A DNA stretch of 43,072 bases from positions 1 through 43,072 of the IMG/VR virus record IMGVR_UViG_3300044675_002196; one strand, 5' to 3'. Positions 1-43,072 of the stretch are shown one piece after another. How positions within the stretch are numbered: position 1 is the stretch's first letter; each line of letters opens with the position of its first letter. Below the pieces are notes generated by a model. It was not told where the DNA came from, searched no databases, and saw nothing but the letters and a program-made list of their open reading frames with translations. Both the position numbers and the translations under genes were made by a program. Source of the DNA: a virus.

Positions 1-702
1 AGATAGTAGTGCAACTTTTCCTAGGTCTGGAAATCTTGAGTCAACAGATGCACGAAAAGCTTTATAAATATTATCTGCTGTCTTACCTTGGTCATTACCA
101 GTACCAATCTCTTGTGCAAATCCTGATATCTCATCAAGTACCGCCAGAATTAGGTTAAGTCCTTCGTGAGACTCTCGTTCAGAATGTCCTGAGTAGACTG
201 TGATTGAGTGGTCAAATTCAATGCTGTCTGCCTTTGCATAAAACTTTCCAGCAAACCAAGGAGATCTTTCTATCTTTGATTTAAATCCTTTGAAAAAAAC
301 GTTCTTAGCTTGCTGAGCGTTAATCGCCACGTTAATGATATCAATCGCATCGCCTCCTGGCTTTCCAAAGTATCTCGCTGGGTCCTTAAGACAAAGGAGT
401 TTATATACGATGTAAGAACAGGCAACAGTAGAGGTAAAGTCTTTACCAGATCCTTTACCAAGCTGTAAAATAATTTCATTCTTTGTATACTTCTTGTAAT
501 ATTTTTCACCCTCTATTGCTCCCATCAAATCAATTAGATCTTCTTTTTTATATATCTGGCTCATTGCTTCAACAATATCATACTGAACTTGAGATAGTGG
601 TGGTTGTCCTAGGTAAGCTTCACCCTCAACAAATGTTTTTGCGTCTACTGGAATCTCAGCAAAGTTTTCATTCTTTAAAGCTTCAAAAAAATCATTAAAC
701 AT
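1..702 (-). CDS. terL: Terminase large subunit (5' part, cut by window edge)
   Basis: This is the ATPase part of the packaging motor that drives DNA into the prohead through the portal. I translated 234 residues from the ATG at 702 to the left edge, with no stop. A Walker A-like loop, LGKGSGKD, lies at residues 81-88; the final position is Asp, not the usual Ser/Thr. A Walker B, LILAVLDE, lies at residues 184-191, ending in the Asp-Glu pair D190/E191 expected of terminase ATPases. The C-terminal nuclease domain would lie beyond position 1 and cannot be seen. The start overlaps the end of the probable small terminase gene by 8 bases, which supports both the start and a shared operon. The family call is firm; completeness cannot be judged. 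Confidence 0.88.
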   Translation of the reverse strand, partial: MFNDFFEALKNENFAEIPVDAKTFVEGEAYLGQPPLSQVQYDIVEAMSQIYKKEDLIDLMGAIEGEKYYKKYTKNEIILQLGKGSGKDFTSTVACSYIVYKLLCLKDPARYFGKPGGDAIDIINVAINAQQAKNVFFKGFKSKIERSPWFAGKFYAKADSIEFDHSITVYSGHSERESHEGLNLILAVLDEISGFAQEIGTGNDQGKTADNIYKAFRASVDSRFPDLGKVALLS

Positions 703-1231
703 TGTTGTGGACAACGGTAATTACCTCACCTTTTCTTGCTACCAGAGATAGTTTTGACATAATTTTGTCACGTATTTCTGGATGCTCAGAAGCCACGTCT
801 CTAAGAATGCCAACTAGGATCTGTTGTTTTTCTTCAATATCAATCATTTCTTCTGCAAGTTCTTGGTTTTCTAATAGTCCAGCTTTTTGCAACATATCAA
901 TTCTTGTTTTTTCAATATCCATTACAAGCTTAATTGCACCATTCTTGGCACCCAGGTTTGCTGTTGTGGTAGCATCATCTATTACTTCATAGGCTTTGGC
1001 AATTAGTTTATTGTAATGAGTGTCTGCCCCAACTAACGCTTCTTTGGCACGTGCACGGATAGCAGCATTATCAGCTGCCATCTGTCGCCACTCTTCAATT
1101 AGAGCTACAACCTTTGTACGTGGCAGGTCAAGCTCTTTAGAGATCTTTGTAGGGTCATTGCCCTTTAGGTATTCTTCAACAACCTTGTTAACTTCATCTA
1201 GATGTTTAACTAAGTTTTCTTCTACTGACAT
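695..1231 (-). CDS. Probable small terminase subunit
   Basis: A 178-residue protein whose N-terminal region (about residues 27-48) reads as a helix-turn-helix, with ISKELDLPRTKVVALIEEW, followed by long charged helices likely to oligomerise. Small terminase subunits recognise the packaging site and load the large subunit. The main evidence is context: the gene ends 8 bases inside the large terminase gene, and its length and HTH-plus-helical layout fit the class. Sequence similarity to a named TerS family was not recognised. It starts at an ATG that overlaps the stop of the upstream gene (TAATG). It could instead be another DNA-binding protein, but TerS is the simplest reading. Confidence 0.68.
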   Translation of the reverse strand: MSVEENLVKHLDEVNKVVEEYLKGNDPTKISKELDLPRTKVVALIEEWRQMAADNAAIRARAKEALVGADTHYNKLIAKAYEVIDDATTTANLGAKNGAIKLVMDIEKTRIDMLQKAGLLENQELAEEMIDIEEKQQILVGILRDVASEHPEIRDKIMSKLSLVARKGEVITVVHNNV

Positions 1232-1506
1232 TATTTCTTTGCTCTCTTTTTTGGCGTACGTTTAATTCTATCAGATTTAAAGCTTCTAAGTGAGCCAATT
1301 TGACCACGTACAATCTCAAAGCAATCAACCCATTGAGAGCCAGTCTTATTATTTGTGGTTAGTCCACATACTTTAAATCTAGATCCATACTCACCATTAA
1401 CTTTTACAATATCTCCTGCACTAATGGTAAAACCATTAAGCTCAAAGCTTGGCTCTGTACTAAAGTCTGTTGGAGATACTAATGCTTCTCTCCTAGGCCT
1501 TACCAC
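1231..1506 (-). CDS. Conserved phage protein of unknown function
   Basis: A 91-residue protein with a basic C-terminus (last 20 residues rich in Lys and Arg). The middle (about residues 23-65) looks like a small beta-barrel, with ISAGDIVKVNGEYGSRFKV and a later WVDCFEI. This resembles short SH3-like or KOW-like folds, but no named family is recognised. The start is GTG at 1506, overlapping the stop of the upstream gene (TAGTG). It lies in the same tight cluster as the terminase genes, so a role near packaging or nucleic-acid binding is possible but unproven. Confidence 0.55.
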   Translation of the reverse strand: MVRPRREALVSPTDFSTEPSFELNGFTISAGDIVKVNGEYGSRFKVCGLTTNNKTGSQWVDCFEIVRGQIGSLRSFKSDRIKRTPKKRAKK

Positions 1507-1772
1507 TACACAGATCTTTCTTTTGCAATCTTAAGTAGGATAAGGTATCCTAGTAGGTCGTCAATCTCGTTGTCCCCTGGCCAATCGTGACCATTCTGTA
1601 TGCGTGAAAGCTTGTCATCAATGCGAACTAAAAGTTGTTCTACATTGTCTGTTTTTGAAAATATTCTTGAAGGATGTAATGCTGAATCTCCATAAGATCT
1701 ATTTTTAAAAATTAATAAATCTGTGACCTCTTGACATACTCTTTTGATATCTTCTTCTGTTTTTACACTCAT
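1506..1772 (-). CDS. DUF1599-like (nucleotide-modification-associated) protein
   Basis: An 88-residue protein with the pattern of the DUF1599 / Nmad1 family: FKNRSYGDSALHPSRIF near residues 22-38, then VRIDDKLSRI and a C-terminal EIDDLLGYLILLKIA. Members occur in many phages and are linked by context to nucleotide metabolism; they resemble the all-alpha MazG-type pyrophosphatase fold. A separate MazG-like protein is encoded at 5368-5697, so there may be two nucleotide-pool enzymes. The ATG at 1772 overlaps the TGA of the upstream HTH gene (ATGA). Exact chemistry is not known from sequence. Confidence 0.6.
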   Translation of the reverse strand: MSVKTEEDIKRVCQEVTDLLIFKNRSYGDSALHPSRIFSKTDNVEQLLVRIDDKLSRIQNGHDWPGDNEIDDLLGYLILLKIAKERSV

Positions 1773-1924
1773 CTTTTACTCTTCCTTAGTCCAAACTTTG
1801 CTAGGTAAACGTAAATAGTTTCAACGCTAGCACCACATTCTTTTGCAATCTGCTCTGGTGTTTTTTTATCTACAACATATCTTTTGCGAAGCCAGACATC
1901 GCTAGTATATAGTTTAACACTCAT
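1769..1924 (-). CDS. Small helix-turn-helix protein
   Basis: A 51-residue protein read by hand from the ATG at 1924 to the TGA at 1771-1769. It consists almost wholly of a predicted homeodomain-like HTH: helix about residues 7-17, then TPEQIAKECGASVETIYVYL (residues 22-41), and a basic tail ending LRKSKR. Such minimal HTH proteins are common in phages and bind DNA as regulators or accessory factors. It fills the gap between the RuvC-like gene (3 bases away) and the DUF1599-like gene, whose start overlaps its stop by four bases (ATGA). The coupling and intact HTH make it a real gene although very short. Confidence 0.72.
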   Translation of the reverse strand: MSVKLYTSDVWLRKRYVVDKKTPEQIAKECGASVETIYVYLAKFGLRKSKR

Positions 1925-1939
1925 TATTTATTTTGTCAA
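1911..1939 (-). promoter_or_regulatory. Candidate sigma70-type promoter ahead of the terminase cluster
   Basis: The minus strand reads TTGACA (1939-1934), a 17-base spacer, then TAAACT (1916-1911). The -35 matches consensus fully and the -10 in four of six positions. Transcription would start near 1904, inside the small HTH gene, and so would serve the DUF1599-like, unknown, TerS and TerL genes. The -35 lies in the last codons of the RuvC-like gene, so chance cannot be excluded. Confidence 0.4.
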
Positions 1940-2506
1940 CTTTCCCCAGTTATGAATAGCCCAGTGACCAATGCCAATTGCATCAGCTACGTCATTATCA
2001 CTAACAACTATATCATAGTTAATATTAATAAAGTTAATAGTTTTTTGTTTTCTAGATTCACGATCAAAGTTTTTATACCAAGAGTCAGATTTTCCAGGGA
2101 ATTCATTACGAACCAAAAGCTTGGCGTCTTTCGTAGTCTTTCCATTACCAATAAAGCTTTGCCAGCTAATTGGATTAACTGCTCCAGCAACTTTGATTCC
2201 TGCTATGCCTGCAGCCCCCAGAAGCGCTCCCTGTACCAATGCAAGATCTGCAGCAGTCTTTGGACTATTAATAAATACCGTATGCTCAATTACAATTGCA
2301 TCAATGTCAAATTGCTTAAACAATGCTAATGTTTTACGTGCAGCATCTTTAACTTTTGAATATGTATTCATACCCTGAAAATTAATCTTTCCAAACTTGT
2401 CTAAAGAGTTTCCAGAAAAAATAGCAAAAGCTAGACTATTTGTACTAGCATCAATAGAGCAGATAGTATTTGGCTTATTGCTAGCTATTATCGTTTTGAT
2501 AGTCAT
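1928..2506 (-). CDS. RuvC-like Holliday junction resolvase
   Basis: A 192-residue RNase H-fold nuclease of the RuvC family, expected to cut branched DNA formed by recombination and replication before packaging. The four acidic metal ligands can be placed: D19 in SIDAST, E74 in IVIEHTV, and D172 and D175 in NDVADAIGIGHW. Length is close to that of bacterial RuvC (about 170-180). The ATG at 2506 lies 26 bases inside the upstream zinc-finger gene, and the HTH gene follows after 3 bases. It works in the same pathway as the RecA-like and PD-(D/E)XK proteins encoded upstream. Confidence 0.85.
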   Translation of the reverse strand: MTIKTIIASNKPNTICSIDASTNSLAFAIFSGNSLDKFGKINFQGMNTYSKVKDAARKTLALFKQFDIDAIVIEHTVFINSPKTAADLALVQGALLGAAGIAGIKVAGAVNPISWQSFIGNGKTTKDAKLLVRNEFPGKSDSWYKNFDRESRKQKTINFININYDIVVSDNDVADAIGIGHWAIHNWGKLTK

Positions 2507-2780
2507 GCATAAATCCTTTCAGCTCTCTTATCTTTTTATTAACCTGTTTTTTATCTACATGACATGAGTTGCACAAAATATGATCATTGTAGATTGAAAG
2601 CTTTGTCCCACAGTTTGCAGCACAAAGTCTATTCTTTTGGCTATTCTTTTTTCTTTTATTTTCTTTATGTCTTTCAACAATCTTTTCTTTTGTTGCGCTT
2701 TCACGACAAACAGAAGAGCAGTATATTTGATATGGTACGTTTGGACTAAAGCGATTGCTGCACCAACTACATTGTTTCAA
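2481..2780 (-). CDS. Small double zinc-finger protein
   Basis: A 99-residue basic protein with two cysteine quartets able to bind zinc: C4, C7, C21, C25 and C53, C57, C70, C73. The linker between them (about residues 30-52) is strongly Lys/Arg rich. This suggests nucleic-acid binding; no named family is recognised. It overlaps the nuclease gene upstream by 14 bases and the RuvC-like gene downstream by 26 bases, consistent with translational coupling inside the recombination cluster. It might be an HNH-type remnant, but the HNH histidines are not evident. Confidence 0.6.
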   Translation of the reverse strand: MKQCSWCSNRFSPNVPYQIYCSSVCRESATKEKIVERHKENKRKKNSQKNRLCAANCGTKLSIYNDHILCNSCHVDKKQVNKKIRELKGFMHDYQNDNS

Positions 2781-3558
2781 CTAATGCCTCCAGAGATTTA
2801 ATCTTCACAGACCCAACCCCTGCATCAGCACATACCTTTGAAATTGGACAAGTCTTACAGATCTTTGAATTAGCTCTGTAGTTTTTTGTTGGTAAGGTTT
2901 TGTCTACCCACGCCTTACGAACGTCTCTCATCCACTGGAATGCATTTTCTACCCATTGTCTATAATAATCATTTACTTCAACAGGAAGAATCAACAAGTC
3001 GTGATTGTTCTTGTTTTCATAAATAAGAACTGCTTTTGCTTTTTTAAGAATCTTCATGTAAATAAGAAGTTGAATGAGGTGACCAGTCTTGGGCTTACCT
3101 ACTTTCTTACGATACTCAAAGCCTTCCATTGGCATAGTCTTAATTTCACCAAGAAGCTCTTCGCCTTCCCAGTTAAGAATGACGTCGCCAAATCCAAAGA
3201 TAGGTGGGTCATTTGCTACAACCTTAAACTCTGAATCAACCAGAAGTCCTGGAACATTTCCCATGGCTTCTTGAATACGCTCGTGAGACTTTGTACCAGC
3301 AGTCATGTTGGCACCACCATAAGCATCTGCATTATCTTCAAACACTCCGCCCTCAAAAGCAAGGTACCAGTATCTTGGACACTCTCCATGAGAGAATGCG
3401 ATAGTGCTAGGTGCAAAAGTTTTCTTTTGTGTAAACTTATCTATACGATTAACGGTATAGCCAGAATTAATCTTTTCAATTAGTGCTTGGTTATCTAGAA
3501 ATGATTTTTTATCTGCAATCTTTTTAATCATTACTTCTTGTAAAAAATTTTTAGCCAT
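2767..3558 (-). CDS. PD-(D/E)XK exonuclease, Cas4/RecB-like, with Fe-S cysteines
   Basis: A 263-residue nuclease of the RecB/AddB/Cas4 group. Motifs in order: C60 (GECPRYWY), H92 (SHERI), D125 (GFGDVILNW), E138 and K140 (LGEIKTM), and Q163/Y167 (QLLIY). The C-terminal C234, C237, C243 (CKTCPISKVC) together with C60 form the four-cysteine pattern that holds a 4Fe-4S cluster in Cas4 and AddB. The expected role is end resection that feeds single strands to the RecA-like protein encoded upstream. No cas1 or CRISPR array is present, so a recombination role is preferred over adaptation. A good promoter lies just upstream of its ATG. Confidence 0.85.
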   Translation of the reverse strand: MAKNFLQEVMIKKIADKKSFLDNQALIEKINSGYTVNRIDKFTQKKTFAPSTIAFSHGECPRYWYLAFEGGVFEDNADAYGGANMTAGTKSHERIQEAMGNVPGLLVDSEFKVVANDPPIFGFGDVILNWEGEELLGEIKTMPMEGFEYRKKVGKPKTGHLIQLLIYMKILKKAKAVLIYENKNNHDLLILPVEVNDYYRQWVENAFQWMRDVRKAWVDKTLPTKNYRANSKICKTCPISKVCADAGVGSVKIKSLEALVETM

Positions 3559-3586
3559 TATTATTTTTCTTTTCTCTTAGAGTTCT

Positions 3587-3615
3587 ATTATACACTAGCG
3601 AGTAATATACTTCAA
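3587..3615 (-). promoter_or_regulatory. Candidate sigma70-type promoter for the nuclease-resolvase operon
   Basis: The minus strand reads TTGAAG (3615-3610), a 17-base spacer, then a perfect TATAAT (3592-3587). The -10 lies in the 36-base gap before the Cas4/RecB-like gene (ATG 3558), giving a leader of about 22 bases. The -35 is inside the last codons of the upstream gene. Confidence 0.6.
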
Positions 3616-3900
3616 GGCAGATACTAAACTATTTATAGCCTCTGCTGCGGTATAGTATAGGTTTTTCTTCCCACGGTCTGACTTGTCCACATTGGCCATC
3701 CAGGTGGCTCTGAAGGCCATTTTAGCGGCAATTGCCTGCAGTCTTACAATCTCAATCGTTACTACGTTAAGTGGGATATCTGGCTTAATAATAACCTTAG
3801 CAATAAAGGTAAGAGCCTGCGTTAGTTCTTCGTCGTTCATGTAGTCAGCAATTTCTGACAAACCATTAACCATGTCTATTGTTGTTTTATCTTGTTCCAT
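3595..3900 (-). CDS. Conserved small helical phage protein, unknown function
   Basis: A 101-residue, mostly alpha-helical protein. Visible blocks are LTQALTFIAKVIIKPDIP (residues about 27-44), a helix with VRLQAIAAKMAF, and a C-terminal KKNLYYTAAEAINSLVSALKY. I recognise this as a type of small protein found in replication and recombination clusters of actinophages, but no function is assigned. Its ATG overlaps the stop of the upstream PD-(D/E)XK gene (TAATG), so the two are coupled. It could act as a partner of the nuclease or RecA-like protein; this is only position-based. Confidence 0.55.
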   Translation of the reverse strand: MEQDKTTIDMVNGLSEIADYMNDEELTQALTFIAKVIIKPDIPLNVVTIEIVRLQAIAAKMAFRATWMANVDKSDRGKKNLYYTAAEAINSLVSALKYITR

Positions 3901-4184
3901 TATTTTTCTCCTGTTAATTGTTCTAGTATTCCTAATTCTATTATAGCAAGTCTTGTCTTTGGCGTACCCTCGCCAATTACTACAATGATGGCTGGATCAT
4001 TACCATTACGAATTGCATCAGTAGTTGCCTTAGCCCAAACATCTTTATTAAGAGTAAAGCTTTTCCCAACCTCTTTAAAGTCTACAGTAAAAGTCTCAAA
4101 GGTTGCATCCCCCTTGTGAGTTCCTCTTCCAGAATTTTTATGAAGCTTGGCTCCAATTCTTTTGCTTTCAGACTTTTCGCTCAA
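3900..4184 (-). CDS. Small PD-(D/E)XK protein, Hjc/RecU-like resolvase candidate
   Basis: About 94 residues if read from the TTG at 4184, which follows an AAGGA ribosome site inside the end of the upstream gene. A longer reading from the ATG at 4229 would overlap that gene by 62 bases and has no better ribosome site. The core has HKGDATFETFTVDFKEVGKSF, with the GD and the Asp-x-Lys of a PD-(D/E)XK site, then a helix DVWAKATTDAI and the strand PAIIVVIGE. This layout is that of small archaeal Hjc, RecU and phage resolvase-like nucleases. It would be a second junction-processing enzyme beside the RuvC-like protein. The family call rests on motif order only. Confidence 0.55.
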   Translation of the reverse strand: MSEKSESKRIGAKLHKNSGRGTHKGDATFETFTVDFKEVGKSFTLNKDVWAKATTDAIRNGNDPAIIVVIGEGTPKTRLAIIELGILEQLTGEK

Positions 4185-4368
4185 GATAATCCTTTTTTGT
4201 TTTCTTAGCAAGACTAACTCTTGATACATGTTTTTTTGAACATTGCCAAGTTAGATCTAGAGTATCTTTCCAAAGACGTAGAGTTGGCACTTCTTCTTTA
4301 CATCTTTGACACAAGAACTTTCCAGGATGAGTATAGAACGTTTGGTTATTTTGCTGATTCAACGCCAT
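4168..4368 (-). CDS. Small zinc-ribbon protein
   Basis: A 66-residue protein with a likely zinc site: C20 and C23 (CQRC), then C43 and H47 (WQCSKKH). The tail is basic (KKTKKDYLERK). Such minimal zinc ribbons bind nucleic acid or act as partners of polymerases and recombinases; no named family is recognised. The ATG at 4368 lies 23 bases inside the RecA-like gene, so expression is probably coupled to it. Its end overlaps the start of the small nuclease gene by 17 bases. Confidence 0.55.
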   Translation of the reverse strand: MALNQQNNQTFYTHPGKFLCQRCKEEVPTLRLWKDTLDLTWQCSKKHVSRVSLAKKTKKDYLERKV

Positions 4369-5368
4369 TTACCTGATCTCTGATTGAACCTTGGAGCTCA
4401 AGGTCTTCACGCACACGACTTATAAAACCATCTCTACCCTGTACCTTAGAGCCGTCAGGAAGAATATACCAAGCACCAGTTCTTTCTACAATGCCCATAA
4501 GTTCTGCTGTATCAACCAAATCAGCAATGACATCAATACCAACCATGTTACCTCTAAAATAGAAATCATATTCGCCACTCTGAAAGCCAGGACTCGTTTT
4601 ACTAAACTGCAATTCCCAACGAATTTTTCTACCAATCTTTTCCTCAATTAGCTTATCTCCAACAGGAATCTTACCCTTGATAGCCTGATTGTCAGACTCA
4701 GAGCTAAATAGTTTAATGACAGATGAAGAATAAAATTTAGTAGCCTGGCCACCACTTGGTTGCTGACTTGTATACATTGCACTAATATTATTACGACTCT
4801 GACTAATTAAGACAAGTAGCGTAGGCTTAACTTTATTATTTGCATAGTTGAGCATCTTCCACGCATTACTAAAGTCCCTTGACTCTGCTCCAATTTGTTT
4901 AGTATTTTCTAATTCTTTAAGCTCGTCAGTTCCTTTTTCAAAGTAAATGGCTGGTAGCAAAGATGTGATTGAGTCAATTACAATTATATCTACTCCAGCA
5001 TTCATCAAGCCTGTGCCAACCTCAACCATTTCATTAATGGTTCTTGCTTGAGATACAATTAAGTTATCAGTATCTACCCCTAAACTTTTTGCCCAATCTT
5101 CTGAATAAGACATCTCGGCATCAATCCAAGCACAGAGCTTTCCTTCTTTTTGTGCAATACTAATCATTTGCAAACATAAGGATGACTTTGCACTTGACTT
5201 GCTTCCCCAAATAAGAACTTGTCTACCATAAGGCAGTCCACCACTAAGAGCACGGTTTAGTCCTGGGCTTGGTGTTTTTTGATATTCTGTTTTAAATCCT
5301 GCTCCATTAGAAAGTCTCTTACGTAGCTTTGGATCTAGTGATGCGAACGCTTCTTCAATAGTTGTCAT
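4346..5368 (-). CDS. RecA-like recombinase with altered Walker A
   Basis: A 340-residue RecA-family strand-exchange protein. The order of motifs matches RecA: Walker A GSKSSAKSS at residues 55-63, catalytic E85 in WIDAEMSYSEDW, Walker B IIVIDS ending at D132/S133, a Gln-switch region LVLISQSRNN, and a loop-L2-like QPSGGQATKFYSSS. In standard RecA the loop reads GPESSGKT; here the conserved glycine before Lys61 is Ala60. Length is close to bacterial RecA (about 350). It sits between MazG-like and nuclease genes and should load on ssDNA made by the Cas4/RecB-like nuclease. The ATG at 5368 overlaps the stop of the upstream gene. Confidence 0.9.
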   Translation of the reverse strand: MTTIEEAFASLDPKLRKRLSNGAGFKTEYQKTPSPGLNRALSGGLPYGRQVLIWGSKSSAKSSLCLQMISIAQKEGKLCAWIDAEMSYSEDWAKSLGVDTDNLIVSQARTINEMVEVGTGLMNAGVDIIVIDSITSLLPAIYFEKGTDELKELENTKQIGAESRDFSNAWKMLNYANNKVKPTLLVLISQSRNNISAMYTSQQPSGGQATKFYSSSVIKLFSSESDNQAIKGKIPVGDKLIEEKIGRKIRWELQFSKTSPGFQSGEYDFYFRGNMVGIDVIADLVDTAELMGIVERTGAWYILPDGSKVQGRDGFISRVREDLELQGSIRDQVNGVESAK

Positions 5369-5697
5369 TAAAACTTTACTCCATGTCTTTCTGGACGTGA
5401 CTTATTAAAGTCAGTCTTATTATTTAGTGCTACTTGAAGCTCTCCATCAACATAACCGTGATTTCTTAGCCCCTGATACAAGTCAAGAGTTCTAATGATA
5501 ATGTCTGCCATTTCATCAGCTACTTCTTGCTTGCCCTTGTCTTTACGAATAGCTTCCATAACCTCAACAGCTTCTGATACAATCATCATTAATTGTTTAG
5601 TGACAAAAATGTCATCAATCTTGTTAGGCCAAAATCCTTTTTCCACTGCTGTTTTGTGAATCTCTTTTGCCATACCATCTAGTGACAGATGAATCAT
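5368..5697 (-). CDS. MazG-like nucleotide pyrophosphohydrolase
   Basis: A 109-residue all-alpha NTP-PPase-like protein. The signature is visible at about residues 40-72: VSEAVEVMEAIRK followed by EVADEMADIIIRTLDL, that is the ExxE and ExxD metal-binding acidic pairs of the MazG/dUTPase superfamily. These enzymes hydrolyse (d)NTPs to monophosphates and pyrophosphate. In phages they clean or shift nucleotide pools and can lower ppGpp. It lies directly between the polymerase and RecA-like genes with overlapping stop and start codons, fitting a job in nucleotide supply. Confidence 0.78.
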   Translation of the reverse strand: MIHLSLDGMAKEIHKTAVEKGFWPNKIDDIFVTKQLMMIVSEAVEVMEAIRKDKGKQEVADEMADIIIRTLDLYQGLRNHGYVDGELQVALNNKTDFNKSRPERHGVKF

Positions 5698-8600
5698 TAT
5701 TCTACATCCTCCATTATTACTGTTCCATCTTTTGTTTTTCCAAAAGAAAATTTATAAGAGTGTCCTTCTTCAATCTTCATGTATGCCCTAGCAAAAGATG
5801 TTGGGAATACTGTAACTGAGTGTAACTTACGATCAGTATCGGCTAATACTAAGGATGCCATCTTCTTTCCAGCCTTTGTAATTCTTGGCTTAAAAGAAAC
5901 AACAAATAGTTCTTCGTCTTTATAAGGAAGCTGGCGGTAGTTAAGAATCTTTACAAGTCCAGATTCAGAACTCCTAGTCTCGTCAGCAGGGATGGCAGTA
6001 ACAATACGATTATCGCTGCATAAAAGAACATAAGTTTTGCCAGACTCAATACTTGTTTGTTCATCATCAAAGATACCTACACTTCCAGTTTTATCTAGTA
6101 TTTCAACACGTGACCAACCTTTGCCACGCTTAATTGTTTTGATCATTCCCATAAGAATAAATGCACCCTTTTCTTCAAAGTCACAGACCTCATCCATAAA
6201 GGCATAGTAGTGCTGTGGCACAGAAGTTTGAAACTCTGGAAGATTTAGATACTCATATAAGTTTTGACGGATCTCTTCGTCATTACGTGGGTTGTCAGTA
6301 AAGGTTGCTCCACCCACAGCCCTAAGAGCAGCAAGAGCACGACTGTTTACGCCACTACCTTTTGTAAAGGTAAACTCTTCTAGGTGCTTGTAGTCTCTGA
6401 ATGGACGTGCATCCATGTACTTGTTAGCAATGTTATCACTAATGTACTTGATTGCTGTTAGTCCAAACCTAATTCCCTTACCCTCAATCTTAAAGTCAGC
6501 ATCGGAGTCGTTGATGTGAGGAAGCTTTACCTTAATATTCATACGCTTTGCTTCAATAAGATATTCTGTACGAGCATCCTTGTCGCTCTCATTCTTTAGA
6601 ATAGCAAACATAAACTCTAGAGGGTGATAGTACTTTAACCAAGCTGTCCAGTATGACAATGTTGAATATGCTACAGCGTGAGACTTGTTAAAGGAGTAAC
6701 CTGCGTGTGCTTCAAAGTCGTGCCACAAGTCTTTTGCATCGTTAGGAGATAAGAACTTTGATGCACCTTCAACGAACTTGTCTTTAAACTTGTCAAACTC
6801 TTTAGCATCTTTTTTCTTACCAATAATCTTACGAACTTGGTCAGCTTCTGCCATGGTCATTCCACCAAGCTCTGTACAGGCTTGCATAACCTGCTCTTGG
6901 TACAAAATACATCCATATGTTTCTTGTGTAAATGTTTTCATTACTTGGTGGTGATAGCTAATGTTTTGCTTACCATGTTTACGAGCAATGTAATCTTTTC
7001 CAATAGTGTTCATAGCACCTGGACGAACAAGTGCGTTAGACGCAGCAAGTTCTGCAAAGTTTTTTACACCCATCTTAACAAGCAAGTTTGTATATGGTGT
7101 AGCTTCACACTGGAAAACACCTTTAGTGTATCCATCAGAAAGCATACGATAAACATTGGCATCTTCCATATTAATCTTATGAAGATCAACCTTGGTTCCA
7201 TTACGCTCTTCAACAATCTTAATAGTGTCTTGAATAACAGACAAGGTCTTTAGACCTAGAGCATCAATCTTAATTAGACCAATACGTTCTGCTTCTGCCA
7301 TGTCTACTGCTACTACTGGGATACGTTCTTTTGTTCCTGGTGCCGTGCGAGTTTCCATAGGAGCAAACTTAAAGATAGGTTGCTTAGATGTTACAACACC
7401 AGCAGCGTGAATACCAGTGCCACGAATACGACCACGTAGCTGGTCTCCATACTTTTCAATTTCTGGATACTTTTCACGGAACCATTCAGCCTGTTTAGAG
7501 TTACAGTAATCATCCCAAGTATCAACAACTTTCATAACTTTGTTGACATCAACAAGTGGAATGTTTAGCACACGAGCAATGTCACGAACAACACCTTTGT
7601 CTTTAAAGGTAAGGAAGGTTGCGATAGAAGCTACGTGTTTGTATTGTCTAACTAAGTAGTCTTTTACTTCATCACGACGGTTGTCCTGGATGTCTGTATC
7701 AATGTCTGGGAAGTCATTACGTTCTGGATTAATAAAACGGAAAAACAGTAAGCCATGTTTGATAGGATCAATGTCAGTAATGCCTAGTGTATAACAAAGC
7801 AAGGAGCCTGCAGCAGAACCACGACCTGGGCCTACCATAATGTTTTCTTTCTTTGCCCATGCAATCATAGAGCGAACTACCAAGAAGTAAGGACCAAAGT
7901 TTTTATCTTCAATAACTTTCATCTCTTCTTCAATTCGGTCAAGATATACCTGATCTTTGTCTAGTCCCATTTGGGTTAACCCTTCTAATGCAAGAGTTCT
8001 TAGTTCTGCATTAGGATTTTTATATTGTACTGGAAGAAGGTCTTGGTAGTCTTGAATGTCATAGTCTTCTATTTTATCTACGATGTCAAGAGTTGCTTGA
8101 TACATATCTTCACGATCAATACCTTGCTTTTCCATAGCTGCTTTCATCTCTTCATAGGAAAGCAAATGAATCTCAAAGTTTTTAAATGACATCTGACGGT
8201 CTGCACCATATAGATAATCAAGACGGTCCATTAAATTGTCATGCTTGCAAGACTTCTCATAGGTAACATCCTTTTCAGTCTTGTTAGAGTATGAGTTAAG
8301 AATAAGCTTTAGCTCTTGAATTTCTGCCTGAGATGGGTCAGAGTGGTGACAGTCAGGAGTTACAACTGGAGTAATTTTAAACTCATCTGCTAGATTAAGA
8401 ATGGTCTTGTTAATCTCTGGAGGATTGTGAGGCATTACCTCTAGGTAATAATCTTCACCAAAGGTAGACTTGCACCACTGAATATGTTCTTTTGCATAGG
8501 CTAGTTCATCTGCTTCAATTGCTTTAGCTAGGACACCAGAAAGGCATCCAGAAGTAATTATTAGACCTTCTTTGTATTCTTGAAGAATCTCCCAGTCAAT

Positions 8601-8969
8601 TCTTGGCTTCTTGTAGAAACCTTCTGTCCATGCAATTTCATTTAGCTTGTTAAGGTTTTCCAAACCTTTCTTGTTCTTAGCAAGAATAACTAAGTGGTTG
8701 TAGTTAAGATCTAGTGGGTCATTCTTTGCTTTCTTGTCTGTGTGGTCATGACGGTCTTTAGTTATGTACCCCTCAATTCCAAGAATTGGCTTGATACCCT
8801 TTTCTTTTGCAGCACGATACATCTCACGATGACCAGACAAAGAGCCGTGGTCAGTGATTGCAATGGCTGGCATACCTAGCTCAGCTGCACGGTCTACGTA
8901 CTCCTGTGGCGTTGCAATTCCATCAAATAGAGAGTAGTGGGTGTGAACGTGTAGTCCAGCGTAGTTCAT
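5697..8969 (-). CDS. dnaE: DNA polymerase III alpha subunit (DnaE-type) with PHP domain
   Basis: A 1090-residue C-family replicative polymerase, near the 1160 of E. coli DnaE. The N-terminal PHP domain (about residues 1-240) has HVHTH at 7-11, D16, ITDHGS with D40/H41, and a later TPDCHHSD, so its metal ligands look intact. The palm has GPGRGSAAG and the catalytic FPDIDTD near residue 420, with the third Asp in KIDALGL near 570. Finger and HhH regions follow, and a C-terminal OB fold begins near ILMGMIKTIKRGKGW. No separate DnaQ-type exonuclease is seen in the window, so PHP proofreading, as in actinobacterial DnaE1, is possible. The start ATG at 8969 has a weak AAGGA site. Confidence 0.93.
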   Translation of the reverse strand: MNYAGLHVHTHYSLFDGIATPQEYVDRAAELGMPAIAITDHGSLSGHREMYRAAKEKGIKPILGIEGYITKDRHDHTDKKAKNDPLDLNYNHLVILAKNKKGLENLNKLNEIAWTEGFYKKPRIDWEILQEYKEGLIITSGCLSGVLAKAIEADELAYAKEHIQWCKSTFGEDYYLEVMPHNPPEINKTILNLADEFKITPVVTPDCHHSDPSQAEIQELKLILNSYSNKTEKDVTYEKSCKHDNLMDRLDYLYGADRQMSFKNFEIHLLSYEEMKAAMEKQGIDREDMYQATLDIVDKIEDYDIQDYQDLLPVQYKNPNAELRTLALEGLTQMGLDKDQVYLDRIEEEMKVIEDKNFGPYFLVVRSMIAWAKKENIMVGPGRGSAAGSLLCYTLGITDIDPIKHGLLFFRFINPERNDFPDIDTDIQDNRRDEVKDYLVRQYKHVASIATFLTFKDKGVVRDIARVLNIPLVDVNKVMKVVDTWDDYCNSKQAEWFREKYPEIEKYGDQLRGRIRGTGIHAAGVVTSKQPIFKFAPMETRTAPGTKERIPVVAVDMAEAERIGLIKIDALGLKTLSVIQDTIKIVEERNGTKVDLHKINMEDANVYRMLSDGYTKGVFQCEATPYTNLLVKMGVKNFAELAASNALVRPGAMNTIGKDYIARKHGKQNISYHHQVMKTFTQETYGCILYQEQVMQACTELGGMTMAEADQVRKIIGKKKDAKEFDKFKDKFVEGASKFLSPNDAKDLWHDFEAHAGYSFNKSHAVAYSTLSYWTAWLKYYHPLEFMFAILKNESDKDARTEYLIEAKRMNIKVKLPHINDSDADFKIEGKGIRFGLTAIKYISDNIANKYMDARPFRDYKHLEEFTFTKGSGVNSRALAALRAVGGATFTDNPRNDEEIRQNLYEYLNLPEFQTSVPQHYYAFMDEVCDFEEKGAFILMGMIKTIKRGKGWSRVEILDKTGSVGIFDDEQTSIESGKTYVLLCSDNRIVTAIPADETRSSESGLVKILNYRQLPYKDEELFVVSFKPRITKAGKKMASLVLADTDRKLHSVTVFPTSFARAYMKIEEGHSYKFSFGKTKDGTVIMEDVE

Positions 8970-8987
8970 TAATGTCCTTCGTTAGTT

Positions 8988-9030
8988 AAATAAAGTTTTG
9001 AGATGGGTAGTTTTAGGAGATACCCAGCTC
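8988..9030 (-). terminator. Stem-loop after the ssDNA-binding protein gene, weak terminator
   Basis: On the minus strand GAGCTGGGTA (9030-9021) pairs with TACCCATCTC (9009-9000) around an 11-base loop, with one C/T mismatch. It is followed by AAAACTTTATTT, a broken U-tract. It lies 7 bases past the stop of the ssDNA-binding protein gene and before dnaE. It may trim expression from the abundant binding protein to the polymerase, or protect the mRNA 3' end. Confidence 0.5.
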
Positions 9031-9036
9031 AACTTT

Positions 9037-9699
9037 TTACCAGTCAGCGTTGCTAGTAGTTGCAGCACCTGGGCCATCAAAGCCTAGGTAGAAGCTCTCT
9101 TGCTCTGCGTATGGAACGTGGCGAACAACCTTGTCTAGATTAAACGGCTCAATGCCAGTCCAGTCAAAAGGTTCTGTGTCTGGTGCGGTTGGAATTAGAG
9201 TATAGTTTGTTTCAATACCCTGACCATTACGCTTCAGCTTCCACTGTAGGTTTGAAATTGATCCAGTCTCTAGAGCATATTCACGAATAGTGTCAAATGC
9301 TGATTGCTTTGAAATACCCTGAGACCATACAGCAACATATGGTGGCTCTAGACCATCGTCAATGACTACGTTGCAGTAGAAACGAAGACGTGCTCTCCAG
9401 CCAGCCTTTGGATCCTTACGGTGCATCTCTTCTGCCCAGTCACGACCTTCGCTATCCATGGTGTCTAAAGCCTTACGCTTGTAATCTTTTGGATTTGTGT
9501 GTTCCTTAACCACAACAGCTAGACCACGACTTGCGTCGTATCCAGATGAATCAGCATCTAGCTCTTCAATGAAACGAATCTTTGCAGATTGTCCATCAGC
9601 TAGCTTTACCCAACGAACCTTTGGCCCTGCAGATGGGTCTGACTTTGGCTTGCTATCTAGTAATGCATTAATGTTTGCTAGTCCTTTTACAATGCTCAT
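9037..9699 (-). CDS. Single-stranded DNA-binding protein, gp32-like
   Basis: A 220-residue protein matching the actinophage gp32-like ssDNA-binding group rather than bacterial SSB. Visible blocks: an N-terminal strand VRWVKLADGQSAKIRFIEEL (residues about 29-48), RLRFYCNVVIDDG, PPYVAVWSQGISKQSAF, NLQWKLKRNGQG and LDKVVRHVPYAEQESFYLG. These fit an OB-fold core that coats single strands at the fork. The C-terminus ends GAATTSNADW, a short flexible tail. It has a clear AAGGAG ribosome site, its own good promoter upstream and a hairpin downstream, as expected for a protein needed in large amounts. Confidence 0.78.
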   Translation of the reverse strand: MSIVKGLANINALLDSKPKSDPSAGPKVRWVKLADGQSAKIRFIEELDADSSGYDASRGLAVVVKEHTNPKDYKRKALDTMDSEGRDWAEEMHRKDPKAGWRARLRFYCNVVIDDGLEPPYVAVWSQGISKQSAFDTIREYALETGSISNLQWKLKRNGQGIETNYTLIPTAPDTEPFDWTGIEPFNLDKVVRHVPYAEQESFYLGFDGPGAATTSNADW

Positions 9700-9730
9700 G
9701 TTTTATTTCTCCTTATGTGTTTTCTTATTT

Positions 9731-10657
9731 TTAGTTTAGCATGTTTAGTATGGCTTTGTCAAATGATTCATCAAGGTTTTTAATATCTTCATTTGTCATA
9801 TCACCAATATCTTTATATTGTTTATCTAGTTGTATCACGCTAACACGAGCACCAAGACGTTCTACAATCTTGGATTTCATGTTACCGCCTGCTTCATCAT
9901 TGTCTGCAATAACTATAATGTTATTGAAGTATTTTTGTAGTAGGTCTATTTGTACATTAGATACGTTGGCTCCTAATGTAGCTACCGCTGGAAATCCACA
10001 CTGGTCTAAACGAATAACATCAAAGGAAGACTCTACAATATAGACCTTGCTTGACGTTTTAACCCTGTGTAGATTAAAGAGAACTTTGCTCTTTGGTAGT
10101 CCTGGTGTGTTCTTAAAGTCTTTTCCCTCAATTGATCTGCCAACAAAACCAACCTCCATACCATCTGGAGAATGAACTGGTATTGTAACCATGTCTTGCT
10201 TTTCAGAAAATCCCAAAGAAAACTTTTTAACAGAATCTTCTGTTATAAGTCTGCCTTCATAGTATCTCATTGCACGTGGAGACTCTAGAGCTTGTGAGTT
10301 TAAACGCTTAATCAAAACTTGGTCATACTGATTGTAGACTGGTTTTTCATGTAATTGTTTTTCAATGTCATAGGCTAAGTCTGCAAGAGTCTCTTTGCTT
10401 TTAATGTATCTTGCTGCCTCAAAATATGTTCTGCCACTCATTGTCATAACTAGCTGAGTAAGATCTGTTACGTGTTGGCAAGCAAAGCAATAAAATAATC
10501 CTGAAGACTTATCAACTTCTCCTGCTGGAGTTCTTGAGTTGTTGTGGTAAGGACAAAATATAATATAATCAGAATCAACCTCAGACATGATGTCTACACC
10601 TGCGCCAGTTAAGACACGTTTAATCTGTTCTTTTGTGTAAACTTCTTTTCTTTTCAT
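9731..10657 (-). CDS. DnaG-type primase, CHC2 zinc domain plus TOPRIM
   Basis: A 308-residue primase, much shorter than bacterial DnaG (about 580) because the C-terminal helicase-binding domain is absent. The zinc ligands are C35, H38, C57 and C60 (CPYH ... CFAC). The RNA polymerase core contains LGFSEKQDMVTIPV and GFVGRSI. The TOPRIM part has E209 (VYIVESSFDV) and the D252/D254 pair in ADNDEAGG. It primes DNA synthesis for the DnaE-type polymerase and should work with the DnaB-like helicase whose gene ends 14 bases upstream. An AGAGGA ribosome site precedes the ATG. Confidence 0.9.
   Translation of the reverse strand: MKRKEVYTKEQIKRVLTGAGVDIMSEVDSDYIIFCPYHNNSRTPAGEVDKSSGLFYCFACQHVTDLTQLVMTMSGRTYFEAARYIKSKETLADLAYDIEKQLHEKPVYNQYDQVLIKRLNSQALESPRAMRYYEGRLITEDSVKKFSLGFSEKQDMVTIPVHSPDGMEVGFVGRSIEGKDFKNTPGLPKSKVLFNLHRVKTSSKVYIVESSFDVIRLDQCGFPAVATLGANVSNVQIDLLQKYFNNIIVIADNDEAGGNMKSKIVERLGARVSVIQLDKQYKDIGDMTNEDIKNLDESFDKAILNMLN
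9733..9762 (-). promoter_or_regulatory. Candidate promoter for the ssDNA-binding protein gene
   Basis: The minus strand reads TTGACA (9762-9757), an 18-base spacer, then TAAACT (9738-9733), with TGC directly before the -10 (extended -10). It overlaps the last codons of the primase gene. The predicted leader to the ATG at 9699 is about 27 bases and includes AAGGAG. Confidence 0.55.
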
Positions 10658-10671
10658 CTGGGTGTTGTCCT

Positions 10672-11892
10672 CTAGTTGTCTTCCATGTCTTTGTACCTGT
10701 AGTATCCCTTGTCAAAGTCTGCTTGGACAAAGAAGTCTCCCATAAAACCATTTCTGTTTTTACGAAAGGCACACTCTATGATATCACTATTTGTAGCACG
10801 ACCAAGTGCTAAAACCCAGTCAGCATCGTAGGCAATCTGACGTGACCATGCAGTCTGACCTAGAGTAGGAACACCACTCAAGTCATTCACATCGTCAGGG
10901 GTAGCTGATGAGATAGCAATAATAGGAACTTCTTCACCAATAGCTAGAAGCTTTAACTCACGAGACAAATTCTTCATGCGAACAACTTCATTCTCAGACC
11001 TTTGGTTTGGAGACATAAGCTGTAGATAGTCAACAATAATAAAGTCAGGCCTATATTGATCAATTTTTCCACGAACAACTGATGGGTTAATTTCTCCACC
11101 AGAATCATTAGAGATAATATGAAACTCTGGTTTACCTGTCATCTCAACGTCATACCACTTCTTTAACATGTCTAGCTCAATCTCACCATTGCTAATCTTA
11201 CGATGTGACCAAATGCCTTCTCCCATAATCGTTAGAACACGATTACGAACTTCTGTCTCTGACATCTCTAGGGAAATGATTAGTGGTGACTTGCCTTGCT
11301 TCCATGCCTGTACCGCAAAATATAAAGCCATCCAGGACTTACCAATACCTGGATAAGCCAGGAATACCCCAAGCTGTCCTGGCATAATTCCAGATGGTAG
11401 ATAATTATCAAATCCTGGCAAATTGGTTTTAATACCAGTTATACCTAGAGCTCTTTGTGCTTTTACATTTTCAAAGTATGCAATTGTTGAGGCAAGATCT
11501 GTAACATCAATGTCACGAATAGTTGCTGTATTCTTTTTTAGTTCTGATGTTTTTGTAATAAGTTCTTCAAGAGCTTTGTTGCCCTCACCAGACTGGACCT
11601 CTCCTGCAGCAACACGAAGAATATCTTTTAGGCTATCTGTTAGATACTCACCTTGCAACTCTTCTAGATGATGCTTTGTTGATCCTATGTTCTCATCTAC
11701 AGCAAAGTCACGAAACTTTTCAATAACCAAATCTTTTGGAGGAACTGCTTGATTAATTTCAAAATACTTACGAATGAATTCCCAGATGTCTCCATGGGTC
11801 CTGAGTAGCTTTTCTACATCAGCTTGTAGCAAGACATGCATCTGCTTATCTTCAAGTAGTGCTGATATTACCTTTGACTCTGTGCTACTCAC
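10672..11892 (-). CDS. Replicative DNA helicase, DnaB-like
   Basis: A 406-residue RecA-fold hexameric helicase. A helical N-terminal region (about 1-125) precedes the motor domain. Walker A is AYPGIGKS at residues 179-186, ISLEMSETEV follows as motif H1a, and Walker B is DFIIVDYLQLM with D288. A later IIAISSATPDD takes the place of the usual polar sensor strand. The N-terminal domain looks shorter and more divergent than in bacterial DnaB (about 470 residues). It unwinds the fork ahead of the DnaE-type polymerase. The start is GTG at 11892, overlapping the upstream stop by 8 bases. Confidence 0.9.
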   Translation of the reverse strand: MSSTESKVISALLEDKQMHVLLQADVEKLLRTHGDIWEFIRKYFEINQAVPPKDLVIEKFRDFAVDENIGSTKHHLEELQGEYLTDSLKDILRVAAGEVQSGEGNKALEELITKTSELKKNTATIRDIDVTDLASTIAYFENVKAQRALGITGIKTNLPGFDNYLPSGIMPGQLGVFLAYPGIGKSWMALYFAVQAWKQGKSPLIISLEMSETEVRNRVLTIMGEGIWSHRKISNGEIELDMLKKWYDVEMTGKPEFHIISNDSGGEINPSVVRGKIDQYRPDFIIVDYLQLMSPNQRSENEVVRMKNLSRELKLLAIGEEVPIIAISSATPDDVNDLSGVPTLGQTAWSRQIAYDADWVLALGRATNSDIIECAFRKNRNGFMGDFFVQADFDKGYYRYKDMEDN

Positions 11893-12193
11893 TTAGCCAC
11901 CTTTTTGCCATCTCTCTACGCTCTGCTCGTTCTCTTTCATCTTTAGCCTTTTCATCCATTGCTTGCAAAAGTTTTTCTGCATTGTAAGCATAAAATGTCC
12001 AGCTGTTGGTTTGTGCTACTTCAAAATAATAGTACACTAGTCTTAGGGATAAGTCAAGACCAAAAGACTCAATAACAGCGTCAGCTGCCCATTGTTCTGA
12101 ATTTAAATTTAGTAATGGCTTAGCACCATACTTCTTCAAGTGTTGACTAGAGTAGGTGCCTAGCAAAGCCATACGGTCTTTGCGAGCTGCCAC
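11885..12193 (-). CDS. Small charged protein next to the helicase, unknown
   Basis: A 102-residue protein with a basic N-terminus, a central helical part (WAADAVIESFGLDLSLRLVYYYF at about residues 35-57 in part) and a highly charged C-terminal helix rich in Glu, Arg and Lys (KAKDERERAERREMAKRW). No named family is recognised. It starts with GTG at 12193, overlapping the previous stop, and its end overlaps the DnaB-like gene by 8 bases. The position and helical nature would fit a helicase loader or partner, but this is context only. Confidence 0.5.
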   Translation of the reverse strand: MAARKDRMALLGTYSSQHLKKYGAKPLLNLNSEQWAADAVIESFGLDLSLRLVYYYFEVAQTNSWTFYAYNAEKLLQAMDEKAKDERERAERREMAKRWLSE

Positions 12194-12399
12194 TATTCGT
12201 CTATCTCAGTCTTAGCTTCGTTAATTTTGTCTGCAAGTTTTGCTTCTACAAAACTGTAGACACGCTCAAAAGCTTCATTGACAGTCTCACTATCACGACG
12301 TGAGTCAACAACGCCAATATCAACTCTTAGAGACTGAAAGTTGCCTAGGTTAAGTGTATAACCTAGTGTAACGTTTACCTTGGTGTCTTCGTTGTTCAT
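12193..12399 (-). CDS. Small acidic protein of unknown function
   Basis: A 68-residue acidic protein. The first half is beta-rich, with VTLGYTLNLGNFQSLRVDIG, and the second half is a helix (NEAFERVYSFVEAKLADKI). Similar short proteins occur in replication clusters of other phages, but I do not know their function. It has a strong GGAGG ribosome site 8 bases before its ATG, stronger than its neighbours, and lies about 70 bases downstream of a good candidate promoter. It may be made in large amounts early in infection. Confidence 0.55.
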   Translation of the reverse strand: MNNEDTKVNVTLGYTLNLGNFQSLRVDIGVVDSRRDSETVNEAFERVYSFVEAKLADKINEAKTEIDE

Positions 12400-12418
12400 T
12401 TATTTACCCCTCCAGGCA

Positions 12419-12961
12419 TTATATTGATTCGCTCCAAACAGGAATGTATCTACCATCTTCTGTTCTTGTATAAGTCAGTATACCATCTCCCATGCGCCTT
12501 GTCAACTCTTGATTGGTAGGGGTCATATTGTTAGTAATAAGACCATCTTTTCTTGGTTGACCAATGTGTATTGACGCTAGGATACTGCGAATTTCTTTGA
12601 CTTGTGATTCTGAGTAGTAGCTTCTTATCTGCCACCCAGTTTTTCCATCCTTAGATGAACCCATAGGCTCTGGGATTACTCCCCTTTTCATCAAGCTTGG
12701 CATATACTTTTTATGACGATTAACTAACTTAGCAGTTTCTCCTACTGTATATGCACGTTCTCTATTGCGTTTAAAATCTGAGGTAAAACAAGTTTCCATT
12801 CTATCTTTAGTTATATTATAAAATGTAACCATTCCAGTAGAGCGACTTGTGTGATGTGGTCTTACAAGATCTCCATTTAAGAACCAAACTTTTTTATTGC
12901 CAGAAATTGCTGGGTCGCTATTATAAGTTTCTACTAAAAGACGTTTTTGTTTTTCTTGCAT
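12419..12961 (-). CDS. MerR-like winged-helix DNA-binding protein
   Basis: A 180-residue protein with a MerR/excisionase-type winged HTH at about residues 70-128: AYTVGETAKLVNRHKKYMPS, then KRGVIPEPMG, a wing with GWQIRSYYSESQVKEI. The N-terminal 65 residues may be a small beta domain (VWFLNGDLVRPHH, GMVTFYNI). It stands at the switch from tail genes to replication genes, so a regulatory or origin-binding role is plausible. The gene carries a candidate promoter for the replication genes within its own 3' part. Its ATG overlaps the stop of the upstream tail-tip gene (TAATG). Confidence 0.65.
   Translation of the reverse strand: MQEKQKRLLVETYNSDPAISGNKKVWFLNGDLVRPHHTSRSTGMVTFYNITKDRMETCFTSDFKRNRERAYTVGETAKLVNRHKKYMPSLMKRGVIPEPMGSSKDGKTGWQIRSYYSESQVKEIRSILASIHIGQPRKDGLITNNMTPTNQELTRRMGDGILTYTRTEDGRYIPVWSESI
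12477..12505 (-). promoter_or_regulatory. Candidate strong promoter for the replication genes
   Basis: The minus strand reads TTGACA (12505-12500), a 17-base spacer, then TATACT (12482-12477), with TGG just before it (extended -10). The start would be near 12470, inside the 3' end of the MerR-like gene. It would serve the 68-residue, 102-residue, helicase and primase genes. Confidence 0.6.
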
Positions 12962-13404
12962 TAATTTGGAATTCCGATTATAATTAGATTAACTGTTGTG
13001 GATGCATTTCCAGCAGTATCAAACCTAACTAAACCAGTTAATCCATTTGCATCAACACTTGTTAGCACAACAGTAGCTCCATCTCCTGCAGTATTAACAC
13101 CTCCAGTATTTACAATTGTTGCAGTTACGATTGGTGTGTATTTAAAATTTGCGTTAAATGGATACTCAAAAGTTTTTGTAGATCCAGCCAATGCTTGTCC
13201 AGCTGGAATGTTAACAGATCCACCAATCATTCTTACTTCTGAAGTTTTAATATCTTGTTTTCCAGCTGATGTTGTATCAATGCTTGTATAATTATATCCA
13301 GTTGTTGAAAGCTGGTCAGATAGTTGATTTACAGCATTAGTAATCTGGTAAATATAACTAACGTCAATTGGCTGCCCTCGTTCAGGTAGTGGTATTTTTG
13401 CCAT
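12961..13404 (-). CDS. Small tail tip or fibre protein
   Basis: A 147-residue, beta-rich protein. The N-terminus has LPERGQPIDVSYIYQITNAV, a helix that may trimerise, and the rest is Thr, Val, Ala and Gly rich strands (TYEF-like FEYPFNANFKYTPIVTATIV) ending in NLIIIGIPN. This is typical of C-terminal tip domains of tail fibres. It is the last structural gene before the replication block and has its own perfect-consensus promoter and a good AAGGAG site, so it may be made separately from the rest of the tail. A receptor-binding role is possible but not shown. Confidence 0.58.
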   Translation of the reverse strand: MAKIPLPERGQPIDVSYIYQITNAVNQLSDQLSTTGYNYTSIDTTSAGKQDIKTSEVRMIGGSVNIPAGQALAGSTKTFEYPFNANFKYTPIVTATIVNTGGVNTAGDGATVVLTSVDANGLTGLVRFDTAGNASTTVNLIIIGIPN

Positions 13405-13414
13405 GTTTTTCTCC

Positions 13415-13864
13415 TTATGATTCTATTATATTGTCTAGCTCACATATTGTCAAGACTTGTGATATTTCTTTAACAATGCTTTCAATCTGTATAACAACTT
13501 CTATTGAAGTCGTTCCAGCTGGAGCTATTATTGAATAAGTATGAATTGGCGATGTTCCGTGATAAAAAAAGGGGTCGCCATCAAAACTAACAAAAATATC
13601 ATACCTTGGACGATTAACTTCATCATCCCAAACAATTGTAACTGATGAACCAGAAACTGTTAATTCTCCTGAAACTTGTGGTGGCAAAGACTGTAAAGAA
13701 AAAACTGTTAATGGTGTTATTTCTGACCAGTGAGAAAACTTATTTCTGTCTTCTGACACAATACGGTATCTTAGAAGGTGTCCATAAACATCTTCTGCTA
13801 ACTTTGCTAAAGGGGGAAAGTCTTCTTTTTTAATAATAACTTTTTTAATTCCAGAATCAGCCAC
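13415..13864 (-). CDS. Small tail protein with fibronectin-III-like fold
   Basis: A 149-residue protein. After a short helical start, residues about 30-50 read LRYRIVSEDRNKFSHWSEI, followed by a section resembling a fibronectin type III repeat (VSGSSVTIVWDDEV, RYDIFVSFDG, HTYSIIAPAGTTSIEVVIQ). Such folds decorate tail tips and fibres. The start is GTG at 13864, overlapping the stop of the upstream fibre gene (TAGTG), with no strong ribosome site; it is probably coupled. Its 3' end carries the promoter of the next gene. Confidence 0.58.
   Translation of the reverse strand: MADSGIKKVIIKKEDFPPLAKLAEDVYGHLLRYRIVSEDRNKFSHWSEITPLTVFSLQSLPPQVSGELTVSGSSVTIVWDDEVNRPRYDIFVSFDGDPFFYHGTSPIHTYSIIAPAGTTSIEVVIQIESIVKEISQVLTICELDNIIES
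13425..13453 (-). promoter_or_regulatory. Perfect-consensus sigma70 promoter
   Basis: The minus strand reads TTGACA (13453-13448), exactly 17 bases, then TATAAT (13430-13425). Both hexamers match consensus fully. The predicted start near 13418 gives a leader of about 15 bases holding AAGGAG ahead of the ATG at 13404. It lies inside the 3' end of the upstream tail gene. Confidence 0.8.
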
Positions 13865-15648
13865 TAGGTCACATCCAATATAAATCTATATTCAATATAA
13901 TTGCTAGTATTTTGAGACTTTACAACTGTAGTTGCATCAGAATTTTGAATAATAGAATATCCAGTTAGTCCATACAAAGGATTTACAGTGTTTACGTTAT
14001 CAAGCCTTAAGGCGTCTAGCGAAATGTAAAATTCACCACTTGCGTATTGTGCTTCTCCATTTGGACTTAGCGCTGCTGAAGTAACGTTTCCATTAGTTTT
14101 AGCATAAGTAAATGTAGTTGCTGTTGGTGTTCCAGTAATTAAATGGATGCCATTAAAAATTGAATCAATGCCGCTAATTTTTACATAATCGCCTGTTGTA
14201 AAAGAATGATTTTCGCTTGTTGTAAGGGTTGCAACATTAGTTGTTAGTGCTTTGTTGGTTATTGAAATTGTATCAGTAGTCGTTGCATAAATTCTAACAA
14301 TTGAAACATTTTTCCAGGAAAATTGTCCAGTATTATAAAATAGCTCATCTAGTCTTTTTGTTGCAACAACATATCTATTGTTGATAGAATAGTGTTGTTC
14401 TTTTTTTGCTTCAATTTGCATCCATGCATATTGAGTTCTATCAGTATTACTAAATTCAACAATGATATTTGCAGAATCTGGAATATCGTTAGACTCTCCA
14501 TTTACAGCAACTATAGAAAACGCTAGCTTTATCAAATCTGATGATGAATTTTTACTTAGATCTGTGGGCAGTCCAGTAATCTGTAAAAAGTTTGGAGTTC
14601 CGTTATATGTTAAAAAGTCTTCATCGTTAGAGTATGTGTAAGAACTATTTCCCTTTAGCAATAAAACATTTGAGAGATATCTTGGTCTTTCATATCTCTG
14701 TACTCTTTTATCATTAGAAAAAATACCATTGCTTGTTGTAGTTTTAATTGCTATAGGCTGTAATGTTTCTGGACCTGATGTGCCTTCAAGATCAACGCTA
14801 ATGACGTTAGAGCCATTGATGATAGAGTTTTGAGCTTCAACAAAGTTTGAATTTATTGAAGATGCATTGCTTACGCTATTACTAGAAACTAGTTGCCAAG
14901 GCTCTTCGCCAGAAAAAGCAGATATTGTTTTACTGTCGTATCTTCCTGCTGCTGAGTTAGATCCTGCAGAATAAATTCCAATTTCTGAAATTTCATATCT
15001 CTCTTCAGTTGGTAGCTGTGCAGTTAAAATAATTTTATTAACACCATCGTCATTTACATATCCACGTGAAGAAATTGGAACACGAAGCATTTCAAAATCT
15101 AAAACATTTTTGTTTGGATCAATTTGTAAGTATAAAGTTGCTCCAGAAAGATTTGTTGTTGGTCCTGGAGTAACTACAAAATCTGTTCCAGATCTGATTG
15201 TTGTAATGATGACATCGGTTGTGCCAAATGCTCCAGTGCCACCGATTATTTGTATTTTTGCACCCACCCACAATTCTTCTGTAGATGCTGCAGATAAAAC
15301 TTGTGCAACCCCTCCAGTTCTAAACGTAAGATTCCCAACTGTGTTTGTGGTTTCTGATGTTACTGTAATTGCTGTTGGGCCATCAATGCTAGTTATTGTT
15401 GTATCGCCACCCGAAATTCTTGTAACCGTCATTCCTACAACTAATCCAACAGTAGACGAAAGACCAGTAACTTGTGTTGCCAAAGTTGTAGATGAAATTG
15501 TTCCAGACAATGTTGCAGTTGATACTCCAGATTTTATGCCAGTGTCTATTGGAGCAGCCCCACATCCAACTGCTACATATGAAGCATATGCTGGAGTGTC
15601 TCCAATGAGATACTTTGCAATAATGCTTTTTCCAGTATTAGTTATCAT
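13864..15648 (-). CDS. Minor tail / tail fibre protein
   Basis: A 594-residue protein. Its N-terminus, TNTGKSIIAKYLIGDTPAYA then YVAVGCGAAP, is the typical start of actinophage minor tail proteins that attach fibres to the tip. Residues about 43-130 are Thr/Ser/Gly-rich beta repeats (ATQVTGLSSTVGLVVGMTV), and a related module occurs near residues 465-535 (NHSFTTGDYVKISGID ... FTYAKTNG). Both resemble the repeats in the 1731-residue tail protein. The middle looks like a carbohydrate-binding type beta-sandwich. AGGAG precedes the ATG at 15648. The role is likely structural and host-facing. Confidence 0.68.
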   Translation of the reverse strand: MITNTGKSIIAKYLIGDTPAYASYVAVGCGAAPIDTGIKSGVSTATLSGTISSTTLATQVTGLSSTVGLVVGMTVTRISGGDTTITSIDGPTAITVTSETTNTVGNLTFRTGGVAQVLSAASTEELWVGAKIQIIGGTGAFGTTDVIITTIRSGTDFVVTPGPTTNLSGATLYLQIDPNKNVLDFEMLRVPISSRGYVNDDGVNKIILTAQLPTEERYEISEIGIYSAGSNSAAGRYDSKTISAFSGEEPWQLVSSNSVSNASSINSNFVEAQNSIINGSNVISVDLEGTSGPETLQPIAIKTTTSNGIFSNDKRVQRYERPRYLSNVLLLKGNSSYTYSNDEDFLTYNGTPNFLQITGLPTDLSKNSSSDLIKLAFSIVAVNGESNDIPDSANIIVEFSNTDRTQYAWMQIEAKKEQHYSINNRYVVATKRLDELFYNTGQFSWKNVSIVRIYATTTDTISITNKALTTNVATLTTSENHSFTTGDYVKISGIDSIFNGIHLITGTPTATTFTYAKTNGNVTSAALSPNGEAQYASGEFYISLDALRLDNVNTVNPLYGLTGYSIIQNSDATTVVKSQNTSNYIEYRFILDVT

Positions 15649-15650
15649 GT

Positions 15651-16412
15651 TTAAGCTCCTATCTCTTCTATTATACCAGCACTGGCAATTTGAATTTCTA
15701 TTTGTTCGTCAGATCTTATATTAATAAACTCTATAATAGCGTTTCCAGTTTGCCCTTCGGATTCAAGATAGAATGTTGCTCCATTTGGTCCACGACCAAC
15801 ATTTGGAATTTTACTTCTTAAGTTAATTAAAAAGTTTGAAAAAAACTTGTCTGATGTTTCTTGCAACCTTAGTAGGGTAGTTGGATTATAGGTTTCTTGC
15901 AAGATTCCCAGATTTTTAAAGGGCTGATAGATAACACTTTGACCATTAACTGTATCATTTCTTGCAATAGTTAAGAGTTCTTGACCACCAACATCTTCAA
16001 ACAATAAGTCAATGATAAGATTATCGCTAAACGTTTCATCAATAAACTCTATAGTATCAATTGGTGCGCTTTTGATTCCTGTATATTGTGGCGGGTCTGG
16101 AAGATTTAGTGTTGGTGGGGTTGGTGCTGGTTTGCTTATTACTGGGCTAGCTGCAACAGGTGCTGGTGATGGGGAGGTCTGAGTCCCACCGTTATTTCTT
16201 CCTGTGTTATTTCCCCCACTATTAGTGTTACTCCTAGTGTTACTGCTAGGACCTCTAGGCCCATTACTTCTTTGCTGAGCTGCTGCGTAGGCTCTTGCTC
16301 TTTCGTCTGCTACTGCTGCGTGATGCCTAGCTGCTGCTGCCCTTTGCCTTGCTAACTCAGCTGCTGCTCTGGCTGCTCTAGCCTCTCTTTCTTTGTTGTC
16401 TGCAAGTCCCAT
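15651..16412 (-). CDS. Minor tail protein with Ala/Arg-rich helical N-terminus
   Basis: A 253-residue protein of three parts. Residues about 5-50 are a highly charged Ala/Arg helix (ARAARAAAELARQRAAAARH), probably a coiled coil. Residues about 50-105 are an Asn/Gly/Ser then Pro-rich linker. The C-terminal part (about 110-253) is a beta-rich domain (IEFIDETFSDNLIIDLLFED ... GNAIIEFINIRSDEQIEI). No named family is recognised. It sits between the tail hub and the fibre gene, so a connector role at the tail tip is likely. Its ATG follows 2 bases after the hub gene. Confidence 0.55.
   Translation of the reverse strand: MGLADNKEREARAARAAAELARQRAAAARHHAAVADERARAYAAAQQRSNGPRGPSSNTRSNTNSGGNNTGRNNGGTQTSPSPAPVAASPVISKPAPTPPTLNLPDPPQYTGIKSAPIDTIEFIDETFSDNLIIDLLFEDVGGQELLTIARNDTVNGQSVIYQPFKNLGILQETYNPTTLLRLQETSDKFFSNFLINLRSKIPNVGRGPNGATFYLESEGQTGNAIIEFINIRSDEQIEIQIASAGIIEEIGA
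15670..15678 (-). promoter_or_regulatory. Candidate extended -10 promoter before the fibre gene
   Basis: The minus strand reads TGG directly followed by TATAAT (15675-15670), an extended -10, with no convincing -35. It lies 21 bases before the ATG of the 594-residue gene and upstream of its AGGAG. The bases also encode Ala-Gly-Ile-Ile, so chance is possible. Confidence 0.35.
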
Positions 16413-16414
16413 TA

Positions 16415-19400
16415 CTATACCTCACTCAAATAAACAGTCATTTCGGGTCCACTAACAGACCTACGATAGCTAATATTATATACTACATATCTAACAGAGT
16501 CTGGAGTTATTAGGTCAATACCGTCTGAATCTTTATAGTAAACATTGACTAAGTCTCCAAGTTGTAGGGTTGGCATTGAAAAAATATCCAAACCAATTGA
16601 TTTACGTGGCCTAATATTTTTATCAATTATCCACTCTAACAAATTTTCTGCAGTGTCTAAATCTTGTATATATATAGAATCTAGGGTAAAATCATTTTTA
16701 CCATAAAGAATTCTGCTCTGTCTAATTTTTTCGTATTGCTCTGTAAACTTAAAGGGAGATTCAGTTATTACAGATCCTTTGATTTCTGGATCTGAAGTGT
16801 TTCCTCTTCTTTTTAAAAAATCATCAACGGTTACACTTGTAGTGTTTTCACCAGTAAAGGCAATACCTAAAATTCTAAGTGAATTATTTGTACTAGAATC
16901 TAACAGTAAGAGTGAATCAGTGTTGTTAAATACTAAAAATTCTGCTCCATAAGAATCTGCGGTAAAGCCAGAAACAGTATATCCTTTTAATCTATTAAAT
17001 GTTGGGGCAATCTTAGCATATAGTGCTGGGTAGGCACGTTCATATTTAATATTAAAGTATGCAGCTTCACGCATAATAGTTCCAAATTCTTCAAAGTATA
17101 AGTCATATCCTGGGGTAGACGTAGAACTTATATCACTTAGATATGTATTTTGTACAATACCACTTAAGGCATATTTACTAAGAGACTCAATAGCATTAAC
17201 CTGATTGTCAGAGTCCCCAAAAACTTTTGCTATTGGAACGTTTGTATCAAACACAGTATTTGTTGCATAGTTTTTACCAAGGGCATAAATATTTTCAAAC
17301 ATGGCCCTTGCATTTCCACGAACAAAAAGACCAACTGATGAGTTTACTATTGGAAGTGGATCATCATCTGTTACTCTTCCTACTAGCTGTTGATTTATAT
17401 ATAAATAGAAATCTCTTCTTGTTGCATTAATGTCAACGTATTCAATAGCTAAGTCGTATACCGTTGGATTTTCCTCACCTGTAAGCCTATACTGTCCAGC
17501 AAAGTTTCCATCATCTACAACAATATTTCCAATTCCACCCCATAGCTTAACTGGAACTGCTTTAGTTGCTGTTCCTGCTGTTGCACTTATCCTATCTCCA
17601 ACACGTAATCCAGAAGTTGATGTTAGTCCAGTTAGTCTTGCATCCCAAACAGTAGTATAGTCTACAGTTGTTCTTGCATTAGTTACTGTGCCAGCCGTAG
17701 GTGTAGTTCCTCCAGTAACAAGATAATTTATTGAGGTAGAGCTATTAATTTTTTCAATCAAAACAGATGTTGGGGTGCCGCCAAATAAAGTTCCAGTGCC
17801 TGCAGTTGCTATTATTTGGTCACCAACATCTAGCTGAGAGGTGGAGGTTAGCCCACTTAGAGTTGCTCTAAAAACTCCACCATCAAATGATTCTATGCTT
17901 GAGACTGTTCCAGTAGCTCCAAACACTATTGGTGTTGGTTGAGTTATGTCTTGAACAACTCCAATTTCTCCAAAAATTATTTCAGACTCTACAATAGTTT
18001 TTATGGCAGTTACATTTCCTACAGTAGGGGCTGTTCCTCCAGTAACACGATAACTAATTGCTCTAGTGCTTTCATTAATTGACGTTACTTCTACAGAAGT
18101 TGGAGACCCTCCAAACAAAGTTCCAGTGCCTGCAGTAGCTGTTATCTTATCTCCTATACGCAATGCAGACGTAGTTTTGCCTTCTCCAGTTAAAGTAACT
18201 ATTGCATTCCAAACTGAAGTAACTCCTACTTGAGATATGGATGAGACTGTTCCTGGACCAAAAGTTCTTTCGGGATCTGGAATAGTTTTTGGACTATTTA
18301 AAGTTCCAGCTATTGGTGTAACACCTCCAACAATACGATAAGAAATTGATGTTCCTGGTCCAACTTGTGTTATTATGGGAGTTCCTCCACCCAAAAATCC
18401 TGTATTTGCATCTTTCTTTATTTTATAGAAAAGAATATTTTCAACTAATGTGGTTGCTTCTCCATTATCATTTTTTTGTATTAGCTCTTCTATGTTAGAG
18501 GTAGTTAAGGCTGCTATCTCAAAATAGTATCCGTTGTTTGTTAATGGATTTACTAAATTTATTCCAGCTGAGCCACCACCAACAGATATGGTTTGTGTTG
18601 GATCAGTACCAGCTATATTAAGATATGTCATTCCACCCACAATTGTTTGAGACCTATTTCCTGCTGCTTCAACTTTACCAATGATTCTAAGTCTGGTTCC
18701 AAAGTGTTTGTATGCTTTATTGAGTTTTTTGTGAACATAAGAAATATGATCTCTTGGAGTAGAGGCGGGAGCAAATGATGGACCATTCATTACCAAGGCT
18801 GATGACTGAATTGTAGCTGCTTTAGTTGTTTTTAAAGAAGAAACGTCTGTTTCTGTAGAATATTTTGAAGACAAAAAGTTTCTGATAATTCCATTTCTTT
18901 GAGTTTTTTCTGCAGTTGTTTTTGCTACTCCAGCTTCTCCAAGTTCTGTTGTTGGCAATGATGGATTAAAGTCAGTAGTAAAAAGTAAATCACTTCTCAT
19001 TTCACAACCTTGAATGTTATCATTGTTTGTCCAGTATGCATCTAGTCCAGCTTTATGACTTACTACTGGTGTTCCAAACTGACCACGGCCATGAGACAAT
19101 ACATCACCAGGTTTAAGTTTTATTGGAGCATCAATTAGCCTATTGTTTTCTGTTATTGTTATGCCAGTAATTGTTTCATAATATGGATCAGCAAAAATTC
19201 TAACAAGTCCCGTTGGATAAATTTTTCCATTAAATGGTATTTTTGAAAAGTAATTTTGATATTCAAGGTTATCTGATATCCAGACATCGCCAATACCAGA
19301 AACATTATATTCAACAGCATCGTACTTAATTATTTCTCCATTAGAATAAAGCAATCCTTGGAACCTTGCGATCCAATAAGCGTTTTCTCCAACATCAAAA

Positions 19401-21610
19401 GTATTATTAATTAGTTCACCATTAACAGATACGGATGGAACAGAATCTGATAGGTCAGCATTTAGCGGCAGTGCTGACAAAACATAACCAGTCTGATTTC
19501 CAGCATTAGCAGAAGATGTTTTTGAGCTTCCAGCTGCCTCCCACAATAGAGATGGCTTGTATACATAACTTCTATCTACAAATTGATTTTGCTGAATAGT
19601 TCCAGCAGTTCTGGCAATTTGTCTTGAAGTAAAATTAATAGTTCCAGCATTAAAAACAGATTTGTCTTGAGAGGAAATTTCAATAATGTTTGGAAGCTTT
19701 CCATCTACTGATGATCCATATATTGTTGTATCTAAAGATCTTTCAGTAGACTCATCCAAAATATATTCTTTTGTCATTACCACAAAATTATTATATTCGT
19801 CAAAGAACATTGCTGACTGAGTTGCTCTTGATAGTTGAGCTAAGGTTTCTGCAATGCTTTGTTCTGGCGGAATAAAAAAGTTTGGAATAACTGGATCTAA
19901 CGAATTGACTTTTCTTTTAAACACATAATTAGAAAATCCAATTGAGTCTAACAGGATACAAATTGCCTGACTTAAAGATACCTCAGTTAATAATATTCTT
20001 GGAGCTTTTAGTGATTCAAAATAAAAGTAAAAATCTCTTAGCGTAAGAGTGGTTTCTCCTGTTTGTGCATTGCGCTCAGGGAAACCTTCAGAGTATAAAG
20101 TTTTAATTGGGACATAATAGTTTGAATCATTTACATTTTTTATAACATCATAAAACACAAACTTAATATTTTTTTGAATATGCTTAGCAATAATACTACC
20201 ACTTTGACTATCAAAGTTCCATTCATTGTTTGGATTAAAAGATTGATCATTATCAAATAGGCTTAAGCTTCCAGTCCCAGCCATTATTTGTCCTACTGGT
20301 AAAGCAGATGATGCTAAGTCAGCTGCTGCTTTTGTTATGTCAAAAGATATAATGCTGTTAGATAAATTTGCTACTAGTCTTGGTGATATTTCAATAAGCT
20401 CTAATGTAGTGTTTGGAATATTCATTGTTTCTACAACTAAGCGAATACCCTTTAAAAATACAAACTCCCTATATGTGTTGTTATCATTTTCATTTTCTAC
20501 ATAGTATGATGGATTAGTAAAGTCAGTTACAAAATGTGTATTTTCATATAGCTCGTCACTACCAATAAACCATCTATAAGATGGAGTGATTGTGTCATAG
20601 TCTTCGCCATTAAAAATATGCAAAACTCCCTTTGAGTTTTCTGTTGAAACAACTAGGTATGCTTTACCAAGAGTGTTGATTGCTGGCAATGTTACGGCAC
20701 TTCTAATTGTATCAACAAGTACAAAATTATTTTTATATTCAGAAGGAATTTCAATTCCATACTCAAGGCTTAGGTGTCCATCTGCATTGAATATAGGGCT
20801 TGTGTTGTCATCTCTAAGGGATGTTTCGTCAAAACTATAAGCAGATACCCACTGATCAAGCTCGTTTAAGTATTCAACTTTAAATCTTGATGGTACAGTT
20901 TTTTTAGATTCTCCAAAAAATGGATCGTCTATTGTTAATCCGCCAGGAGATCTGAATGGTCCCAAGTCTATACTACCAACATGAGTTTGAAGTTTTACAA
21001 CAATTCTGTTTGCTGGAACTGGTTCTTTATATACTACAAAAGGATTTGTGTCTTCAATAGTGTGGTTACCAACAATGCCAGCAGCACTATTTTTTGATAT
21101 TCCATACTCAGAGCTTATGTTGGTTATAGGATCAGTTTCAGTCCTATAAGATCTCCAATATTTAAATTCATCATCTTTGGTTGGCATGTAATATCTTGGA
21201 CGCAAAAACATATTTACATTTGGAAAAGATAAATATTTATTATTAAAATACGACAACTTGTTTATACCAGACCTTGGCCTAAATGGTTTTAAACAATCTT
21301 CTAAAGAATATAACATTTTTTCTTTATCTTTTGGATAAATAAAAATTTGTGGGGTAGTTCCATCTTCTTCAAAACCATCTTGTACACCAATGTCTGCATC
21401 TGTGGCACCAGTATAAAAATTTCCAGAATCATATGCGTCAAAAATATTTGGAAGTACACTATACTGTGCACTATTCTTCCTATATCTATAGTTACCTATT
21501 TTTTGAATATTATCTGGACTATTCATATTCCATTCTGCAACTACCGCTGTCGCAGACTCAACTGAAAAAGATGTTTCCAGATGATTTTTTAGCTCATCAT
21601 TCTGAAACAC
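16415..21610 (-). CDS. Large tail hub/baseplate protein with inserted repeats
   Basis: A 1731-residue protein, probably the central hub or baseplate protein at the tail tip. The first half has beta-domains of a discoidin-like or collar kind (RIVVKLQTHVGSIDLGPF, YLVVSTENSKGVLHIFNG) and a tail-assembly part with LSQAICILLDSIGFSNYVF and IAETLAQLSRATQSAMFFDE, the arrangement seen in Tal-type hubs. Around residues 1070-1350 lies an array of Thr/Gly-rich repeats, then a LamG-like end (YLYINQQLVGRV). The last 250 residues return to a hub-type fold (LQLGDLVNVYYKDSDGIDL). The start is GTG at 21610 just after the upstream stop, with AGAGG. Family certainty is moderate; location and size are strong. Confidence 0.7.
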   Translation of the reverse strand: MFQNDELKNHLETSFSVESATAVVAEWNMNSPDNIQKIGNYRYRKNSAQYSVLPNIFDAYDSGNFYTGATDADIGVQDGFEEDGTTPQIFIYPKDKEKMLYSLEDCLKPFRPRSGINKLSYFNNKYLSFPNVNMFLRPRYYMPTKDDEFKYWRSYRTETDPITNISSEYGISKNSAAGIVGNHTIEDTNPFVVYKEPVPANRIVVKLQTHVGSIDLGPFRSPGGLTIDDPFFGESKKTVPSRFKVEYLNELDQWVSAYSFDETSLRDDNTSPIFNADGHLSLEYGIEIPSEYKNNFVLVDTIRSAVTLPAINTLGKAYLVVSTENSKGVLHIFNGEDYDTITPSYRWFIGSDELYENTHFVTDFTNPSYYVENENDNNTYREFVFLKGIRLVVETMNIPNTTLELIEISPRLVANLSNSIISFDITKAAADLASSALPVGQIMAGTGSLSLFDNDQSFNPNNEWNFDSQSGSIIAKHIQKNIKFVFYDVIKNVNDSNYYVPIKTLYSEGFPERNAQTGETTLTLRDFYFYFESLKAPRILLTEVSLSQAICILLDSIGFSNYVFKRKVNSLDPVIPNFFIPPEQSIAETLAQLSRATQSAMFFDEYNNFVVMTKEYILDESTERSLDTTIYGSSVDGKLPNIIEISSQDKSVFNAGTINFTSRQIARTAGTIQQNQFVDRSYVYKPSLLWEAAGSSKTSSANAGNQTGYVLSALPLNADLSDSVPSVSVNGELINNTFDVGENAYWIARFQGLLYSNGEIIKYDAVEYNVSGIGDVWISDNLEYQNYFSKIPFNGKIYPTGLVRIFADPYYETITGITITENNRLIDAPIKLKPGDVLSHGRGQFGTPVVSHKAGLDAYWTNNDNIQGCEMRSDLLFTTDFNPSLPTTELGEAGVAKTTAEKTQRNGIIRNFLSSKYSTETDVSSLKTTKAATIQSSALVMNGPSFAPASTPRDHISYVHKKLNKAYKHFGTRLRIIGKVEAAGNRSQTIVGGMTYLNIAGTDPTQTISVGGGSAGINLVNPLTNNGYYFEIAALTTSNIEELIQKNDNGEATTLVENILFYKIKKDANTGFLGGGTPIITQVGPGTSISYRIVGGVTPIAGTLNSPKTIPDPERTFGPGTVSSISQVGVTSVWNAIVTLTGEGKTTSALRIGDKITATAGTGTLFGGSPTSVEVTSINESTRAISYRVTGGTAPTVGNVTAIKTIVESEIIFGEIGVVQDITQPTPIVFGATGTVSSIESFDGGVFRATLSGLTSTSQLDVGDQIIATAGTGTLFGGTPTSVLIEKINSSTSINYLVTGGTTPTAGTVTNARTTVDYTTVWDARLTGLTSTSGLRVGDRISATAGTATKAVPVKLWGGIGNIVVDDGNFAGQYRLTGEENPTVYDLAIEYVDINATRRDFYLYINQQLVGRVTDDDPLPIVNSSVGLFVRGNARAMFENIYALGKNYATNTVFDTNVPIAKVFGDSDNQVNAIESLSKYALSGIVQNTYLSDISSTSTPGYDLYFEEFGTIMREAAYFNIKYERAYPALYAKIAPTFNRLKGYTVSGFTADSYGAEFLVFNNTDSLLLLDSSTNNSLRILGIAFTGENTTSVTVDDFLKRRGNTSDPEIKGSVITESPFKFTEQYEKIRQSRILYGKNDFTLDSIYIQDLDTAENLLEWIIDKNIRPRKSIGLDIFSMPTLQLGDLVNVYYKDSDGIDLITPDSVRYVVYNISYRRSVSGPEMTVYLSEV
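17570..18400 (-). repeat. Degenerate repeat array inside the tail hub gene
   Basis: Three to four related units encode the pattern GLTSTSxLxVGDxIxATAGTG, then LFGGxPTSV and a strand ending VTGGTxPTxGxV. The DNA is still similar: CCAAAYAAAGTTCCAGTGCC occurs at 17781 and again at 18111, 330 bases apart. The fourth unit is partial at both ends of the array. Confidence 0.7.
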
Positions 21611-22282
21611 TTAGACCTCTTCCAGAGTAACAGAAACATTCCACATATCAAAATTATTTCCACCACGCTTTACAACTGAGTAATTAAAACTTGACACAAA
21701 CATTTGACGAGCTTCAGAATAACCTCTAAGATTTTTGTCGTTAGCAAAAGTAGAATATTTGTCGTAACCAAGCAATACCCAAAAAGGTCCTTTATGATTT
21801 TCATACCAATTCAAAAGATCTATGCCACCAGCTCCGCCATCAACAGTGTATTGAGTTTCTGGACCTAGGCCATCTGCGTCTGGAGACTTTTGACTAAGAG
21901 ATGTAGAAGCGTTTGCTTGATTAAAATTAGGTATAGAACTAAATGATCTTGATGGAAGCATTGACCATGAGGTGTCTATGGTTAGTTTGTCTGCAATAAA
22001 GAATGATCTCATTGTTCCATTTGCCATTCTTTGACGTTGTTCAATTCGTTCATTAGAAACGTTAATTTCAGATCTGTTATGGTCAGAAAGGATTATAAAA
22101 GACTGTTCTAGCTGTTGTGCTGTAAGACCAGTTTCATTAGATCCAAGTTCGTATCCTACAGGAATTAAGTATCCTTCTCCTGTAACTGTTGGAGTCTCAT
22201 CAGCCCATACCATTGCCTGTGGACGACCAGCGGCTGGCCCTCTTAGTCTTCTATTAGACATGTAGTTTTGTGTTACTGTCAT
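21611..22282 (-). CDS. Distal tail (Dit-like) protein
   Basis: A 223-residue protein placed directly after the tape measure gene and before the hub, which is the usual site of the distal tail protein that forms the ring joining tube and tip. Visible features are a basic N-terminus (NRRLRGPAAGRPQAM), a central PNFNQANAS section and a C-terminal strand pair (ARQMFVSSFNYSVVKRGG, DMWNVSVTLEE) that reads like tube-type beta-strands. The start overlaps the tape measure stop (TAATG) with AGGTGA ahead of it. Assignment is mainly by position. Confidence 0.6.
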   Translation of the reverse strand: MTVTQNYMSNRRLRGPAAGRPQAMVWADETPTVTGEGYLIPVGYELGSNETGLTAQQLEQSFIILSDHNRSEINVSNERIEQRQRMANGTMRSFFIADKLTIDTSWSMLPSRSFSSIPNFNQANASTSLSQKSPDADGLGPETQYTVDGGAGGIDLLNWYENHKGPFWVLLGYDKYSTFANDKNLRGYSEARQMFVSSFNYSVVKRGGNNFDMWNVSVTLEEV

Positions 22283-25200
22283 TATCTAATCACCTGTCTT
22301 CTAACTCTTTGAGAATCAATGCCCTGCAATTTTTTCATTACAACATTAGCTATTTGGTCTGGGCTGGCATTTGTACCGTCAACGTTTACACTCAAGCTAT
22401 AATTATACACTGAATTGTCTTGTGATGTCAAAGAAGATGCGGTATTCAATTGACTATTTAGTGGCATAGTTCCACCAGCAGGTGCATAAGCTTTTTCTGG
22501 CATATTGTAAACTGGTTTTGAAAAGTCGTTTGGAACTGTTAATCCAGACGGAGTAGAGTATTTAAAGTTTCCACTATTAATGGCTTGAAGCAATGGTGCA
22601 AATCGTTTTGTTGAAGCTTTATTTACTACAAACTCTCCAGGAGTTAGCATAGATGGAACTGTGTCAGTACCTTTGGCAAATCCTCCACTTGCAAATAAGC
22701 TTGGACTTATCATTCCACCTTTAGCTGCCATTAGCATGCGGCCACCACCTCCACCGCCGCCTGTTGACAGAGCTCCAGCTGCTCTAAGAATAGCGTCTGC
22801 CTGAGCCTTTGTTATTTTTGCAAGATAGCTATTTATCAGTGCCTCTGCTCTGTCCCCAGTAGAGTTACTTACTCCAGCGGCTTTGCGTAGTTCTGCAGAA
22901 ACTTTTGCTGAAATAGCCCTATCATTCATAGCCTGTCTAATCCTATTTGCCTGAGTTGTTGGATTATCAGCATTTGGATCATTTGTTGTAGTAGTTGTAC
23001 TACCGTTACCGCCGCTTCCACCACCACTAGAGGTATGAATAGTGTTAACAACGTGAGTAGTTGTGTAGGTATCGTTTAGTTTACTCCACTCTCCCACAAG
23101 ACCCTGAGCATTTATAAGTGCTTTGGCAACTTCTGCTTCATATAGAGCCGCATTTGCTTTAGACGCATCAATTCTTGTATTGATATTTTCCCATTCAGTT
23201 TTACTTAGACCTTGAACTCTAAGGTTTTCTATTGCGGCTGCAGCTAGTTCATCAGCTAGCTCAACAGCATCCCTTGCATTTTGCAAAGCTCCAAACTCAA
23301 TAGTTTCAATTTCTTTCTTAATTCGTTTAATTTCATCTTCAATTTCAGCCCTAGTTTTTCCATTTTGTGTTAATGCTTTTAGTTCTGCTTGTCTTGATGC
23401 GTCAAGAGCATTGCCAATAGCATCTCCCTGAGCAGCTGCGTTTTGAGCTCTAGAGTCTTGAATTGCTTTGGCCGCTGCGCCAATATCTCCTTGAGACAAT
23501 GCATCAGCAATAGACAGCTGAGACTTTTGCTGATTAATAATATCTTGATTTATCTTCTTTACTTTTTCAAGTGATTTATTCTTTTCATCATAAGCCTTGT
23601 TAATTTCATCTTCTTTTTCAGAAATCTTTTCTAAGTCTCTTTCAAGTTCAGCAGATCTTCTTTGATATACGTCAATTTGCTTTTCAAGGGCTTCAATCAT
23701 TTTTCTAGTTGTAGCAGTTGCAGCTTCATTATTCATGTTTATAATATTTTCTTGAGCATTAAATACATCCATAACCTTTGAGTAAACATCTGCAAAATGC
23801 TCTGCTCTACCTTCTGGTGTTGAGTTTAGCCAAGCCTCTTCTTCTGCCCTAGCTGCTCTAATTGCTGTTACCAGCTCATTCCATTTTTTACTGCCAACTT
23901 TTTCAGATGCTAAAGCAGCAGCAAGCATTGAGTCTTTTGCAATTGTAGTTGCTTCGCCAACTGCAAAGCCAGCAGATCTTAGTTTGGCATAAGCCATGAT
24001 ACTACTCTTAGCTTCTTTTTGTTGCTCTTTAAGTTGATCCATTGCTTGTTGGAATGCAGACTTTTGTCCACCACCACCACCGCCACCTGGCTTTAAACCT
24101 TCTCTTTCTTTCTTTAAAGCATCAAGACCTTCAGCACTGAGTTTAAAAGCATCTACAGCTGCAGTGTTTCCATTAATTGCATCTGTGGCCATGGCTGCTT
24201 TTAGCGCAGCTACCTGAGCGGCATCTCCTGTAAGTTGGTAAGCAAGTTCGGCATCCATTCCTGCAGCAACTAAAGTGTGATAAGCGTCAATTGATGCTTG
24301 AATAGACTCAGCTTCAATGCTGTCTTGTTCTAGAGTATTGCTTAGTTGCTTTGCCTCATTTGCTGCTTGTTGAGCTTTGGTTTGTGTCACTATTGCTGCA
24401 GCAATACGCTTTCTAGCTTTTACTGCGTTGTCCTGTATAGTTTTATTATCTTTGTTTTCTTCTTTGCTAGCCTCTTTTAGAATGTCTAGGTCATCAGAGG
24501 CATCAATCCCAGCAACAGCAGCCTGCAAAGCCAAAGACTTGTCTGCTGCATCTGTTAAGCCTTTAACTACATCTTGAAGTCCCATTTTTTCTGCTAATGA
24601 ATCTAACATCCAAGATGGTTGTTCTGCAGAGTTTAAAGTATTAAACAAGTCAGAAAGTGATTGATTATAAATATCTGCTGATATATTTCCACTTTCAAAA
24701 GCGATGGTTAAAGAGTCAAGTGATGATTTTGCTACACCAGCTGCAGCCTGAGTTTCTTTTTGAGTTTCTGTTTTTACAGTTTGTAGCTGGCTACCTTTGC
24801 CACCTCTTTGAGTAACTCCTTTTGCTTCTTGTTCAGACACTGCTTTGTCAAAGTTTGCAATTGCTTCTTTTGCTAAATCTGCTGCAGCAGTTGCACTACT
24901 TTGATCAGTAATAAAAATTGGTTTGAAGTTTAGCTGTAAATCAGTTTGTTCTGCTTTTGCAGCAATTGATGAAATAATTGCACTGACTGCCTCATCTTCA
25001 AATCCTGAATTACGAAGCTGTGTTGCCAAAGATTCCAATGCAAGTTGTGCTTCTTCTTTAGTTGCATTCTTTATTCCAGAAATTTCTGATGCAAATTCTT
25101 TTTCAAATTCTGGATCTATCATTAAGTCTACAACTTGTTTTTGTTCTTCCGTTGATTTTCCAGAAGTTGCCAACATTGCTTTAGCTCTGTCCGCCCAATT

Positions 25201-28200
25201 AATGCTCTTAGCTGTAACATTAAATTTATCTGCAAGGAATTTTAGCTTTTCTTCGCTTAAGCTAGCTGCGTTGCCAAGGCCCTCAATTCTTTTTCTAGTT
25301 TCTTCTGCAATATGATTGAACAGCATAAACCCGCCAGCAAGAAGAGCTAGTCCTGCTACAACTAATCCGATGGGGCCAAGAGCGGCATACAAAGCTGCAC
25401 CAGTCACGGAGACTGCAGTTCCAAAGACTCCTGTTCCTGCAGTGGCTGCTGCTGTTACTGCTAGCCTAATTGCTTCCTGAACTGCAGCAAGCCTCGCTAA
25501 GGCTTTTTCTGTTATCATAAGGTCTTGATATGCCTTAACTATTGAGATTAATGCAAACAGTCCACCAGAAACCAAAGAAACTGTTCCAGCAACTCCTTGC
25601 ATTTCTCCACCAAACATATAAAGAATACCAGATACTGAAGACAAGGCCATCGTTGCTTGAGACGCTGTATTCATCATCTTGTCCATGTTTGTTTTGGTTC
25701 TTGTGACTGTCTGTCCTAGACCTTGCATTGAACCAGCTACCTGTTGCTCCCTAAGCTCTTTATCGCCCTCACGTGTAACTCTTCTAGGTCCTCTTGGTGT
25801 TCCTGCAACTATGTTTGCTGAGTCTCTAGTTGATTGTGTGTTTTGCTGGTTTCTTCTGTCTATGTCTGCTTGAGTTGCTGGGTCAGAACTTGCCCTTCTT
25901 ATCTTTCCTTGTTGTGCAGCAGTGTTTACTACTGTTTCTCCAAGAACCTCCCCAGCTTTTTTAGCTTCTGGTCCTGCTTCTTGAACTCCAGCTTTAACGT
26001 TATTTGAAAGATTTGTAAATTCTTCAGCTGGAGAGCTTACGCCAAGACCTTTTTCTGTTGCTTTTCTAAGAGACTCTTTTATTCTATCTAAAAATCCATT
26101 TACAAGCTTAGCGGCTGCTTGATCTACTGTAGTACCTACCGCTTCAAGATTTCCCAAAGCTCTTTGTTCAGCAGCCTTAAGTTCTGACTGAACAGCTTCG
26201 TCTCTAACAATCATTGCCGAAATAGTTTTATTATCTCTACCACCAGTAACCTTGACTTTGTTTGCTGGACCAATAAAGTTAGGATCTGCGTTTGCGTACT
26301 CAACGCCACCATCTTCACTCTTGATTCCTCTTGTTGTCATTACGTCTCTGAGTCTTCCACCGCCAGTTCCCCTTGGACCAACTCCAATTGTTAATGCCTC
26401 ATCTTGTACAAACTTAGAAGCTTTAAAGATTTGTTCTTTTAAAGCAAGTTTTGCTGCAACTAGAGCCTCTTCTGCAGTTCCTCCATTTTGGATAACCTTG
26501 TTATATGCTTCTTGAATTATTGCAGTTCTTTCTGCAGCTGCGTTGCGAGCATCTTGTATAGTTTTATACGATGTGTCTTTTAGTGCTGCTTGCTCAAGAG
26601 CTTTTGTAGCGTGATCCATTACAAAGTTGTAATCAGCCTGTACTGCATCAACACTACTTAAGGCTATTCTTGCCTCCTCTCCTTCTTCTGTTAAAAGTCT
26701 TAGTTCATTTGCTAGCTCTGATCCATCGTCTCCAATTCTTTCTAGTTCTATTCCTGCCAGTCTTCCATTTTCAACAACTTCTTCTAAATTGGTTGCACCT
26801 CCAGAAATACCAGCAGCAGTATAGGCCCTTTGATTTCTAACTTTTCCTTCTAAAATTCCAGTAGCTCCAAAACCCTTTCCTCCTACTAAGGCATCGTGCT
26901 CTTCTGGGTCATATCTTTCAACAGCTTCTCCTAAAGTCATAAATCTTTCAGTTACGGTGTTTACCTTTTTTCCAGAATCGTCTACGCTTGTTGTTAACTC
27001 TACGACTCGAATTCTCATATTTCTCAACTCGTCGCTAACCAGAGTTACAGCTCTTGCTGTTTCTAAAAATTCTCTTGGGGAAAAACCTTTTGAGTGAGAA
27101 ACATTCGTTGGGGCAGAGCCATCTTGTCCAAACATACTCTCTAGGTTACTTACTGCTGGAATTTTTACTCCACGGCTATACCCTGGAATATTTCCTGCAA
27201 TCATTGCATTAATTAAGGGTGCATACTTTTTTGCCATTTCTGCAGGTATAACTGCTTCACCAGGAGTTAGCATTGCTGGTGTAACGTCTCCTGCACCCTT
27301 TGGTCCTGGTACGCTAACAATTCCGTTTGCCAATTCAAGTGGGGCTGCCTGTGTTCCAGCCTTTGGCTTAGCTGGTTTTACTGCAGAGTGAATAGCGTGG
27401 AACTTGCTCCAGTCAACACCAAGACCAGCCTCAAGCCTTCTAATCATGTCGTCGTAAACGCCAACCTCTGTTGGATTGGTTAATTTAAAAGATGCAATTG
27501 TTTCTTTAAGTCTTGGAAGAACCTTTTGAATTTCTCCAAGCATCTTAGCCTTATATTGCTCTGGAGTTAGTCCTGCCATCAAGCCTAATGTTGATTCTGC
27601 AAAAGCTCTCTTAGCACCACCCTTAATGCCAAGTAGATTTACAATTGCTTGCTCTTCCATTGATGGAAGATTGTTTTCGTAATCTCTTAAACCAGATGCC
27701 CTGCTAAATACACCAGATGGTCCAGCATCTGCAACAACGTTTCCATAAACGTTTGAGCCAGACAAATCTTTATCAACACGTAGTAGCGATGCAACTAATT
27801 GTCTAAAGTATTGCTCTTCATTAAACAAGCCCATGGGCTGATTATTAACAAACTTTGGATCAAGGTCGGATTCTAATGCCAAGAACCTTCTAGTTCTGGT
27901 TGTATCCATTGGGTCTCTTATTACAACAATTCTTTGTTCTGGTGCTTCTAGACCGTGAGCCCTTCTTGAAATTTCAGTTGATCGCATTTCAGCAAGTGCT
28001 GCTTTTTCGTCTAACACTGGCTTTACGAATACTTGCTTATTACCTTTTTTGTATACCCCGCCAAGACCAAAGATTGGGAAACTGTGTCCAGATGTTGGAG
28101 AAATTTGATGACCATATTCTGTAGGAGCTGTATTTGCATAACTACTCTTTAAGAACATTTCATATATTTCTTGGGAAGCATCTCTATTTTTAGATACAGA

Positions 28201-30396
28201 CTTTGCTGACCTTGGCATTCCAAGCATGACGCCCTTGGCGTACCCTGGAATATTTCCTGCAATCATGCCTTCAATTAGAGGGGCATACTTTTTAACCATC
28301 TCTGCAGGGATAACTGCCTCACCAGGAGTTAGAAGTGCTGGCTCTGTGTCTTTGTTTCCACGACCACCAACAGTTACCACCCCACCCTTTGCCATTTTTA
28401 CTGGAGCAGCAACAGATCCTGGCTTCATCATGCCTGGGTTAAGCATTGCAAACCTAGCCCCTGCGGCCGCTGCTGCCTCGTAGGCGATACGTAACTGGTC
28501 TACTGCAGTCTTTTCTGCTGTAAACCTTTGCGTCAGTCCTGCGTGGGCCTGGTCAAGCGAAGCAGCTGCAGCTGCAGCCTCTAGCTGCTCTTGAGTCATG
28601 TATTGAGTTTCGTCACCAATACCCTTTGCCTGACCAGTCATCTTTAAATAGCCAAGACGAACGGTAGCAAAGAACTTAATCATATTAGCAATACCATTAT
28701 TAATTAGACCAAAAGTCATTAAGAGAACTGGGCCTAAGCCTCCAACAACAGTAACCACAGTTCCAATTATTTGTTTCAGTCCATCTGGAAGACTATTAAA
28801 TGCTTTTAGAACTGTAGTTGCAAAATCAATAAATGGTGTTGCTATCTTTAAGAACATTTCTCCTACTGGTGCAAGAGCCACCTTTAGCTGTTCAACAGAT
28901 GCCTTAAATTTATTCATTGCAGAGGCTGCAGAAACCCCAAGCTCTTTATTTGCCATGTCTGCTAGATCACTTGCTGAGGCTCCAGCTAAATCAAGAACTC
29001 GTGCTGCCTGACTACCATCTTTAACAACGTTGTCAAAAAGTGCTGACATTCTTGCAAACTGGAACTTTCCAAAAAGTTGTTCAATTGCCTGAGCTCTTCT
29101 TTGTGGATCTAGGGTATCTAAGGATTTTGCAAACTCAACTATTGTTCCACTAATATCACCTTTATTTCTAGCAACAATTCCTCTAAGATCAATGCCTAGT
29201 TGGCCAATAAATTGAGTGGCTGACTCTGATGGATTAATTAATGACGCTAAACCAGACTTAAGTGCGTTAGCTCCTTGAGCGGCATTAATGCCACCTTCTT
29301 TCATAGCTGCTAGGAAAAAGGCTAGGTCTCTAACATCTCCACCAAGAGATTGAATAACTGGTGCTACCCTTGGCACAGCTTCAGTAATGTCGTCAAGCGA
29401 TACTACTGTTTGGTTTTCTACTGCGTTAAGAAAGTCAATTTCTCCAGCTAGATTTTGAGATGAAATATTAAAAGCATTTTGCAAAGCAATGGTTGTTTCC
29501 AATGCCTGCTGCAATTCTATTTGTCCAAGTACAGATAGCTTTAGAGCTGCTGTGGTCTGATTTTGTAAAGCTACCCCTTGAAAACCAGCGGCTGCTGCCT
29601 CAGACGCTACCTCTAGAGAGTCTGAAACTGCAACACCATATTTAGTATATGCAAGGCCAAGTTCCATAATGGAATCTAGAGCTTTATTAGTTTCTCCAGG
29701 AGCAGTAAACAAATCTCCATAAACTTTTTTAAACTTGAGTGCTGCTTTTTCCATGTCCATAAAGACACGTCCAGCAGTAATACCAAGACTGGCAAGAGGT
29801 AGAGTAAAACCAACCATAAGCTGACGACCAGCCCACTGAGTATTCTTACCAAAGTTTAGTAGGTTAGTTGATCCTTGCTTAATTAATTGATTAAAGATTA
29901 CTTGTTTTTGAGCAGCGATTGCTGTTTGAGTTCCCAGGTCCTTCATATTAAGGACAGTAGGTCTAATAGCAATAGCTTGCATTGCACCTTGAGCATCACG
30001 ACCCATTTTTACATATTGAGTCTGCAGAGTCTTTACACGCTCTATTGCGGTTTTTTCAATTGTTGCAAACTCTGAGGTAAAGTTTTTACCAAATGTTTTT
30101 GTTTGACTTGCAGCATACCTAAAGTATTGCTGGATAGAGAATTTATTTTTCTCAAGGGAGTTTGTAAATGTTTCTGCACTAGTTCTAACCGTACGTAATT
30201 CTGCAGAAAAACCTTTAATAGCATTTACGCCATTAATAAAGTTCTTCTGCAGATCACGTTGGGCTATGGCTGCAGCTGAAGATGATTTTGCTACTGATTG
30301 GTGAAATTGAGAGATCTGTCGTTGCAGACTCTTAAGCTGATTTAAAGCATCAGATGTATCAATGCTTACGCCAATATTGGCATTAACATCAGCCAT
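22282..30396 (-). CDS. Tape measure protein, 2704 residues, with inserted domains
   Basis: This sets tail length and runs through the tail tube. The N-terminus is coiled coil, then a TP901-type core at about residues 200-500 (LDDITEAVPRVAPVIQSLGG, AFFLAAMKEGGINAAQGANA). Hydrophobic stretches lie near 560-590, 1582-1617 and 1665-1695. Segments with LTPGEAVIPAEM repeat near residues 670-722 and 1023-1075, and a third variant LTPGEFVVNK lies near 2580. Residues about 760-1010, between the first two copies, look like a protein-kinase-like fold. A long coiled coil spans about 2205-2355. By the usual 1.5 angstrom per residue the tail could approach 400 nm, less if the inserts do not span the tube. 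AAGGTG precedes the ATG. Confidence 0.92.
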   Translation of the reverse strand: MADVNANIGVSIDTSDALNQLKSLQRQISQFHQSVAKSSSAAAIAQRDLQKNFINGVNAIKGFSAELRTVRTSAETFTNSLEKNKFSIQQYFRYAASQTKTFGKNFTSEFATIEKTAIERVKTLQTQYVKMGRDAQGAMQAIAIRPTVLNMKDLGTQTAIAAQKQVIFNQLIKQGSTNLLNFGKNTQWAGRQLMVGFTLPLASLGITAGRVFMDMEKAALKFKKVYGDLFTAPGETNKALDSIMELGLAYTKYGVAVSDSLEVASEAAAAGFQGVALQNQTTAALKLSVLGQIELQQALETTIALQNAFNISSQNLAGEIDFLNAVENQTVVSLDDITEAVPRVAPVIQSLGGDVRDLAFFLAAMKEGGINAAQGANALKSGLASLINPSESATQFIGQLGIDLRGIVARNKGDISGTIVEFAKSLDTLDPQRRAQAIEQLFGKFQFARMSALFDNVVKDGSQAARVLDLAGASASDLADMANKELGVSAASAMNKFKASVEQLKVALAPVGEMFLKIATPFIDFATTVLKAFNSLPDGLKQIIGTVVTVVGGLGPVLLMTFGLINNGIANMIKFFATVRLGYLKMTGQAKGIGDETQYMTQEQLEAAAAAASLDQAHAGLTQRFTAEKTAVDQLRIAYEAAAAAGARFAMLNPGMMKPGSVAAPVKMAKGGVVTVGGRGNKDTEPALLTPGEAVIPAEMVKKYAPLIEGMIAGNIPGYAKGVMLGMPRSAKSVSKNRDASQEIYEMFLKSSYANTAPTEYGHQISPTSGHSFPIFGLGGVYKKGNKQVFVKPVLDEKAALAEMRSTEISRRAHGLEAPEQRIVVIRDPMDTTRTRRFLALESDLDPKFVNNQPMGLFNEEQYFRQLVASLLRVDKDLSGSNVYGNVVADAGPSGVFSRASGLRDYENNLPSMEEQAIVNLLGIKGGAKRAFAESTLGLMAGLTPEQYKAKMLGEIQKVLPRLKETIASFKLTNPTEVGVYDDMIRRLEAGLGVDWSKFHAIHSAVKPAKPKAGTQAAPLELANGIVSVPGPKGAGDVTPAMLTPGEAVIPAEMAKKYAPLINAMIAGNIPGYSRGVKIPAVSNLESMFGQDGSAPTNVSHSKGFSPREFLETARAVTLVSDELRNMRIRVVELTTSVDDSGKKVNTVTERFMTLGEAVERYDPEEHDALVGGKGFGATGILEGKVRNQRAYTAAGISGGATNLEEVVENGRLAGIELERIGDDGSELANELRLLTEEGEEARIALSSVDAVQADYNFVMDHATKALEQAALKDTSYKTIQDARNAAAERTAIIQEAYNKVIQNGGTAEEALVAAKLALKEQIFKASKFVQDEALTIGVGPRGTGGGRLRDVMTTRGIKSEDGGVEYANADPNFIGPANKVKVTGGRDNKTISAMIVRDEAVQSELKAAEQRALGNLEAVGTTVDQAAAKLVNGFLDRIKESLRKATEKGLGVSSPAEEFTNLSNNVKAGVQEAGPEAKKAGEVLGETVVNTAAQQGKIRRASSDPATQADIDRRNQQNTQSTRDSANIVAGTPRGPRRVTREGDKELREQQVAGSMQGLGQTVTRTKTNMDKMMNTASQATMALSSVSGILYMFGGEMQGVAGTVSLVSGGLFALISIVKAYQDLMITEKALARLAAVQEAIRLAVTAAATAGTGVFGTAVSVTGAALYAALGPIGLVVAGLALLAGGFMLFNHIAEETRKRIEGLGNAASLSEEKLKFLADKFNVTAKSINWADRAKAMLATSGKSTEEQKQVVDLMIDPEFEKEFASEISGIKNATKEEAQLALESLATQLRNSGFEDEAVSAIISSIAAKAEQTDLQLNFKPIFITDQSSATAAADLAKEAIANFDKAVSEQEAKGVTQRGGKGSQLQTVKTETQKETQAAAGVAKSSLDSLTIAFESGNISADIYNQSLSDLFNTLNSAEQPSWMLDSLAEKMGLQDVVKGLTDAADKSLALQAAVAGIDASDDLDILKEASKEENKDNKTIQDNAVKARKRIAAAIVTQTKAQQAANEAKQLSNTLEQDSIEAESIQASIDAYHTLVAAGMDAELAYQLTGDAAQVAALKAAMATDAINGNTAAVDAFKLSAEGLDALKKEREGLKPGGGGGGGQKSAFQQAMDQLKEQQKEAKSSIMAYAKLRSAGFAVGEATTIAKDSMLAAALASEKVGSKKWNELVTAIRAARAEEEAWLNSTPEGRAEHFADVYSKVMDVFNAQENIINMNNEAATATTRKMIEALEKQIDVYQRRSAELERDLEKISEKEDEINKAYDEKNKSLEKVKKINQDIINQQKSQLSIADALSQGDIGAAAKAIQDSRAQNAAAQGDAIGNALDASRQAELKALTQNGKTRAEIEDEIKRIKKEIETIEFGALQNARDAVELADELAAAAIENLRVQGLSKTEWENINTRIDASKANAALYEAEVAKALINAQGLVGEWSKLNDTYTTTHVVNTIHTSSGGGSGGNGSTTTTTNDPNADNPTTQANRIRQAMNDRAISAKVSAELRKAAGVSNSTGDRAEALINSYLAKITKAQADAILRAAGALSTGGGGGGGRMLMAAKGGMISPSLFASGGFAKGTDTVPSMLTPGEFVVNKASTKRFAPLLQAINSGNFKYSTPSGLTVPNDFSKPVYNMPEKAYAPAGGTMPLNSQLNTASSLTSQDNSVYNYSLSVNVDGTNASPDQIANVVMKKLQGIDSQRVRRQVIR
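22402..22431 (-). promoter_or_regulatory. Candidate promoter ahead of the distal tail gene
   Basis: The minus strand reads TTGACA (22431-22426), an 18-base spacer, then TATAAT (22407-22402). Both hexamers are perfect. It lies inside the 3' end of the tape measure gene, about 120 bases before the distal tail ATG. Coding sequence constrains these bases, so chance remains possible. Confidence 0.5.
22569..22715 (-). repeat. Third, diverged copy of the tape measure segment
   Basis: This encodes GGFAKGTDTVPSMLTPGEF followed by VVNKASTKRFAPLLQAINSG. It aligns with the two copies at 27171 and 28229 in the PxMLTPGE and FAPLLxAI positions, but the rest has diverged. It lies near the C-terminus of the tape measure protein. 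Confidence 0.6.
27171..27331 (-). repeat. Second copy of duplicated tape measure segment
   Basis: This encodes VTPAMLTPGEAVIPAEM, KKYAPLINAMIAGNIPGYS. It is near-identical in protein to the copy at 28229-28394, and the DNA shares CCCTGGAATATTTCCTGCAA on the plus strand. The two copies frame the kinase-like region. Confidence 0.75.
28229..28394 (-). repeat. First copy of duplicated tape measure segment
   Basis: This encodes TEPALLTPGEAVIPAEM, VKKYAPLIEGMIAGNIPGY. The close DNA match to the copy about 1060 bases away suggests duplication around the intervening domain. LTPGE-type segments of this sort are seen in other actinophage tape measure proteins. Confidence 0.75.
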
Positions 30397-30415
30397 TAAT
30401 ATTCACCTTTTCTAT

Positions 30416-30727
30416 TTATGCAATAATGTTTGCCCCAGTCAGGTTGGCACCTGATGCAGCTTCAACAATCTTGTAGACTGTTGGTAAATCTAGCAGTTCC
30501 TCTAGCTTTGCAGGATCAGTAGCTAGCTCTGGGCTATACTGCTTCATTGCAATTGCTACGCATTCTAGAAGAAGATTCATTGATTTCTCGTTGTCTTCTG
30601 CTACTGCTGTTACTCCCTCAAACTTTTTCATAAAAGGCTTTAGTAGTGAAATTTTCAATGGACGAACCTGAATGGTTGTTCCATCAATAAGTGTTAGTGT
30701 TTCTGCTTCATAAGTTGTTGTTGCCAT
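30416..30727 (-). CDS. Tail assembly chaperone, short form
   Basis: A 103-residue protein placed directly before the tape measure gene, the usual place of the G-type tail chaperone that coats the tape measure during tail assembly. It aligns without gaps to the first 95 residues of the 244-residue protein just upstream: both share TIDG/LIDG, PLKI/PIKI and ECxxIAMKQYxPE. Most long-tailed phages make the long form by a programmed frameshift from the short gene. Here there is no downstream frame to shift into, since the tape measure gene starts 20 bases after the stop. It has its own promoter and an AAGGAG site. Confidence 0.75.
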   Translation of the reverse strand: MATTTYEAETLTLIDGTTIQVRPLKISLLKPFMKKFEGVTAVAEDNEKSMNLLLECVAIAMKQYSPELATDPAKLEELLDLPTVYKIVEAASGANLTGANIIA

Positions 30728-30768
30728 GTTTATTTTCTCCTTGTTCTACCCATAGTTAGGTTATACTT

Positions 30769-30796
30769 ATTATATCACAAGCTAGCTTTTTTTCAA
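30769..30796 (-). promoter_or_regulatory. Strong candidate promoter for short chaperone and tape measure
   Basis: The minus strand reads TTGAAA (30796-30791), a 16-base spacer, then TATAAT (30774-30769), with TGA directly before it (extended -10). It lies between the two chaperone genes. The leader to the ATG at 30727 is about 35 bases and contains AAGGAG. Confidence 0.65.
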
Positions 30797-31516
30797 GACC
30801 TTTGGGTCTCTAAGATCTTCATACCCTAGGCCCATCCCAATACCAAAACCAGCCTTTTTTGCGTTCTGTCCTTGTAAAGAAAGAACATCGTCTGAGTCTG
30901 AAGTTGCTCCACCACTAAACACCCTAGCCTTCATGTCTTCCCATTCTTTTTGACCCTTGACCTTTTGATCACCCTTACCGCTTTGACTATCTAGGTCTAT
31001 ACCCTGAAGTGCTGCAGAAAACTTCTTTTCTTCATAATCTAGATCTCTTGTAATAGATAGTATTTGCATTAGTTCTTCTATAGATATAGATGATTCTAGT
31101 TCGTCAAAGTTTTTCCAAATACCCAGCAAAAATACCTCTGACTCAAGCTTAGCTAGGTCTAGGCTATTCCAGCTAGATTCGTTATCTTCTTTCTTAGCCT
31201 GATCAACAACTGCTTCATCTGAGTTTTTCTTAATGTCAATACCTGCTGAATATTTTAATATGTCATATATTGAGTCTAAATCAAAATTATCTTCAATCTG
31301 AAAAACATCTTTAGAAAACTCTGGATAGTATTGTTTCATAGCTATCCTACAGCATTCTGCTAACACCTCAATAGTTTCTTCTTCATTTTGAGATTGCTGA
31401 ACGCTGTCAAATGCAGCCATTAATTGTCTTAGATATTTTATTTTAATTGGTATTATTTCAATCTCTAATCCATCAATTGTTTTTACATATCCTGTTTTAT
31501 ATACTTCTGTTGGCAT
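30782..31516 (-). CDS. Tail assembly chaperone, long form
   Basis: A 244-residue protein. Residues 1-95 are homologous to the 103-residue protein downstream (shared ECxxIAMKQYxPE near residues 55-67 and matching IDG and PIKI blocks). The extra 150 residues are acidic and then helical (SWNSLDLAKLESEVFLLG, SIEELMQILSITRDL) and end near the tape-measure side with GFGIGMGLGYEDL. This domain layout is that of a GT-type fusion, normally made by frameshifting. Here it is a separate upstream gene. No ribosome site precedes the ATG at 31516; a -10-like TAAACT lies 6 bases ahead, suggesting a leaderless start. Confidence 0.72.
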   Translation of the reverse strand: MPTEVYKTGYVKTIDGLEIEIIPIKIKYLRQLMAAFDSVQQSQNEEETIEVLAECCRIAMKQYYPEFSKDVFQIEDNFDLDSIYDILKYSAGIDIKKNSDEAVVDQAKKEDNESSWNSLDLAKLESEVFLLGIWKNFDELESSISIEELMQILSITRDLDYEEKKFSAALQGIDLDSQSGKGDQKVKGQKEWEDMKARVFSGGATSDSDDVLSLQGQNAKKAGFGIGMGLGYEDLRDPKVLKKS

Positions 31517-31522
31517 AATATA

Positions 31523-31531
31523 AGTTTACCA
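31523..31531 (-). promoter_or_regulatory. Candidate extended -10 for a leaderless start
   Basis: The minus strand reads TGG directly before TAAACT (31528-31523), and the ATG follows after only 6 bases (31522-31517). No Shine-Dalgarno motif is present. This matches the geometry of leaderless transcripts, where the first base of the start codon is also +1. The element immediately follows a strong terminator. Confidence 0.5.
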
Positions 31532-31567
31532 TAAAACGACAAAACCCACTCCTATTAAAGAGTGGGT
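31532..31567 (-). terminator. Intrinsic terminator after the major tail protein gene
   Basis: On the minus strand ACCCACTCTT (31567-31558) pairs with AGGAGTGGGT (31553-31544) over ten pairs (one G-U) around a TAAT loop. A T-rich run, TTTGTCGTTTTA, follows. It lies about 20 bases beyond the stop of the major tail gene. Confidence 0.88.
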
Positions 31568-31588
31568 CCGTCTTTTAGCTTTTATAGA

Positions 31589-32227
31589 TTATGATGTTGC
31601 GTTGACTGTGCGGTCAATGATTTTTCCATAAGATCCTTCTGAGTCATCTGGTAGAAGACGGAAAGATACTTCAAACATGGAAGCCTCATCACGCTTAGCT
31701 GATACTGTAACATTCTCAATTGACAATGCACGGTATGCAACGTAAACACGCTCAAGAGCAGAACCAATTTCACAGTCACCTGTACCTGGACCTACTGCAA
31801 TGATACCACGCTCTACTGGGCACTCACCAAGCTCTCCTGCGGACAAATCTAATGATCGTCCAGTTGCAAGGGATCCAAGTGTTCCAGTTAGCTTGTTATC
31901 TCCATATGCAAGAGCAATAAGAAGATTCTCTAGTGTAGCCTCAGCAAATGCTGTGTTAAGATTAACCTGCATTCCCTGCTTGTATAGCTTAGCTACGTCT
32001 AGTAGCTGGTCAACCTGAACTTCTCCGAAGTCTGGCTGAAACTGAATCTCAAGTCCATTCATTGTGTAACCAATGTTTGTAAAACCTGGGTCATCAGATA
32101 GTGTTTCACGATAAGACTCATTGTCAACAAAAGTTGGTCTAGTACTGATATCCAGTACTGTGTCAGCAACGAAGAACGAAGCTGCACCTACAATAATGTT
32201 GGTTGAGTCACCACGAGTATATGCCAT
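31589..32227 (-). CDS. Major tail protein
   Basis: A 212-residue protein expected to form the tail tube. It contains typical tube-type strands, FTNIGYTMNGLEIQFQPDFG near residues 49-68, a VDQLLDVAKLY helix, and a C-terminal FEVSFRLLPDD. It is read from the ATG at 32227 (start MAYTRGD), because AGAGGTG stands at the right spacing; a GTG at 32236 lies inside the ribosome site itself and is unlikely. An extended -10 promoter lies upstream and a strong terminator downstream, so it is a single-gene, high-output unit. Confidence 0.75.
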   Translation of the reverse strand: MAYTRGDSTNIIVGAASFFVADTVLDISTRPTFVDNESYRETLSDDPGFTNIGYTMNGLEIQFQPDFGEVQVDQLLDVAKLYKQGMQVNLNTAFAEATLENLLIALAYGDNKLTGTLGSLATGRSLDLSAGELGECPVERGIIAVGPGTGDCEIGSALERVYVAYRALSIENVTVSAKRDEASMFEVSFRLLPDDSEGSYGKIIDRTVNATS

Positions 32228-32295
32228 AATTTTCACCTCTTTCTAATAGGAAAAATGGTATTTAGTTGTAATTGGCGGTTGTTTCCTCAAGACTA

Positions 32296-32304
32296 ATTAT
32301 ATCA
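32296..32304 (-). promoter_or_regulatory. Extended -10 promoter for the major tail protein
   Basis: The minus strand reads TGA directly followed by TATAAT (32301-32296) with no good -35. The same TGATATAATTA string occurs ahead of the small gene after the capsid terminator at 35210-35218. It lies in the gap between the tail-terminator-like gene and the major tail gene; the leader is about 60 bases. Confidence 0.6.
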
Positions 32305-32310
32305 GTCTTT

Positions 32311-32889
32311 TTATTTAAATTGATTTTGGGTGTCGTTGACAGTTCCCCAGTTTGCGTGATAGTCATACTCAATAATAAGCTTATTAATAAATACCGTTCT
32401 AGCGGATGCCAGCTCAATAACATCCCTGGTTTCGTCTGCTTGGTAAACTCTTAAGCTGTGAAAAAATACGTTGTGTGGAAAATTAAGGTCAGATTCATCT
32501 TTAATAAAAGAATTTAAGTCTTGAGCTGCTGCGTCTTCTCTGTCTAAAAGTTGAGAAATAAGGATGTTTGCGTAATTTACGGTTGCTAGATCTGTACTGT
32601 ATAAGTAATATAAAAGCTGTTCTCTTTTTCTAGGGTAAAATGAGTTTTGTCTAAACCTAATTAGTCTGTCGTATTGAATTAATAGTGGCTGTTCTACTTG
32701 AACTGATTGTGATAAGTTTTTATAAATTTCTTCTGTGTTTGTTGGGGTAACTGCAAATATTGGAACTACCCCGCTTATGCTTGAACCCTCAGACATGTTG
32801 ATTCCCTCATACATAGAAAGCTTTTTATATAGATACTCATTAATCCAGTGTGGTGGAAATGGTAAATCTGATGCTTTATATGTTGTCAT
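32311..32889 (-). CDS. Tail terminator/completion-type protein
   Basis: A 192-residue protein just before the major tail gene, where tail terminator or tail-completion proteins usually lie. It has FPPHWINEYLYKKLSMYEG at the N-terminus, a central EQPLLIQYDRLIRFRQNSF and a C-terminal strand KLIIEYDYHANW. No named family is recognised with confidence. Its start overlaps the stop of the upstream gene (ATGA). Position supports a role at the head-tail joint. Confidence 0.5.
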   Translation of the reverse strand: MTTYKASDLPFPPHWINEYLYKKLSMYEGINMSEGSSISGVVPIFAVTPTNTEEIYKNLSQSVQVEQPLLIQYDRLIRFRQNSFYPRKREQLLYYLYSTDLATVNYANILISQLLDREDAAAQDLNSFIKDESDLNFPHNVFFHSLRVYQADETRDVIELASARTVFINKLIIEYDYHANWGTVNDTQNQFK

Positions 32890-33563
32890 TTCTCAACTCC
32901 TACTTTTGCGTTTGCAATCCAAGTATACCCTACTTTTTTGCCAACTGAACGTCCACCCATAGAGCCTGCAAGGACATTCTTTTTATACAATACTGGTTTT
33001 GAAATATAGTCAAATAGTCCAGATGACTTTAAGAATGCCTGAGTAAAGTATGATTTAAAAAATGTGTCAAAAACTCTTTCATAAGCTCCTTCTACAGCTG
33101 TTCCACCAGGATTATTAACTGTGATTGGTTTAGAAACAAAAATGGTTTCTCCACCTTCTTCAAAAACTAAAGCTTTTCTTTTGGGAGTTATAGTTACTGG
33201 AATTCCATTTTCCATAATTCTTGCCTTATCGTAAAATGGCTCATTGCTGTCATCAGATATACTACTTGACTGTCTGAATGATGACTTAAGTGAAAGTCCA
33301 GCATTGCTTACAGTATAATTTAAATCAAAAAGTCTGGCTGCTGGTGAACCAGTCTGATACCATTCATATACGTGATGCATGGCATACTGATCTCCCCTGG
33401 CCATTGCGTCTATGTATTGTCCTAAAGCCTCTATGGTGCTTTGACCAAGATTATCTAGCATTACCCTTTTACCATTTTGAGCCCCCTCAAGAAAACCAAA
33501 AGAATAATCTACAATATTTTGCAGACTTTTTTCCATAGCTGTAGCATTAAGATTAACCTTCAT
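32886..33563 (-). CDS. Neck / HK97 gp10-like protein
   Basis: A 225-residue protein resembling the HK97 gp10-like group by position and by its N-terminal helices followed by basic, beta-rich sequence (PVTITPKRKALVFEEGG, TIFVSKPITV). It is encoded after the stopper-type gene and before the tail terminator. These proteins close the junction between head and tail. A Gly-rich stretch, GSMGGRSVGKKVG, precedes the C-terminus. Start and stop codons overlap those of both neighbours. Assignment is tentative. Confidence 0.52.
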   Translation of the reverse strand: MKVNLNATAMEKSLQNIVDYSFGFLEGAQNGKRVMLDNLGQSTIEALGQYIDAMARGDQYAMHHVYEWYQTGSPAARLFDLNYTVSNAGLSLKSSFRQSSSISDDSNEPFYDKARIMENGIPVTITPKRKALVFEEGGETIFVSKPITVNNPGGTAVEGAYERVFDTFFKSYFTQAFLKSSGLFDYISKPVLYKKNVLAGSMGGRSVGKKVGYTWIANAKVGVEK

Positions 33564-34015
33564 TAGTCGCCTACTGCTTGTGATTCAGTTCTTCTCCAAA
33601 GCATCTTGTAGTATTCAATACTGTTGAATGGACCAGTAAACGGTTCTAGAGTACCAATCTCATAGATAGTACCTCTGTTTGCTCTGGGACCAGCGGTTTC
33701 TTTATAAATAAGTTGGCCAGTAGAAAATCTAATGTTAGTTATTATTATATTGGTTGTTGCTTCTTGAGATAGCTTAGATGTTATTCTTAGGTCTGCCCTG
33801 CTTCTTACGATTAGCTTGTCTTCATATTGTAAGAACATATCTGGCTTAATTTGTTCAGTGCCTGCTCCTCCTATAGGGGTTGCATTGCAAGAAATTGTGC
33901 GATCAAAAACCCATTCTTTTTTAATTTCTCCAAATGGACCTTGCGTAATTATTGGATAATAAACATCTGCAAGCATTGGATAAACAAAGTCTGTGGTATT
34001 ATCGCAGCATCCCAT
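33563..34015 (-). CDS. Head-tail stopper-type protein
   Basis: A 150-residue beta-rich protein beginning MGCCDNTTD. Sections such as VYYPIITQGPFGEIKKEW and DKLIVRSRADLRI fit the small beta-barrel of head closure or stopper proteins (SPP1 gp16 / HK97 gp9-like) found in this location. The start overlaps the stop of the upstream connector gene (TAATG). The call depends on gene order more than motifs. Confidence 0.52.
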   Translation of the reverse strand: MGCCDNTTDFVYPMLADVYYPIITQGPFGEIKKEWVFDRTISCNATPIGGAGTEQIKPDMFLQYEDKLIVRSRADLRITSKLSQEATTNIIITNIRFSTGQLIYKETAGPRANRGTIYEIGTLEPFTGPFNSIEYYKMLWRRTESQAVGD

Positions 34016-34986
34016 TATAGAATTCCTGGCTTCTTTACGTTAGTCACGTACCTATCTAGAATTTTATCTACCAAAATATTTCCTGTTCCTGCAAGAGAAG
34101 AGATATCAATTTTAATTTTAAACTGATCTGTTGAATAGTCTGTTACATATCTTTTAAAGTATTCTAGTTTTCCACAAGAAATATCATTAATCAACATTTT
34201 AGTAGCGTCTTGAATATCATAAGGAATGACTCTATATCCTGTTTCTAAGAAGAATAGGTAGTCTGTTCCTTGAGGAAACAATACCCCAGATTTTAGAGCT
34301 ATAGTATTTCCACTATCAGATGTATCAAACATGCTTATAGAATCTGATGATGCAATATTTAAACCTACTGGGTTGGACTCTGAGCGATTAAAATCAGTAA
34401 TTGTATAGGTTGGATCTTTTGTAATGGCTGTCTTATCTCTAGTAGTTATATAGTTCCAGGGTCCCAATGCTGGAAACTCTAAAGATGAATCATAGACTAA
34501 TTCTGCATTTTCATAAACCTTTAAGATTTTATAGACTTGATCCCAAAGTGGCATATAGTCTGTGCTTTGTCCAACTGTTTCAATCCACTTGGTTCTAAAA
34601 TAAAAACCACCAGTAATTGAATCAATTATTGCCCTTGCAAGTCTTTCATTTTCTTTTGCTACTGCAATCTCTGTTGCCGTTTCTCCAAGCGTATTTGGAT
34701 CAACGTAGGGTCTTTCTACTGTTAGATTATCTTGTACAACAACATCAGTATCGTCTGTAATTTCTAAATGATAGGTGTCGTCATATTTTGTAAAATCATA
34801 AGGAATGTCATCTTCTCCATAAACACCTGACCAGCCAACTGTTAAGGCTCCAGTATTTGTAGATGTTATAAAGTCTTCAAAAACTACATCATAATCAGAG
34901 TCTTCAATTCTAAGCTTGTATTCTGTTGATGCGGTTAAGGCATAGCTAATAAAATTAGTATATGGTGCCTGTCTAAGTACGATCAT
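34015..34986 (-). CDS. Head-tail connector protein, two-domain
   Basis: A 323-residue protein. Residues about 1-100 are beta-rich and resemble an immunoglobulin-like or carbohydrate-binding section (YKLRIEDSDYDVVFEDFI). The rest is mixed, with ARAIIDSITGGFYFRTKW, typical of connector/adaptor proteins, and a C-terminal FKIKIDISSLAGTG. Connectors of the gp6/gp15 class are normally about 100-180 residues, so this one is long and may be a fusion. It lies in the place of the adaptor after the capsid gene. Confidence 0.55.
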   Translation of the reverse strand: MIVLRQAPYTNFISYALTASTEYKLRIEDSDYDVVFEDFITSTNTGALTVGWSGVYGEDDIPYDFTKYDDTYHLEITDDTDVVVQDNLTVERPYVDPNTLGETATEIAVAKENERLARAIIDSITGGFYFRTKWIETVGQSTDYMPLWDQVYKILKVYENAELVYDSSLEFPALGPWNYITTRDKTAITKDPTYTITDFNRSESNPVGLNIASSDSISMFDTSDSGNTIALKSGVLFPQGTDYLFFLETGYRVIPYDIQDATKMLINDISCGKLEYFKRYVTDYSTDQFKIKIDISSLAGTGNILVDKILDRYVTNVKKPGIL

Positions 34987-35192
34987 TATTTACTCCTGGG
35001 GTAAGCATTGGACACTTCTTCTGGGGTAGCTATACGAACTGCATCACGAGTTGTCCAAAAATCTGAAGCTTCTTTGGTTACAATATTGTATCCAATTTTT
35101 AACTCTCCAAGACCATATTTAAATAAATTCTTAGAAGAGTATACAGCAACCTTATCTGTAGTGTTTTCACTATTAAAAATAAGTTCAGCCAT
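34986..35192 (-). CDS. Small conserved protein after the capsid gene
   Basis: A 68-residue protein read from the ATG at 35192, which has GGAG at proper spacing; a TTG at 35204 overlaps that site and is rejected. The middle reads LGELKIGYNIVTKEASDFW and the end VRIATPEEVSNAY. Similar short proteins with an RxATPEEV end follow capsid genes in other HK97-like phages, but their function is unknown. It lies between the capsid terminator with its following promoter and the connector gene. Confidence 0.6.
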   Translation of the reverse strand: MAELIFNSENTTDKVAVYSSKNLFKYGLGELKIGYNIVTKEASDFWTTRDAVRIATPEEVSNAYPRSK

Positions 35193-35209
35193 AATTTTCT
35201 CCAATTTTA

Positions 35210-35218
35210 ATTATATCA
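35210..35218 (-). promoter_or_regulatory. Extended -10 promoter after the capsid terminator
   Basis: The minus strand reads TGA followed by TATAAT (35215-35210), the same string as at 32296-32304. It lies just beyond the terminator of the major capsid gene, so transcription restarts for the head-tail joining genes. The leader would be about 12 bases and include GGAG. Confidence 0.6.
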
Positions 35219-35224
35219 GAATAT

Positions 35225-35255
35225 AACAAAAGAGGGCAGACTTTCATCTGCCCCC
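35225..35255 (-). terminator. Intrinsic terminator after the major capsid gene
   Basis: On the minus strand GGGGGCAGA (35255-35247) pairs with TCTGCCCTC (35240-35232) over nine pairs (one G-U), around a TGAAAG loop. TTTTGTT follows. It lies 22 bases past the capsid stop codon. Confidence 0.9.
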
Positions 35256-35276
35256 TAATGTTTTAATCAGTTGATA

Positions 35277-36422
35277 CTAGCTGTCTGAAGAGTTTGCGTC
35301 TCCATAAGCAACAGCGTCTAGCTCTTCCCACTGAAGACCAAAGCGTACAAATACTGTGTACTCAATTGTGTCTTTCTTTGGAACGTACTGACGGTTTACA
35401 GTGATGTCTCTCTGGAATCCCCATACACGGTTCTGTGGGAATGTTAGGTCAACATATCCTGCAGGGTAGTAAGGAACTTCCTGAACTTCGATACCTAGAA
35501 CACGAGTTGTACGTGCTCCTCCAAAGGTCTGTGCCCCTCCGTCAAGGTATGCCTGACGGTTAGACTCAGTACCTGGACCCTTGTTAACAAATGCCTCAGC
35601 AATTGCGTCTGCAAGAGTACCGTTGTTCTTTACGATGCCCTGGAATGCGTCTGTACCTGCGTAGAACTTAAGGTTATTCTTAAGTGCACGATACTTACGT
35701 GGCATTGCAAGAATGATATCCTGCATTACGTCTGTAGTCCATGCGTTATCTACTACTGTTACAACTGCTTCGTGTGCATCTCCTGTTGTGGTTGCCTTGT
35801 TAACAAAGCCTTCCATAATGTTAAGGAATGCGTTGTTGCCAGCTCCAGTACCGTTAATTGCTAGATCCTCAATGTCATTCGCAAAAGCGTTTGTCATTAG
35901 ACGAACTAGGTGATCCTCAAGAGCACCACCTTCAATATTGTCTTCTAGTCCTTCAGTTGATACTTCCCAATCTAGACGAATCTTCTTGGTAGTAAGTTCA
36001 ACCTTAGTAAAGGTAGCACCTGCGTTTGTAAAGGTTGGGTCAGCCTGTGCTGCTGCACGGATGACACGCTCTCCAACGTTAACTTTTTCAAGTTCAATGG
36101 TGTTAGCTCTCATTGTTACTCTACGTCCATCCTTTGCAAGGACTGTACCGTCCCAAACATAGTCAATGAAGCGACGAGCTTGCTCTGGAGCTAGAATACC
36201 ACCAGGAGTTCCTGTTGGATTAACTGCATTGGCACCGCCTGTTGAGCCCCAGAGAGGCGTAGCAATGTTTCCAAGGCTAGCTGCTGGAGATAGGTTACCA
36301 TCTACGTTAGTTGTTGTTGCACCACCTACAGCTCCTGATGCAAATGCACCGTCGCCGTTGATTTCAGCTACAGTACTTGCGTCTGTACCTGGGTAGTTTT
36401 TATTAATTTCTTTTTCCGACAT
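35277..36422 (-). CDS. Major capsid protein, HK97-fold
   Basis: A 381-residue protein that forms the icosahedral shell. It is read from the ATG at 36422, 8 bases after a perfect AGGAGG; a GTG three codons earlier overlaps that site. The N-terminal part (about 1-75) is Gly/Ala/Asn rich and may be the scaffold-like arm. The core has LAPEQARRFIDYVWDGTV, GALEDHLVRLMTNAFANDIE, LGIEVQEVPYYPAG and a C-terminal YTVFVRFGLQWEEL, in line with the HK97 fold. The gene lies after the protease/scaffold gene and ends at a strong terminator. A promoter of its own was not found. Confidence 0.88.
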   Translation of the reverse strand: MSEKEINKNYPGTDASTVAEINGDGAFASGAVGGATTTNVDGNLSPAASLGNIATPLWGSTGGANAVNPTGTPGGILAPEQARRFIDYVWDGTVLAKDGRRVTMRANTIELEKVNVGERVIRAAAQADPTFTNAGATFTKVELTTKKIRLDWEVSTEGLEDNIEGGALEDHLVRLMTNAFANDIEDLAINGTGAGNNAFLNIMEGFVNKATTTGDAHEAVVTVVDNAWTTDVMQDIILAMPRKYRALKNNLKFYAGTDAFQGIVKNNGTLADAIAEAFVNKGPGTESNRQAYLDGGAQTFGGARTTRVLGIEVQEVPYYPAGYVDLTFPQNRVWGFQRDITVNRQYVPKKDTIEYTVFVRFGLQWEELDAVAYGDANSSDS

Positions 36423-36444
36423 ATATTTCACCTCCTAGTGATTT

Positions 36445-37062
36445 TTATTTAAATAAGTCGTTATTAGTGAGGAAACGACCTCCCCATAGGGATTTTTGAA
36501 CTTTCATTTCTGGAAGTTCCTGTACGATCTCGCCAAGATCGCCAGACTTGCGGAAAGCGGTGTCAGCTACTACAGCGTCTACTCTCTTTCCAAATTCATC
36601 AAATACAGCCTTGTTAGCAGTTACATCGTTCTTAACTGCCTCTATAGACTTTGTTAGTTCTGAAATTTGATCAGCTTGTGCTTTTACAATTTCAGATAGA
36701 TCGCTAAAGGCTTTTGTAACGGTAGCTGTTAGGTCTGCTACTGCAACCTCAACAACATCGTTTGACTTAGCTACCTCAGTTTTGTCTTCATCATCAGGCA
36801 TAGCTGACTTGGCCTTGGACATTTCGTCCTCATCCTCATCGTAAGACTTCTTGTCCTTAGACTTAGACATTTCGTCCTCGTCTTCTTTGTCGTCTTCATC
36901 CATATCGTCAGACTTTACAGCCTTCTCTACGGAACCTTCTGTTGCTTCTACTGGGGCATCAGCCTCTGGAGCGACCTGTGTTTCTTCAACAACAGCCTCT
37001 TCAGCTACAGCCTCTGCTGCAACCTCTACTGCCTCGTTTGTTGTTTCATCCATAGGACTTAC
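36445..37062 (-). CDS. Probable nested scaffold protein (in-frame internal start)
   Basis: Inside the protease gene an ATG at 37062 follows AAGGAGGT by 8 bases, a ribosome site as strong as that of the capsid gene. Starting there gives 205 residues: an Ala/Glu/Val-rich acidic segment, two DEDEMSK motifs, then a long helical part (LTATVTKAFSDLSEIVKAQA, DQISELTKSIEAVKNDV) with coiled-coil character. These are properties of scaffolding proteins. The arrangement mirrors lambda, where scaffold Nu3 is the separately started C-terminal part of protease C. The protein is inferred. Confidence 0.68.
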   Translation of the reverse strand, partial: VSPMDETTNEAVEVAAEAVAEEAVVEETQVAPEADAPVEATEGSVEKAVKSDDMDEDDKEDEDEMSKSKDKKSYDEDEDEMSKAKSAMPDDEDKTEVAKSNDVVEVAVADLTATVTKAFSDLSEIVKAQADQISELTKSIEAVKNDVTANKAVFDEFGKRVDAVVADTAFRKSGDLGEIVQELPEMKVQKSLWGGRFLTNNDLFK

Positions 37063-37812
37063 CTCCTTGTTAATCTCAATTGTATTAATGCCTTTAGCAC
37101 TATCAACCAAGAACTTTATCATTTCAGAATTGTCTGAATCTGTCTTTTCAACAAATCCAATATTCTGCATTGCCTTACCAGATTTTGGACTCTCCGCTGA
37201 GTCTCCTTCTGATAGGAAAACTATGTCATTCTCTGAATCCCAGAAAACATTTTCAATCTCTGTTTTAGAAAGATATCCATCAATTGTTGTTTGTCCATTT
37301 ACCTTTTCAATAGAAAAAATATTTGCAAACTGGTTTGCTGGATTGTCTACTAGAGATAGTTCGTGTAGTTCGTATTCTTTAATTATACGAATTGGAGTAT
37401 CACTACCGCTGTCTACTTTGTCGTCATACTTCTTGATGTTACCCCCAATAGAAAAACCTGAGTAAGTTCCATCAAGAACCTTTTCCCAGGCATCTTGTGC
37501 ACCCTTAGAAACATAAGCAGAAACATAAACACCAGAATAGAATTTCTTTGTGCTTGGGTCAAAGTAACGATCTTCTTTAAAAGATACTACCTTTCCTACT
37601 GCTGAGGGCTGGTGCATTTCACGAAGATTACCACGGAAATTTTTGAATGCTGTAAGGCTAGCAGATGTGTCTACGACATCACCCTGCCTGTCTACGTTGT
37701 CAAGGGTAGCAAAACCAGAAACGACTCTGCGCTCTTTATCCACTTTACCAATAGGCATTGACAGACGAACATTGTCGCCGTCAGTCACCCATTGTGCCTT
37801 ATTAATATTCAT
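36445..37812 (-). CDS. Prohead protease with C-terminal scaffold region
   Basis: A 455-residue protein. Residues 1-165 are an HK97-type (U35) prohead protease: H67 in LREMHQPSAVGKV, S121 in YSGFSIGG, and E151/D156 in ELHELSLVDNPAN, the usual catalytic region. The protease matures the capsid by removing scaffold. From about residue 251 the sequence becomes acidic, then helical, as in scaffolds. HK97 itself uses a separate delta domain on the capsid; here the scaffold is fused to the protease. The ATG at 37812 has an extended -10 only 9 bases upstream, so its leader is very short. It lies in its standard place between portal and capsid genes. Confidence 0.88.
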   Translation of the reverse strand: MNINKAQWVTDGDNVRLSMPIGKVDKERRVVSGFATLDNVDRQGDVVDTSASLTAFKNFRGNLREMHQPSAVGKVVSFKEDRYFDPSTKKFYSGVYVSAYVSKGAQDAWEKVLDGTYSGFSIGGNIKKYDDKVDSGSDTPIRIIKEYELHELSLVDNPANQFANIFSIEKVNGQTTIDGYLSKTEIENVFWDSENDIVFLSEGDSAESPKSGKAMQNIGFVEKTDSDNSEMIKFLVDSAKGINTIEINKEVSPMDETTNEAVEVAAEAVAEEAVVEETQVAPEADAPVEATEGSVEKAVKSDDMDEDDKEDEDEMSKSKDKKSYDEDEDEMSKAKSAMPDDEDKTEVAKSNDVVEVAVADLTATVTKAFSDLSEIVKAQADQISELTKSIEAVKNDVTANKAVFDEFGKRVDAVVADTAFRKSGDLGEIVQELPEMKVQKSLWGGRFLTNNDLFK

Positions 37813-37821
37813 ATCCCTTTA

Positions 37822-37830
37822 ATTATAGCA
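37822..37830 (-). promoter_or_regulatory. Extended -10 promoter before the protease gene
   Basis: The minus strand reads TGC directly followed by TATAAT (37827-37822), 9 bases before the ATG at 37812, so the transcript would have almost no leader. A second weaker TGA-TATACT stands at 37865-37860; it would give about 40 bases of leader with AAAGGG. This is the only gap of more than 30 bases between portal and protease genes. Confidence 0.5.
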
Positions 37831-37870
37831 AACATTTTATCGGTTTTATAACTTTTTACAGTATATCACA

Positions 37871-39502
37871 CTATTCGCTTGATCTTCCTTCACCCTGTGC
37901 ATTACGTCCAGAAAGTGTCGCTGGACTGTCAGAGGAGTTATTTGTTCTTTCAGAATCTCTTTGCCTATTTTGCCTTGTGTTAGCAACGGCATCTGCTGCC
38001 TGTCTAGGATTTAATTCCATTGGGACATCTCCATCTTTACGCTGGGGCAAGTCAAGTAGCTCACGAGCTTCGTTAGGAACCATAATCTTATTACGAACAT
38101 AACGTTCCAGAATTTGAGATTGTGCAATTTCATCTGTCAGAGTTAGCTCATTAAACCTAAGCTCAAGGATGTCTGTCTTTTCCTTAACAATCTTATTAAC
38201 CATCTTTTCAAGGTGTTCTTGTGCTGGTCTGGCAACCTGCTCCTTGAATGTACGGTCTTGAGAAAGAGCTGCTGCTATTCCAGTTCCTGAGCCACCAAGT
38301 TTTGAGATTGGTACTTGGTGAGCAATTAGAATGTCATCTCTGTTCTGCTTACGATACTCTTTGAATGATCCATCTTGAATACCGTTTTCAATTGGCTCCA
38401 TTTTAAAATCAACCTTATTTCCATCAGAGTCTCCAGGAAGTGGGATGTAAAGAGTTCTGTGTGACTGAGACTTTAGTCCAGTCTGTAAGAAGCGGAACAT
38501 CTTGTCTTCTGCATCAGCAGAAAGCTTTGCACCCTTAAGAGTAATAATGTAACGTGGCACTGCCTTGTTCTGGAAGTAGTCAATGTTGTATTGTGCAGCA
38601 AGTGAATCTCCAACAAGAGAGCTTACAGCAGAAAGAATATCAGGAATGCCATAGAAGGTATTAAGAGGAGAGTAGGACTTGTAGTGAATAAGTTCGTTTG
38701 GTCTTGGGTCTCCTGTTACAGGGTTTGGATTGTTTGCCCCAAAGTTTCTAAAGTAAACAACCTTGTTTCCAATAATCTGAAGGTATCCATCACGAAGTCT
38801 GCGAACACGAATAGTAGTTGCTGGAACGTGACCAACATATCCAATCTGTCCTAAAGCAGTTCTTCCAATTTCAAGGTAGCCATTTCCAGTTGACTCGTAG
38901 TCAATCAAAACCTTCTTCATTGTAGTAGTAAATGAGTCATCGTCGTTCATAGACTCTAGCCAGTCAGCTAGCTCAATCTTCATTCTTTCAATTCTTTTGC
39001 GAGCTTTTTCAACTGCAGTGCTGTCTTCTTCTCTTGACTCAAGCCTTAGTGTTGTACGGTCTGTAACGTGGAAGGAATATCCAAGACCAACAATATTAGC
39101 AACCTTTGCATCAATAGCTGCGTGGTTTGCAAATGAGGAGTCGTAGTAGTTTGCTAGCTCATACATGTTATATGGTGGGGTAATTACGTCAAACAGTCCA
39201 TAACCATTTCTATAGACAGACCCAGGATTAATCTGCTTGCTTTCAGAACCATCTATACCAGCTGGTCTTGATGAAGCAGCTGTAAGATATGAATCTGAAG
39301 CTGGGTCTGCATTGTTTGGAGTAGCGTAGTCATACTGAACCTTTATAAGTCTTTCTGTTCTACGCTTAAAGTTTTTCTCTAGTCCGTCATAAGACTTTAA
39401 AGATTCCCAGTTTTTGTTAAATGGGTCTTGCTCTTTAAATTGATTAACGGCTTCCTCTTCAGTATTAAGAGATGCCCCAATATAATATTCGTTCTGTTCC
39501 AT
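37871..39502 (-). CDS. Portal protein
   Basis: A 543-residue portal protein, the dodecameric ring at the vertex through which DNA enters. Visible features: a long N-terminal arm, RNGYGLFDVITPPYNMYELA, a stem/clip region with YLEIGRTALGQIGYVGHVPA and LIHYKSYSPLNTFYGIPDI, a helix with AAQYNIDYFQNKAVPRYI, and a disordered Asn/Ser/Arg-rich C-terminus. The YYG-type hinge followed by the long IPDIL helix is typical of PBSX/HK97-type portals. The start overlaps the stop of the upstream small gene (TAATG). It stands directly before the protease gene. Confidence 0.9.
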   Translation of the reverse strand: MEQNEYYIGASLNTEEEAVNQFKEQDPFNKNWESLKSYDGLEKNFKRRTERLIKVQYDYATPNNADPASDSYLTAASSRPAGIDGSESKQINPGSVYRNGYGLFDVITPPYNMYELANYYDSSFANHAAIDAKVANIVGLGYSFHVTDRTTLRLESREEDSTAVEKARKRIERMKIELADWLESMNDDDSFTTTMKKVLIDYESTGNGYLEIGRTALGQIGYVGHVPATTIRVRRLRDGYLQIIGNKVVYFRNFGANNPNPVTGDPRPNELIHYKSYSPLNTFYGIPDILSAVSSLVGDSLAAQYNIDYFQNKAVPRYIITLKGAKLSADAEDKMFRFLQTGLKSQSHRTLYIPLPGDSDGNKVDFKMEPIENGIQDGSFKEYRKQNRDDILIAHQVPISKLGGSGTGIAAALSQDRTFKEQVARPAQEHLEKMVNKIVKEKTDILELRFNELTLTDEIAQSQILERYVRNKIMVPNEARELLDLPQRKDGDVPMELNPRQAADAVANTRQNRQRDSERTNNSSDSPATLSGRNAQGEGRSSE

Positions 39503-39885
39503 TAATCTACTTCCAATGCTTCTTGTCCATAAACGTCAACAGTCTTTTGAGCATCTGCCCAGGCTCCGTAGTCAGTCATAGATGGGATATATCCTTGTTT
39601 CATACGATCTACTTGTTCCGAATGTGTCTCGTCAGATACCCTGGTTAGTCCAGGAACAAACTTTGCTTCCCCATCGCCTGAATCGCCATGGTATTTAGCT
39701 GCATTAAACAACTCTGACATTTTTGAAAGATCGCCCTTCATTGAGGGGATGTTTAAAACGTTTCCGTTTCCATCTGTAAAGTACTTGCCATCTGCTTTTT
39801 TATAGACATAAAGACCCCACTCAACGTCAGTCTCAATTACTTTTCTACGGACATTACTAACTTGTGATAAAATATCGTTTTCCAT
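39502..39885 (-). CDS. Small conserved protein upstream of portal
   Basis: A 127-residue protein read from the ATG at 39885; a TTG two codons earlier has no ribosome site. Its sequence (VEWGLYVYKKADGKYFTDGN, GNVLNIPSMKGD, EQVDRMKQGYIPSMTDYG) is like short acidic proteins found next to portal genes in other actinophages; function unknown. A TGG-TATACT element lies 7 bases upstream and no Shine-Dalgarno is present, suggesting a leaderless start. It is coupled to the portal gene by a TAATG overlap. Confidence 0.55.
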   Translation of the reverse strand: MENDILSQVSNVRRKVIETDVEWGLYVYKKADGKYFTDGNGNVLNIPSMKGDLSKMSELFNAAKYHGDSGDGEAKFVPGLTRVSDETHSEQVDRMKQGYIPSMTDYGAWADAQKTVDVYGQEALEVD

Positions 39886-39892
39886 AACCAAC

Positions 39893-39901
39893 AGTATACC
39901 A
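39893..39901 (-). promoter_or_regulatory. Extended -10 for a leaderless start before the portal operon
   Basis: The minus strand reads TGG followed by TATACT (39898-39893), then 7 bases, then the ATG at 39885. The expected start is at or next to that A. It resembles the element at 31523-31531 in both sequence and spacing. Confidence 0.5.
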
Positions 39902-39903
39902 TA

Positions 39904-42900
39904 TTAAGCTGGTGTTTTGATAGTGCTTTCCCAAGAAATTTCTTTATAAGCTGTAATTTTTTCTGGATTAACCAATAATCCAGTGTTGTCATCAACAACA
40001 ATCCTATTAGATCCTACGTAATCTCCATAAATAGCTTCTAGATCAATGTTGAGCTCTTGGCTTTGAGAAATAATTTGGACATCTTGCCAACTAGCTATTT
40101 CTGGTAATTTCCAAGTAGCTGCTATATATCCCCAGGTATTATCTGTACCATTATCATCTAGATCTTCAACTGTTAACCAGGTTCTTGTTTCTATAGATTC
40201 GGATTTTTCAATGTTTGTAGCTAATTTATAAGATATATTGTTGTACATAAGTGGTCCGTTAAGATTAATTGTTCCAGACACCTCGTCAAAACTAAGAAGG
40301 TCTGGGAACTTAATGCTTAGGGCTGTCCATTCTTCATTAATTAAAAATGGGGTATTTACTGAATTTCCATTTATAGAATATTCTAACGTGTCAATTATTT
40401 CTAGTGACTCTCTGTTTACCCCAAAAACAAAACCTCTTTTTTGAGTTGAGTCAGCTTCAAGAAAAAAGTCAATTATGCCATCTTTATGACTAATAGAAAA
40501 AATCATGATAGCTCCAGTTGGAAATGTATTTTGATAAAATCTAACCCACATCTGAACAAGAGCTACCTCTAATCCTTGTGATCTAGATTCATTTACTACT
40601 ATTGATAAACCACGATCTGTTGTTGGACTAAAATCTCCTTTAACACTCCAACCACTTTGTCTATTAAGATATAGATGTGGGGTGCTTTTTTTATAAGTTG
40701 TTATACCCTTTAAATCAAAATATAGTCCAGACCTTGAATAATAGTAAACTGGGACACCAAGCTTAGACCCTACAGAAGTAAACGTTGTTCTTTCAAGCAC
40801 TTGTGATGCAAGCTGAAGATCCCTAAGTCTAACTGGACTATGAAGAATCCCATTTGATATAAACTCTAAATGACAAACAATTGCGTAGTCGCTAAAGTTT
40901 ATTTTAGATCCAGAGTATTTTTCTTTTGGTGGATAAATTATTGTTCCATTGGTAACTTGATACGCTGTATCTTTCCAATCTAAAGAATTAATGTTATCTG
41001 GATCAAGGATTCCAGAAATCAGGGGTTTGTAGTAGTTGGTAAACTCTATAAGATTCTTATTTGCTCCATCACTAATTTTTTGAAATGAAACATAGCTTTT
41101 GACTATATCTTCATCTGTATTGTAAAAATTTGTAATAATTGTATTACCAGACATGTCTTCATAGTTTTCCCAACCAGTATAATATGAGTTTTCTAAATCT
41201 CCATACGTTAATAATTCTGGTACCCAATATTCATCCTTTAAGTCTTGATATGTCCAAGCAGAAGTTGTCTGGGTTGATTGCTTTGCTGGTGGTTCTGGAA
41301 AGTCTAGGTTTAATTGAATAAAATCTAATTCATAGTTTTGGTTTCCATCATAGTCTATGATACCCTTGCTAAAATATGATAGAGGTATATAGTCTTCCCA
41401 GTATCCAGCTACCGCAATATCTGGAAACAGCAGTCCATATTCATTAATGGTTGTTAAGGTGTAGTTGGCTGTATGAGAAAATAACGTATTAGAGTTTGGA
41501 ATTGTTGAACTTAAAATTCCAAATTGATCATACAAGGATGATATTTTTCGATTGTTGTATGCTGCATTAAAGCCAAACTTGTAGACTCTTCCAGAAAACT
41601 TTTTTGAGCCATCTCCAGCTAAAAAGATATCAAGGCTTGAGGTATCTGCAAAAAATCTGCCAAAGTCTACAGTTTGAGAAGATATAAGATTTTGAACATT
41701 AAATCCTGCTGCAAACTTTTTTCCAACCTCTATGGTTTTTGTTGCTATTGTTGTTGTTGTGCCAGAGATAGTAACTGAGTATGTTACAGTAGTTCCATTT
41801 ATAGACACCAGGAAAAAGTCATTGTTAAGTTTATTTGTAACTTTAAAAAGTGGGGAATTGGCCTCTGTACCGCTAGTTTTAAAAATACCATAAACTGTTT
41901 CAACTGGTTCATTTAATAGTCCAAGCTTATCAAAATAAAGAAAGTGTGATTCTGAACTCCATTCAGAGTTTGCGTTTGGTTTTAATGTTAGATACTTTAT
42001 TCCTGCAGCATCGTCAGTGTCTCCACCTGTTGCTGTTATTTCTGAGATAGCTTCATATAGGTCGTTTACTGTATTTGTTCCTATTGAAAATTCAGGCAAT
42101 TGATAATCTGGCAAACTAAGAATCTTTGATCCAGCCTCTACGTTACTAAAGAATGCCTGCTTCCAGTTTGCAAAGTCAGGGTAGTTATAGTTAGCTGTAT
42201 AATTAGCAAAAGCATAATCATTAAATGCAGTGATAGAGTTGATAGCTGAATTAGTTTGTTCTGGTGCTATAACTGCTTGACCCCAAACCCAATGACGCTT
42301 AGCAACTTGTGTTGGCATAGCATATGAGTATATTGAAAATGTATCTAAATCTACTGGGTCAACATCTTCATAAGAATAAAATCCTAGCCAGTCCTGGCCT
42401 TTTCCGTCTACAAATTCTGACGCTAGTGAAATTGTGTCCTGTTCAAAAGTTAAACTAATAACTTCTTCTCCATTAAGAACTACAATTAAAGAATTTTTTA
42501 AAAGTCTGATATGTACTAGCATTGGTCTAAACCATTCACCAACAAAATGAGACTTAACCTGACTTCCAAGCTTAAAGCTTAAGTGTGCATGATCTGCATA
42601 TAATCCGTCAGTACTTGCGATTGGTCCAAATATTTTTCTTGGTGTAGTAGCAGAAGCATTTATCTTTATCCACATTTCAACAGTATACTCATTATATCTT
42701 CCACGTTCGTTTAAAAATCCACTACCTGGAAAAATTAAAGATGGGTATGTAATTTGATTATAAACATTTGGATATAGTTTTGTAATATTATAAGATCCAT
42801 ATACCATAGGTATACCAAAGTTTTTGCAAGATAGGCTATAGCCCTGAGAAAGATAATATCCACTGTTATCAGAGGTTCCATATGGATATGCTGGCAATGC

Positions 42901-43072
42901 TTTAAAGTTTGCTGCTGTAGGCAAGTTTATGTCTGATGGAATGCTTGTTGGGTTTACGCCATAAGAATACTTATTAAAATCTTCTGACCATTGTCCCAAG
43001 GATAAGCCACTAATATAAAAGTTATAATCTTCTGAGCCACCGCCAGTATCTATATTAATTTTAACAATAATT
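39904..43072 (-). CDS. Large LamG-like structural protein (N-terminus beyond window)
   Basis: At least 1055 residues: the frame is open across the right edge. The TTG at 42999 would be a start, but the reading frame continues without stop upstream (NINIDTGGGSEDYN-type sequence precedes it), so that start is an artefact. Two LamG/concanavalin-like sandwiches can be seen, one with YTVEMWIKINASATTPRKIF and a second with VQMWVRFYQNTFPTGAIMIF, plus a SWSVKGDFSPTTDRG section. Such proteins are found on actinophage virions as capsid fibres or minor tail parts, and often bind sugar. It stands before the portal operon, not in the tail cluster. Which structure it joins cannot be told. Confidence 0.68.
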   Translation of the reverse strand, partial: IIVKINIDTGGGSEDYNFYISGLSLGQWSEDFNKYSYGVNPTSIPSDINLPTAANFKALPAYPYGTSDNSGYYLSQGYSLSCKNFGIPMVYGSYNITKLYPNVYNQITYPSLIFPGSGFLNERGRYNEYTVEMWIKINASATTPRKIFGPIASTDGLYADHAHLSFKLGSQVKSHFVGEWFRPMLVHIRLLKNSLIVVLNGEEVISLTFEQDTISLASEFVDGKGQDWLGFYSYEDVDPVDLDTFSIYSYAMPTQVAKRHWVWGQAVIAPEQTNSAINSITAFNDYAFANYTANYNYPDFANWKQAFFSNVEAGSKILSLPDYQLPEFSIGTNTVNDLYEAISEITATGGDTDDAAGIKYLTLKPNANSEWSSESHFLYFDKLGLLNEPVETVYGIFKTSGTEANSPLFKVTNKLNNDFFLVSINGTTVTYSVTISGTTTTIATKTIEVGKKFAAGFNVQNLISSQTVDFGRFFADTSSLDIFLAGDGSKKFSGRVYKFGFNAAYNNRKISSLYDQFGILSSTIPNSNTLFSHTANYTLTTINEYGLLFPDIAVAGYWEDYIPLSYFSKGIIDYDGNQNYELDFIQLNLDFPEPPAKQSTQTTSAWTYQDLKDEYWVPELLTYGDLENSYYTGWENYEDMSGNTIITNFYNTDEDIVKSYVSFQKISDGANKNLIEFTNYYKPLISGILDPDNINSLDWKDTAYQVTNGTIIYPPKEKYSGSKINFSDYAIVCHLEFISNGILHSPVRLRDLQLASQVLERTTFTSVGSKLGVPVYYYSRSGLYFDLKGITTYKKSTPHLYLNRQSGWSVKGDFSPTTDRGLSIVVNESRSQGLEVALVQMWVRFYQNTFPTGAIMIFSISHKDGIIDFFLEADSTQKRGFVFGVNRESLEIIDTLEYSINGNSVNTPFLINEEWTALSIKFPDLLSFDEVSGTINLNGPLMYNNISYKLATNIEKSESIETRTWLTVEDLDDNGTDNTWGYIAATWKLPEIASWQDVQIISQSQELNIDLEAIYGDYVGSNRIVVDDNTGLLVNPEKITAYKEISWESTIKTPA

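Follow-up and report, generated by a model that had tools for sequence, protein, structure and literature searches.

Introduction

Siphoviruses eject their tape measure proteins (TMPs) into the envelope, and some of these proteins contain enzyme domains (PMC6116005). Like the protein described here, T5 pb2 and the TMPs of mycobacteriophage TM4 and staphylococcal phage vB_SauS-phiIPLA35 hold an enzyme within a tail-borne TMP, but those enzymes are peptidoglycan hydrolases that open the cell wall, not kinases (PMC6116005). TMP enzyme domains known so far are wall hydrolases that aid DNA entry.

Kinases are known from other phage proteins. The T7 gp0.7 kinase is encoded by the phage, but as a separate gene and not within the TMP. 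'Gratiaviridae' gut phages encode a HipA-like kinase among their structural genes, again as a separate gene outside the TMP (PMC8008677). The 'polyvalent' protein kinases, like the domain described here, are predicted to be injected as part of a multidomain phage or plasmid protein; they do not have the C-terminal subdomain and occur mainly in elements of Verrucomicrobia-Chlamydia and Bacteroidetes (PMC5512222). TMPs with enzyme domains, kinases that are injected, and HipA-like kinases of phages have thus each been described (PMC6116005, PMC5512222, PMC8008677). Our search of the open-access literature turned up neither a TMP that contains a kinase nor a system of linker-bounded cassettes in TMPs.

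Tape Measure Protein Gene and Phage Setting

We analyzed a 43,072-nucleotide stretch of viral DNA (IMG/VR record IMGVR_UViG_3300044675_002196), referred to here as the window. It contains an uninterrupted frame of 2704 amino acids. Pfam model PF10145 matches residues 252–443 (E = 2.1e-28), and PHROG tape measure families match the same frame with a best E value of 3.3e-103. The gene sits in a late tail operon next to other tail genes, including one for a minor tail protein. Both the core profile and the tail-operon position expected of a TMP are thus present, and by Pfam, PHROGs, and tail-gene setting this frame is a TMP.

22282 to 30396, minus strand: TMP gene, host of the cassette (open frame, PF10145, PHROG TMP families)
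29068 to 29643, minus strand: PF10145 minor tail/TMP core, residues 252–443 (Pfam)

The phages bearing the cassette are uncultured and, as we read the collection, of freshwater type. Streptomyces phages are nearest to both the TMP N-terminus (~30% identity) and the capsid (~43%), so an actinobacterial host is likely from sequence similarity. The one Streptomyces phage checked among the nearest belongs to Stanwilliamsviridae. The BoomerJR TMP aligns at residues 53–693 and has no counterpart of the kinase cassette.

A Predicted Kinase Fold within the TMP

A preliminary description of this DNA had placed a kinase-like domain at 27720–28115. That interval spans only residues ~761–892, and the full domain extends from residue 724 to residue 1010, with the following elements.

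27367 to 28227, minus strand: kinase-like cassette domain, residues 724–1010 (AF2 model, PDB fold matches, absence from sister TMPs)
28051 to 28089, minus strand: Gly-rich nucleotide loop and start of β2, residues 770–782, GHSFPIFGLGGVY (conservation)
28018 to 28032, minus strand: β3 strand VFVKP, residues 789–793, with putative catalytic Lys792 (K792 in 116/116 and also in the divergent copies collected without motif bias)
27961 to 28008, minus strand: αC helix, residues 797–812, with Glu803 (AF2 helix; E803 in 116/116)
27751 to 27780, minus strand: catalytic loop RVDKDLSGSN, residues 873–882 (R873, D875, D877, and N882 in 116/116)
27721 to 27738, minus strand: predicted metal-binding D-x-G motif VVADAG, residues 887–892 (D890 and G892 in 116/116)
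27385 to 27660, minus strand: helical C-lobe, residues 913–1004 (AF2 helices)

AF2 modeling of the domain with 116 homologues gave a confident structure (pLDDT 90, pTM 0.89); a model from the single sequence (pLDDT 39) was discarded. The elements of the model follow the order β1, Gly-rich loop, β2, β3 with K792 at its end, αC with E803, β4, β5, and αE, and then D877xxxxN882, a short hairpin, D890xG, and the helical C-lobe. Glu803 is the likely salt-bridge partner of Lys792 in this model. From the same element order and topology, we infer that the Lys, Asp, and Asn residues would share a pocket.

The best 50 PDB fold matches listed are all kinases or kinase-fold pseudokinases. They are led by the HipA-type kinase CtkA (prob 0.92) and HipA (0.80), followed by MAP kinases, PINK1, PAN3, and CDK9. 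These matches are modest (best TM ~0.39), and because their E values lie between 0.02 and 0.16, no single one is significant alone; what points to a kinase fold is their consistency, together with the catalytic residues. In a viral structure library, where matches reached prob 1.00, two entries without names pass E < 0.001, and the next one (BFVD A0A6J5MJB0; E 0.0016, prob 1.00) bears the annotation PI3/4-kinase catalytic domain.

The β-rich N-lobe, αC helix, and helical C-lobe of a two-lobed kinase are all found in the AF2 model and agree with the PDB matches. The kinase fold proposed at the outset is therefore borne out by a confident model, by the kinase element order, and by the uniformly kinase-type matches among the best 50 listed. 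The suggested likeness to HipA and PI3/4-kinases holds at the fold level, given CtkA and HipA in the PDB and the annotated viral match. Fam20, also suggested, is absent among the fold matches listed. The model thus predicts a complete small kinase-fold unit of atypical, HipA/PI4K-like layout. With 8 residues, its spacing from Asn882 to Asp890 is short for a kinase; the corresponding Asn–Asp spacing is 18 in HipA of E. coli and about 13 in PKA.

Conservation of Catalytic Residues and Searches for Relatives

Scans of IMG/VR recovered 45, 279, and 246 domain-encoding stretches, from which 116 distinct domain sequences were collected, the copy in the window counted in. Every homologue examined sits in a large TMP-type frame. 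Across these 116 sequences, which share 43–100% identity, K792, E803, R873, D875, D877, N882, D890, and G892 are invariant, and D877 and N882 have the DxxxxN spacing. In the nucleotide loop, G770, S772, F773, P774, and G780 are also invariant, and G779 and Y782 are 98–99% conserved. As some of the scans used catalytic-loop patterns, we rechecked conservation on copies found via the TMP N-terminus only. These copies (L257, L279, L288, and L289) keep K792, E803, D875, D877, N882, D890, and G892, while other positions such as E842 vary; in the listed pairs, the kinase of L288 shares only 33–36% identity with other members. The kinase signature residues (β3 Lys, αC Glu, DxxxxN, and metal Asp) are hence all present in 116/116 sequences and in the copies collected without this bias. 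With seven catalytic residues invariant in 116/116 homologues, the domain is not a product of chance. The preliminary description had located DLSGSN (877–882) and VVADAGPSG (887–895) correctly, and the motifs it quoted, FGLGGVYKKGNKQVFVKP and AEMRSTEISRRAHGL, are present, although the Lys it placed at 788 is residue 792.

Searches of Pfam, PHROGs, NCBIfam, PADLOC, and PDB sequences with the domain returned only chance-level matches. The genome_contigs collection (84,980 species), plasmids, and isolated phages yielded no relative. In 299 proteobacterial genomes there was likewise no relative, and three weak matches were not kinase-like on reading. The domain is a new family within the kinase-fold superfamily, recognized by no profile library searched and with at least 116 distinct members.

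Exchange between Linkers and Selection

Linkers containing 'PGEAVIP' are repeated on both sides of the cassette, and a third lies near the C-terminus of the TMP.

28231 to 28407, minus strand: upstream PGE linker repeat, residues ~664–722, GGVVTVGGRGNKDTEPALLTPGEAVIPAEMVKKYAPLIEGMIAGNIPGYAKG (resembles the copy downstream and the one linker present in kinase-less TMPs)
27160 to 27306, minus strand: downstream PGE linker repeat, residues ~1031–1079 (resembles the single linker of kinase-less sisters)
22525 to 22704, minus strand: third copy of the PGE linker, close to the C-terminus of the TMP, residues ~2565–2624 (motif scan; resembles the L216 linker)

The linker consensus, GGxVxGxGxxDxVPAMLxPGEAVIPxxxxKKYxPLIxGxIxGxIPGY, occurs at module boundaries in most related TMPs. 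The linker may be a processing site, a chaperone site, or a recombination point.

Among the near TMPs, 62 have an intact 3′ end, and 7 of these contain the domain. The sister TMPs L216 (74% identical over residues 1–726) and L217 are without it, and compared to these the TMP in the window has an extra PGE linker after the cassette (residues 1031–1079). The TMP N-terminal regions of L133 and L040 are 98% identical and their kinases 53%; conversely, the kinases of L003 and L004 are 86% identical and their N-terminal regions 54%. Kinase and N-terminal distances are nevertheless correlated (0.65), indicating that exchange is partial. In related TMPs, the position of the cassette shifts from ~724 to ~1227 when it lies behind another module, and in L051 and L052 an additional linker-bounded module precedes kinases that share 80–82% identity with the kinases in the window's group. 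As judged from these alignments, the kinase domain is an exchangeable cassette between PGE linkers.

Pairwise dN/dS values are 0.07–0.17 for the cassette, 0.19–0.32 for the TMP N-terminal region, and 0.49–0.64 for residues 1100–2500; some pairs are close to saturation at synonymous sites. By this measure, the cassette is under purifying selection that is stronger than in the surrounding TMP. Strong selection, sporadic presence, and swapping fit an accessory activity against varied hosts. The invariant catalytic residues and the dN/dS of 0.07–0.17 speak against the earlier suggestion of a possibly degenerate domain.

These data also bear on whether the domain is an inactive structural part that has kept the kinase shape, for example to plug the tail tube or act as a spacer in it. 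TMPs have a structural role, and loss of activity is common among kinase-like folds. Yet all catalytic residues are invariant, even in copies in which most other positions have changed, dN/dS is very low, and presence is sporadic, making an inactive domain highly improbable.

Further Modules in Related TMPs

The TMP of L200 also contains a HAD subfamily IIIB phosphatase module (PF03767, E = 3e-18) at residues 1423–1585 (10038–10526), and L087, L146, L163, L196, and L351–L361 carry this module as well. Within the set, all 14 TMPs that have the HAD module have the kinase, and an independent HAD search gave 11 loci, in each of which (11/11) the frame also encodes the kinase. The nearest solved relatives of the module are P4 NADP phosphatase, class C acid phosphatases, and Pnkp1.

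An active kinase-fold enzyme could instead work in the producer cell at assembly, on tail proteins, the TMP, or a chaperone, and then travel as a passive passenger. Its gene lies in the late tail operon beside tail genes, and linkers and a HAD phosphatase on the same chain could mean an internal phosphorylation switch. However, close sister TMPs assemble without the cassette, which is exchanged independently of the TMP core; accessory cargo therefore suits these observations better than an assembly requirement, and we judge an assembly role improbable.

Some enzymes with a kinase fold catalyze AMPylation or glutamylation and not phosphorylation. After injection, the domain might thus perform such a chemistry, or act on a small-molecule, lipid, or nucleotide substrate. 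Among its best fold matches are HipA-type proteins and proteins annotated as PI3/4-kinases, and not one eukaryotic-type kinase family, its D-x-D-L-x3-N loop is unusual, and its metal hairpin is short. The partner HAD module is like class C acid and NADP phosphatases and Pnkp1, which may hint that the substrate is a nucleotide or RNA. We consider this alternative rather unlikely.

Several other stretches of related TMPs resemble enzymes. A second, different kinase-like module lies at residues ~2000–2249 of L231 (IDNHGGNLY...AIDFG) and residues 3014–3245 of L183 (VDSHDGNLT...LIDFG), the L183 TMP holding both kinase types. This module has no profile match, and a search restricted to its core found it in only two TMPs; a count of 47 TMPs was rejected because the wide C-terminal L231 seed had caught the linker motif. 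Residues 1028–1358 of L070 contain, by eye, a HIGH-type nucleotidyltransferase-like module (AFGAHQPFTTAHE) and then a GNAT-like stretch (PF00583, E = 0.005, below the cut-off). Repeated modules with GPGTYFAEDP or GPGLYTSAT at residues ~1617–2300 of L163 and L200, possibly ADP-ribosyltransferase (ART)-like by eye, have no profile match. The same holds for an HNH-like pattern, seen by eye at residues ~1000–1260 of L027 (HVLPYEAWKQN...NHFTMN), upstream of the kinase.

A tentative reading, on which we are close to evenly divided but lean slightly against, is that TMPs of a large group of uncultured phages are modular cargo racks, with enzyme cassettes between PGE linkers that are fired into the host with the DNA. 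The cargo would comprise the new kinase, the HAD phosphatase, the GNAT-like stretch, possibly nucleotidyltransferase-, ART-, and HNH-like modules, and the second-type kinase.

Discussion

We favor, with reasonable though not strong confidence, residues 724–1010 being a HipA/PI4K-like kinase cassette that is ejected with the TMP and phosphorylates a host target early in infection. Since TMPs are ejected into the envelope, some with hydrolases (PMC6116005), delivery to the host would be, by analogy, the likeliest use of the cassette. For this proposal we infer ATP binding, phosphotransfer, the substrate, ejection, and timing. The cassette would be made late as part of the TMP, sit in the tail tube, and be ejected with the TMP at infection to reach or enter the host membrane. 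There it would use ATP and a metal to phosphorylate its target, with Lys792 and Glu803 positioning ATP, Asp877 (or Asp875) as the putative catalytic base, and Asn882 and Asp890 as candidate metal ligands. A folded domain of 287 residues may misfit the tail-tube lumen, and to be carried there it probably has to unfold or lie at an end of the tube. If the proposal is true, the action would precede expression of any phage gene, and a swappable, strongly selected kinase would make the tail-length ruler a vehicle for early host takeover or counter-defense.

The HipA-type kinases (E. coli HipA; Helicobacter pylori CtkA, PDB 3akk) supply the best PDB fold matches and share the order of Gly-rich loop, β3 Lys, αC Glu, DxxxxN, and metal Asp with the cassette. 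The corresponding elements are HIIKLP...NEYYCLLLAKELGLNVP...TDGHAKN...YDI in HipA and VFVKP...EMRSTEISRRAHGLEAP...DKDLSGSN...ADAG in the cassette. In sequence, an hhalign comparison of the cassette to 47 HipA sequences was negligible (prob 0.4%), and HipA_C (PF07804) gave no Pfam match in any of 33 cassette members. The 287-residue cassette has no HipA N-terminal part and no adjacent HipB-type antitoxin gene, its neighbors being tail genes, and unlike HipA it is embedded between TMP segments. The phage PI3/PI4-kinase-like protein A0A6J5MJB0 matches in fold (prob 1.00) but is only 14% identical, and the cassette has no profile match to PF00454 (PI3/PI4-kinase). The cassette is thus HipA/PI4K-like in layout yet falls outside both families. 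It differs from the 'polyvalent' kinases in having a TMP as its carrier and in its predicted C-lobe, which the AF2 model shows as helical up to residue 1004. The set of exchangeable modules, read as cargo, would resemble polymorphic toxins, with the difference that the tail-length ruler itself contains them.

Follow-up and report, generated by a model that had tools for sequence, protein, structure and literature searches.

Frameshifting between the tail assembly chaperone genes G and T has been described as widely conserved among long-tailed phages. In phage lambda, a locus flanked by the tail tube gene and the tape measure gene yields, by -1 frameshifting within one gene, a short G and a long GT protein that share an N-terminal domain. 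Both lambda proteins bind the tape measure protein, T recruits the tail tube protein, and the G:GT ratio of ~30:1 matters (PMC5009743). In TP901-1, a forced permanent GT fusion without a separate G produced whole-looking, non-infectious virions, and a G-null mutant gave aggregates that the authors took for tape measure protein (PMC4493119). Some T4-like phages reportedly carry one short and one fused long gene and do without frameshifting (PMC10274946, citing Vladimirov et al. 2022). The annotated phages that strongly match the locus described here in tblastn searches are Streptomyces phages of the Stanwilliamsviridae. Among these, Circinus, Sham, BoomerJR, Emma1919, Wakanda and Coruscant have a single G gene followed by T, with the T frame at -1 relative to G in five of the six (frames were read in five). 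G and T are annotated as joined genes in Sham and Emma1919, and the Loccivirinae have the slippery site C_CCA_AAT.

The window analyzed here is the whole of positions 1-43,072 (43,072 nucleotides) of IMG/VR virus record IMGVR_UViG_3300044675_002196. Its minus strand carries, in order, genes for a major tail protein with an Ig domain (31589..32236; PHROG 2175, syntenic with the 'major tail protein' of Stanwilliamsviridae), a 244-aa protein (30782..31516), a 103-aa protein (30416..30727) and a 2704-aa tape measure protein (22282..30396; PHROG 10030, tail length tape measure protein, E = 3.3e-103). The sole Pfam match of the tape measure protein is PhageMin_Tail (252-443); its residues ~700-1010 appear to form a globular insert, kinase-like by eye, between repeats of LTPGEAVIPAEM(V/A)KKYAPLI. 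The initial annotation had read the two middle genes as tandem long and short tail chaperones, and both open reading frames are present, the long one first. They are 54 nt apart, the tape measure gene starts 19 nt past the short gene, and the pair sits between the major tail protein and tape measure genes, as in annotated relatives. The long gene encodes an N-terminal G domain (approximately residues 1-98; 31223..31516), a linker and a C-terminal T domain (residues 116-244; 30785..31171, placed by alignment) with ~43-50% identity to the -1-frame T of Streptomyces phages. Judged from similarity and gene order, the 244-aa and 103-aa proteins are probably the tail assembly chaperones GT and G, with the tape measure protein as their presumed client and the major tail protein as the presumed ligand of the T domain. 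The locus thus resembles lambda in having a short G and a long GT with a common N-terminal domain between tail tube and tape measure genes but differs from it in not deriving both from one gene by -1 frameshifting.

The two proteins are clearly related through their N-terminal domain, to which the long form adds T. The homology over 95 residues claimed at first was recovered by BLASTP (33/96 identical, 34%, E = 4e-16), although not as a gap-free alignment, since it contains one gap. The shared motif IAMKQYxPE occurs in both proteins, as IAMKQYSPE and IAMKQYYPE, and profile-profile comparison of the short and long families gives a probability of 99.9 (E = 1.8e-36, 99 columns). Pfam returned nothing convincing for either protein. 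PHROG assigns the fused protein to two separate families (10504 for residues 1-107 and 10474 for residues 133-202), presumably because its halves are separate frames in the phages from which the PHROGs were built. A difference in fold, which would have spoken against the initial reading, was not seen in the predicted secondary structure of the N-terminal domains: in both models, two strands are followed by five helices. In a fold search of the PDB, the short model found the HK97 tail assembly chaperone 2ob9 first, if weakly (E = 0.65, Z = 4.9), and matched lactococcal p2 ORF12 (3d8l) with Z = 3.5. In the BFVD, the long model matched N15 GT and many proteins named as tail assembly chaperones, mostly weakly; its failure to find a chaperone in the PDB is probably due to poor prediction of its C-terminal half (past residue ~170). 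Searching the sequences of solved structures with these proteins gave chance matches only.

Relatives pooled from four IMG/VR scans, one scan of genome contigs and annotated phages comprise at least 325 loci with G/T matches, and all locus counts given here are minimum figures. A fused GT followed by a separate G (the GT-G layout) is present in at least 289 loci, at least 103 of them non-redundant and the window included, and the fused gene is a single open frame in all 103 listed non-redundant relatives. A single G overlapping T in the -1 frame, with no second G (the G-T layout), is present in at least 34 loci (at least 21 non-redundant), which are Streptomyces phages of the Stanwilliamsviridae and some environmental contigs. 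Apart from L142 and L277, the 325 listed loci have only these two layouts, and a fusion without a second G was found in none of them except L142 and L277, both of which are cut at the contig edge. The TP901-1 results imply that a fused GT needs another source of G, and this strict pairing of the fusion with a second G fits that expectation. The distribution also bears on whether two phages, or a collapsed repeat, were joined in one contig by misassembly: nothing was found in favour of that explanation, and with the same order in at least 289 loci, mostly on separately named contigs and 103 of them without near-copies, it is refuted by independent contigs and retains a practically negligible probability.

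Stanwilliamsviridae loci agree with the window in gene order (major tail protein, G, T, tape measure), in their homologous G and T domains and in the terminator-promoter slot ahead of G; unlike the window, they have a single G with T in the -1 frame (CCCAAAT in Loccivirinae) and no second copy. In many of their records (L161, L163, L165 and others), T is annotated as a separate 'hypothetical protein' or second chaperone open reading frame that starts downstream of the frameshift site and is not given as a joined GT gene. The genome-contig scan yielded one relative, L248 (CAINGU010000031.1), with the frameshift layout. Its 110-kb contig has been placed in a cyanobacterial MAG and, given its Streptomyces-phage-like tail module, may be a misbinned actinophage. 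The Rhodococcus phages Trina and NiceHouse match T weakly, NiceHouse with an annotated joined frameshift gene and Trina with two adjacent open reading frames. Matches of the short protein in Serratia, Pectobacterium and Bacillus were dismissed as chance (E ~0.7-1 among the matches listed).

Features associated with recoding separate the two kinds of G gene. In frameshift-type G, the -1 frame stays open for at least 150 nt beyond the stop codon in 21/21 listed non-redundant loci; a hidden frame after the 103-aa gene, which the initial annotation had named as contrary evidence along with a slippery site, was absent, neither the -1 nor the +1 frame being open that far in any of the 103 listed relatives with a separate short G. 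Canonical X_XXY_YYZ heptamers, searched for in the last 30 codons of G, occur in 16 of the 21 frameshift-type genes (2.8 expected), mostly as CCCAAAT/C or GGGAAAC, and in 7 of the 103 separate short genes against 12.9 expected. The short G of the window has no such heptamer, and its -1 frame closes 17 nt past the stop. Alternatively, the fused gene might also yield a short G, by frameshifting or an early stop, so that the downstream copy is an extra source. The linker of the window does contain an imperfect slippery stretch, AAG AAA AAC. Across the relatives, however, linker heptamers are rarer than in codon shuffles (17/103 against 27 expected) and not conserved in kind, and no conserved site for a frameshift back to a short product was found in the 103 listed fused genes; we regard this alternative as very unlikely.

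Phylogenies of the two domains support a single origin of the fusion. In the T tree, all fused Ts fall to one side of one branch (SH-aLRT 90, below 95), with the frameshift contigs L282, L321 and L324 nearest to them. In the G tree, fused Gs form one clade (98/99) and separate Gs another (99/97), the separate short Gs standing beside the frameshift Gs of L321 and L282. Because the alignments are short (99-118 columns) and many forks unsettled, with the fused G domain on a long branch, a second origin is still conceivable. In L321 the state before the fusion seems to live on: G there is almost like that of the short gene and is followed by G_GGA_AAC and by T in the -1 frame. A frameshift ancestor had been suggested as a search target; its counterparts are found among Streptomyces phages and close environmental relatives, L321 and L282 included. 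The ancestor probably made GT from one G gene by -1 ribosomal frameshifting. One common ancestor of the lineage would then have acquired a tandem copy of G and an in-frame fusion of the upstream copy to T, leaving GT to a dedicated gene and G to the downstream copy. The suggestion that duplication replaced recoding is supported by the layouts of the relatives; that the G:GT ratio is now set by expression is a reading of the start signals.

The two genes have opposite designs of start signal. The short gene has a promoter, TTGAAA-16-TATAAT with a TG extension (30769..30796, minus strand), that fits 11/12 consensus positions, and a Shine-Dalgarno sequence AAGGAG (also given as AGGAGG; 30737..30742, minus strand). 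Among 103 listed relatives, an exact TATAAT is found in 99, the TG extension in 100 and a Shine-Dalgarno match of at least 5 in 100, and the distance from -10 to start codon is 24-28 nt in most. The fused gene has an extended -10 (TGGTAAACT; 31523..31531, minus strand) that ends 6 nt before the ATG, without a Shine-Dalgarno sequence. Its -10 is usually degenerate (exact TATAAT in 16 of 101 listed relatives), yet the TG extension is present in 100/101, the -10 ends 6-9 nt from the start codon in 94/101, a Shine-Dalgarno sequence is absent in 91/101, and there is no sign of a -35. A terminator-like hairpin with a 12-bp stem (31542..31569, minus strand) separates the major tail gene from the fused gene, and a hairpin with a stem of at least 7 is found there in 97/101 listed relatives. 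No terminator was found between the fused and short genes in the window. Frameshift-type G genes also have a leader, and a Shine-Dalgarno match of at least 4 is present in 21/21 of the listed loci, which suggests that the short gene retains the ancestral design and that the fused gene departs from it.

A separate promoter for each gene had been proposed from the window, where a scan for promoter-like sites is at chance level (10 against 9.2 +/- 2.4 in shuffles). The promoters were therefore judged by conservation, and on that count the proposal is supported: both signals recur across 101-103 relatives, and the same -10 test on mononucleotide shuffles is positive in ~3 of 101-103 loci. A -10 this near the start codon, given the usual 6-8 nt from -10 to the start of the RNA, suggests that the fused-gene transcript is leaderless.

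Taken together, these signals suggest how the two proteins might be supplied in unequal amounts. GT, behind a terminator and with an extended -10 that lacks both a -35 and a Shine-Dalgarno sequence, would probably be made from a low-output leaderless mRNA. G, whose gene has a leader, a strong Shine-Dalgarno sequence and an extended -10 close to consensus, would be made directly ahead of the tape measure gene. With no terminator found to separate the genes in the window, read-through from the GT promoter may add to the supply of G, whereas GT would come solely from the leaderless promoter. By analogy with the described systems, excess G would coat the tape measure protein, and the T domain of scarce GT would recruit the tail tube protein. 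Abundant G and scarce GT are thus probably set by transcription and initiation rather than by recoding. Leaderless initiation can be efficient in Actinobacteria, however, so weak GT output is not certain. We consider it very likely that, in this actinophage lineage, duplication and fusion with separate start signals replaced frameshifting as the means of keeping G in excess and GT scarce.

Codon adaptation, computed with the major tail gene as reference, is in line with higher expression of the short gene. Mean values run from 0.655 (short G) through 0.586 (start of the tape measure gene) and 0.546 (fused G domain) to 0.537 (T); short G exceeds the fused G domain in 61/63 loci (p = 1.6e-11, which is optimistic since the loci are related). 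In the window, the value for short G, 0.706, comes near those of the capsid and tail genes (0.757 and 0.770), themselves the reference, and of the stretches compared none scores lower than the fused G domain (0.474). Synonymous divergence is likewise lower for short G (0.30) than for fused G (0.52). The fused G domain has evolved at about 2.5 times the rate of the short copy, with total branch lengths of 13.7 and 5.5 over the same 27 loci, as might be expected if one copy were a decaying or dispensable duplicate. Yet purifying selection acts on both copies (dN/dS mostly 0.05-0.3 for the fused domain and <0.2 for the short gene) and both are retained in every listed GT-G locus not cut at a contig end; dN/dS and retention together refute decay as a general statement, and we hold it to be extremely improbable.

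The divergence of the copies could instead mean that the chaperone work falls to the long protein and that the short paralogue serves another purpose, possibly binding a different stretch of the tape measure protein or another tail protein, with no G:GT system of set ratio. N-terminal domains that are just 34% identical, unequal rates of evolution (13.7 against 5.5) and four positions fixed differently between the copies, notably 27-28 (S-L in the short protein, K-Y in the long), would all suit such a division. The short gene, though, clusters with the G of frameshift relatives, retains the ancestral leader and Shine-Dalgarno sequence, lies directly ahead of the tape measure gene and is never found alongside a frameshift T in the listed loci, and we judge a different job for it unlikely. 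A stronger version of replacement by duplication and fusion, in which a single event made the exchange, the ratio passed to two promoters of opposite kinds (leaderless and weak for GT, strong and with a leader for G) and the fused G domain later became a dedicated initiator that is not interchangeable with G, is plausible, with the balance tipped slightly against it.

Separate short and fused chaperone genes are not new in principle, having been reported in some T4-like phages. The window shares with those phages a separate short gene, an in-frame fused long gene and the lack of frameshifting, and differs in belonging to a Stanwilliamsviridae-related lineage with living frameshift relatives. 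We take gp26 and gp51 to be the chaperone pair of T4; the two are mutually homologous (E = 2e-6) and encoded on opposite strands, and BLASTP of the proteins of the window against them (P0001 against gp51, P0002 against gp26) gave no convincing match. The window pair would work like the T4-like genes, whether or not the two arrangements share a descent. In a published passage on them, the Microbacterium cluster EA phages are not said to have paralogues or a fusion plus a duplicate, and no description of the arrangement in actinophages was found in the mostly freely available literature searched. What appears to be new is the lineage, its frameshift relatives, from which the direction of change can be read, and the contrasting start-signal designs.

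A whole lineage thus appears to have escaped G-T frameshifting, with close relatives still in the frameshift state. Those relatives make it possible to test, by swapping the layouts, what frameshifting is needed for, whether the ratio or co-translational coupling. Our data suggest that the constraint on the ratio moved away from ribosomal recoding and now lies in promoters and initiation signals. Chaperones of this kind will escape annotation tools that search for a frameshift. Leaderless-type extended -10 sites are also present elsewhere on the minus strand of the window, TTTGCTATAATT at 37812-37832 ahead of the head protease gene and TCTGATATAATT at 35204-35220 ahead of the gene that follows the major capsid gene, this second site with a strong terminator-like hairpin upstream (35256-35231). 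The phage seems to restart transcription from sites of this type at several late-gene borders.
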